Origin: Oscillatoriales cyanobacterium | GTDB taxonomy: Bacteria; Cyanobacteriota; Cyanobacteriia; CACIAM-69d | Direction: 5' to 3' | DNA length: 33,338 nt | Assembly: GCA_004292515.1 (NCBI GenBank) | Contig: RDXB01000063.1 | Location: 1 to 33,338 of the forward strand | Shown here: positions 1-33,338 of the stretch, piece after piece | How positions within the stretch are numbered: position 1 is the stretch's first letter | Layout of the letters: each line of letters opens with the position of its first letter | Translations under genes and position numbers: made by a program | Notes under the pieces: model-generated | Database searches by the model: none | Told to the model about the DNA's origin: nothing | The model's input: the letters and a program-made list of their open reading frames with translations, nothing else

Positions 1-398
1 ATGCCGCCGGCCGTGACGATCGCCCCTTCGCCCGCAATGATTTCCGTGCCGGGGCCGATGATGATGTCTACGCCTGCCTGGGTGTAGGGGTTGCCGGCCT
101 TCCCGATCGCGGCGATGTTGCCGTTTTTGATGCCAATATCCGCTTTAATTACGCCCCACCAATCGAGGATCACAGCATTGGTAATCACCGTATCCATCGC
201 ACCATTACTGTTAGTAATCGGCGATTGACCCATGCCATCCCGAATCGTTTTGCCGCCACCAAATTTCACTTCATCGCCATAAACCGTCAAATCTTTTTCG
301 ATTTCAATTAGCAATTCGGTGTCGGCCAACCGCAGGCGATCGCCCGTCGTTGGCCCATAGGTTTCAGCGTAGGTGCGGCGATCTAGACGGTAGGGCAT
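1..398 (-). CDS. ureC: Urease subunit alpha, N-terminal part (runs off the window)
   Basis: Catalytic subunit of urease, which hydrolyses urea to ammonia and carbamate in the cytoplasm. Only the first 132 codons are present. The translation starts [20 protein letters not shown] and continues with [20 protein letters not shown] and an [20 protein letters not shown] segment, all hallmarks of the UreC N-terminal domain. The nickel ligands and the carbamylated lysine lie beyond the window edge. The ATG at 396-398 has a good Shine-Dalgarno (GGAGGAAG) that lies inside the 3' end of the upstream GST gene, and the two genes overlap by 16 nt (383-398). UreC is therefore probably translated by coupling from the GST message. 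Identification is certain; completeness cannot be judged. Confidence 0.97.
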
Positions 399-1006
399 CC
401 GACTTCCTCCAAAATGGAAATGTAGTTGGGCTGGGCTTTGACGCGATCAATCCAAGCCAAGATGTGGGGAAATGGATCAAGATCAAATCCCCCCTCATCG
501 GCAACATGGGTGTAGGCAAACAGGGCAATATCTGCAATGGAATAGCGATTTCCCACTAAAAAATCTGCCTGTTTGAGGGCATGGTCAAGCACCCCAAGGG
601 CGGCATAGCCTGGGGTTTGTTTTTGCTGAAGAGCGTCCCGATAGGTCTCAGGATCTTTGAGAATTGATCGCCAAAATCGTGATGTAGCAATGTAGGGTTC
701 GTGGCTATATTGCTCAAAAAACAGCCATTGCCAAACGGCTGCGCGCGATCGGCGATCGGGAAAATTAAAGGGGGTATCTCCCGCCAAATAAGCCAGAATG
801 GCATTGGACTCGCTCAAGTAATCTCCTGCGGCCAGTTCTAACACTGGAATGCGACCATTGGGATTGATTTTTAGGAAGGCTTCTGTTCTGGACTCTCCCT
901 TTAAGATATCAATTTCACGGCACTCGAAAGGAAGCCGAAGTTGGCTTAGGAGTAACCGGACTTTGTAGCAATTTCCTGATGACTGGAACTGGTATAGCCG
1001 ATACAT
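383..1006 (-). CDS. Glutathione S-transferase family protein embedded in the urease operon
   Basis: 207-residue two-domain GST. The N-terminal thioredoxin fold has the SSGNCYKVR start of helix 1 (Ser9/Ser10 are candidate catalytic residues), the cis-proline loop [11 protein letters not shown] (Pro54) and the glutathione-binding SESNAI (Glu66-Ser67). The C-terminal helical domain carries the N-capping-type segment [16 protein letters not shown]. The length is typical for bacterial GSTs. It would conjugate or reduce electrophiles with glutathione in the cytosol; the substrate is unknown. It sits between ureB and ureC on the same strand. Its last codons contain the ureC Shine-Dalgarno and start codon (16-nt overlap), so it is a true member of the transcript. 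A GST at this place in a urease operon is unusual. Confidence 0.92.
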
Positions 1007-1088
1007 ATTTTTCTAGTAATTTTACCTGTGACTGATAGACCATGAACTTTATTGGATAGTGTTCGGTCTCAGCACCATAGTCAAAGTT

Positions 1089-1338
1089 TCATCGCCGGAC
1101 GATCGAGGTGATCAAAATGGTCACTGTGGCGCTGGCAATCAGGCCAAAGGCGAGTTGGACAACCCATTGCGTTGCCTTCTGATAAACTTCAAACCGTTCG
1201 TCACTGCGATCGAGTCTGGTATTTTTTTCAGTTAGATCATGAGATAACTGAATCAATGCGCTCATTGGTTTTAGATAGTTCCGTCGCCAACGAATCCAGC
1301 TTGTCAGCAATGCCTTGGAGACTCGGTTCTGTAGACAT
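1089..1338 (-). pseudogene. Small coiled-coil plus membrane-anchor protein, interrupted by a frameshift
   Basis: A start codon at 1336-1338 has a strong Shine-Dalgarno (GGAGGGTTTG). It opens a reading frame MSTEPSLQGIADKLDSLATE that continues to ...NERIDSVIS and stops at 1237-1239. The frame shifted by one base continues the same heptad pattern with DLTEKNTRLDRSDERFEVYQ, followed by a hydrophobic segment (WVVQLAFGLIASATVTILIT) and a C-terminal RR, stopping at 1089. Joined, the two halves would give a protein of about 80 residues: N-terminal coiled coil, one transmembrane helix near the C-terminus. This architecture is common among small cyanobacterial proteins of unknown function. Removing one base around 1237-1260 would restore the frame. 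It may be a real pseudogene, a sequencing error, or two short ORFs. The second half alone could start at a TTG (1310), but no ribosome site supports that. Confidence 0.5.
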
Positions 1339-1584
1339 CAAACCCTCCAGTAAAGCGTAATCAGCAGAGAATATCATTGATGATCATCTAAACTAAAACT
1401 GCGATCGCGCCATTACGCACCACCCTTGAATGAGCGCCTGCCGAATCATAGATTGCTCAGAGCTTGGGGGTTTGTGATCAATGATCCTAAAACCGATCCT
1501 AAAACCCGGATGCTGCTGTGACGCGGCCGTGATGATCAGGATTGTGGGGCAAAGGGTTTCAGCTCCTTGTTAGGGATCATTCGA

Positions 1585-2010
1585 TCAGGGTTGCGTGAAG
1601 CTATTTGCGCGCTTTTTCTTGGCTTTGACTTTAAATTTATCCTTGAATTTATCCTTGAGTTGATCTTTGGATTTGTCCTTGGGTTTTTGGTGGGATGATT
1701 CACGATCCAAGCCACCTTCGACTAAGGCATTAAAACCGTAGATTTCACGAGTGCCCGCAAAGGGAACCAAGGTGACAGTTTTCTGATCGCCGGGTTCAAA
1801 ACGCACTGCTGTTCCCGAGGGAATATCCAAATGGGTTCCCCGAGCGGCTGCGCGATCAAACACCAACGATTCATTCACTTCAAAAAAATGAAAATGCGAC
1901 CCCACTTGAATTGGCCGATCGCCTCGGTTTTCCACCATAATCGTCACAGGCGATCGCCCCACGTTTAATTCAATTTCGCCAGGTTCAACAATCAATTCAC
2001 CGGGAATCAT
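1585..2010 (-). CDS. ureB: Urease subunit beta with lysine-rich repeat tail
   Basis: Structural subunit of the urease (UreABC) complex. Residues 1-102 match the family closely: [20 protein letters not shown] at the start, [20 protein letters not shown] in the middle, [10 protein letters not shown] and [15 protein letters not shown] at the end. Ordinary bacterial UreB stops at about 100-110 residues; this one is 141. Residues 103-141 form a basic tail with 13 lysines and a four-residue period ([16 protein letters not shown]), encoded by 12-bp DNA repeats at 1633-1680. The start has an AAGGA Shine-Dalgarno. It lies 92 nt after ureA and is followed by a 246-nt gap before the small broken gene. 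The tail does not replace any conserved position and may be a recent expansion or a solvent-exposed polybasic extension. Confidence 0.96.
1633..1680 (-). repeat. Four 12-bp tandem repeats coding the UreB tail
   Basis: Four adjoining 12-nt units (1633-1644, 1645-1656, 1657-1668, 1669-1680), on the plus strand AAATTTATCCTT, GAATTTATCCTT, GAGTTGATCTTT, GGATTTGTCCTT. Read on the minus strand they encode the KDKF/KDQL/KDKS tetrapeptides of the UreB C-terminal extension. The near-identity of the first two units suggests expansion by replication slippage. Confidence 0.85.
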
Positions 2011-2046
2011 GGCGTTGTTCCTTAATTGTCAATAATCACAATCCTC

Positions 2047-2075
2047 GTAAGAGCAGGGTTGAAACCTGCCCCTAC
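2047..2075. repeat. Small dispersed palindromic repeat between ureA and ureB
   Basis: Imperfect inverted repeat: GTAAGAGCAGG (2047-2057) against CCTGCCCCTAC (2065-2075). In minus-strand RNA all 11 positions pair, two of them as G-U. The GTAGGGGCAGG...CCTGC core resembles the short GTAGGGGCGGG...CCCGCCCCTAC repeats scattered between genes in many cyanobacteria. A shorter relative (GTAGGGCGGGCTTGCACCCC) is visible at about 11081-11100. It lies within the ureA-ureB spacer and could affect mRNA stability. Confidence 0.55.
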
Positions 2076-2102
2076 CCGGCCGCTTTCCTGCCAAAACCAC
2101 CA

Positions 2103-2405
2103 TTAACGAATGGGGTCATGCACTGTCACCAGTTTTGTGCCGTCGGGAAAGGTCGCCTCCACCTGCACATCATGGATCATCTCCGCTACCCCATCCATCA
2201 CATCTTCCCGAGTCAACAGCATCGTGCCTTCTGCCATCAGCTCCGCCACAGTTTTGCCATCGCGGGCCCCTTCCAAAATACCGGCTGTGATGTAGGCAAC
2301 CGCTTCTGGATAGTTCAGCTTCAGTCCGCGATTTTTGCGCCGCTCGGCCAACAAGGCAGCGGTAAAAATCAGCAGCTTGTCCTTTTCTTGGGGCGTGAGT
2401 TGCAT
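2103..2405 (-). CDS. ureA: Urease subunit gamma
   Basis: 100-residue gamma subunit of urease, the normal length. The sequence [20 protein letters not shown], then [17 protein letters not shown] and a conserved end with [18 protein letters not shown], is diagnostic. An in-frame upstream start at 2489 would add 28 residues unlike the family, so the ATG at 2403-2405 is preferred. No strong Shine-Dalgarno is visible. It is the first gene of the operon ureA-ureB-(small gene)-GST-ureC. Urease operons in cyanobacteria are often under nitrogen control by NtcA; I looked for a perfect GTA-N8-TAC upstream (2406-2568) and did not find one. Confidence 0.97.
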
Positions 2406-2568
2406 AGGGCGATCGCAAAAATAGGTCGGTGCTTGAACTCTGTTGCTGTCTGTTGTCGGTTGTAGCGTAATTGTGCCTAATCGGGGCAAATTGTTGGGAA
2501 GATTTTGGGTTCTTGTTGATCCCAGATGATCACGCCCGATCGGTCAGCCTGATCGCCCCAAGAAGTGG

Positions 2569-3366
2569 TTAATCGATCGCTAAATCCAACACCACGGGGG
2601 TATGGTCACTGGGCTTTTCGAGTTTGCGTGGCTCCAGATCAATATCGCAATGGCGGGCAGTGGGAATCAAGGCTGGCGACAAATATAAATGGTCAATCCG
2701 CCATCCCCGATTGCGTTGGAAACCACCCGATCGATAGTCCCACCAACTGAAGCGATCGCCCTGATCACAAAACAACCGAAAGGCATCCTGAAATCCCAAA
2801 TCGAAAACGCTATCTTTCAGGGCTGCCCGCTCATCATCAGAGGACATGATATGGGTTTCGCGGTTTTTGGGATTATGAATATCGCGGTCTTCATAGGCAA
2901 CATTAAAATCACCGCAAACGCAAACCTGGGGATGCTGGGTTAATAATTCCGTCAAGTAGGTTTTGAGTAACGCCAACCAATGCAGTTTATAAGCATATTT
3001 TTCGCTGCCAATTTCGGAGCCATTGGGCACATAGAGATCCACCAAAACCAAGTTTCCCGCTTGAACCGCAATCACCCGTTTTTGCTCATCTAAATCGCCA
3101 ACTAACTCGGGATCTAAAACTGCACCAAAACCGATCAAACATTGATTCACCGGTTGCCGACTGGCGATCGCCACGCCGTTGTAGCTCTTTTGTCCCGAAA
3201 TTTCCAGGTGATAGCCTAAATCCGTAAAAGCCGATCGGGGAAAGTCACTATCAATCACCTTGGTTTCTTGTAAACAAAGAAAATCTACGGGGTTTTCCTG
3301 AAGCCAACCGGTGACATGATCGAGGCGCGATCGAACAGAATTAACGTTCCAAGTGGCGATTTTCAT
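2569..3366 (-). CDS. xthA: Exodeoxyribonuclease III (AP endonuclease)
   Basis: 265-residue Mg-dependent AP endonuclease/3'-5' exonuclease of base excision repair, endonuclease/exonuclease/phosphatase fold. Visible active-site motifs: MKIATWNVNSVRSRL with Asn7, LCLQETK with Glu34, GDFNVAYEDRD with Asp153 and Asn155, GWRIDHLYLS, and the terminal SDHTPVVLDL with Asp254-His255. Their spacing matches E. coli ExoIII. The reading frame extends upstream to 3405, but homologs begin at MKIATWNVNS, so the ATG at 3364-3366 is chosen. It is transcribed away from the prolyl oligopeptidase gene across a 149-nt spacer and ends 163 nt before ureA. It is a single-copy housekeeping gene with typical host composition. 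Confidence 0.96.
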   Translation of the reverse strand: MKIATWNVNSVRSRLDHVTGWLQENPVDFLCLQETKVIDSDFPRSAFTDLGYHLEISGQKSYNGVAIASRQPVNQCLIGFGAVLDPELVGDLDEQKRVIAVQAGNLVLVDLYVPNGSEIGSEKYAYKLHWLALLKTYLTELLTQHPQVCVCGDFNVAYEDRDIHNPKNRETHIMSSDDERAALKDSVFDLGFQDAFRLFCDQGDRFSWWDYRSGGFQRNRGWRIDHLYLSPALIPTARHCDIDLEPRKLEKPSDHTPVVLDLAID

Positions 3367-3477
3367 AGGGGCGATCGACGGGGATGCAGCGTCCAAGCGG
3401 GGCAAAAAATGGGGGTGAGGTTTGGCAATCGGGCCCGAAGCTTTCCCAGAATACCGCTACAGTCGGGCCCGCGCCCG

Positions 3478-3483
3478 TACAAT
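3478..3483 (+). promoter_or_regulatory. Candidate -10 element for the prolyl oligopeptidase gene
   Basis: TACAAT in the xthA/POP spacer, followed about 33 nt later by the ATG at 3516. No convincing -35 box is visible upstream in the GC-rich TCGGGCCCGCGCCCG stretch, so this is a weak prediction based on one hexamer and position. Confidence 0.3.
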
Positions 3484-3515
3484 AGACCCCGGACGTGAAT
3501 TTTTTGTAGCATCCC

Positions 3516-5612
3516 ATGGCCGATCGTCTTGTCTATCCCACCAGCCGTACCGTTGACCAAGTGGACATCTACCACGGCGTTTCGGTGCCTGACCCCTACC
3601 GCTGGTTAGAAGATGCCAATGATCCGGAAACGGCTGATTGGATTGCCGCCCAAAATCAATTGACCTTTGATTATTTGGCGCAAATTCCGGCGCGATCGTC
3701 CCTTTATGACCGGATGTTACAACTTTGGGACTATGAAAAATTGAGCGTGCCCTGGAAGCGGGGCGATCGCTATTTCTATTACAAAAACGATGGGCTACAA
3801 AATCAAAGCATCTTGTATCAGCTTGATTGCCTGGATGGGGAGGCGCGTGTTTTGCTCGACCCCAATCAGCTTTCGGAGGATGGCACTGTTGCCCTGTCGG
3901 GAATTGCCTTCACCCAAGACGGATCATTGATGGCCTATGGCTTGTCCACGGCAGGTTCCGATTGGCAAACCTGGCGAGTGCGATCGGTGGAAACGGGTGA
4001 AGATTTGCCCGATCGCCTGGATTGGGTGAAGTTTTCTGGTGCATCTTGGACACCGGATAATCGGGGATTTTTCTATAGTCGCTATGACGAACCGAATGCA
4101 GAAAACCAGTTCCAAGATACCAACTATTTCCAGAAACTTTACTATCACGAACTGGGCACTGAGCAAGCGGCTGATCTGCTGATTTATGAGCGACTCGATC
4201 AGCCAGAATGGGGCTTTAGCGGCAGGGTCAGTGAAGATGGTTCCTATCTATTGATTTCTGTTTGGAAGGGAACTGACGCAAAGAATTTACTATTTGTGAA
4301 AGATCTTCGACAGCCGAATGCTCCTGTGCGGGAATTGGTGAGTGATTGGGTCGGTGGGTTTGGATTTATTGATCATGATGGGGCGATCGGCTGGTTTGAA
4401 ACCAACTGGCAAGCGCCTATGGGTCGGGTGGTGGCGATCAATCTCGACACGACCAGCACCGATTGGCAATCCACAATCCAAGAAGTGATTCCCGAAGCAA
4501 CCCACAAGTTGGATGCGGTTTCCACCCTGAATGATGGGTTTGTGGTGGAATATTTGCAAGATGCGCGATCGGCGGTGCAGTTCTTTAATTTGCAAGGGCA
4601 GTTCCAATTTGAAATCGAGTTGCCGGGTCTCGGTTCGATCGGTGGTTTTCAAGGCAAACGGAGCGATCGGGAAACCTTCTATAGTTTCACCAGCTACACC
4701 ACACCCACCCGTATTTATCGCTACGACTTTGCCAGCCAAACTAGCCAGCTTTTCCGAGAGCCGACGGTGGCGTTTAACCCGGAAGATTATGAAACCCACC
4801 AAGTTTTCTACCACAGCAAAGATGGCACGCAGATCCCACTATTTATTAGCCACAAGAAAGGACTAGAGCTGACCGGCGATCGCCCTGCCATTCTCTACGG
4901 CTATGGCGGGTTCAATGTGTCTCTCACGCCGGTTTTTTCCGTGTCCAACTTGGTATGGATGGAAATGGGTGGCATCTACGCTGTTGCCAACTTACGGGGG
5001 GGTGGTGAATATGGTGAAGCGTGGCATGAAGCAGGTACAAAACTGCAAAAGCAAAATGTTTTTGATGACTTTATTGCTGCTGCGGAATGGCTGATTGCGA
5101 ATCAATACACCAAACCCCAACGGCTGGCAATTTCTGGTGGCAGTAATGGGGGTTTATTAGTAGGTGCTTGCCTCATTCAGCGACCCGATTTGTTTGGGGC
5201 TGCCCTGCCTGCAGTCGGGGTGATGGATATGCTGCGCTTCTCGCAATTTACGATCGGTTGGGCTTGGTGTTCTGACTATGGATCGCCGGAAAATGCAGCG
5301 GAATTTCAGGCGCTCTATGCCTATTCACCGCTGCATAATTTGCGATCGGGAACGGCCTATCCTGCCACTTTGGTGACTACGGGGGAGCGGGACGATCGCG
5401 TGGTTCCTGCCCATAGTTTTAAGTTCACCGCTGCCTTACAAGCGGCCCACAATGGTGACGCGCCGACTCTGATTCGGATTGAAACAAAAGCCGGCCACGG
5501 AGCTGGCAAACCCACCACCAAAATCGTGGAAGAAGCCAGCGACAAGTTAGCATTCCTGGTTAAAACCCTCGATTTCCAGCCTCAGCTCACGACTCAGGTT
5601 GCTGAGGCTTAA
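3516..5612 (+). CDS. Prolyl oligopeptidase (prolyl endopeptidase, family S9A)
   Basis: 698-residue serine peptidase that cleaves short peptides after proline. The start MADRLVYPTSRTVDQVDIYH with VSVPDPYRWLED is the typical N-terminus of the family. Residues from about 70 to 420 form the seven-bladed beta-propeller that gates the active site. The C-terminal alpha/beta-hydrolase domain has the nucleophile motif AISGGSNGGLL (Ser543), the acid in TGERDDRVVP (Asp626, with substrate-binding Arg628) and the histidine in KAGHGAGK (His661). The spacing agrees with porcine POP (554/641/680). No signal peptide is seen, so it is probably cytoplasmic. The next gene starts 2 nt after its stop, implying co-transcription with the glycosyltransferase. 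No Shine-Dalgarno is evident at the start. Confidence 0.96.
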   Translation: MADRLVYPTSRTVDQVDIYHGVSVPDPYRWLEDANDPETADWIAAQNQLTFDYLAQIPARSSLYDRMLQLWDYEKLSVPWKRGDRYFYYKNDGLQNQSILYQLDCLDGEARVLLDPNQLSEDGTVALSGIAFTQDGSLMAYGLSTAGSDWQTWRVRSVETGEDLPDRLDWVKFSGASWTPDNRGFFYSRYDEPNAENQFQDTNYFQKLYYHELGTEQAADLLIYERLDQPEWGFSGRVSEDGSYLLISVWKGTDAKNLLFVKDLRQPNAPVRELVSDWVGGFGFIDHDGAIGWFETNWQAPMGRVVAINLDTTSTDWQSTIQEVIPEATHKLDAVSTLNDGFVVEYLQDARSAVQFFNLQGQFQFEIELPGLGSIGGFQGKRSDRETFYSFTSYTTPTRIYRYDFASQTSQLFREPTVAFNPEDYETHQVFYHSKDGTQIPLFISHKKGLELTGDRPAILYGYGGFNVSLTPVFSVSNLVWMEMGGIYAVANLRGGGEYGEAWHEAGTKLQKQNVFDDFIAAAEWLIANQYTKPQRLAISGGSNGGLLVGACLIQRPDLFGAALPAVGVMDMLRFSQFTIGWAWCSDYGSPENAAEFQALYAYSPLHNLRSGTAYPATLVTTGERDDRVVPAHSFKFTAALQAAHNGDAPTLIRIETKAGHGAGKPTTKIVEEASDKLAFLVKTLDFQPQLTTQVAEA

Positions 5613-5614
5613 GG

Positions 5615-7006
5615 ATGGGTGGTATGCCAGCAGTGCAACCCACTTTACGACCGATTGAAGCGGTTCCCACGGGTGAATTGTGCATCGATCCGCTACCGGA
5701 TTCGCGATTGCATCAATCCACTTGGGGGGAACCCACCACGGCAGAATTCCAAATCGAAATTCGCCAGCCAGACTATCTCCAACAGCCGCTCAATTTCGAG
5801 CAGGCGATCGCCCAATTTCTGGCTCTCTCACCCCAGGGCGGCAAGTTGACTATCCTAGGGCGATCGCTGCGGTTTTCGCTGGTGATTCCCACCTACGAAG
5901 AAGCCGACAATATCGAAGCTTTGGTGCGATCGCTGGTGGTGATTTTGGATCAGGCTTTGCCCAATGATTACGAAATCATTGTGGTGGACGACAACAGCAC
6001 CGATCGCACCTGGAAAATTGCCCAGGAACTGACCGCCGAATTTCCCCAATTGCGGGTGCTTTGTCGGCACTACGAACAGGGGCTAGCCACCGCCGTGATT
6101 CGTGGTTGGCAGGTGGCAAAGGGCGAAATTTTAGGTGTAATTGATGGCGACGGCCAGCACGATGAGCAACTCTTGCCGGAGATGGTGGCGCAGATTTTGG
6201 CCGGAGCTGATTTGGTGGCTGCCAGTCGCAATGATCCCGGCGGTGGCATTAGCGAATGGAGTCCGTGGCGGCGCTTAACGTCCCGAGGCGCACAGATTCT
6301 AGGGCTAGCCCTATTGCCCGACGTGGTGGGGTTGGTGTCCGATCCCCTAAGTGGCTATTTTGTCTTGAAACGCAGCGCGATCGCCCACAAAATTCTTAAT
6401 CCCTTGGGCTATAAAATTCTGATTGAAGTGTTAGCAAAAGGAGATTTTGGGCTTGTGAAAACGCTGCCCTACGAATTTCGCGAGCGGCAATCGGGCGAAA
6501 CCAAAGTCACTTGGTATCATGCGATCGACTATCTCGCCCATTTGTGGCGGCTGCGGCTCGATCGGTTCCCAGTTCAGCGTTTCATGCGGTTTGGCATTGT
6601 CGGTCTGAGTGGCGTAATCGTTGATATGGCGGTGCTCTATGCCCTCAGTGATCCCAGCACCCTCGGCTGGGGGTTGACTCGCAGCAAAATGATCGCGGCA
6701 GAAATCGCGATTCTAAATAACTTTTGGTGGAACGATCGCTGGACATTTCGCGACCTCTCCCAACGTCAAACTGGCTTGCGTCGTCGCCTCGAACGCTTCT
6801 TAAAATTCAATTTAATTTGTCTGATGGGGCTGATTCTGAATGTTTTAATTTTGAATCTTATTTTTAATGTGATTTTTGCGGGTCAATTCCGGTATTTAGC
6901 CAACTTGATTGCGATCGGCTTAGTCACTTTTTGGAACTTTTGGCTGAATACCAAGCTCAGTTGGCGTGTCACCGATCGCGATCGCGCCGAACAACTCAAC
7001 CCCTAG
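5615..7006 (+). CDS. GT2 glycosyltransferase fused to a GtrA-like membrane domain
   Basis: 463 residues. Residues 1-84 are an N-terminal extension without recognised motifs. Residues 86-315 are a GT-A domain of the dolichyl-phosphate-mannose/polyprenyl-phosphate-glucose synthase type: SLVIPTYEEADNI, VVDDNSTDRTW (Asp125-Asp126), IDGDGQHDEQLLP (Asp177-Asp179 metal/nucleotide site), DPLSGYF and the basic LRLDRFPVQRF junction. Residues 321-455 are a GtrA/DPMS-type bundle of about four transmembrane helices (RFGIVGLSGVIVDMAV; FWWNDRWTFR; the hydrophobic run around LICLMGLILNVLILNLIF). It would transfer a sugar from a nucleotide donor to polyprenyl phosphate at the membrane and perhaps assist flipping. 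It starts 2 nt after the POP stop; an alternative ATG lies at 5624. Function class is firm, sugar unknown. Confidence 0.92.
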   Translation: MGGMPAVQPTLRPIEAVPTGELCIDPLPDSRLHQSTWGEPTTAEFQIEIRQPDYLQQPLNFEQAIAQFLALSPQGGKLTILGRSLRFSLVIPTYEEADNIEALVRSLVVILDQALPNDYEIIVVDDNSTDRTWKIAQELTAEFPQLRVLCRHYEQGLATAVIRGWQVAKGEILGVIDGDGQHDEQLLPEMVAQILAGADLVAASRNDPGGGISEWSPWRRLTSRGAQILGLALLPDVVGLVSDPLSGYFVLKRSAIAHKILNPLGYKILIEVLAKGDFGLVKTLPYEFRERQSGETKVTWYHAIDYLAHLWRLRLDRFPVQRFMRFGIVGLSGVIVDMAVLYALSDPSTLGWGLTRSKMIAAEIAILNNFWWNDRWTFRDLSQRQTGLRRRLERFLKFNLICLMGLILNVLILNLIFNVIFAGQFRYLANLIAIGLVTFWNFWLNTKLSWRVTDRDRAEQLNP

Positions 7007-7023
7007 ATCACCCATTACCTAGA

Positions 7024-7043
7024 CAAGGGGCCTCGGCCCCTTG
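7024..7043. other. Perfect 20-bp palindrome after the GT2 gene
   Basis: CAAGGGGCC-TC-GGCCCCTTG, 9-bp arms with a 2-nt centre, starting 17 nt after the glycosyltransferase stop and 21 nt before the next ATG. There is no T-tract, so it is not a textbook intrinsic terminator. It could act as an RNA stability hairpin or a protein site. Confidence 0.5.
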
Positions 7044-7064
7044 CCCCATCCCCCCAAGCACCCC

Positions 7065-7727
7065 ATGAAGCCACCCAAAAAACGTTGGATTGTGCTGCTA
7101 TTGTTCTTTTGTCTCGGGGCGATCGGGGCAATGTTTTACAGCTTAGGCATGATCGACATCGAACGGCTAAGAACACAAATTGGCGGTACTGGTTGGCTCG
7201 CACCATTAGTCTATATGGCAGTCTATCTAGCCGTCACCATGTTGATGCTACCCTCCACTGCTTTAAACCTCTTGGGGGGGGCACTATTCGGCTCAATTTG
7301 GGGCACAGTTTGGACGAGTTTAGCTGCGATTTTGGCCGCGATCGCCTCCTTTTATCTCAGTCGTTGGCTAGCCCGGCCCGCTTTTGAACGCCGCCTCGCC
7401 GATCGCTGGCAAGAAATGGATCAAGAAATTCGTCGCCACGGGTTTGCCTATATGTTTGCCGTCCGGTTGCTGCCAATTTTGCCCTACGGTTTAGCAAACT
7501 ACACCGCCGGTTTAACCTCCGTCCGCTTTCGGGATTACCTCATCGCCACGATCGCAGGCACCGGTCCCGGCGTATTTCTGTTTGTGCAACTGGGCAGCTC
7601 TGGCACCGAAGCCGTCAGCAGCGGCCAGTTTTTACCCCTCACCCTCACCCTCGGGGCGATCGGTTTGCTGATCATTGGCGCTACTTGGTATAGCCACAAC
7701 CTAGCGCGATCGACCCGCCAAAAGTAA
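7065..7727 (+). CDS. TVP38/TMEM64 family (VTT/SNARE-associated domain) membrane protein
   Basis: 220-residue integral membrane protein. After a short basic start MKPPKKRW comes a transmembrane helix (IVLLLFFCLGAIGAMFY). The VTT core follows: GWLAPLVYMAVYLAVTMLML, then the family signature LPSTALNLLGGALFGSIWGT, then FAVRLLPILPYGLANYTAGL with the conserved Arg and Pro-rich FAVRLLPxxP pattern, and FRDYLIATIAGTGPGVFLF. The family is related to DedA and to eukaryotic lipid scramblases; the exact role in cyanobacteria is unsettled. An in-frame TTG at 7041 would add eight residues (PHPPKHP); the ATG at 7065 gives a more normal N-terminus. It is likely co-transcribed with the preceding glycosyltransferase. 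Confidence 0.9.
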   Translation: MKPPKKRWIVLLLFFCLGAIGAMFYSLGMIDIERLRTQIGGTGWLAPLVYMAVYLAVTMLMLPSTALNLLGGALFGSIWGTVWTSLAAILAAIASFYLSRWLARPAFERRLADRWQEMDQEIRRHGFAYMFAVRLLPILPYGLANYTAGLTSVRFRDYLIATIAGTGPGVFLFVQLGSSGTEAVSSGQFLPLTLTLGAIGLLIIGATWYSHNLARSTRQK

Positions 7728-7994
7728 CAGACAATTGGACTACAGCTTTTATCTCCCTGAATCAGTACAGCCACCGATCGCCTGTAGGGTAGGTAATGCC
7801 CGCCAACTAACCGCTTCATCCCATCCATGATCTGCTATACGAATCATTTGAGGGAAAGGTTGTAGAGCGGCCCACAAGCGGTATTCTGAGGCAACTGGTT
7901 CATCTTGCAAACCGATTAAAACAGGTCTTTGTTTGCATTAACCTTTGCTTAATCTCAACCTCCGCATTGTTTACCCCTGCCCATTCTCAAATCT

Positions 7995-9125
7995 ATGCGA
8001 ATTGCCCTATTCACCGAAACTTTTCTGCCCAAAATCGACGGCATTGTGACTCGGCTTCGTCACACCATTGACCATCTGCAAAAAATGGGTGATGAAGTCT
8101 TAATCGTCACACCAGATCTGGGACTAAAAGATTACAATGGCTCAAAAGTTTTCGGTGTTTCGGGTTTTCCGCTGCCGCAATATCCTGAACTCAAAATCGC
8201 AATTCCCCGCCCCGCCATTGGTCGAGAACTCGATCAATTTCGCCCCGATTTAATTCATGTGGTCAACCCAGCCGTGGTTGGTTTGGGTGGCATCTATTAC
8301 GCCAAAACTCGGCAACTGCCCCTCGTCGCCTCCTATCACACCCACCTGCCCCAATATCTGCAACATTACGGCTTAGGAATGCTCGAAGGATTGCTGTGGG
8401 AACTGCTAAAAACCGCCCATAATTTAGCTGATCTCAACCTTTGCACCTCCACGGCCATGGTGCAGCAACTGAGCGATCATGGCATTGAACGCACCGCCCT
8501 TTGGCAGCGCGGCGTAGATACGGAGAGCTTCACGCCCGATCGCGCCACCGCCAAAATGCGCGACTTCCTCAGCCAGGGCCACCCCGCAGCGCCCCTGTTG
8601 ATCTATATTGGCCGCCTGTCCGCCGAAAAAGAAGTCGATCGGATTCGTCCGGTGCTCGAATCGATTCCCGGCGCGCGGTTAGCCCTTGTGGGCGACGGCC
8701 CCTACCGCGCCGAGCTGGAGGAATTTTTCGCCGGAACCAACACCCACTTTGTCGGCTATTTGCGCGGTTTGGAGCTGGCCGCCGCCTATGCCAGTGCCGA
8801 TGCGTTCATCTTCCCCTCGCGCACGGAAACCCTGGGGCTGGTGTTGTTGGAAGCAATGGCGGCTGGCTGTCCGGTGGTGGCGGCCAACGCGGGCGGCATC
8901 CCCGATATCGTCACCGACGGCGTGAACGGCTGCCTGTTTGACCCCACCGATGACCAAGGGGCCGTCACCGCCACCCAACGATTGCTGGCCGATCCGAGCC
9001 AGTTGGCCCATCTGCGATCGGCCGCCCGAGCCGAGGCTGAACGCTGGGGCTGGGCCGCTGCCACCCGCCAACTGAAGGATTACTACTACGGCATCCTCAG
9101 CGCCAACCAACGCCAAGCGGCATAA
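7995..9125 (+). CDS. sqdX: Sulfoquinovosyltransferase, sulfolipid (SQDG) synthase
   Basis: 376-residue GT4-family, GT-B-fold glycosyltransferase. SqdX moves sulfoquinovose from UDP-sulfoquinovose to diacylglycerol, making SQDG of the thylakoid membrane. Evidence: start MRIALFTETFLPKIDGIVTR, DLIHVVNPAVVGLGGIYYAK, SYHTHLPQYLQHYGLG, the donor-domain start LLIYIGRLSAEKEVDRIRPV, LVGDGPYRAEL, and the EX7E motif Glu278...Glu286 in PSRTETLGLVLLEAMAAG. The overall pattern matches cyanobacterial SqdX better than generic GT4 enzymes. The usual partner sqdB (UDP-sulfoquinovose synthase) is not in the window. It stands alone between two non-coding spacers. Confidence 0.93.
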   Translation: MRIALFTETFLPKIDGIVTRLRHTIDHLQKMGDEVLIVTPDLGLKDYNGSKVFGVSGFPLPQYPELKIAIPRPAIGRELDQFRPDLIHVVNPAVVGLGGIYYAKTRQLPLVASYHTHLPQYLQHYGLGMLEGLLWELLKTAHNLADLNLCTSTAMVQQLSDHGIERTALWQRGVDTESFTPDRATAKMRDFLSQGHPAAPLLIYIGRLSAEKEVDRIRPVLESIPGARLALVGDGPYRAELEEFFAGTNTHFVGYLRGLELAAAYASADAFIFPSRTETLGLVLLEAMAAGCPVVAANAGGIPDIVTDGVNGCLFDPTDDQGAVTATQRLLADPSQLAHLRSAARAEAERWGWAAATRQLKDYYYGILSANQRQAA

Positions 9126-9184
9126 TCATGGGGCGATCGCTACAGTTAAATCACAGGCGATCGCCCGCCCAAACCCTTCATTTT

Positions 9185-9213
9185 GTAGGTTGGGTTGAGG
9201 CACAAAACCCAAC
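9185..9213. repeat. Short dispersed inverted repeat (GTAGGTTGGGTT type)
   Basis: GTAGGTTGGGTTGAGGCACA followed by AAACCCAAC, with perfect 8-bp arms GTTGGGTT (9189-9196) and AACCCAAC (9206-9213). This resembles the very common intergenic GTAGGTTGGGTTGAG...AAACCCAAC repeats of cyanobacteria. It lies in the boundary between sqdX and the AT-rich ATPase cassette, together with a 16-bp HIP1-centred palindrome at 9241-9256 (AGGGGCGATCGCCCCT). Confidence 0.6.
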
Positions 9214-9282
9214 ACTCATCGAGTTTGTAGTGACCTAATCAGGGGCGATCGCCCCTCCTTCGCACCACGGGAGTTATGCACC

Positions 9283-10389
9283 ATGCTCCAGAGTCTAGAA
9301 ATCGAAAACTTCCGCCAGTTTTCCCACTTCACCATCCCCAAACTGGGCCGCATCAACCTGCTCACCGGCAAAAACAACAGCGGCAAAACCTCAATCCTAG
9401 AAGCCATTCACCTACTGATGACCACGGAGCACCCCGCTCAGGTCATGACTGAACTGCAAGTCATGAGAGGCGAGCTTTCACATACTTATGAAAATCAAAA
9501 GTATGCATCTGAAATCAGACATTTTTTCCACAATCGAGTAATTTCCAATCAAAAACCAATCAAGATCTCTGGACTCCTAAATGACCATCATAAAAGCTTT
9601 CAAATCGAAATTATTCCTGGTCATTCAAAGTCTAACAGAATCATTCCGATTGATGCTTTATCAGGAAATTTACAACAACCTGATCTGCCTCAGTTGCGAA
9701 TCAAAGTGCGAAATTTTGATGAAAGTGTTGACCAATACGAAGGCTCTCTTTCATCAGGGGAAAGAATTATTTTCTCAAGACAACCACTACAAAGTTCAAT
9801 CTTGCAGAACCAAAATTCAGAGCTAGTTTTTTTAACTAGGCTAACAGCTCAGGAGGCAGCTTATTTCTACAGTCAAGTTGTCTTACGTCCAGAAGAAGAG
9901 CGAGTGTTGGAAGCAATCAGAATTATTGAACCTGATATTCAACGAATTGCGCCTAAATCTGTTGAGGTAGAAGTATTAGGTTCAATGCCTAAAACCGGAT
10001 TCTTTGCTAAATTGAAAGATGTCGATGAAATTGTACCTATTGCGAGTATGGGAGATGGTCTCTGGAACTTGATGGGGATCATTTTGATACTGGTAAATGC
10101 CAAAGGAAAAACTCTGCTAATTGATGAGATTGATGTTGGATTACACTACAGTGTCATGGTTGATCTTTGGAAACTAATTTGGAAAATTGCTAAAGAGTTA
10201 GATATCCAAGTTTTTGCGACAACCCATAGTCAAGATTGCTGGAAAGCACTGGGGGAGCTGATCGAGGCTGAAGAGATCTATGACAATGAGATTATGATTC
10301 ATCGAATTGATGCGAAACACGATCACAGCGTCAGCTATGACACGGATAAAATCGTGATTGCTGCTGAAGACCAGGTTGAGGTTCGGTAG
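9283..10389 (+). CDS. OLD-like AAA/ABC-type ATPase of a two-gene cassette
   Basis: 368-residue ATPase of the AAA_15/AAA_21 (ABC-type, OLD-like) group. The start MLQSLEIENFRQFSHFTIPK is the classic opening beta-hairpin. Walker A is TGKNNSGKTS (28-37). There is a signature-like SMGDGLWNL, Walker B TLLIDEIDVGLH (Asp281-Glu282) and an H-loop ATTHSQD (His315). Between them lies a roughly 200-residue insert of unknown fold. No C-terminal TOPRIM is fused; instead the next gene, 2 nt later, encodes a TOPRIM-like DUF3226 protein, so the pair resembles an OLD-type nuclease split in two or a PARIS-like ATPase/TOPRIM system. From about 9440 the gene is AT-rich (roughly 35-40% GC by eye) and contains no GCGATCGC, unlike its surroundings: a sign of transfer. 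A role in phage defence is inferred, not shown. Confidence 0.88.
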   Translation: MLQSLEIENFRQFSHFTIPKLGRINLLTGKNNSGKTSILEAIHLLMTTEHPAQVMTELQVMRGELSHTYENQKYASEIRHFFHNRVISNQKPIKISGLLNDHHKSFQIEIIPGHSKSNRIIPIDALSGNLQQPDLPQLRIKVRNFDESVDQYEGSLSSGERIIFSRQPLQSSILQNQNSELVFLTRLTAQEAAYFYSQVVLRPEEERVLEAIRIIEPDIQRIAPKSVEVEVLGSMPKTGFFAKLKDVDEIVPIASMGDGLWNLMGIILILVNAKGKTLLIDEIDVGLHYSVMVDLWKLIWKIAKELDIQVFATTHSQDCWKALGELIEAEEIYDNEIMIHRIDAKHDHSVSYDTDKIVIAAEDQVEVR

Positions 10390-10391
10390 AG

Positions 10392-11069
10392 ATGAGTTCA
10401 GCAAGTCGCAAATCGAGAATTTTGTTTGTCGAAGGAAGTAGCGACAAAACAATCGTTAGCGAAATTCTCAATATCTATCTACCGCACTGGAAAATAACTA
10501 AAAAAAGATCGGGATCATCACAGCCACAGATCGATATTCAAGATCAACGAGGAATTAGCAATATAACGCCGAACAAAATATTCAATCAACTAGCCGATCC
10601 CAACGTATCTGTTTTAGGGATTGTGATTGATGCTGATGATAGTGCCTCAGATCAATGGAGTGAAATTTGTCAATCTTGTCAATTGGTTGAGCAATTGAAT
10701 TCGATTTCATTCCCTAACCAAATTCCTGAAAATGGGTTTATTTGCTCAGTTACTGATGATCAAACGTTTGGGATCTGGATGATGCCAGATCATCGATCGC
10801 CCGGAATGCTAGAAACCCTACTATCTCAGCTCATCCCCAGTAATCGCGAGAATCTATGGATACATTTACAGGACTCCGTTGATCAAGCAAAACGCTTAGG
10901 TGCGCCATTCAGCAACCATCATTTAGACAAAGCACGGATCTACACATGGTTGGCTTGGCATCATAAACCTGGTGCATGGATCAAAACTGGAGAGCGTGCT
11001 GTTTTCAATTTTGATCATCCCCAGGTTCATGCTTTTGTGGACTGGCTAAAGACGCTTTACGACTTATGA
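10392..11069 (+). CDS. DUF3226 (TOPRIM-like) protein, partner of the ATPase
   Basis: 225-residue DUF3226-type protein. Recognisable blocks: ILFVEGSSDKTIVSEIL at the start, a central VLGIVIDADDSASDQW, FGIWMMPDHRSPGMLETLL, and the C-terminal HLDKARIYTWLAWHHKPGAW and FVDWLKTLYDL. The early Glu (FVEG) plus the Asp-X-Asp (IDADD) repeat the acidic arrangement of TOPRIM nucleases and topoisomerases, so a metal-dependent nuclease or phosphotransfer role is plausible but inferred. The ATG follows the ATPase stop by 2 nt, with a ribosome site (GAGGTTCGG) inside the ATPase end: clear translational coupling. Composition is AT-rich and HIP1-free like the ATPase. No relation to the flanking sqdX or wecB genes is apparent. 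Confidence 0.87.
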   Translation: MSSASRKSRILFVEGSSDKTIVSEILNIYLPHWKITKKRSGSSQPQIDIQDQRGISNITPNKIFNQLADPNVSVLGIVIDADDSASDQWSEICQSCQLVEQLNSISFPNQIPENGFICSVTDDQTFGIWMMPDHRSPGMLETLLSQLIPSNRENLWIHLQDSVDQAKRLGAPFSNHHLDKARIYTWLAWHHKPGAWIKTGERAVFNFDHPQVHAFVDWLKTLYDL

Positions 11070-11155
11070 GCCGGTAATCTGTAGGGCGGGCTTGCACCCC
11101 AAAATTGACTTAACTCATTGATGCAACCAACTGATTAATAGGATGGATTGGCGCT

Positions 11156-12301
11156 GTGGCTGACCGGATGCGAATTTGTTTGACGATCGGGACTCGACCG
11201 GAAGCGATCAAGATGGCTCCGGTGGCGCGGGCGTTTTTGCAGGACGATCGCTTCGAGACCCAAATTTTGCTGACGGGTCAGCACAAGGAAATGGTCGAGC
11301 AGGTGATGAGCTTGTTTGAACTGCGGGGCGATCGGGATTTGGCGATTATGCAGCCGGGCCAAACCCTGACGGATATTACTTGCCGTAGCTTGACGGGGTT
11401 GGGGGCGCTGTTTGCGGAGATTCAGCCCCGGTTGGTGTTGGTGCAGGGCGACACGACGACGGCTTTTGCAGCGGCCCTGGCGGCGTTTTACCAACAAATT
11501 CCGGTGGGGCACGTGGAGGCGGGCTTGCGGACGGATAACCTCTACAGTCCGTTTCCCGAGGAGGCGAATCGGCGGCTGATTTCCCAGGTGACACAGTTGC
11601 ATTTTGCACCGACGGATTTGGCGGTGGCCAATTTGCAGAAGTCGGGGGTGATGGGCGAGGTTCACCAAACGGGCAACACGGTGATCGATGCGTTGTTGGC
11701 GGTGGCGGCGAAAAATCCGCCTTGCCCGATCGCTCCCTTGGCTGGCACGGCAACGGCCGGGCGATCGCTCGATTGGGCTGCGGGACCGGTGATTTTGGCC
11801 ACGGTGCATCGCCGGGAAAATTGGGGCGACCCGCTCACCGACATCGCCGATGGGTTTTTGGGGCTGCTCGATCGCTTCCCGGATTTGTCGCTGGTGTTGC
11901 CGCTGCACCGCAACCCGACCGTGCGCGAACCGCTGATCGGTAAGTTGGGGCCCCACGATCGCGTCTTTTTGACCGAACCGCTGGACTATTCGGCACTGAT
12001 TGGAGCGATGCAGCGATCGACCCTGATTCTCACGGATTCTGGCGGCTTGCAGGAGGAAGCGCCGAGCCTGGGCAAGCCGGTGCTGGTGTTGCGCGACACG
12101 ACGGAACGACCCGAGGCGATCGCGGCGGGCACGGCCAAATTGATCGGCACGGCCACAGCGGATATGGTGCGGGAAGCGAGTCTGTTACTCAGCGATCGCG
12201 CCGCCTATGACCAAATGGCTCGGGCCGTGAATCCCTTTGGCGACGGCCGTGCCTCAGAGCGAATTGTGAAAGCCGTTTTGGATTATTTCGATCCCTCGTA
12301 G
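11156..12301 (+). CDS. wecB: UDP-N-acetylglucosamine 2-epimerase (non-hydrolysing)
   Basis: 381 residues from a GTG start (11156); an ATG at 11168 would remove four. It interconverts UDP-GlcNAc and UDP-ManNAc in the cytoplasm for surface polysaccharides. Motifs: LTIGTRPEAIKMAPV, LLTGQHKEMV, VQGDTTTA (Asp99), GHVEAGLRT (Glu121), SPFPEEANRR (Glu135/136), TVHRREN (His218) and the UDP-binding TDSGGLQEEAPSLGKPVLVL. The catalytic residues are spaced as in E. coli WecB (95/117/131/213). No other polysaccharide genes adjoin it in this window except the distant GT2 and GT4 genes. A hairpin follows the stop (12302-12333). Confidence 0.95.
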   Translation: MADRMRICLTIGTRPEAIKMAPVARAFLQDDRFETQILLTGQHKEMVEQVMSLFELRGDRDLAIMQPGQTLTDITCRSLTGLGALFAEIQPRLVLVQGDTTTAFAAALAAFYQQIPVGHVEAGLRTDNLYSPFPEEANRRLISQVTQLHFAPTDLAVANLQKSGVMGEVHQTGNTVIDALLAVAAKNPPCPIAPLAGTATAGRSLDWAAGPVILATVHRRENWGDPLTDIADGFLGLLDRFPDLSLVLPLHRNPTVREPLIGKLGPHDRVFLTEPLDYSALIGAMQRSTLILTDSGGLQEEAPSLGKPVLVLRDTTERPEAIAAGTAKLIGTATADMVREASLLLSDRAAYDQMARAVNPFGDGRASERIVKAVLDYFDPS

Positions 12302-12333
12302 TTTGCAACAACTTATGAAGGCGTTGTCGCAAA
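12302..12333 (+). terminator. Possible weak terminator hairpin after wecB
   Basis: Arms TTTGCAACAAC (12302-12312) and GTTGTCGCAAA (12323-12333) pair over 11 positions with one A-C mismatch and a 10-nt loop, beginning one base after the wecB stop. Only three T residues follow, so termination efficiency is doubtful. Confidence 0.35.
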
Positions 12334-12513
12334 TTTGACGCGATCCCTGACCTGCATGAAACACTTGATTAAGCGGGTCTTAAGATTTTGCGATCGCCAG
12401 CGAGATCGGTAGGTTTCTTCTCCACAATCTGGGGTATTCTAAATGCCCCTTGCAGGTAACTAATAGTGACTGCCAAGCAACAGCCATGCGATGACTGATG
12501 CGACCGGACTCAA

Positions 12514-12539
12514 ATGCGCCTGACTCATGCGCCTGACTC
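12514..12539. repeat. Perfect 13-bp tandem duplication
   Basis: ATGCGCCTGACTC occurs twice head-to-tail (12514-12526 and 12527-12539), 22 nt upstream of the likely start of the small gene at 12561. A third, degenerate relative (ATGCGACCGGACTC) precedes it at 12499-12512. This is probably a slippage product in the 5' leader. Confidence 0.7.
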
Positions 12540-12560
12540 AAGGGATGCGTTTTATTGAAA

Positions 12561-12788
12561 ATGGTCATGAAACCGATGGCAAACCTTGTCGAACTATCTG
12601 ACTCCATGCTGATGGAAGTTTATGCAGATGCCATGTCTTCGGGTGTGATTACCAGTGAGCATTGTGAGCGTTTGCAGGAAGCAATTTTGAGCGATAGCTT
12701 GACCGAATATGAGCATCAAGCCTTGAACCGGATCTTTCATTCTGTGTGGCGGGGCTGGCTGCGCTATGGCGATTTCGCCGGATCGTAA
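12561..12788 (+). CDS. Small conserved-looking protein of unknown function
   Basis: 75 residues from the ATG at 12561 (a TTG at 12555 and ATGs at 12567 and 12576 are alternatives; none has an ideal Shine-Dalgarno). The sequence is soluble and mostly helical, with an acidic middle (EVYADAMSSGVITSEHCERL) and an aromatic C-terminus IFHSVWRGWLRYGD. I do not recognise a named family. It overlaps the start of the M23 peptidase gene by 23 nt (12766-12788) in another frame, which suggests coupled expression and that the gene is real. The spacer before it (12302-12560) holds only a hairpin and a short tandem repeat. Confidence 0.65.
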   Translation: MVMKPMANLVELSDSMLMEVYADAMSSGVITSEHCERLQEAILSDSLTEYEHQALNRIFHSVWRGWLRYGDFAGS

Positions 12789-14109
12789 TGGACTGAATGG
12801 CTTGATGGCACGGTTCTGGCAACGTTTGGGCCAGCAATTTTTAGCTCCCCCTGTCCCGTGGCTGTCGGCTCGGGGGTTGCGCCAGCTCTGGGGGGCGATC
12901 GCCCTGGGGCTGGCGCTCCTGTTGTTGGGGTGGCCAGGGGTAGGTGGGTTGCTGCCCGCGCGATCGCAATCCCTGCCAGACCTGCGCCAACAGCAGGAAC
13001 AACTGAACCAGCAGCGCCAAGACCTCCGCCGACAGCAACAACAACTCCAACAGCAGCAGCAACAAACGCGCCAACAGGTGGACAAGCTGCAACGATCGCT
13101 CCAACAAACGGAACAGACCGCCGATCGCACCCAAACCCAACTGGGATCGGCGCTGGATCAACTGGCGGCCCTCGAACGTGACTTAGCCCTCGCGGAGCAA
13201 GGTTACCAGCACAAGCGATTGGCGGTGGTGGCGCGGTTGCGGTTTTTGCAGCAGCAGTCTAAACAATGGGGTCTGGCAGTGTTGTTGCAAAGCAAGTCGA
13301 TCGAGCAATTTCTCGATCGCCAGCAGCGGCTCCAGGCCGTGTATGGGGCCGATCGCCGGCAACTGCGGGAGCTGGATCAAGCCGCCGATCGCCTCAGTTT
13401 CCAGCGCAGCCAGTGGCAAGAGCGCCGCCGAGAACTCGCCAATCTCAGTCAGGATCTGAGCGTTGAAGAACTGCAACTGCGCCAAAAGACGCAACTTGAG
13501 CAGGCGCGGGTGGCACAAATCCAACGCGATCGCCTGCAAGCCGACGAGCAACAGGCCCAACTCGATCGCGACTCCGCCAACCTTGCCCGCCTGATCCGCC
13601 AGCGGATTACCGAGCAACAACAGGCCGAAGCAGTCGCCCGCCTCAGCCGCCTAGCCGCCCTCCGGGTTCCCGGCGTGCCCGGCCAGCCCGACAGCAACGA
13701 ACCCAAAATTCTCAAGCTCCCCGGCGGCATCCTCGCCACCCCAGTGAATGCGATCGTCACCAGCGGCTTCGGCTGGCGCGTGCATCCGATCCTCGGCTAC
13801 GGTCGCCAACACAATGGCCTCGACTTCGGCGCATCCTATGGCACAACGATCCGCGCTGCCCATGCCGGAACCGTCGTGGTGGCCGGTTCCTTTGGCGGCT
13901 ATGGCAATTCGGTCGTGCTTGATCGCGGCGATGGTCTTTCCACCCTCTACGGTCACGCCAGCGAAGTTTATGTGCGCGTCGGTCAAACGGTGCAAAAGGG
14001 CGAGGCGATCGCCGCCGTTGGTTCCACAGGCCTGTCCACGGGGCCACACCTGCACTTCGAGGTGCGTGAAAATGGCAATCCCGTCGATCCCCTGCCCTAT
14101 CTCAGCTAG
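12766..14109 (+). CDS. M23 (LytM) family murein hydrolase with coiled coil, EnvC-like
   Basis: 447 residues. Residues 40-65 are a membrane/signal segment (GAIALGLALLLLGW) ending ARSQS, probably for export. Residues 70-295 are a very Gln/Arg-rich coiled coil, including a glutamine run at 90-100, as in EnvC-type amidase activators and NlpD-like proteins. Residues 325-447 are the peptidase domain: SGFGWRVHPILGYGRQHNGL with Zn ligands His349 and Asp353, LYGHAS (His397) and GPHLHFE (His428, Zn ligand His430). All catalytic residues are kept, so direct peptidoglycan endopeptidase activity is possible. Likely role: septal or outer cell-wall remodelling in the periplasm. The start codon lies inside the preceding small gene. 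Confidence 0.93.
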   Translation: MAISPDRNGLNGLMARFWQRLGQQFLAPPVPWLSARGLRQLWGAIALGLALLLLGWPGVGGLLPARSQSLPDLRQQQEQLNQQRQDLRRQQQQLQQQQQQTRQQVDKLQRSLQQTEQTADRTQTQLGSALDQLAALERDLALAEQGYQHKRLAVVARLRFLQQQSKQWGLAVLLQSKSIEQFLDRQQRLQAVYGADRRQLRELDQAADRLSFQRSQWQERRRELANLSQDLSVEELQLRQKTQLEQARVAQIQRDRLQADEQQAQLDRDSANLARLIRQRITEQQQAEAVARLSRLAALRVPGVPGQPDSNEPKILKLPGGILATPVNAIVTSGFGWRVHPILGYGRQHNGLDFGASYGTTIRAAHAGTVVVAGSFGGYGNSVVLDRGDGLSTLYGHASEVYVRVGQTVQKGEAIAAVGSTGLSTGPHLHFEVRENGNPVDPLPYLS

Positions 14110-14159
14110 GGATTTCAGCCAGGAAGTTGGGTGAGGCGATCGCCTTGATCGCCCGCTGA

Positions 14160-14408
14160 TCAGGTCGGAACCAACTCACCCGGCCGCAACCGCGCCCACT
14201 TACCCATCTCCGCCACAAAGCTATTGCAGCCCACCACGTCCCATTCCATCTCGATCTCGTCCGCGTGGGAGCGAATATTCACATTAATCGTCGGCTCGAT
14301 CGGCTCAAAATCTGGCAAGTCCGTTAAATGCAGTTGCTGGTGCTGGGCCTCAACGGCGTGGTAAGTGGTGCACCGATCGACATACAGGCAGTTAACACAA
14401 ATGCACAT
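14160..14408 (-). CDS. ycf34: Ycf34 family iron-sulfur-type protein
   Basis: 82 residues, the usual size. It begins MCICVNCLYVDRCTTYHAVE, with four early cysteines (Cys2, Cys4, Cys7, Cys13), then QHQQLHLTDLPDFEPIEPTI, the DEIEMEWDVVGC block with a fifth cysteine, and the closing GKWARLRPGELVPT. This is the plastid/cyanobacterial Ycf34 family, reported in Synechocystis to carry an Fe-S cluster and to affect photosynthetic electron transport. The ATG has a strong Shine-Dalgarno (GGGGAGGT). It is convergent with the M23 peptidase gene across a 50-nt spacer and divergent from the histidine kinase gene. Confidence 0.95.
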   Translation of the reverse strand: MCICVNCLYVDRCTTYHAVEAQHQQLHLTDLPDFEPIEPTINVNIRSHADEIEMEWDVVGCNSFVAEMGKWARLRPGELVPT

Positions 14409-14794
14409 ACCAGTACCTCCCCTGGATCCTCCAATGGGCTAGAGCAGCCAGCCAGGCAGCGATCGCACGCGACTTGGAACCATCGTGACCCGCGCATCAC
14501 CCCAGCACCGCTCTGAGATTTACTCTAGCGCTTGTTTTAAACTCCCTCAGTCAGCCAGATTCCCAAATCAACCGTTCGCCGCTGGCCCTATGCCATCCTA
14601 GAGAGAACAGCTTGCCGCTCAAGTTTCTGCCACCAACACCACCAACGGTATTTAAAGACCCGATCGCCAATCGCTGTTTTGATCGCGAGTCCTGATCCCC
14701 CCGCGTCGATCGTGATTCACTGCCCCCAGCCGCTCAAATTGCAGTCGGGCCAGTCCTTCGTTGAACGCTATTCTTGCCAATCCTTCAGCGGTTA
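14409..14794. other. Non-coding spacer between ycf34 and the histidine kinase gene
   Basis: About 386 nt with no ORF I can support and no strong hairpin or repeat. It should hold the divergent promoters of ycf34 and of the kinase gene. Only weak AT-rich patches such as TTGTTTTAAACT around 14531 are visible; I do not assign promoters. Confidence 0.5.
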
Positions 14795-16714
14795 ATGCAA
14801 ACCCTCTTGCAGGCACGCGCCACACGATTCCTTCAAAAATGGCTCCAGCGTATTCCGATCGTGCGCACCATGATCGAATACCTGTCAGCGGTCAACGTTG
14901 CGGCCGATGACGGCAGCAACCTGCATCGCCTGTCCTACGAAGCTTGGCAAAATCGATTTTTGCTGGCACGTATCCGTCTGGCCTTTGGCCTAGGGCTATT
15001 AATTTCTTGGAGCTTTGCGGTTTTAGATCTGGGGCGATCAATCCTGCGCCAGCAAATTTTGGGCTGGGACGACGTAGCCGCCAAACTCGCCACCCTCATC
15101 GGGCTATTGGGCTTTTGGTATTTGTCCGACACCCGCTGGGGCGCAAGACACCTGCGCGTCCTGTTTCTAGGATTCCTGCTGTCCCTACAAGTCATCCCCG
15201 AAACCATTCAGGTCTGCCTGTCGCCCACCCTGCCCTATCGCGTGCCCCCCAGTTTGTTTGGTTGGGCCTTTGGCTTCTTTGCCCAAGCCACCCTCGTGCC
15301 CGTGCGTTGGCCGCTGCACGTGTTGTCCCAGGTGCTGTCCCTGGTGCATTCCTTTGGCTTGCGGGAATTTCTGGGCACTGCCATTCGATCGTCCCCCATT
15401 CAATCCCGGTTTGGGTTGCTGCTAGAGCTGTTTTGGATTTGCTTGGTTTGCGATCTCTCGGTTTATCTCTACGAGCGTCTGCAACGGGCTGAGTTTAACG
15501 CCCGCACCAAACTCTCGGAAGCCTACGGCCAAGTTGAGGCCGCAGAAGCCAAATACCGCAGCATCTTTGAGAACGCTGTTGAAGGAATTTATCAATCAAC
15601 CGTGTCCGGGCAGTTCACCAGCATGAACCCGGCCCTAGCGCGCATTTTTGGCTACGAGTCCCCGGAAGAGGCGATCGCCACCATCAAAGACATCAGCGCG
15701 CTCTACGTTGAACCCTACCGCCGTCAACAGTTCCAAGCCGCCCTCATGGCCGACGGTCAGGTGGTGGGCTTCGAGTCACGAATTTGTCGCGCTGACGGCA
15801 CCACCACCTGGATCGCTGAGAATGCCCGCGCCATCTACAACCGGCGCGGTTTGCTGATGGGCTACGAGGGCACTGTCGGGGACGTGAACGCGCGCAAAGT
15901 GGCCGAAGTGGAGGTGCGGCGGGCCTTGGAAGCCGAACGAGACCTAAGCCAAATGAAGTCTCAGTTTGTGTCCATGACTTCCCATGAATTTCGGACACCG
16001 CTAACGACGATTTTGGCCTCCGCTGAAGCCCTTGAACACTATGGCGAGCGCTGGGGGCCCGACAAGAGCCGCAGTTATTTGCAGCGAATCCAGAACATGG
16101 TGCACCACCTGACAGAGTTGCTAGAGTCGGTGCTGATTTTGGGCCAGGCTGATGCGGGGCGGTTGAAGTTTCAGCCCACTTGGCTAGATTTGGAGCAATT
16201 CTGTGCGGGGCTAGTCGAAGAAATGTCGCTGAACTTGCGGCAAGATCAGACCATCAGCTTTCAGACGGTCGATCGCCCAGCGGTGGGGCGTTTACTGGAA
16301 CTGGATGAAAAATTGCTGCGCCACATCCTGTCGAATTTGCTGTCAAATGCGCTGAAATATTCTCCTGAGGGGGGAACTGTGCGGTTGCGGCTGGTCTATG
16401 GGGCCGAGACGGTGAAACTCAGCGTTCAGGATCGCGGCATTGGCATTCCATCGGCAGATCTCGATCGCCTCTTTGAATCCTTCCATCGGGCGGGTAACGT
16501 GGGCACAATTCCCGGCACGGGGCTGGGCTTGACGATTGTGCAGCGATCGATCGCCCTGCACGGCGGCCAGATCCATGTAACCAGCATTGAAGGGGAGGGC
16601 ACCACCTTCACCGTTACCTTGCCGACTCGGAACGCCAAACCGTTACCCCGTGCGATCGACCTCACGGCTGCCAGCAATCCGCCAGCAGCCGATTTATCTG
16701 AGCCGCCTAACTAG
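14795..16714 (+). CDS. Membrane-bound PAS sensor histidine kinase
   Basis: About 639 residues from the ATG at 14795; a TTG seven codons upstream (14774) is the only earlier start, after a stop at 14762. Residues about 55-225 contain several hydrophobic helices (FGLGLLISWSFAVLDL, LIGLLGFWYL, FLGFLLSLQVI, LLELFWICLVCDLSVYLY). A short coiled coil leads to a PAS domain at about 250-370 (KYRSIFENAVEGIYQSTVSG, PAC region ENARAIYNRRGLLMGYEGTV). HisKA carries MTSHEFRTPLTTILA with phospho-acceptor His397. HATPase has an N box (LSNLLSNALKYSPEGG), G1 (DRGIGIP) and G2 (GTGLGLTIV). The signal is unknown; the membrane part has no recognisable named sensor domain. An REC-kinase gene follows after 86 nt and is a likely partner. 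Confidence 0.92.
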   Translation: MQTLLQARATRFLQKWLQRIPIVRTMIEYLSAVNVAADDGSNLHRLSYEAWQNRFLLARIRLAFGLGLLISWSFAVLDLGRSILRQQILGWDDVAAKLATLIGLLGFWYLSDTRWGARHLRVLFLGFLLSLQVIPETIQVCLSPTLPYRVPPSLFGWAFGFFAQATLVPVRWPLHVLSQVLSLVHSFGLREFLGTAIRSSPIQSRFGLLLELFWICLVCDLSVYLYERLQRAEFNARTKLSEAYGQVEAAEAKYRSIFENAVEGIYQSTVSGQFTSMNPALARIFGYESPEEAIATIKDISALYVEPYRRQQFQAALMADGQVVGFESRICRADGTTTWIAENARAIYNRRGLLMGYEGTVGDVNARKVAEVEVRRALEAERDLSQMKSQFVSMTSHEFRTPLTTILASAEALEHYGERWGPDKSRSYLQRIQNMVHHLTELLESVLILGQADAGRLKFQPTWLDLEQFCAGLVEEMSLNLRQDQTISFQTVDRPAVGRLLELDEKLLRHILSNLLSNALKYSPEGGTVRLRLVYGAETVKLSVQDRGIGIPSADLDRLFESFHRAGNVGTIPGTGLGLTIVQRSIALHGGQIHVTSIEGEGTTFTVTLPTRNAKPLPRAIDLTAASNPPAADLSEPPN

Positions 16715-16800
16715 ACTGACTCGCTACTGTCTACCGGTTCTGGTTGCTCCGGTTGGGCCTATCTATCACCTATCGTCTTTGGTGCAAGGTTGTAACTCCC

Positions 16801-17904
16801 GTGACAAAAATCCTAACGATCGAAGACGAACCGGATGTGCGAGAGGTCATTCTCGACATCCTCGAAGCTGAAGGCTATGAAGTCACTGGCGCGCCGGATG
16901 GGGCGGCGGGGGTGGCCCTGGCTGTTGAGTTTCAGCCAGACTTGATTCTGTGCGATGTGATGATGCCTAAGCTCGATGGCTACGGCGTGTTGGCAGCCCT
17001 GCGCGATCGCCCAGAAACCGCGACTATTCCCTTTGTGTTTTTGACGGCGCGCACCACCAAGGGAGATGTGCGCCAGGGGATGCATTTGGGAGCCGATGAT
17101 TACCTGACGAAGCCCTTTACCCATCAGGAGCTGTTGGCGGCTGTGTCGGCGCGGCTCCAACGCCAGGCCTTGACCCAACAAAAAAACCAGGAACAACTGG
17201 ATGATTTGCGCCACAGCATTGCCTTTTCCTTGCCCCACGAGCTGCGAACGCCGCTGAATGGGATTGTGGCGACGGCCCAGTTATTGCTGCAAGAGCTGGA
17301 TGATCTGGAGCCGGTGGAAGTGCGGGAAATGGTGCTGGATATTCAGTCCTCGGGTCAGCGGCTATTTCGCTTGATTCAAAACTTTTTGCTCTATGCGGAG
17401 CTGGAGTTGATGGCGCGTGACTCGGTGCGGCTGCGGGAGTTGCGACAACTGCAAATGGACTACCCCGCAGCAACGCTCGAAGGGGCCGCGGCTCGCCAGG
17501 GGCAGGAATGGCCCAATCGCGCGGCGGACATGCAGGTGGGGGCGATCGATGCCAATGTGGCCATCTCTGAGTCGGCGTTGCAAAAGATTGTGATCGAGCT
17601 GGTGGACAACGCTTGTAAGTTTTCCCAGCCGGGCCAGGCAATTCAGGTCAGTGGCTCTATTGATGGCGATCGCTACTGTGTGGCTGTGTGCGACCAGGGC
17701 CGGGGGATGAGTCCTGAGCATATTAAATCCGTGGGGGCCTATCAGCAGTTCGATCGCAAGCTGCATGAACAACAGGGGTCGGGCCTCGGCCTCAGTTTGG
17801 CGAAGCGCCTGTGCAGTCTCTACGGCGGTGAGTTGCGGATCGACAGCCAGCCGGGTCAGGGAACTACTGTACGAGTTTGGCTCTCGATCGTTCCGGAAGC
17901 CTAG
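16801..17904 (+). CDS. Receiver-histidine kinase hybrid (REC-HisKA-HATPase)
   Basis: 367 residues from a GTG at 16801, preceded by AAGGTTG; an in-frame upstream ATG at 16744 adds unrelated residues. Residues 1-120 are a receiver domain: KILTIEDEPDVREVILDILE, phospho-acceptor Asp52 in LILCDVMMPKLDGYG, Thr in FLTART, Lys in YLTKPF. A short linker (QRQALTQQKNQEQLDD) leads to HisKA with FSLPHELRTPLNGI (His146) and to HATPase with LVDNACKFSQPG, DQGRGM and GSGLGLSLAKRL. There is no membrane or sensory domain. The order receiver-first is common in cyanobacteria and suggests it takes phosphate from the preceding membrane kinase and relays it to an unlinked regulator. No DNA-binding output is encoded here. 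Confidence 0.93.
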   Translation: MTKILTIEDEPDVREVILDILEAEGYEVTGAPDGAAGVALAVEFQPDLILCDVMMPKLDGYGVLAALRDRPETATIPFVFLTARTTKGDVRQGMHLGADDYLTKPFTHQELLAAVSARLQRQALTQQKNQEQLDDLRHSIAFSLPHELRTPLNGIVATAQLLLQELDDLEPVEVREMVLDIQSSGQRLFRLIQNFLLYAELELMARDSVRLRELRQLQMDYPAATLEGAAARQGQEWPNRAADMQVGAIDANVAISESALQKIVIELVDNACKFSQPGQAIQVSGSIDGDRYCVAVCDQGRGMSPEHIKSVGAYQQFDRKLHEQQGSGLGLSLAKRLCSLYGGELRIDSQPGQGTTVRVWLSIVPEA

Positions 17905-18246
17905 GCGTTGTGGCGGGAGACGAACGGGCAGGGACGGGCGGTTAATTGGTTAATCAACAAAATGTTGATCAACAAAATTAGGAGATTGTTCAGCATCAGG
18001 AGATTGTTCAGCATTAGGAGATCGTTCAGTCGTCGTGTTCAGTCGTTGCGTTCAGTTGCGTATTGCTCAACGTTAAGACCCACAGCAAATCCGGCGCGGA
18101 TCGAACCGGACGGGAACCCGGGCTGTTACGATCGAAGCTGCAAGCCGCGCTAAAGCTATCCCCCGGGGGCATTTGAGCAACCCGGCGATCGCGGCGGCGA
18201 TCCGCCAGCCTTGCTCTGCCAATCCTTCTGTGCGCTGGGAGTTGCT
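17905..18246. other. Non-coding spacer with short repeats
   Basis: 342 nt after the REC-kinase gene. It holds a TCAACA-AAA-TGTTGA inverted repeat (17954-17968), partly repeated directly after, and the 18-bp tandem repeat described separately. An 81-codon ORF spans it but is Arg/Ser-rich repeat translation and lacks gene-like features. No clear intrinsic terminator is visible. Confidence 0.5.
17977..18030. repeat. Three tandem 18-bp repeats
   Basis: ATTAGGAGATTGTTCAGC (17977-17994), ATCAGGAGATTGTTCAGC (17995-18012) and ATTAGGAGATCGTTCAGT (18013-18030), followed by decaying GTTCAGT remnants to about 18055. Adjacent units with 1-3 differences and no spacers: a minisatellite, not a CRISPR. Confidence 0.85.
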
Positions 18247-19119
18247 ATGTCATCAAGCTCACCAAAGTCTTCCGGTCAGGCGGCTTGGGGTGCTTCCCTC
18301 CGGCGATCGACCGCTCGACTCTTGCGCGGGCTGATTCGACTGCTGGACTGGGCGGCCACCGAATTAGAAACTGAATCAGCCCTGCCCCCGGCGGCCCGTA
18401 TTTCCCGACCAGCCCTGACACCAGCTCGGGCAGGCCACACGCTGCTGGGTTGGGTGCGGCCCTGGTTGCCGGAGTCCCTGCGTAGGTTGTCCGATCGCAA
18501 CTTAACCATTGCCCTGTCGGTGATGGGGTCGGTGGTGCTGGTGGCGGCGATCGCCATTTTCCCGCCCCAATTCAAGCCGCCGACGACCGTTGCCAGCCAG
18601 CCCCCCGCCCTGGAGCCTCTGAAGCCGCTGTTGCCCAAGTTACTGGAGTTGCCGGAGCCAGAGGCCACTGAGTCACCAGAGGCCACCGAGCCGCCCGAGG
18701 CGATCGCCCCTGAACCAAGCGAGCCAGCACCGATCGCCCAGCAGCCACCCAGCCCGCCGCCGAAGCTGGAACTCTCACCGGAGCAACAGGCGATCGCCAC
18801 CATCCAAGAGGATGCGAGCCAAATTGCCACCCGCTATGGTGATCCCGAGTTGATTGCTTCCATCCGTGCCGACTTTCGCAGCAGTCGGTTGATCGTGGTT
18901 GTGCCCGATGAGGCTTGGTTTAACCTGGGCGATCGTCAGCAAGATCGTTTCACGGCCGATTTGTTGACCCGATCGCGCCGCCTCGACTTCAGCAAGCTGG
19001 AACTCCAGAATCCCCAGGGTATCCTCTGGGCCCGCAGCCCCGTGGTGGGCGATCGAATCGTCATCTTCCAGCGATCGGCCCTCGAAACCCAGCCCGCTAG
19101 CCCGAACTTGCCGTCGTAG
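18247..19119 (+). CDS. Pro-rich single-pass membrane protein, function unknown
   Basis: 290 residues from the ATG at 18247, which has a GGGAG ribosome site; a longer frame from 18211 is less likely. Layout: Ser/Arg-rich cytoplasmic N-terminus (about 1-95), one transmembrane helix (LTIALSVMGSVVLVAAIAIF, about 98-117), a Pro/Glu/Ala-rich linker (about 120-180, with PEPEATESPEATEPPEAIAP), and a folded C-terminal domain (about 185-280, EQQAIATIQEDASQIATRYG ... IRADFRSSRLIVVVPDEAWF ... DRIVIFQRSA). The arrangement resembles envelope-spanning proteins with a periplasmic domain on a rigid stalk. I do not recognise a named family. It overlaps the convergent minus-strand gene by 23 nt at the 3' end. 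Confidence 0.8.
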   Translation: MSSSSPKSSGQAAWGASLRRSTARLLRGLIRLLDWAATELETESALPPAARISRPALTPARAGHTLLGWVRPWLPESLRRLSDRNLTIALSVMGSVVLVAAIAIFPPQFKPPTTVASQPPALEPLKPLLPKLLELPEPEATESPEATEPPEAIAPEPSEPAPIAQQPPSPPPKLELSPEQQAIATIQEDASQIATRYGDPELIASIRADFRSSRLIVVVPDEAWFNLGDRQQDRFTADLLTRSRRLDFSKLELQNPQGILWARSPVVGDRIVIFQRSALETQPASPNLPS

Positions 19120-19420
19120 CCCAGTGCAGCCCCAGGGTAAATAACCCCACATTGGCATAGGGCAAGCAACTCAGACCCACCCCCAGCCCTCGCGCCCCGC
19201 GCACAAACCACCGCCAGGCCAAAACCCCGCTGACTCCCACCACCCAAGGGAAAGACACCAGCGCCCCAAACGATACCCACAGCCCCCAATCACCGGGGCC
19301 CTGGGAGCTGGGCCACTGCCCAGTCAGGATCGCCAGTACCGATGGCAGCCACATTGCCCCAAAGGCGATCGTATTGAAAACCAGCCCTATCCCGAGCAAC
19401 CAAGGGGATAATCGAGCCAT
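19097..19420 (-). CDS. Small multi-pass membrane protein, function unknown
   Basis: 107 residues from the ATG at 19418-19420, with an AGGAG ribosome site about 8 nt upstream; the frame is open further up to 19471, but that start has no support. Three or more hydrophobic segments: WLLGIGLVFNTIAFGAMWLP, LWVSFGALVSFPWVVGVSGV, and the C-terminal YANVGLFTLGLHWA. No recognised motif. The 3' end overlaps the convergent Pro-rich protein gene (19097-19119). Probably a genuine small cyanobacterial membrane protein. Confidence 0.65.
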   Translation of the reverse strand: MARLSPWLLGIGLVFNTIAFGAMWLPSVLAILTGQWPSSQGPGDWGLWVSFGALVSFPWVVGVSGVLAWRWFVRGARGLGVGLSCLPYANVGLFTLGLHWATTASSG

Positions 19421-19570
19421 GTTGTTTTGCTCCTGCCTCACTGGCACACTTGGATCTCGGTATGGATTCATCCTGGCTTGATTAGCCTGGGGTGTGGCTT
19501 TGCTTTTATTGTCGTGTCGAATTTTCGAGCCGATCGCTGCTTGTCGATCGCTGCTTGTCGATCACCTACC

Positions 19571-19603
19571 AAAAAAATCCCCCAGCCGCGTAGGCCAGGG
19601 GAT
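19571..19603 (-). terminator. Intrinsic terminator of the secE-nusG-rplKAJL operon
   Basis: In minus-strand RNA, ATCCCCTGGCC and GGCTGGGGGAT form an 11-bp stem (two G-U pairs) with a 5-nt loop (TACGC), followed by seven T (plus-strand A 19571-19577). It lies 138 nt after the rplL stop. The G-U pairs become mismatches on the other strand, so it is strand-specific. Confidence 0.9.
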
Positions 19604-19740
19604 ACAAGGAGTGGTGAGGAAGCCATCGATCGGCTTGGCTTCAGGAGAGGGTAACGAACCGGCACGATTGCAATTAATCGGCGGTTCCCACCACCTCCAA
19701 AACCAGAGCGATCGATGGCAACTGCCTTGAATGCGCTGAA

Positions 19741-20130
19741 TTACTTGACCGAAGCCTTGGCACCAGCTTCTTCGAGTTTCTTCTTGGCGGCTTCGGCATC
19801 GTCCTTCGACGCGCCTTCCTTGACGGCCTTGGGAGTCGATTCCACCAAATCCTTGGCTTCCTTCAGACCCAAGCCGGTCAGCTCGCGCACCACCTTCAGC
19901 ACGGCGATCTTCTTGTCGGCGGGCACTTCGTCCAATACCACGTCGAAAGCGGTCTTCTCTTCCACTTCCTCAGCAGCAGCAGCGCCCGGAGCCGCCATCA
20001 TCATCATGCCGCCAGCGGGAGCAGCAGCGCTCACACCGAAGACTTCTTCGATTTCCTTAACCAGTTCAGCTGCTTCCAGCAGGGTCAGGGACTTCAAGCT
20101 TTCAACGATCGATGCGACCTTCTCAGACAT
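19741..20130 (-). CDS. rplL: 50S ribosomal protein L7/L12
   Basis: 129 residues. N-terminal dimerisation domain [28 protein letters not shown], an Ala/Gly/Met hinge ([20 protein letters not shown]), and the factor-binding C-terminal domain ([40 protein letters not shown]). It forms the ribosomal stalk that recruits translation GTPases. Clear AAGGAGC ribosome site. It is the last gene of the operon, 135 nt after rplJ, and is followed by a strong terminator. Confidence 0.98.
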
Positions 20131-20265
20131 GGATTTGCTCCTTGCAATGGTTGAACAGCAATAACAGCAGCAGGTGAAACCAACACAGTCGATCGGGTAG
20201 GGCGGTTGACAGGCCGTAACCTTAGGCCGCCGGGCGATCGAACTGCTCGACCAAAAAGCAATGGA

Positions 20266-20793
20266 CTAGGCGGCTTGCTTCTCGGAAATTGCCTTGACCC
20301 CACGAGCCAGCATCGAAGGCACTTCCTTGACACCGACTGCGATCTTGGTTGCCAGGCCGTTGATGCCACCGGCGATTTGAGCAATAAGCTGCTCCTTCGA
20401 CGGCAGATCCGCGATCGCCTTAACTTCGGCCTGCGTCAGCGCCCGGCCTTCCATCACACCGCCGCGCAGTTCCGTTTTCTTCGAGACCTTTTGGAACTCT
20501 TGATAAGCCTTCAGGGCAGAACCAATGTCACCCTTCAGCAACAAGAATGCCGAGGTTCCCTTCAGAAACTCCGTCATGGGCTGCCAGTTGGCATCATCCT
20601 CAACGGCGATCCGCATCAGCGTGTTTTTCGTCACCTTGCAAATCGCGCCACTAGCAGCGAGGCGATTGCGTAGATCCGACAGTTCAGCAACGGAAAGACC
20701 CGCGTAGTCGATCACTGCCACCATTTCGATGTCAGTCAACGACGACTTCAGATCCGCCACAATTGCTTGCTTGCCCTCCAGCGTGCGACCCAT
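20266..20793 (-). CDS. rplJ: 50S ribosomal protein L10
   Basis: 175 residues. MGRTLEGKQAIVADLKSSLT, then VIDYAGLSVAELSDLRNRLA, TLMRIAV and FLKGTSAFLLLKGDIGSALK are L10 signatures; the C-terminal helix (about 135-175) is the attachment site for L7/L12 dimers. It is the stalk base on 23S rRNA and usually represses its own mRNA as the L10-L12 complex. The ribosome site is exceptionally complete: AAAGGAGGTGAT, a 12-nt match to the anti-Shine-Dalgarno, close before the ATG. A structured leader precedes it (20794-21134). Confidence 0.98.
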   Translation of the reverse strand: MGRTLEGKQAIVADLKSSLTDIEMVAVIDYAGLSVAELSDLRNRLAASGAICKVTKNTLMRIAVEDDANWQPMTEFLKGTSAFLLLKGDIGSALKAYQEFQKVSKKTELRGGVMEGRALTQAEVKAIADLPSKEQLIAQIAGGINGLATKIAVGVKEVPSMLARGVKAISEKQAA

Positions 20794-21134
20794 TCGTCAT
20801 CACCTCCTTTCGGTTTGTCGCGCAGTCTGGAAACGAGAACCCCCCCGACGGTCAGCCAAAGACGCATCGAGGGGGTTGTAGTCGTGAGCCAGATCCCATC
20901 CCTAGAGGATGGTGACTAGGCTCAAAACAACACAGACCTCGGCAGGATTACATTGAGCCACCGCTCCAGGGCAGTGGCACCCGCTGTCTTTGGTTGTTGG
21001 GGTTTTGAAGCTAGGGGTTGGGGCGCGATCGCCCATCAGCTAGTTCAACGTTGAGGGGGCCTTGGCGATGCACAGCCTCGTCACCGAAGCCGGTGTCATC
21101 GCCGAAGCTTGGAACCATTCAGCAAAAAACGGGA
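20794..21134 (-). promoter_or_regulatory. rplJ 5' leader, probable L10-responsive leader with attenuator-like hairpin
   Basis: The 341-nt gap between rplA and rplJ has no ORF but has strong RNA structure on the minus strand. A bipartite stem at 20886-20923 pairs GAGCC with GGCTC and CCATCC with GGATGG across asymmetric internal loops, like the kink-turn stem bound by L10. A second stem pairs 20867-20877 with 20838-20848 (11 bp, C/G-rich, 18-nt loop) 45 nt before rplJ. Position and structure fit the known bacterial L10 leader that controls rplJL; a promoter may also lie in this gap. Confidence 0.6.
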
Positions 21135-21854
21135 CTAGACCGCGTTCTCACCGATTTTCAGGTCACGCAGGGCCGCCACATCCACTTCCACCGAGGGACC
21201 CATGGTCGAGGTGACATAGATGCTGCGCCAGTAGCGGCCCTTGGCACCCGAAGGACGATTACGATCGATCGTCTCTTGCAACGCCTTCAGGTTGACCAAC
21301 AAATCTTCTGCCGAGAAGGACGACTTACCAATGCCCACGTGGACAATCCCCGTGCGATCGGCCCGGAATTCCAACTTACCAGCCTTGAATTCCGAAATCG
21401 CCTGCGGCAAATCGAACGTCACCGTACCACCTTTCGGCGACGGCATCAAGCCCCGGGGACCCAACATCCGACCCAACTTAGCCACTTGGGGCATCATGTC
21501 GGGCGTAGCGATCAGGATGTCGAAGTCCATCATCCCTTTTTGGATATCTTCGATCAGGTCTTCGGAGCCAGCAATATCAGCGCCAGCACCCGTTGCTTCC
21601 GCGACCTTCTCACCACGGGCAATGACAGCGACTCGCACGGTTTGACCTGTTCCCTTGGGCAGGGCCACGGTTGTCCGCAGTTGTTGATCCGTGTACTTCG
21701 GATCAATTCCCAGCTTGATGTGGGCTTCAACGGTTTCCACAAACTTGGCAGTAGCCAGCTCTTTCACAAGCTCCAGTGCTGCTTGGGGTTCGTAGGCGCG
21801 CGGCTCGATCTTGGCGAGCAGTTCGCGCATCCGACGCGAAATCTTACGAGTCAT
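21135..21854 (-). CDS. rplA: 50S ribosomal protein L1
   Basis: 239 residues, standard length. Signatures: [85 protein letters not shown] and a conserved C-terminus [20 protein letters not shown]. It binds the L1 stalk of 23S rRNA and helps E-site tRNA release. Ribosome site AAGGAGT. It is preceded by a 166-nt gap after rplK that contains several TTAAGGTTG-like copies, and followed by the rplJ leader. Confidence 0.98.
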
Positions 21855-21965
21855 GATGTCAATACTCCTTAGGGGTCACTAGCGAAGGGTTGAGCTTCTC
21901 CCCCAGATGATTTGCAGAGAATGGGCTGATCAGTGGGTTGATCGCGCTGAACCGATGACCAACTC

Positions 21966-22024
21966 AGCGATCGCAACCTTAACTAAGGCGCAATTAAGGC
22001 ACAACCTTAAAGCTGCGACCTTAA
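21966..22024 (-). repeat. TTAAGGTTG-type direct repeats in the rplK-rplA spacer
   Basis: Reading the minus strand, the spacer contains TTAAGGTCGCAG, TTAAGGTTGTGCC, TTAATTGCGCC and TTAAGGTTGCG in about 60 nt, some opposed by TTAGTTAAGG-type inverted copies. The first copy includes the rplK stop region. This could form alternative hairpins in the rplK-rplA mRNA; a regulatory role is conjecture. Confidence 0.45.
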
Positions 22025-22446
22025 TCAACGATGGTTACGCCCATGTTATTTGCCGTGCCCTCGATGATCCGCATGGCGGCTTCCACATCGTTGGTGTTCA
22101 GGTCAGGCAGCTTGGTTTGAGCAATTTCCTGAAGTTGGGCGCGGGTGATTTTGCCAACCTTCTTCGATTTGGGGTCGCTGGAACCGCGATCGATTCCGGC
22201 AGCCTTGCAAATCAACACCGAAGCGGGCGGCGTTTTCAGAACGAAGGTGAAGCTACGATCTTCAAACACCGAGATTTCTACCGGAACCACCAGCCCGGCC
22301 TTGTCAGCCGTGCGGGCGTTATATTCCTTGCAGAACATCATGATGTTGACCCCATGCTGACCCAGGGCGGGCCCGATCGGGGGAGCGGGGGTCGCTTTGC
22401 CAGCGGTAATCGCCAGCTTAATGATTGCGACGACTTTCTTAGCCAT
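22021..22446 (-). CDS. rplK: 50S ribosomal protein L11
   Basis: 141 residues, normal length. [20 protein letters not shown] followed by [20 protein letters not shown] is unmistakable; the C-terminal rRNA-binding domain has [20 protein letters not shown] and the end [15 protein letters not shown]. It forms the GTPase-associated centre with 23S rRNA. It begins 24 nt after nusG, in the same operon. Confidence 0.98.
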
Positions 22447-22470
22447 GCGTTTGTTGCGCTATTTGACGAG

Positions 22471-23106
22471 CTAGCTTTGCTTTTGAACTTGGTTGAACTC
22501 CAGTTCAACCGGGGTATCCCGACCAAAAATCGACAGCAGAGCCTTGAGCTTGCTGCGTTCGGGACTGACTTCAATCACCTCGCCTTCAAAATCCTTAAAC
22601 GGCCCAGACAAGACCACAATCTTGTCGCCGGCCGCCATGTCGATTTTGATGACGGGTTCTTGTTCCTGGGCCTGGCGGAAGATGCGCTCGACTTCGGCGG
22701 GACTCAGGGGTACGGGCTTGACGTGACCACGCCCGCGACCTTGGCCGCGCCGTTGTTCGGCCCCCACAAAGTTAATCACGTTGGGGGTGTTCTTCACAAC
22801 CATCCAGGTTTCATCGTCCAGATGCATCCGCACCAGGACATAGCCGGGAAAAACTTTTTCGTCATTGTGCTGCCGGCTGCCGTCCTTGCGCATTTTGACG
22901 GTGGGCGTTTGGGGAATTTCCACCTGCAAAATGCGATCGGTCACGTCCAGGGTTTGCACCCGCTGCTGAAGGTTGACCTTCACGCGGTTCTCACAACCGG
23001 AGGCGACTTGGACGGCATACCAGCGGGCTCGGCGAGCGAGCACTTTGGGGGCCTGCTCGTCATTGGTCTCTTCGCCGTCATAGAGATGCTCGTCGCTCAG
23101 GCTCAT
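22471..23106 (-). CDS. nusG: Transcription termination/antitermination factor NusG
   Basis: 211 residues from the ATG at 23104-23106, which overlaps the secE stop by 4 nt (23103-23106); a frame opening at 23130 is less likely. After an acidic N-terminal extension of about 25 residues (MSLSDEHLYDGEETNDEQAP) come the NGN domain (RWYAVQVASGCENRVKVNLQ ... VFPGYVLVRMHLDDETWMVV) and a C-terminal KOW domain (AAGDKIVVLSGPFKDFEGEV). It binds RNA polymerase and links transcription to ribosome or Rho. An Arg/Gly-rich stretch (EQRRGQGRGRGHVKPV) sits between the domains. Confidence 0.97.
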   Translation of the reverse strand: MSLSDEHLYDGEETNDEQAPKVLARRARWYAVQVASGCENRVKVNLQQRVQTLDVTDRILQVEIPQTPTVKMRKDGSRQHNDEKVFPGYVLVRMHLDDETWMVVKNTPNVINFVGAEQRRGQGRGRGHVKPVPLSPAEVERIFRQAQEQEPVIKIDMAAGDKIVVLSGPFKDFEGEVIEVSPERSKLKALLSIFGRDTPVELEFNQVQKQS

Positions 23107-23330
23107 CCAAATACCTGCCTTGCCATCCAAGTGAAGAGGTTGTCGAGTAAATAGATGGTGGTGGCTGAAAGTACCACCATCAAAACCACAGCAACCGATT
23201 CGCTGATGAGTTGCTGGCGGCTAGGCCAAACAACTTTACCCAGTTCTTCGCGGGTGCCGCGCAAAAACTCGGTGGGGTCGAATTTGTCGTTAGCTGGAGC
23301 TGGAGTTGGCGATTCCGCTGGCTTGCTCAC
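23103..23330 (-). CDS. secE: Preprotein translocase subunit SecE
   Basis: 75 residues with one C-terminal transmembrane helix, the usual short cyanobacterial form. After a Pro/Ala/Asp N-terminus (MSKPAESPTPAPANDKFDPT) comes the amphipathic family motif GTREELGKVVWPSRQQLISE and the helix SVAVVLMVVLSATTIYLLDN. It is part of the SecYEG channel in the plasma and thylakoid membranes. Followed by nusG with ATGA-type overlap. The conserved order tRNA-Trp, secE, nusG, rplK is kept. Confidence 0.96.
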   Translation of the reverse strand: MSKPAESPTPAPANDKFDPTEFLRGTREELGKVVWPSRQQLISESVAVVLMVVLSATTIYLLDNLFTWMARQVFG

Positions 23331-23500
23331 GGGTGGATTCCTCTGTCGATCAACAATCGCTTTAGATCCAATCGTTTAGATCGTTAAAATAGGGAGGGCG
23401 CGATCATGCAGAATTGCCAGGACGAGCGGGTGGCTGAAGCGGGCTAGGCCGGGCGATCGGGCAGTATCTGCCAACGGGTTATTAAAAACTCGTTCCAAGA

Positions 23501-23554
23501 GAATCTACCCAAAGACCTAGTTGCCGCGGGGGCAAAAAGCCTTTGGGTAGATTC
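23501..23554. repeat. Nested perfect palindrome between tRNA-Trp and secE
   Basis: Outer arms GAATCTACCCAAAG (23501-23514) and CTTTGGGTAGATTC (23541-23554) are perfectly complementary over 14 bp. Inside the 26-nt loop a second stem TTGCC/GGCAA closes over GCGGG. It starts 19 nt after the tRNA 3' end in the direction of transcription. No T-tract follows directly (TCTCTTGG), so it is not a standard terminator; it may be an RNase processing signal, an attenuator or a small mobile repeat. Confidence 0.8.
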
Positions 23555-23572
23555 GTCGCTGATTAGTGCCAG

Positions 23573-23645
23573 CGCGCCCTGGAGGACTCGAACCCCCGAC
23601 ATCAGGTTTTGGAGACCTGCGTTCTACCGACTGAACTAAGAGCGC
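23573..23645 (-). tRNA. trnW: tRNA-Trp (CCA anticodon)
   Basis: 73 nt folding into a full cloverleaf on the minus strand. Acceptor arm GCGCTCT/AGGGCGC (one T-G pair), D arm GTTC-AGTCGGTA-GAAC, anticodon arm CAGGT-CTCCAAA-ACCTG with anticodon CCA, variable loop ATGTC, T arm GGGGG-TTCGAGT-CCTCC, discriminator G. The 3' CCA is not encoded. It precedes secE, the usual cyanobacterial arrangement. Confidence 0.97.
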
Positions 23646-23663
23646 ACGTTTGGACGTTTCCTC

Positions 23664-23694
23664 AGTTTAGCATCGATTGAGGCCGGTCGTTCAA
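23664..23694 (-). promoter_or_regulatory. Candidate sigma70-type promoter for tRNA-Trp (and secE operon)
   Basis: Minus strand: TTGAAC (23694-23689), 19-nt spacer, TAAACT (23669-23664) preceded by TG, giving an extended -10 TGCTAAACT. The start would fall about 10 nt before the tRNA 5' end. The spacer is longer than the ideal 17 nt. Confidence 0.4.
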
Positions 23695-23745
23695 AAACCA
23701 GGCAATTTGCATGAACGAATTGAGGGCTGAAGCAACAACTGGGTG

Positions 23746-24108
23746 TTACTTCTTGCGATCGAACCGTTCTTTGATGCGAGTTGCCTTACCAATGCGCTGA
23801 CGCAGGTAGTACAACTTGGCGCGACGGACTTTACCACGGCGGACAACTTTGATGTTGGCGACGCGGGGCGAGTGGAGCAAGAACACGCGCTCTACGCCGA
23901 CACCTTGGAATACGCGACGCACGGTAACGGTTTCGTTAATGCCACCGTTGCGCATGGCGATGATGGTGCCTTCGTAGGGCTGGACGCGCTCTTTACCACC
24001 CTCTTGGATCACAACACCAACCCGAACCGTGTCGCCCACATAGAGGACGGGCAGGTCGGATTTGAGTTGCTCGGCTTCGATTGAGCGGATGATTTCTTGC
24101 GCGTTCAT
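23746..24108 (-). CDS. rplS: 50S ribosomal protein L19
   Basis: 120 residues from the ATG at 24106-24108; the frame is open much further upstream, but only this start matches the family. [60 protein letters not shown], and [20 protein letters not shown] with the terminal [20 protein letters not shown] are classic L19. It sits at the 30S-50S interface. No Shine-Dalgarno is evident: the ATG is preceded by GAACCAGTC and then a run of seven T, the tail of the terminator-like hairpin at 24118-24185. The gene is upstream of tRNA-Trp on the same strand. Confidence 0.97.
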
Positions 24109-24117
24109 GACTGGTTC

Positions 24118-24185
24118 AAAAAAACCACAAGCACTCATGGTAATCGCTAAGGGCAAATTTCGTCTAGCGCCTGTGGCGTTTTTTT
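24118..24185 (-). promoter_or_regulatory. Terminator-like hairpin immediately upstream of rplS
   Basis: On the minus strand a 68-nt segment starts with A7 (24185-24179) and ends with T7 (24124-24118). CCACAGGC pairs with GCTTGTGG (one G-U pair), the A and T tracts pair with each other, and an inner CGCTA/TAGCG stem sits in the loop. The T-run ends 9 nt before the rplS ATG. It could be a premature terminator/attenuator or an L19-responsive leader. In plus orientation a mismatch weakens the stem. Confidence 0.55.
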
Positions 24186-24355
24186 GGGGAACTGGGGGGT
24201 AAAACGCAGTGAGCTGAGGCTTGGGGGAGTTTGGGGCGGCTCGGTTTGGGCCGCGATCGCCGAATAGGAGATCTACAATCAAGGGCGACCGCCCGGGCGC
24301 AGGCGATCGCCCTTGGTCGGGGCCAGAGCAGCTTGGAGCAGGATGGAATGCGGGT

Positions 24356-25681
24356 ATGATGCAGCGTTTTTTAGGAACATGGCAGGGGCTGCGGACGATC
24401 GGGCGATCGCCGCTGGGGTCGGCCATGGTGCTGTCGGCCGTGTTGCACATTGCCACTTTGCCCCTGTTGGCAGACTGGAATCCCGAGTCCACCTCAGAAC
24501 CAGAGCGGAAGGTGGCGCTGCTGGAGTTGACCCCCGAAGAGCAACAACAGCTCCCGGCCTTTGCGCGAGAGGCCTTGGCGGCGCAGCCGGGTGATTTGGC
24601 GGGGGATCCGTTTAGTCGTTTGGGGCTAGGCTCCGATTCCACTATGTTACCGCGATCGAACCCAGCGAACCCCGGGACTCGGACTCGGCCGTCCAACGAC
24701 CCCAGCTCCTCCACCTGGCCCGGCACTGGGGCCACTTCCGGTGGCAACCGTTGGAGCGGCCGATCGTCGGGACTGGGGATAGCAGATGATTTGTGGAGCA
24801 CTTGGGGTCAGGGAGGATGGCAAGTGGATCCCTTCACGGGAGACCGCACCGATCGCTCTAGGCGCGGGTCGCGATCGAACCGAGGCGGTCGGGGCCAAAC
24901 GGGCAATCGCCAGGGATCAACCGGTAACGGCAACAACACCGGCAATGCAGTAGACCCAAATGCAGTGGATTTAAAAGATGTGACTGCTCTGGCCGATCGC
25001 TTTGGTCGCTGGACGCTGCCGCCAGGGTCAACGGGGCCAACGCCTTCAGGGTCACCCGGCAGCACACCCTCAAGCACGCCAACGGGTACTCCTGAGGGTG
25101 GACCGATTTCCATGCGGCGCTTTTCGGGTATCAATTCCGGCAGCTTCACATACAACTCCGGCGGCATTGGCCCGGCGATCGCCCAAAAAACGCTGATTGA
25201 CTTGTCGGGCAACCAAGACGACGAATGGATGAAACTGCGAGCCAGCAAACCGATGCAGCCGATCGATGGCAAGATGCCGCCGGGAACCCAGGGAATGCTC
25301 TTTCGCTTGATGAATCCTGAGCCGAACCCACCGATTCCGCTGACCTACCCTCGGGCGATTCTCTGTGCCCTCAACAAGCCGCCTCAGATCTTCAATGCGG
25401 CAGTTTTGGTGGGGCCCGATCGCAAAATTGCCCCGATCGCCAAACCCGTGCGCCTGCTCAGTAGCTCCGGTTATGAAGCCCTTGACCTCGCTGCCCTAGA
25501 AACCATCACCAAAGAACTGCAGGGCAAAATCCTGGTCGATCGCCCCGGCTATTTGATTCAGATTTACACCCTGGCCTATGGAGACTGTTCAGGATCCAAG
25601 CCCTCGGTTTCGCCAAGTCCCAGTCCCCGTCCTAGTCCCAATCCCAGTCCTAGCCCTAGCCCTACTAGCCAGACTCCCTAA
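24356..25681 (+). CDS. TonB-like / proline-rich envelope protein, function uncertain
   Basis: About 441 residues from the tandem ATGs at 24356/24359; the frame is open to 24221, but that extension overlaps the divergent promoter zone and looks non-coding. Residues about 20-40 form an N-terminal membrane anchor ([20 protein letters not shown]). A long low-complexity region rich in Gly, Ser, Asn, Thr, Arg and Pro follows (about 95-265). A C-terminal folded part ([20 protein letters not shown] ... [34 protein letters not shown]) resembles the TonB C-terminal repeat, where a periplasmic domain contacts outer-membrane partners. The end is a Ser-Pro repeat (25606-25672). An energy-transducer role is likely but not proven; ExbB/ExbD are not nearby. 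Confidence 0.75.
25606..25672 (+). repeat. Pro-Ser coding repeat at the end of the TonB-like gene
   Basis: Repeated 6-nt units of the type CCCAGT/CCTAGT/CCTAGC encoding Ser-Pro dipeptides ([20 protein letters not shown]). This is simple-sequence DNA likely to vary in length between strains; in the protein it forms an extended C-terminal tail. Confidence 0.8.
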
Positions 25682-25877
25682 CAGGCGTGTGAACTCAGGG
25701 CAAGTGAACTCAGTACAATCAACCTGCGATCGCTCGATCGCCCCTCAACCACGCGCTGGCAGAATGCGATCGCGTCGTTTTGGTATCGAATTGATATCAA
25801 TGGAGCAGCCAACTGCTTCCAAATTGATATTCAAGAAATCTCGAAATCATTGAGTCAAAACTGAGTCAAAAGCAACG

Positions 25878-26837
25878 ATGGCTAAAGGCTTGTTTGGATT
25901 AGGGCAACGTGATCGCCGACCTTGGTTGCGAGTGAGCCTGCGACTGCGTGGATCGGTTGTGCCCACGATTGCGCCCCGTGTGGTTTTGTGTGGTGGTTTT
26001 GCTGGGCTGATCAGTATTCTCCATGCCTTGAAAGTTCCGGTGGCGCATCCCGAGTGGTCGAATGTGGTGCCCAGTTTGGTGCTGGGCTTGCTGTTAGTCT
26101 TCCGCACCAATACTGCCTACGATCGCTTTTGGGAAGGACGCAAGTTGTGGGGATCAATCACCAATACATCCCGCAATTTAGGTCGCCAAATTTGGGTGGC
26201 TGTGCATGAATCAACACCCAGCGTTCGGGAGCAAAAAGTGGTGGCGCTCAAGTTGATCGCGGCCTTTGCCGGGGCGACTAAGCAACACCTGCGATCGGCA
26301 CCAGTGATGGAAGAGGTGGGCGACTTAGTGCCGCTAGATCTGCATGATCATCTCGCCCTTGCCAACCATGGCCCGTTGGAAATCTCCGTGAGAATTGCGA
26401 CATTTCTAGAAGACCAACGCGATCGGGGAAACCTAACCCAATATCAACTAGCCTCACTTCACGGCTTGTTAGATCTTTTGGTCGATGCTTTGGGCGGCTG
26501 TGAGCGAATTTTGCGCACGCCCATGCCCTTTGCCTATGCAATTCACCTGCGCCAATTACTCTTGCTCTATTGCCTAATTTTGCCTTTTGAGCTGGTGGCA
26601 AAAGTTGGTCCTTGGACGGCGATGTTGGTGACGATTATTTCCTTCACGTTGTTTGGGATTGAGGAAATTGGGGAAGAAATTGAAAATCCCTTTGGCACTG
26701 ATCCCAACGATTTGCCTTTGGATCTGATTTGCCGCACCATTCGCCAAAATATGCAGGATCTGACTCAGCAGGGTCTGATTCAGCAGGATCTAACTCAGCA
26801 GGATCTGACGCAAATTGATCCCCCCATGTCGCCATAA
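25878..26837 (+). CDS. Bestrophin-family (UPF0187) anion channel
   Basis: 319 residues. Characteristic features: basic N-terminus, then helix RVVLCGGFAGLISILHALKV, VVPSLVLGLLLVFRTNTAYD RFWEGRKLWGSITNTSRNL (the strongly conserved FRxNxAYxRFWEGRxLW block of bacterial bestrophins), LHGLLDLLVDALGGCERILR TPMPFAYAIHLRQLLLLYCL, and FTLFGIEEIGEEIENPFGTD PNDLPLD. Cyanobacterial and algal relatives act as thylakoid chloride/bicarbonate channels; here the location is inferred. The last about 25 residues are a slipped repeat (DLTQQ-GLIQQ-DLTQQ-DLTQ) from 15-bp DNA repeats. It begins 196 nt after the TonB-like gene. Confidence 0.9.
   Translation: MAKGLFGLGQRDRRPWLRVSLRLRGSVVPTIAPRVVLCGGFAGLISILHALKVPVAHPEWSNVVPSLVLGLLLVFRTNTAYDRFWEGRKLWGSITNTSRNLGRQIWVAVHESTPSVREQKVVALKLIAAFAGATKQHLRSAPVMEEVGDLVPLDLHDHLALANHGPLEISVRIATFLEDQRDRGNLTQYQLASLHGLLDLLVDALGGCERILRTPMPFAYAIHLRQLLLLYCLILPFELVAKVGPWTAMLVTIISFTLFGIEEIGEEIENPFGTDPNDLPLDLICRTIRQNMQDLTQQGLIQQDLTQQDLTQIDPPMSP
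26757..26816 (+). repeat. 15-bp tandem repeats at the bestrophin C-terminus
   Basis: Four 15-nt units (GATCTGACTCAGCAG, GGTCTGATTCAGCAG, GATCTAACTCAGCAG, GATCTGACGCAAATT) encode the DLTQQ pentapeptide repeat. A slippage expansion that remains in frame. Confidence 0.85.
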
Positions 26838-26852
26838 TCCAACTCCACCCAC

Positions 26853-26876
26853 CATCCCATCCCATCCCATCCCATT
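26853..26876. repeat. CATCC microsatellite before the first CpcT/CpeT gene
   Basis: The 5-bp unit CATCC is repeated four times and followed by CATTC, directly ahead of the ATG at 26878, where a ribosome site would normally be. No Shine-Dalgarno is visible. Length variation here could alter translation. Confidence 0.65.
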
Positions 26877-26877
26877 C

Positions 26878-27465
26878 ATGATCAACCCTGCTGATTGGCG
26901 CGATCGCTTCGCCACCTATCTAACCGGCGCATTTGACAACCGAGAACAGGCGATCGCTGAACCTGCTTGGTATGTGCATGTGCGGCTGTGGCATCGACCG
27001 ATCGCCCTGTTTGGTTCTGACAGCCTGGGATTTTATGCCGAGCAAGCCAGCTCCCCCACGTTCGATCGCCCCTATCGGCCGCGCGTTTTTCAAATTCGAC
27101 CGACAGATGATCCCAGCTCGCCGTGGCAAGCCGTTTATTTTGCTCTCCAGCAGTCGGAGCGGTGGCGGGGGGCAGGACTAGATCCTGACCGCCTGCGATC
27201 GTTGACCCTCGACGACTTGGAATCATTGCCCGGTTGCCATTTGTCGATCGCCCCGTTGGATGGCGGCGCAGGATTTCGAGCTACGCCGCCGCCCGATTGT
27301 CGCTGTTGCTTCACGGTCGATGGACAATTGCGACAAGTGCAACTGGGATTTGAAGCGCGACCCGACGCTTTCGATAGCTTCGACAAGGGGATCGATCCCA
27401 ACACGGGCAAATCGCTGTGGGGGGCAATCATGGGGCCGTTTCGCTATCGTCGGATTGGCGATTAA
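26878..27465 (+). CDS. CpcT/CpeT-family phycobiliprotein chromophore lyase (paralog 1)
   Basis: 195 residues from the ATG at 26878 (upstream frame PPCRHNPTPPTIPSHP is microsatellite). CpcT/CpeT lyases attach a bilin to a cysteine of phycocyanin or phycoerythrin beta subunits, folding as a beta-barrel. Family blocks: FDNREQAIAEPAWYVHVRLW HRP, LGFYAEQA, RPYRPRVFQIRPTDD, YFALQQSERWRGA, LPGCHLSI, and the C-terminal FEARPDAFDSFDKGIDPNTG KSLWGAIMGPFRYRR. It is followed 166 nt later by a second member. Substrate (phycocyanin or phycoerythrin type) cannot be decided from sequence here. Confidence 0.9.
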   Translation: MINPADWRDRFATYLTGAFDNREQAIAEPAWYVHVRLWHRPIALFGSDSLGFYAEQASSPTFDRPYRPRVFQIRPTDDPSSPWQAVYFALQQSERWRGAGLDPDRLRSLTLDDLESLPGCHLSIAPLDGGAGFRATPPPDCRCCFTVDGQLRQVQLGFEARPDAFDSFDKGIDPNTGKSLWGAIMGPFRYRRIGD

Positions 27466-27631
27466 CCCGAATTAGGGGAAGATCCTCGGGGCGATCGCAG
27501 CGCCTAGTTGTGGCTGATCCCCAGTGGGTTGGTTCCAAGCTCCATCAGCCTCCATTAACCCGCTGAGACCAGTGCAGCGAGCTATCTCGTTAAACCGTCT
27601 CGTTAAATTGTCATTTTCAAATCAACACACC

Positions 27632-28246
27632 ATGACCCAAGCCACTGCCCCGATCGCCCCGACTGCCGATCTCGTCACCCTGGCCCAGTGGATGGCCTCC
27701 GACTTTAGTAACCAGGCCCAAGCCTTCGAAAATCCGCCCTTTTTTGCCCATATTCGGGTTTGTATGCGCCCGCTGTCGATCGCACTGCTCGGGGGCATTA
27801 GCCTCTACGTGGAGCAAGCCTACGACTACATGCTCAACCAGCCCTATCGAGTGCGGGTGCTGAAGTTGACCACTGTGGATGATCGGATCGTGATCGAAAA
27901 CTACGGTGTGAAAAATGAGCAGGAATTTTTTGGCGCATCCCGCCAGCCAGAACGCCTGCAAACCCTGACGGCCGATCGCCTAGAAAAACTCTGCCACTGC
28001 AACTTTCTGGTCGATCGCGTCGGCGAGGTCTTCAAGGGCGAAGTGGAACCGGGCAAAGCCTGCATGGTGACTCGCAAGGGCAAAGAAACCTACCTCGATA
28101 GCCAATTTGAAATTTCGGCCAATCGCTTTATCAGTTGGGATCGAGGGCGCGACCCGGAAACCGATGAGCACCTGTGGGGCGCAGTGGCTGGTCCCTTTGA
28201 TTTTGTGAAAGTGGCGAGTTTTGCCGATGAAGTGGTGACCGGCTAG
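27632..28246 (+). CDS. CpcT/CpeT-family phycobiliprotein chromophore lyase (paralog 2)
   Basis: 204 residues from the ATG at 27632; a longer frame from 27524 is not conserved-looking. Blocks: MASDFSNQAQAFENPPFFAH IRVCMRPL, GISLYVEQAYDYMLNQPYRV RVLKL, LEKLCHCNFLVDRVGEVFKG EVEPGKACMVTRKGKETYLD, and ISWDRGRDPETDEHLWGAVA GPFDFVK. This is closer to the classical CpcT pattern (YVEQAYD...NQPYRxRVL, CxVxRKGxxTYLDS) than the preceding gene, so it is the better candidate for the lyase acting on the phycocyanin beta-subunit distal cysteine. No cpc genes lie nearby. Confidence 0.92.
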   Translation: MTQATAPIAPTADLVTLAQWMASDFSNQAQAFENPPFFAHIRVCMRPLSIALLGGISLYVEQAYDYMLNQPYRVRVLKLTTVDDRIVIENYGVKNEQEFFGASRQPERLQTLTADRLEKLCHCNFLVDRVGEVFKGEVEPGKACMVTRKGKETYLDSQFEISANRFISWDRGRDPETDEHLWGAVAGPFDFVKVASFADEVVTG

Positions 28247-28302
28247 CCTGGGATTTTCGGGGCCCATCGGTTGCCTATTTACAGGAGGGTTGCACCCCAC
28301 TG

Positions 28303-29397
28303 ATGTCGATCCGGTCTTTGTTGCGCTGGTTTTTGTTGGGGTTGCTGATGCCGCTGGCCTTCCTCAACGGCTGGATGTTGTTGCAGGTGTTTACCTACTT
28401 CCAGTCGTTGGTGTCGGCCTTTGTGGTGGCCACCTTGGTGTCGTTTTTGTTGGACTACCCCGTGCGTTGGCTCGAAACCCAGGGCCAGCGATGGCGGGTG
28501 CGCCGGGAAGTGGCCGTGCTGGCGATCGTGTTGCTGACGATCGCCATTTTGGTGCTGCTGGGGCTGACCTTAGCCCCGGTGGTCTATCAGCAATTTGGGG
28601 CCTTTGCCGATGGGTTGCCCGGTTGGGTTGCCTCTAGTCGCCAGCAGCTCGAAAATCTCTCTAATTGGGCCTTGGCCAAGCGCTTGCCGATCGACCTCGA
28701 ACGGTTGGGCACGGAGGCGATCGCCCAGTTTTCTGCCCAAATCCAAAACCTCACCACCCAGTTAGTTAGTCTGTTGGTGCAGATGGCAGGGCGAGCCTTT
28801 GATGCGCTGATTGCGATCGTTTTGGCGGTCTATTTGCTGCTGCGGGGCGATCGGTTTTGGGATGGCTTTTTTAGCTGGTTGTCGCCTTACCAAAGCGTGC
28901 AAGTGCGGCGTTGCTTCCGCCAGAATTTTCAGAATTACTACGCCGGTCAAGCGGCCCTGGCCACCACAATTGGGATCACGATGATCTTGCTGTTTTTGGT
29001 GCTGCAAGTGCCCTTCGGTTTGCTGTTTGGCTTGGGGATCGGTGTGATGACCCTCGTGCCCTTTGGGGCAGGGATCAGCATCGTGGTGGTGAGCTTGCTG
29101 TTGGCGGTCAAGAGTTTTTGGCTGGGGTTTCAGGTGTTGCTGCTGGCCTTTTTGGTGGATCAACTGATTGAAAATATGGTCGCTCCCCGCTTGTTGGGAC
29201 AATTCACCGGGCTGAATCCGGTGTGGGTGCTGCTGGCACTGTTGGCGGGGGCCAAGGTGGGCGGGTTGTTGGGGGTGGTGCTGGCTGTGCCGCTGGCGGG
29301 TACGGTCAAAAGTGCGATCGAGCTGTGGCGATCGCCCAATCGCGATTTTGAAACAGCCCTGCCTGTGCCGATACCGACCGATCGCCCCTCGTCCTAA
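28303..29397 (+). CDS. AI-2E/PerM family (UPF0118) transporter
   Basis: 364-residue membrane permease. Paired N-terminal helices (LLRWFLLGLLMPLAFLNGWM ... YFQSLVSAFVVATLVSFLLD YPV), a third helix (VAVLAIVLLTIAILVLLGLT), a central soluble domain (about 95-150), and the conserved C-terminal half: LIAIVLAVYLLLRGDRFWDG, NYYAGQAALATTIG, GLLFGLGIGVMTLVPFGAGI and VDQLIENMVAPRLLGQFTGL NPVWVLLALLAGAKVGGLLG. The family includes the E. coli AI-2 exporter TqsA and ion/proton exchangers; the substrate here is unknown. Excellent ribosome site (AGGAGGG). The stop overlaps the end of the convergent ketosynthase gene by 4 nt. Confidence 0.92.
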   Translation: MSIRSLLRWFLLGLLMPLAFLNGWMLLQVFTYFQSLVSAFVVATLVSFLLDYPVRWLETQGQRWRVRREVAVLAIVLLTIAILVLLGLTLAPVVYQQFGAFADGLPGWVASSRQQLENLSNWALAKRLPIDLERLGTEAIAQFSAQIQNLTTQLVSLLVQMAGRAFDALIAIVLAVYLLLRGDRFWDGFFSWLSPYQSVQVRRCFRQNFQNYYAGQAALATTIGITMILLFLVLQVPFGLLFGLGIGVMTLVPFGAGISIVVVSLLLAVKSFWLGFQVLLLAFLVDQLIENMVAPRLLGQFTGLNPVWVLLALLAGAKVGGLLGVVLAVPLAGTVKSAIELWRSPNRDFETALPVPIPTDRPSS

Positions 29398-30536
29398 CCC
29401 GATCGCGCCAGACCGATCGCCGCATTTTGCCCACCAAAACCAAAGCCCAGACAGAGGGCGCGATCGACCCCCGTGGCCATGCCCGATCGCACCCAATGGC
29501 CGGCAAATTCGGGATCGCGTAAGCCCACACAGGGCGGCAACTGCTGCGATCGCAGGGCCAGCAAACAAAACGCCACCCCCAAGGCTCCCGACGCGCCTAG
29601 GGTGTGGCCCGTGGCTCCCTTGGTGGAACTGACGGCGACGGTGGGCGGAAACAAGGTCGCAATCAGGGCGGCTTCTTGGCGATCGTTCAAGGCCGTTGCC
29701 GTGCCGTGGGCGTGGATGTAGTCCACAGTGGCGGCATCCCACCCACTGCGATCGAGAGCTTGTTGGACGGCAGCTCGGGCGGCACGGCCGGTCGGATCGG
29801 GCGCGCTCAGGTGCAGGGCATCGGTGCTGAATCCTGCGCCCCGCACCTCGCCATAGGGCCGAGCACCACGCGATCGGGCCAGATCTCCCCGCTCCAGCAC
29901 CAAGATCGCCGCGCCCTCGCCCAGCACCAGACCTTCGCGGGCCCGATCAAACGGATAAGCACCCGTTTGGGCCAACGCGCCCATTTGCCCAAAACCCGCC
30001 AAGGTCAGGGGCGTAATCGGCGATTCCACAGCCCCAGCAATCACCCGATCGCAGCAACCCTCGCGAATCAGGTCAGCCCCCCGAGCGATCGCGCTAATGC
30101 CCGTGGTGCAAGCCGTCATCGGAGCCAACAGCGGCCCGCTCGCCCCCAGTTGTCGGGCCACGCGCACGGCCGGGCTATTGGGCAACCGATCAACCCAGGT
30201 AGCATCCAACGGCCCCTGACCTAAAGCAATTTGTTCGATCGCCCCTTGGCTGCTGCGGCTCGACCCCACACAAACCCCCAGGCGATCGCGATCGAGGGTG
30301 GGATCTGCCCCGTCGGCGAGCCCCGCATCCTGCCAGGCCTCCGCCAGAGCCTGATCAACCAGCCTCATCAATGGGGCCGGGCGATCGCCCACCATGGCCA
30401 GCGGTCGTGGCGGCAAGGCGGCAAAGGGCTTCTGGAGCCGAATCGCCGATCGCCCCGCTAGCAATGCGGCCCATGTGGCCCGGCGATCGCCCAATGCCGA
30501 CACCAGCCCGATTCCGGTCACCACCACCCGCTGCAT
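29394..30536 (-). CDS. Beta-ketoacyl-ACP synthase (KAS II-like paralog)
   Basis: 380 residues from the ATG at 30534-30536 (MQRVVVTGIGLVSALGDRRA); an open frame to 30578 is not family-like. Thiolase-fold condensing enzyme: nucleophile MTACTTGISAI (Cys143), IHAHGTATALND (His277), SSTKGATGHTLGASGA (Lys306, His311), and the glycine-rich end LGFGFGGQNAAIGL. All catalytic residues are present. It is shorter (380 residues) than canonical FabF (about 410-416) and has an Arg/Ala-rich, divergent body, so it is probably a second ketosynthase beside a main FabF elsewhere in the genome. It would elongate acyl-ACP or act in a specialised acyl product. Preceded by the terminator at 30561-30588 and so transcribed separately from the PPIase gene. 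Confidence 0.93.
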   Translation of the reverse strand: MQRVVVTGIGLVSALGDRRATWAALLAGRSAIRLQKPFAALPPRPLAMVGDRPAPLMRLVDQALAEAWQDAGLADGADPTLDRDRLGVCVGSSRSSQGAIEQIALGQGPLDATWVDRLPNSPAVRVARQLGASGPLLAPMTACTTGISAIARGADLIREGCCDRVIAGAVESPITPLTLAGFGQMGALAQTGAYPFDRAREGLVLGEGAAILVLERGDLARSRGARPYGEVRGAGFSTDALHLSAPDPTGRAARAAVQQALDRSGWDAATVDYIHAHGTATALNDRQEAALIATLFPPTVAVSSTKGATGHTLGASGALGVAFCLLALRSQQLPPCVGLRDPEFAGHWVRSGMATGVDRALCLGFGFGGQNAAIGLARSG

Positions 30537-30560
30537 AGCCCCCGACCCCTGACCTCCATC

Positions 30561-30588
30561 AAAAAGGGCAACCCCCAAGGGCTGCCCT
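30561..30588 (-). terminator. Intrinsic terminator after the ycf4-PPIase unit
   Basis: In minus-strand RNA AGGGCAGCCC and GGGTTGCCCT form a 10-bp stem (one G-U) with a TTGG loop (30588-30565), followed by a T-tract (30565-30561, five T counting the last stem base). It lies 56 nt after the PPIase stop and just before the ketosynthase start. Confidence 0.85.
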
Positions 30589-30644
30589 GTTGAGAAATAT
30601 CAAACAGACCAATCCCGTTTTGGGGCAATGGCGCAACGCCCTGC

Positions 30645-31472
30645 CTAGGGATTGGTTTTCAAGTTTTCGAGACCGGCCGTTACGGTGGCGTTCTCGATTC
30701 GATCGCCCTGTTGTACTTGGTCGATCGTTTCCATGCCCTTAGTCACATAGCCAAACACCGCATAGCTGCCATCGAGGGGCTGCAAGTCGCTTAGGGCAAA
30801 GTAAAACTGTGACGAAGCGGAGTCAGGAAATTGCGATCGGGCCATGGCCACGGCTCCCCGCTTGTGGTTGAGCACGGGGGGCTGCCGGATATTTCGCTCC
30901 TCGAAAGTGGCGCTGTAGACCGGCTCCGATTGTCCTTGGGGTTTGATTTCTAAAGGAATGGTGCGCTCGCGCCCGGTTTGTGGATCGATAAAACCGCTCA
31001 TGCCCAGCTCCGTGATGGGCACTTTTGGATCTTTACTGCGAGGATCGCCCCCTTGCACCACAAAGGGCACTGGCTCCCGCACGACTCGATGGAACATCAA
31101 GCCGTCGTAAACGCCGCGCTTCACCAAGTCCACAAAGTTCCCAGCGGTCAGCGGCGCATTGGTGCCATCCACTTCAATTTCGATCGGCTGCCCCTTAATG
31201 GTCATGACCACTGTGGCTTTGCCATCCAAGCGAGCCAGTCCCTGTGCGGCTGGTTTGGCCGATGGCGTGGCGGCCGGTGCGTTGGGTGACGAGAGGGGTG
31301 ATGCTTGCCGACTATCGGCGGGTTGGCCAGCACAACCGGCGATCCATAGGGCAGCGATCGCCGCGATGGTTCCCAGCCAGAGGGATGGCTTACGGGCGCG
31401 AGCAGCGGTTGGATTCAGCGCGATCGATGCGGTTGATGCGGTTGATCGCAGTTGATGGAGATAACGCTGCAT
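30645..31472 (-). CDS. Cyclophilin-type peptidyl-prolyl isomerase, lipoprotein
   Basis: 275 residues. A long basic N-region precedes a signal helix (LWLGTIAAIAALWIAGC) with lipobox IAGC, lipidated cysteine Cys47. A Ser/Pro/Ala linker (about 48-80) leads to the cyclophilin domain: KGQPIEIEVDGTNAPLTAGN FVDLVKRGVYDGLMFHRVV with the active-site Arg, PFVVQGGDPRSKD, GAVAMARSQFPDSASSQFYF, LDGSYAVFGYVTKGMETID. It is exported and membrane-anchored, helping proline isomerisation of lumenal or periplasmic proteins. The ATG follows the ycf4 stop by 3 nt and uses a GGAGGG ribosome site inside the ycf4 end, so the two are translated together. Confidence 0.94.
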   Translation of the reverse strand: MQRYLHQLRSTASTASIALNPTAARARKPSLWLGTIAAIAALWIAGCAGQPADSRQASPLSSPNAPAATPSAKPAAQGLARLDGKATVVMTIKGQPIEIEVDGTNAPLTAGNFVDLVKRGVYDGLMFHRVVREPVPFVVQGGDPRSKDPKVPITELGMSGFIDPQTGRERTIPLEIKPQGQSEPVYSATFEERNIRQPPVLNHKRGAVAMARSQFPDSASSQFYFALSDLQPLDGSYAVFGYVTKGMETIDQVQQGDRIENATVTAGLENLKTNP

Positions 31473-31475
31473 GGT

Positions 31476-32042
31476 TTAGAGACCCTCCAGTGGCACACCC
31501 AAAAACTTAGCCAGGGCAGCTCCTTCCGTTTCCAACTGCGAAAGGGACAGGGGCTGACCCACCCGAGTTAGGGGAATGTCACGCATATTTTTGGCCCGCA
31601 GATACAAGGCCCGCTTGGGATTGATCCCTTCCTTCAGGTCAACACGCACAGCTTGGATGGCACTGAGGTTACAGACCAGCTTCACTTCGCGATTTTTACC
31701 GGGGTAGCCCCACCGGAAGATGGTGGCTTTGCCGGATGTGTGGTCGAATTCGTTGTAGCCACCGCCAACGTTCCATTGGATTGTCAGCCACAGGTAAGTG
31801 GCCAGCAATGATCCGGCAGTGCCGTAGAGGCCCATCACCAGACCCTGAGGCACGAAAACTAGTTTGGTGGGGTCGGAGAACAGCAACAGGTTCACGCCCA
31901 GATAGCTCGACAATCCTGCCAGCAAAAAGCCCACCGACCCGATGGTGACAATGGTGGCGATCGCGTAGCTACCCAGGCGGCGCGAGCCAACAATCTCCGT
32001 CCGCAACAAGCGATCGGTTTGGGAATCAGCGGAGACAGTCAT
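31476..32042 (-). CDS. ycf4: Photosystem I assembly protein Ycf4
   Basis: 188 residues, standard length. Two N-terminal transmembrane helices (YAIATIVTIGSVGFLLAGLS; FVPQGLVMGLYGTAGSLLAT) and a conserved soluble part: WLTIQWNVGGGYNEFDHTSG KATIFRWGYPGKNREVKLVC, IQAVRVDLKEGINPKRALYL, and QLETEGAALAKFLGVPLEGL. Ycf4 forms a thylakoid scaffold for photosystem I assembly. It heads a two-gene unit with the cyclophilin lipoprotein. It is divergent from psbD across 1.2 kb. Confidence 0.97.
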   Translation of the reverse strand: MTVSADSQTDRLLRTEIVGSRRLGSYAIATIVTIGSVGFLLAGLSSYLGVNLLLFSDPTKLVFVPQGLVMGLYGTAGSLLATYLWLTIQWNVGGGYNEFDHTSGKATIFRWGYPGKNREVKLVCNLSAIQAVRVDLKEGINPKRALYLRAKNMRDIPLTRVGQPLSLSQLETEGAALAKFLGVPLEGL

Positions 32043-32195
32043 AGGTCAAGTGCAGGTAAAGGGCTTAAAAACAGCTTGTGTAATGTGCAGTCGCCAGGTT
32101 CATCCTTATAGGCGGCTATGACCAGTCCGTCAATCTCCATCAATCACTGAGGATTTGACACTGGGGATCTGAGGGAACCCGCCGCCGCCCGGCTT

Positions 32196-32222
32196 ATCAT
32201 ACGGTCGCTGTAGTCACTTCAA
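32196..32222 (-). promoter_or_regulatory. Candidate ycf4 promoter
   Basis: Minus strand TTGAAG (32222-32217), 15-nt spacer, TATGAT (32201-32196). The -10 is good but the spacer is short. It would give a leader of about 145 nt for ycf4. Confidence 0.35.
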
Positions 32223-32492
32223 CAGTCTAAGCAAAAACAGCCTACCCAAGAGTTATCGCTAGCGCTGCCGTCTCAAGCGCTGCTGTTTCACGTTCAGCCA
32301 GGGGAGTCGATCGCCTGGGGTCTGGAGAGGATGTCTGAACAGCCAACACTACGGGATGCCTACTGGTGCTTACCCTAGCGATCGACGTGGATCAGATGCT
32401 TCCACCCCTGGTTCCCACGACTATTGCTGCTCCGCCCGTGCTGAAAGATACTTTCCAGACGTTCCCTGATCAGACACTCCCTAGATCAGTTC

Positions 32493-32522
32493 TTCTCTGA
32501 GCAAGCCTTCTCTGAGCAGACC
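32493..32522. repeat. Tandem 15-bp repeat upstream of psbD
   Basis: TTCTCTGAGCAAGCC (32493-32507) and TTCTCTGAGCAGACC (32508-32522), adjacent and differing at two bases. Confidence 0.75.
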
Positions 32523-32542
32523 TTCCCCGACTGGAACGACCC

Positions 32543-32633
32543 ATACCAATTTCGATTGCTAATGCTACCAATCCTACGTTGAAACCCTGACCAGACAAGA
32601 ATCTTGAGTAGCGTCAATTCACGAAATTGGTAT
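32543..32633. mobile_element. MITE-like element with 12-bp perfect terminal inverted repeats
   Basis: ATACCAATTTCG (32543-32554) and CGAAATTGGTAT (32622-32633) are exact inverted copies around a 67-nt core; total 91 bp. The core contains another ACCAAT-like copy (CTACCAATCC). No clear target duplication is visible at the edges (CC / CA), so mobility is uncertain; it may instead be a regulatory hairpin. Confidence 0.45.
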
Positions 32634-33241
32634 CAGGTGTTCCCAGCGATTGACCCAACAGACGAGATCGAGCAGCTTAGGTCACACCTGGAATCCGATC
32701 CGGCTCCCAGAATCGTTGGCATTCGTAACCCAGCCCGTGGACTGCAAGAAATCCTGCGACCGACCTAACTCAAATTCTTAAAATTCTCTAAAATTTTTGT
32801 GATGACTTGACGAACTCGATCGCGCTTGGCGATCCCCAAGGTTGTCGCCTGATCAATCGAATCCCCAGGAATGGGCGGACACCGATCGCGGCTTCAATTA
32901 CTATGGAGTCTGTATCTTTACGATCATTGCCCAATTTCCAAGATCCCCGTTTGAATTTTCCAAATTGGGTCTTTGGCTGGGCGATCGTCCTACCCTCACC
33001 CTAGATGAGTGTGGTAGGTTAAGAAAAATTAACCGATCTCAGCAATCGATGGCATCAGCAAGTGAGGCAAACCGGTCTTGACCCTTGAATGACATACCGT
33101 TGCATTCAACCCTGTCAGCACCGATGCCCCCACCCGCCCAAGCCGCGATCGCTAGACGGGTCACATCTAGGAACCCACGGTTTACCCAAGTCCCTAGGTA
33201 TCGCAATTTTGAACCTCTGTTAGCAGATAGAGAGGAATTCC

Positions 33242-33338
33242 ATGACCATCGCAGTTGGACGCGCTGGAGTGGAACGCGGATGGTTCGACGTACTCGACGA
33301 CTGGCTGAAGCGTGATCGCTTCGTCTTCGTCGGCTGGT
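33242..33338 (+). CDS. psbD: Photosystem II D2 protein, N-terminal part (runs off the window)
   Basis: First 32 codons: [20 protein letters not shown] followed by [12 protein letters not shown], the invariant D2 N-terminus. D2 is one of the two reaction-centre subunits of photosystem II in the thylakoid membrane. A strong ribosome site (AGAGAGGAATTCC) precedes the ATG. In cyanobacteria psbD normally overlaps psbC downstream; that lies outside the window. The 5' region is long and repeat-bearing. Confidence 0.97.

Follow-up and report, generated by a model that had tools for sequence, protein, structure and literature searches.

The window analysed here, a stretch of 33,338 nucleotides (positions 1 to 33,338 of contig RDXB01000063.1, assembly GCA_004292515.1, of an Oscillatoriales cyanobacterium), contains two adjacent genes between a glycosyltransferase gene and an epimerase gene (Table 1). 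The first ORF is intact and encodes an ATPase of 368 aa, the second encodes a protein of 225 aa, and 2 nt separate the ATPase stop from the next start, so the two-gene cassette described in the first-pass annotation of the window was recovered as such. The ATPase matched Pfam AAA_15 (E=3.2e-29), with AAA_21 also over the cut-off, and the second protein matched DUF3226 (PF11536, E=5.6e-53). The motifs previously read from the translations were likewise found in place, i.e. Walker A, Walker B (D281-E282) and H-loop (H315) in the ATPase and a Glu plus Asp-X-Asp (E14, D80-A-D82) in the DUF3226 protein; all of them are (nearly) invariant across 72 relatives. Among these relatives E14, D80 and E141 of the DUF3226 protein are invariant, and D82 is nearly so. 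The ATPase ends in E-V-R (residues 366–368, window 10378-10386), of which the E and the R are invariant in the 72 relatives and the V nearly so; this unusually conserved terminus may be a contact with the effector.

Table 1. Features of the ATPase-DUF3226 locus (positions in the window)
Feature	Position	Strand	Basis or remark
GT4 glycosyltransferase, sqdX-like	7995..9125	+	Left flank in window genome only; ~30 kb off in both congeners
ABC/AAA_15-type ATPase, PDC-M38A family, sensor/antitoxin-like component	9283..10389	+	Pfam, PADLOC; model pLDDT 86; Z 18.4 PtuA, 17.1 GajA, 16.8 AriA
Constant block 1: ATPase codons 1-42	9283..9408	+	Host-like GC3; 100% aa identity in Limnothrix
Walker A, TGKNNSGKTS, residues 28-37	9364..9393	+	Sequence; (near-)invariant in 72 relatives
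Exchangeable module 1: ATPase codons ~43-249 (to 269 vs G002)	9409..10029	+	Hypervariable, AT-rich; candidate trigger-recognition domain
Constant block 2: ABC signature SMGDG 255-259, Walker B LLIDEID 278-284, H-loop H315	10030..10302	+	End approximate
Exchangeable module 2: ATPase C-terminal tail from codon ~340 and whole DUF3226 gene	10303..11069	+	Start approximate, breakpoints codons 339-365
DUF3226 TOPRIM-fold protein, PDC-M38B family, candidate effector nuclease	10392..11069	+	Pfam, PADLOC; model pLDDT 88; fold match
TOPRIM Glu14, VEG motif	10431..10433	+	Invariant among relatives
TOPRIM Asp80-Ala-Asp82 (DxD)	10629..10637	+	D80 invariant, D82 nearly invariant
Glu141 in GMLE, possible third acidic metal-site residue	10812..10814	+	Invariant; role inferred
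wecB-like UDP-GlcNAc 2-epimerase	11156..12301	+	TIGR00236 E=2.9e-146; conserved downstream flank, three Limnothrix species, 93-99% aa

The predicted model of the ATPase (mean pLDDT 86) showed structural matches to PtuA of Septu (Z 18.4), Rad50/SMC heads, GajA (17.1) and AriA (16.8). For the DUF3226 model (mean pLDDT 88) these were PH0156 (Z 12.5), an OLD TOPRIM (6nk8, Z 10.0, 176 residues aligned), the TOPRIM effector of retron Eco2 (9.5), GajA (7.5) and AriB (6.9). Because unrelated folds in the same list score up to Z ~7.3, the GajA and AriB rows by themselves are weak; the OLD and Eco2 rows lie higher. A sequence search of the DUF3226 protein against the PDB gave no significant match, and the TOPRIM assignment is therefore based on the fold comparison and the motifs. 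Foldseek returned nothing under E 1e-3 with this model, its top rows being retron Eco2 and PARIS, and hhalign gave a weak alignment (probability 39%, E 3e-4) with a fused OLD-type ATPase-TOPRIM protein (L016, G053:C38), in a region that includes the VEG and D-x-D motifs. Judged by its sequence, the DUF3226 protein has the catalytic Glu and DxD of OLD-type TOPRIM nucleases (E14, D80, D82). In view of the fold matches and the conserved E14, D80, D82 and E141, the predicted protein is of the TOPRIM fold with the usual acidic residues, and presumably an active nuclease. The effector part that had been assigned to it is thus supported by the PH0156, OLD and Eco2 matches of the predicted model and by the conserved metal-site residues.

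Comparison with the PADLOC models gave full-length matches of the ATPase to PDC-M38A (9.2e-81) and AbiLi (3.2e-60), and a match to AriA (1.5e-29). The sole match of the effector was PDC-M38B, again over the full length (7.8e-46), and the PDC-M38A/B models matched all 72 relatives. Since both proteins fit, the pair is, at the level of sequence, the PADLOC candidate system PDC-M38 and already catalogued; there is no family-level difference, and the partner genes are adjacent (2 nt gap). PDC-M38 is a computational candidate, and module exchange (see below) is apparently absent from its description. No paper naming DUF3226 or PDC-M38 was found in the open-licence literature, and we know of no member of the family that has faced phage challenge.

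In layout the pair resembles both PARIS and AbiL, but it is a member of neither, because its effector matches neither AriB nor AbiLii. As in PARIS, an AAA_15/AAA_21 ATPase and a TOPRIM effector are encoded by separate genes (Z 16.8 to AriA, 6.9 to AriB). The published detection rule for PARIS, however, requires a DUF4435 effector (AriB) (PMC9122126), whereas the effector here is DUF3226, in which neither AriB (PADLOC, E<=1) nor DUF4435 (Pfam, E<=0.1) was detected; moreover, the AriA score of the ATPase is far below that of PDC-M38A. The earlier description of the pair as related to, yet distinct from, PARIS therefore holds (PDC-M38A 9e-81 vs AriA 1.5e-29, effector PDC-M38B only). With AbiL the pair shares two genes for an ATPase and a TOPRIM-type effector, as well as the full-length AbiLi match, but AbiLii is RloB/OLD_TOPRIM-like (PMC10440598), and in our effector neither AbiLii (E<=1) nor RloB (E<=0.1) was found. 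OLD, GajA (Gabija) and retron Eco2 likewise combine an ABC ATPase with a TOPRIM nuclease (TOPRIM Z 10.0, 7.5 and 9.5, respectively), but there the two domains are fused in a single polypeptide or joined to a reverse transcriptase. OLD classes 1–3 have the ATPase and the TOPRIM in one polypeptide, and the pair, with its two genes, falls outside them.

An ATPase of the same family was present directly upstream of the DUF3226 gene in 81 of 82 relatives, which were taken from both genomes and viral contigs; the two genes are mostly 2–4 nt apart, and the sole exception to the pairing lies at a contig end. The ATPase-DUF3226 unit is real, far beyond chance. The relatives belong to Cyanobacteria, Desulfobacterota, Planctomycetota, Chloroflexi, Gammaproteobacteria and Myxococcota, and no DUF3226 relatives were found in phage records at E 1e-5. 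Within the cyanobacterial phylum the family was over the cut-off in 66 of the 386 genomes, with up to 5 copies per genome, some of them broken. The broken or truncated copies (ATPase fragment, shortened DUF3226) at L073, L106, L109 and L015/L020 are suggestive of decay or turnover.

The cyanobacterial pair is mostly found alone among housekeeping genes and rarely in a defence island, and a scan of 103 neighbour proteins (E<=1e-25) gave few matches to defence models. One congener, G001, carries a full-length Type IIG restriction gene (1204 bits) one gene from the pair. The Type IIG gene of the window genome, 82% identical to that of G001, adjoins a displaced Dps gene. Among the other relatives, the pair at L115 lies near ShosTA and two integrase-like genes, that on a Plesiomonas plasmid directly after P2-type tail genes, and that on an Acinetobacter mobilizable plasmid beside BrnTA. 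The viral contig L114 contains a Zot-family (inovirus) gene (1276-2535) 4.4 kb from the pair, suggesting that the pair is carried by, or next to, a filamentous prophage. PARIS was discovered in prophage and island placement of such kind (PMC9122126).

In all three Limnothrix species examined (the Limnothrix-type window genome and the congeners G001 and G002) the pair is located immediately upstream of wecB, and the match in G001 is the same locus as in Limnothrix sp. CACIAM 69d. Three genomes of sister genera contain wecB with no such ATPase beside it (two were examined in detail). The proposal in the first-pass annotation of an insertion at a chromosomal hot spot was not upheld: synteny across the genus rules out a recent event of this type, and the variable element is formed by the internal modules of the pair, not by its presence. 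The annotation had also linked universal, syntenic presence in the genus to a core gene; such presence was indeed found in Limnothrix, but a core housekeeping gene is unlikely because of the patchy distribution in the phylum (66/386) and the extreme polymorphism. A mobile cassette bounded by direct or inverted repeats was considered as well and rejected, as only short, chance-level repeats were found. Among these, upstream of the ATPase, are two copies of an 18-nt sequence with the HIP1-like GGCGATCGCC motif (window 9149-9166 and 9237-9254).

With respect to the flanking genes, the name wecB was confirmed (TIGR00236), while sqdX is a plausible name for a gene that the models establish as a GT4 glycosyltransferase only. 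The left neighbour of the pair is this sqdX-like gene in the window genome and Dps in both congeners, and homology to both congeners ends ~40 nt upstream of the ATPase start. Because the left neighbour differs, the window genome has either undergone a rearrangement near 9240 or contains an assembly join there; the second HIP1-like copy lies near this point. The window genome has its Dps gene divided between two other contigs, C83 and C43. Congener G001 contains a second, divergent ATPase-DUF3226 pair (L007, G001:C1:10155-11919). Elsewhere in the window, at 26815-28246, there is a possible tandem duplication, consisting of neighbouring ORFs (~216 and ~240 aa) that share similar motifs and that we take to be CpcT/CpeT-like.

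The pair had been reported to be AT-rich, and between 9.5 and 10.9 kb the G + C content is indeed lowered to ~34-47%, from 55-60% in the flanks. At third codon positions (GC3) different parts of the pair could be distinguished: GC3 was 72% in ATPase codons 1-60, 27% in codons 61-255, 45% in the C-terminal part and 37% in DUF3226, compared to 73% in wecB. Both Limnothrix congeners have the same profile, and this composition agrees with the module exchange described here. In comparisons among the three Limnothrix genomes, identity is 93-99% for wecB, 54-59% for the ATPase and 42-85% for DUF3226. Within the ATPase, residues 1-42 are nearly identical, the middle is 12-40% identical and the ABC core 80-90%. 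This middle, module 1, lies between Walker A and the ABC signature. The effector of the window is shared with G002 (85%) and not with G001 (42%).

The same pattern was found in fixed-locus copies elsewhere, namely at an alaS-containing locus of Dolichospermum/Anabaena (12 loci), in other Nostocales (11), Microcystis (5) and Pseudanabaena (3). In these comparisons each species was represented by one genome. In 55 syntenic pairs of copies, selected for a flank identity of at least 85%, the ATPase core was on average 93% identical (minimum 81%); in these pairs, which are mutually non-independent, the middle region was below 50% in 32 of 55 and DUF3226 below 70% in 26 of 55. Both modules were changed in 19 of the pairs, the middle only in 13 and DUF3226 only in 7. 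A sandwich pattern (both gene ends at least 75% identical, with a 50-residue window below 40%) was present in 32 of 52 ATPase pairs and in 1 of 146 flanking gene pairs at the same loci. The Microcystis copies L092 and L104, for example, are 92-99% identical at the nucleotide level in the flank, in the first ~42 codons and from codon 253 onward, with a mean of 39% in codons 43-252.

Segmentation of the pairs showed that the right breakpoint of module 1 is recurrent (median codon 249, just before the ABC signature). Its left breakpoints fall mainly in codons 43-53 and, in a second group, in codons 67-109; values of 0 represent N-terminal length differences, not breakpoints. Module 2 starts in the ATPase tail, at codons 339-365. 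In the alaS group two insert classes and two effector classes are found in every possible combination, four in all (four-gamete), and AU tests rejected congruence both ways (p 1.6e-8 and 1.5e-48, values which are indicative because the groups were picked after the data had been seen). Variation in the ATPase tail followed that in DUF3226 (Spearman 0.72), while variation in the insert did not (0.19); the linkage of tail and DUF3226 may be due to physical adjacency alone. Orthologous copies at fixed loci thus exchange module 1 and module 2 independently, with recurrent breakpoints around a conserved core. This in-place exchange is the new part, the pair itself having been catalogued before. Hypermutation by a diversity-generating retroelement (PMC10907252) was set aside, because whole blocks of ~200 codons change, with bimodal identity and not by scattered substitutions.

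It appears that selection retains the ATP-binding core and the site, and repeatedly replaces the internal block and, separately, the tail with the effector. In PARIS, an ATPase ring sequesters a TOPRIM tRNase and sets it free when a phage anti-restriction protein is encountered (PMC11455837, PMC12409363), and AbiL-related AAA/TOPRIM pairs, tested as toxin-antitoxin pairs, act as toxin and neutraliser (PMC10440598). By analogy with these systems, the ATPase would be the sensor and DUF3226 the effector. Our best reading, to which we assign a probability of about 0.6, is a split OLD-superfamily abortive-infection system of the PDC-M38 type, in which a phage trigger is recognised by the insert of the ATPase, a part renewed in an HsdS-like manner. 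Following PARIS and the tested AAA/TOPRIM pairs, the ATPase would oligomerise and keep the DUF3226 TOPRIM nuclease inactive. The hypervariable insert (codons ~43-249) would recognise a phage product, and a conformational change via the ATPase tail would then free or activate the nuclease, which would cleave nucleic acid (tRNA as AriB does, or DNA as OLD and GajA do) and stop the infected cell. Module 1 is accordingly a candidate recognition domain, a protein trigger being suggested by the location of the variation, and the tail plus effector are a candidate effector interface and target. The strong pairing (81/82), the TOPRIM fold, the conserved E14, D80, D82 and E141, the PtuA/GajA/AriA-like ATPase and the module exchange all support this reading, as does the defence and mobile context in some relatives; the few defence-island placements in cyanobacteria and the universal, stable placement in Limnothrix argue against it.

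The chief doubt is whether the insert recognises a phage protein or nucleic acid. In the latter case the pair would be a sequence- or structure-specific nuclease, and swaps would change its DNA or RNA site as in HsdS of Type I restriction. A recognition region that is exchanged as a block while the chassis stays constant is typical of HsdS, and the scaffold with its exchangeable region is alike in both, although HsdS has no homology to the pair; OLD and GajA, with related folds, are DNA nucleases, and the AF2 model has several beta strands in the insert. The pair lacks a conserved methyltransferase or self-protection partner, however, and in PARIS, the nearest two-gene system whose trigger is known, a protein is sensed, so that nucleic-acid recognition seems to us unlikely, if worth keeping in mind. 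An addiction module, in which the ATPase neutralises a TOPRIM toxin for selfish persistence and has no immune role, is less probable still. AAA/TOPRIM pairs do act as toxin-antitoxin pairs in neutralisation assays (PMC10440598), and the pair occurs on small mobilizable plasmids, but addiction leaves unexplained why the insert alone is replaced independently of the toxin, and not the effector-facing tail (rho 0.19 vs 0.72), and why the placement is stable in the chromosome across whole genera; deletion of either PARIS gene, in addition, is non-toxic (PMC9122126).

A housekeeping role, like the cell-cycle role of Cran1, an archaeal ATPase of the OLD family, has a precedent for non-defence function in that family (PMC12796447) and would fit the synteny in 3/3 Limnothrix species and the stable loci in Nostocales. 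We consider it very improbable in view of the patchy occurrence over the cut-off (66/386 genomes, up to 5 copies, some broken), the lack of the pair in sister genera and an extreme polymorphism that is absent from neighbouring genes. A last alternative is ordinary rapid divergence or paralogue replacement, with no module exchange. Some divergence is to be expected with a single genome for each species, but this alternative can hardly account for the fall from 92-99% to 26-50% nucleotide identity at sharp breakpoints within one gene, for the bimodal identities and the four gametes, for the (indicative) AU rejections or for a pattern seen in just 1 of 146 control gene pairs.

An abortive-infection system that senses a phage trigger is therefore preferred, and on balance we regard the pair as an immune locus at a fixed site, the specificity of which is probably renewed by in-place homologous exchange of insert and tail-effector cassettes, with the core and both flanks as constant arms. 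The sensed trigger is known for only a minority of ATPase-TOPRIM immune systems, and the natural swaps are of value in this respect. Where codons ~43-249 are exchanged and the rest is 92-99% identical, nature has in effect performed a domain swap; such cases indicate which segment likely carries the specificity and give allele pairs for finding the phage trigger. If this reading is true, the pair would be a non-restriction immune locus that evolves via HsdS-like module exchange, and PDC-M38 would move from the list of candidates to a testable system.
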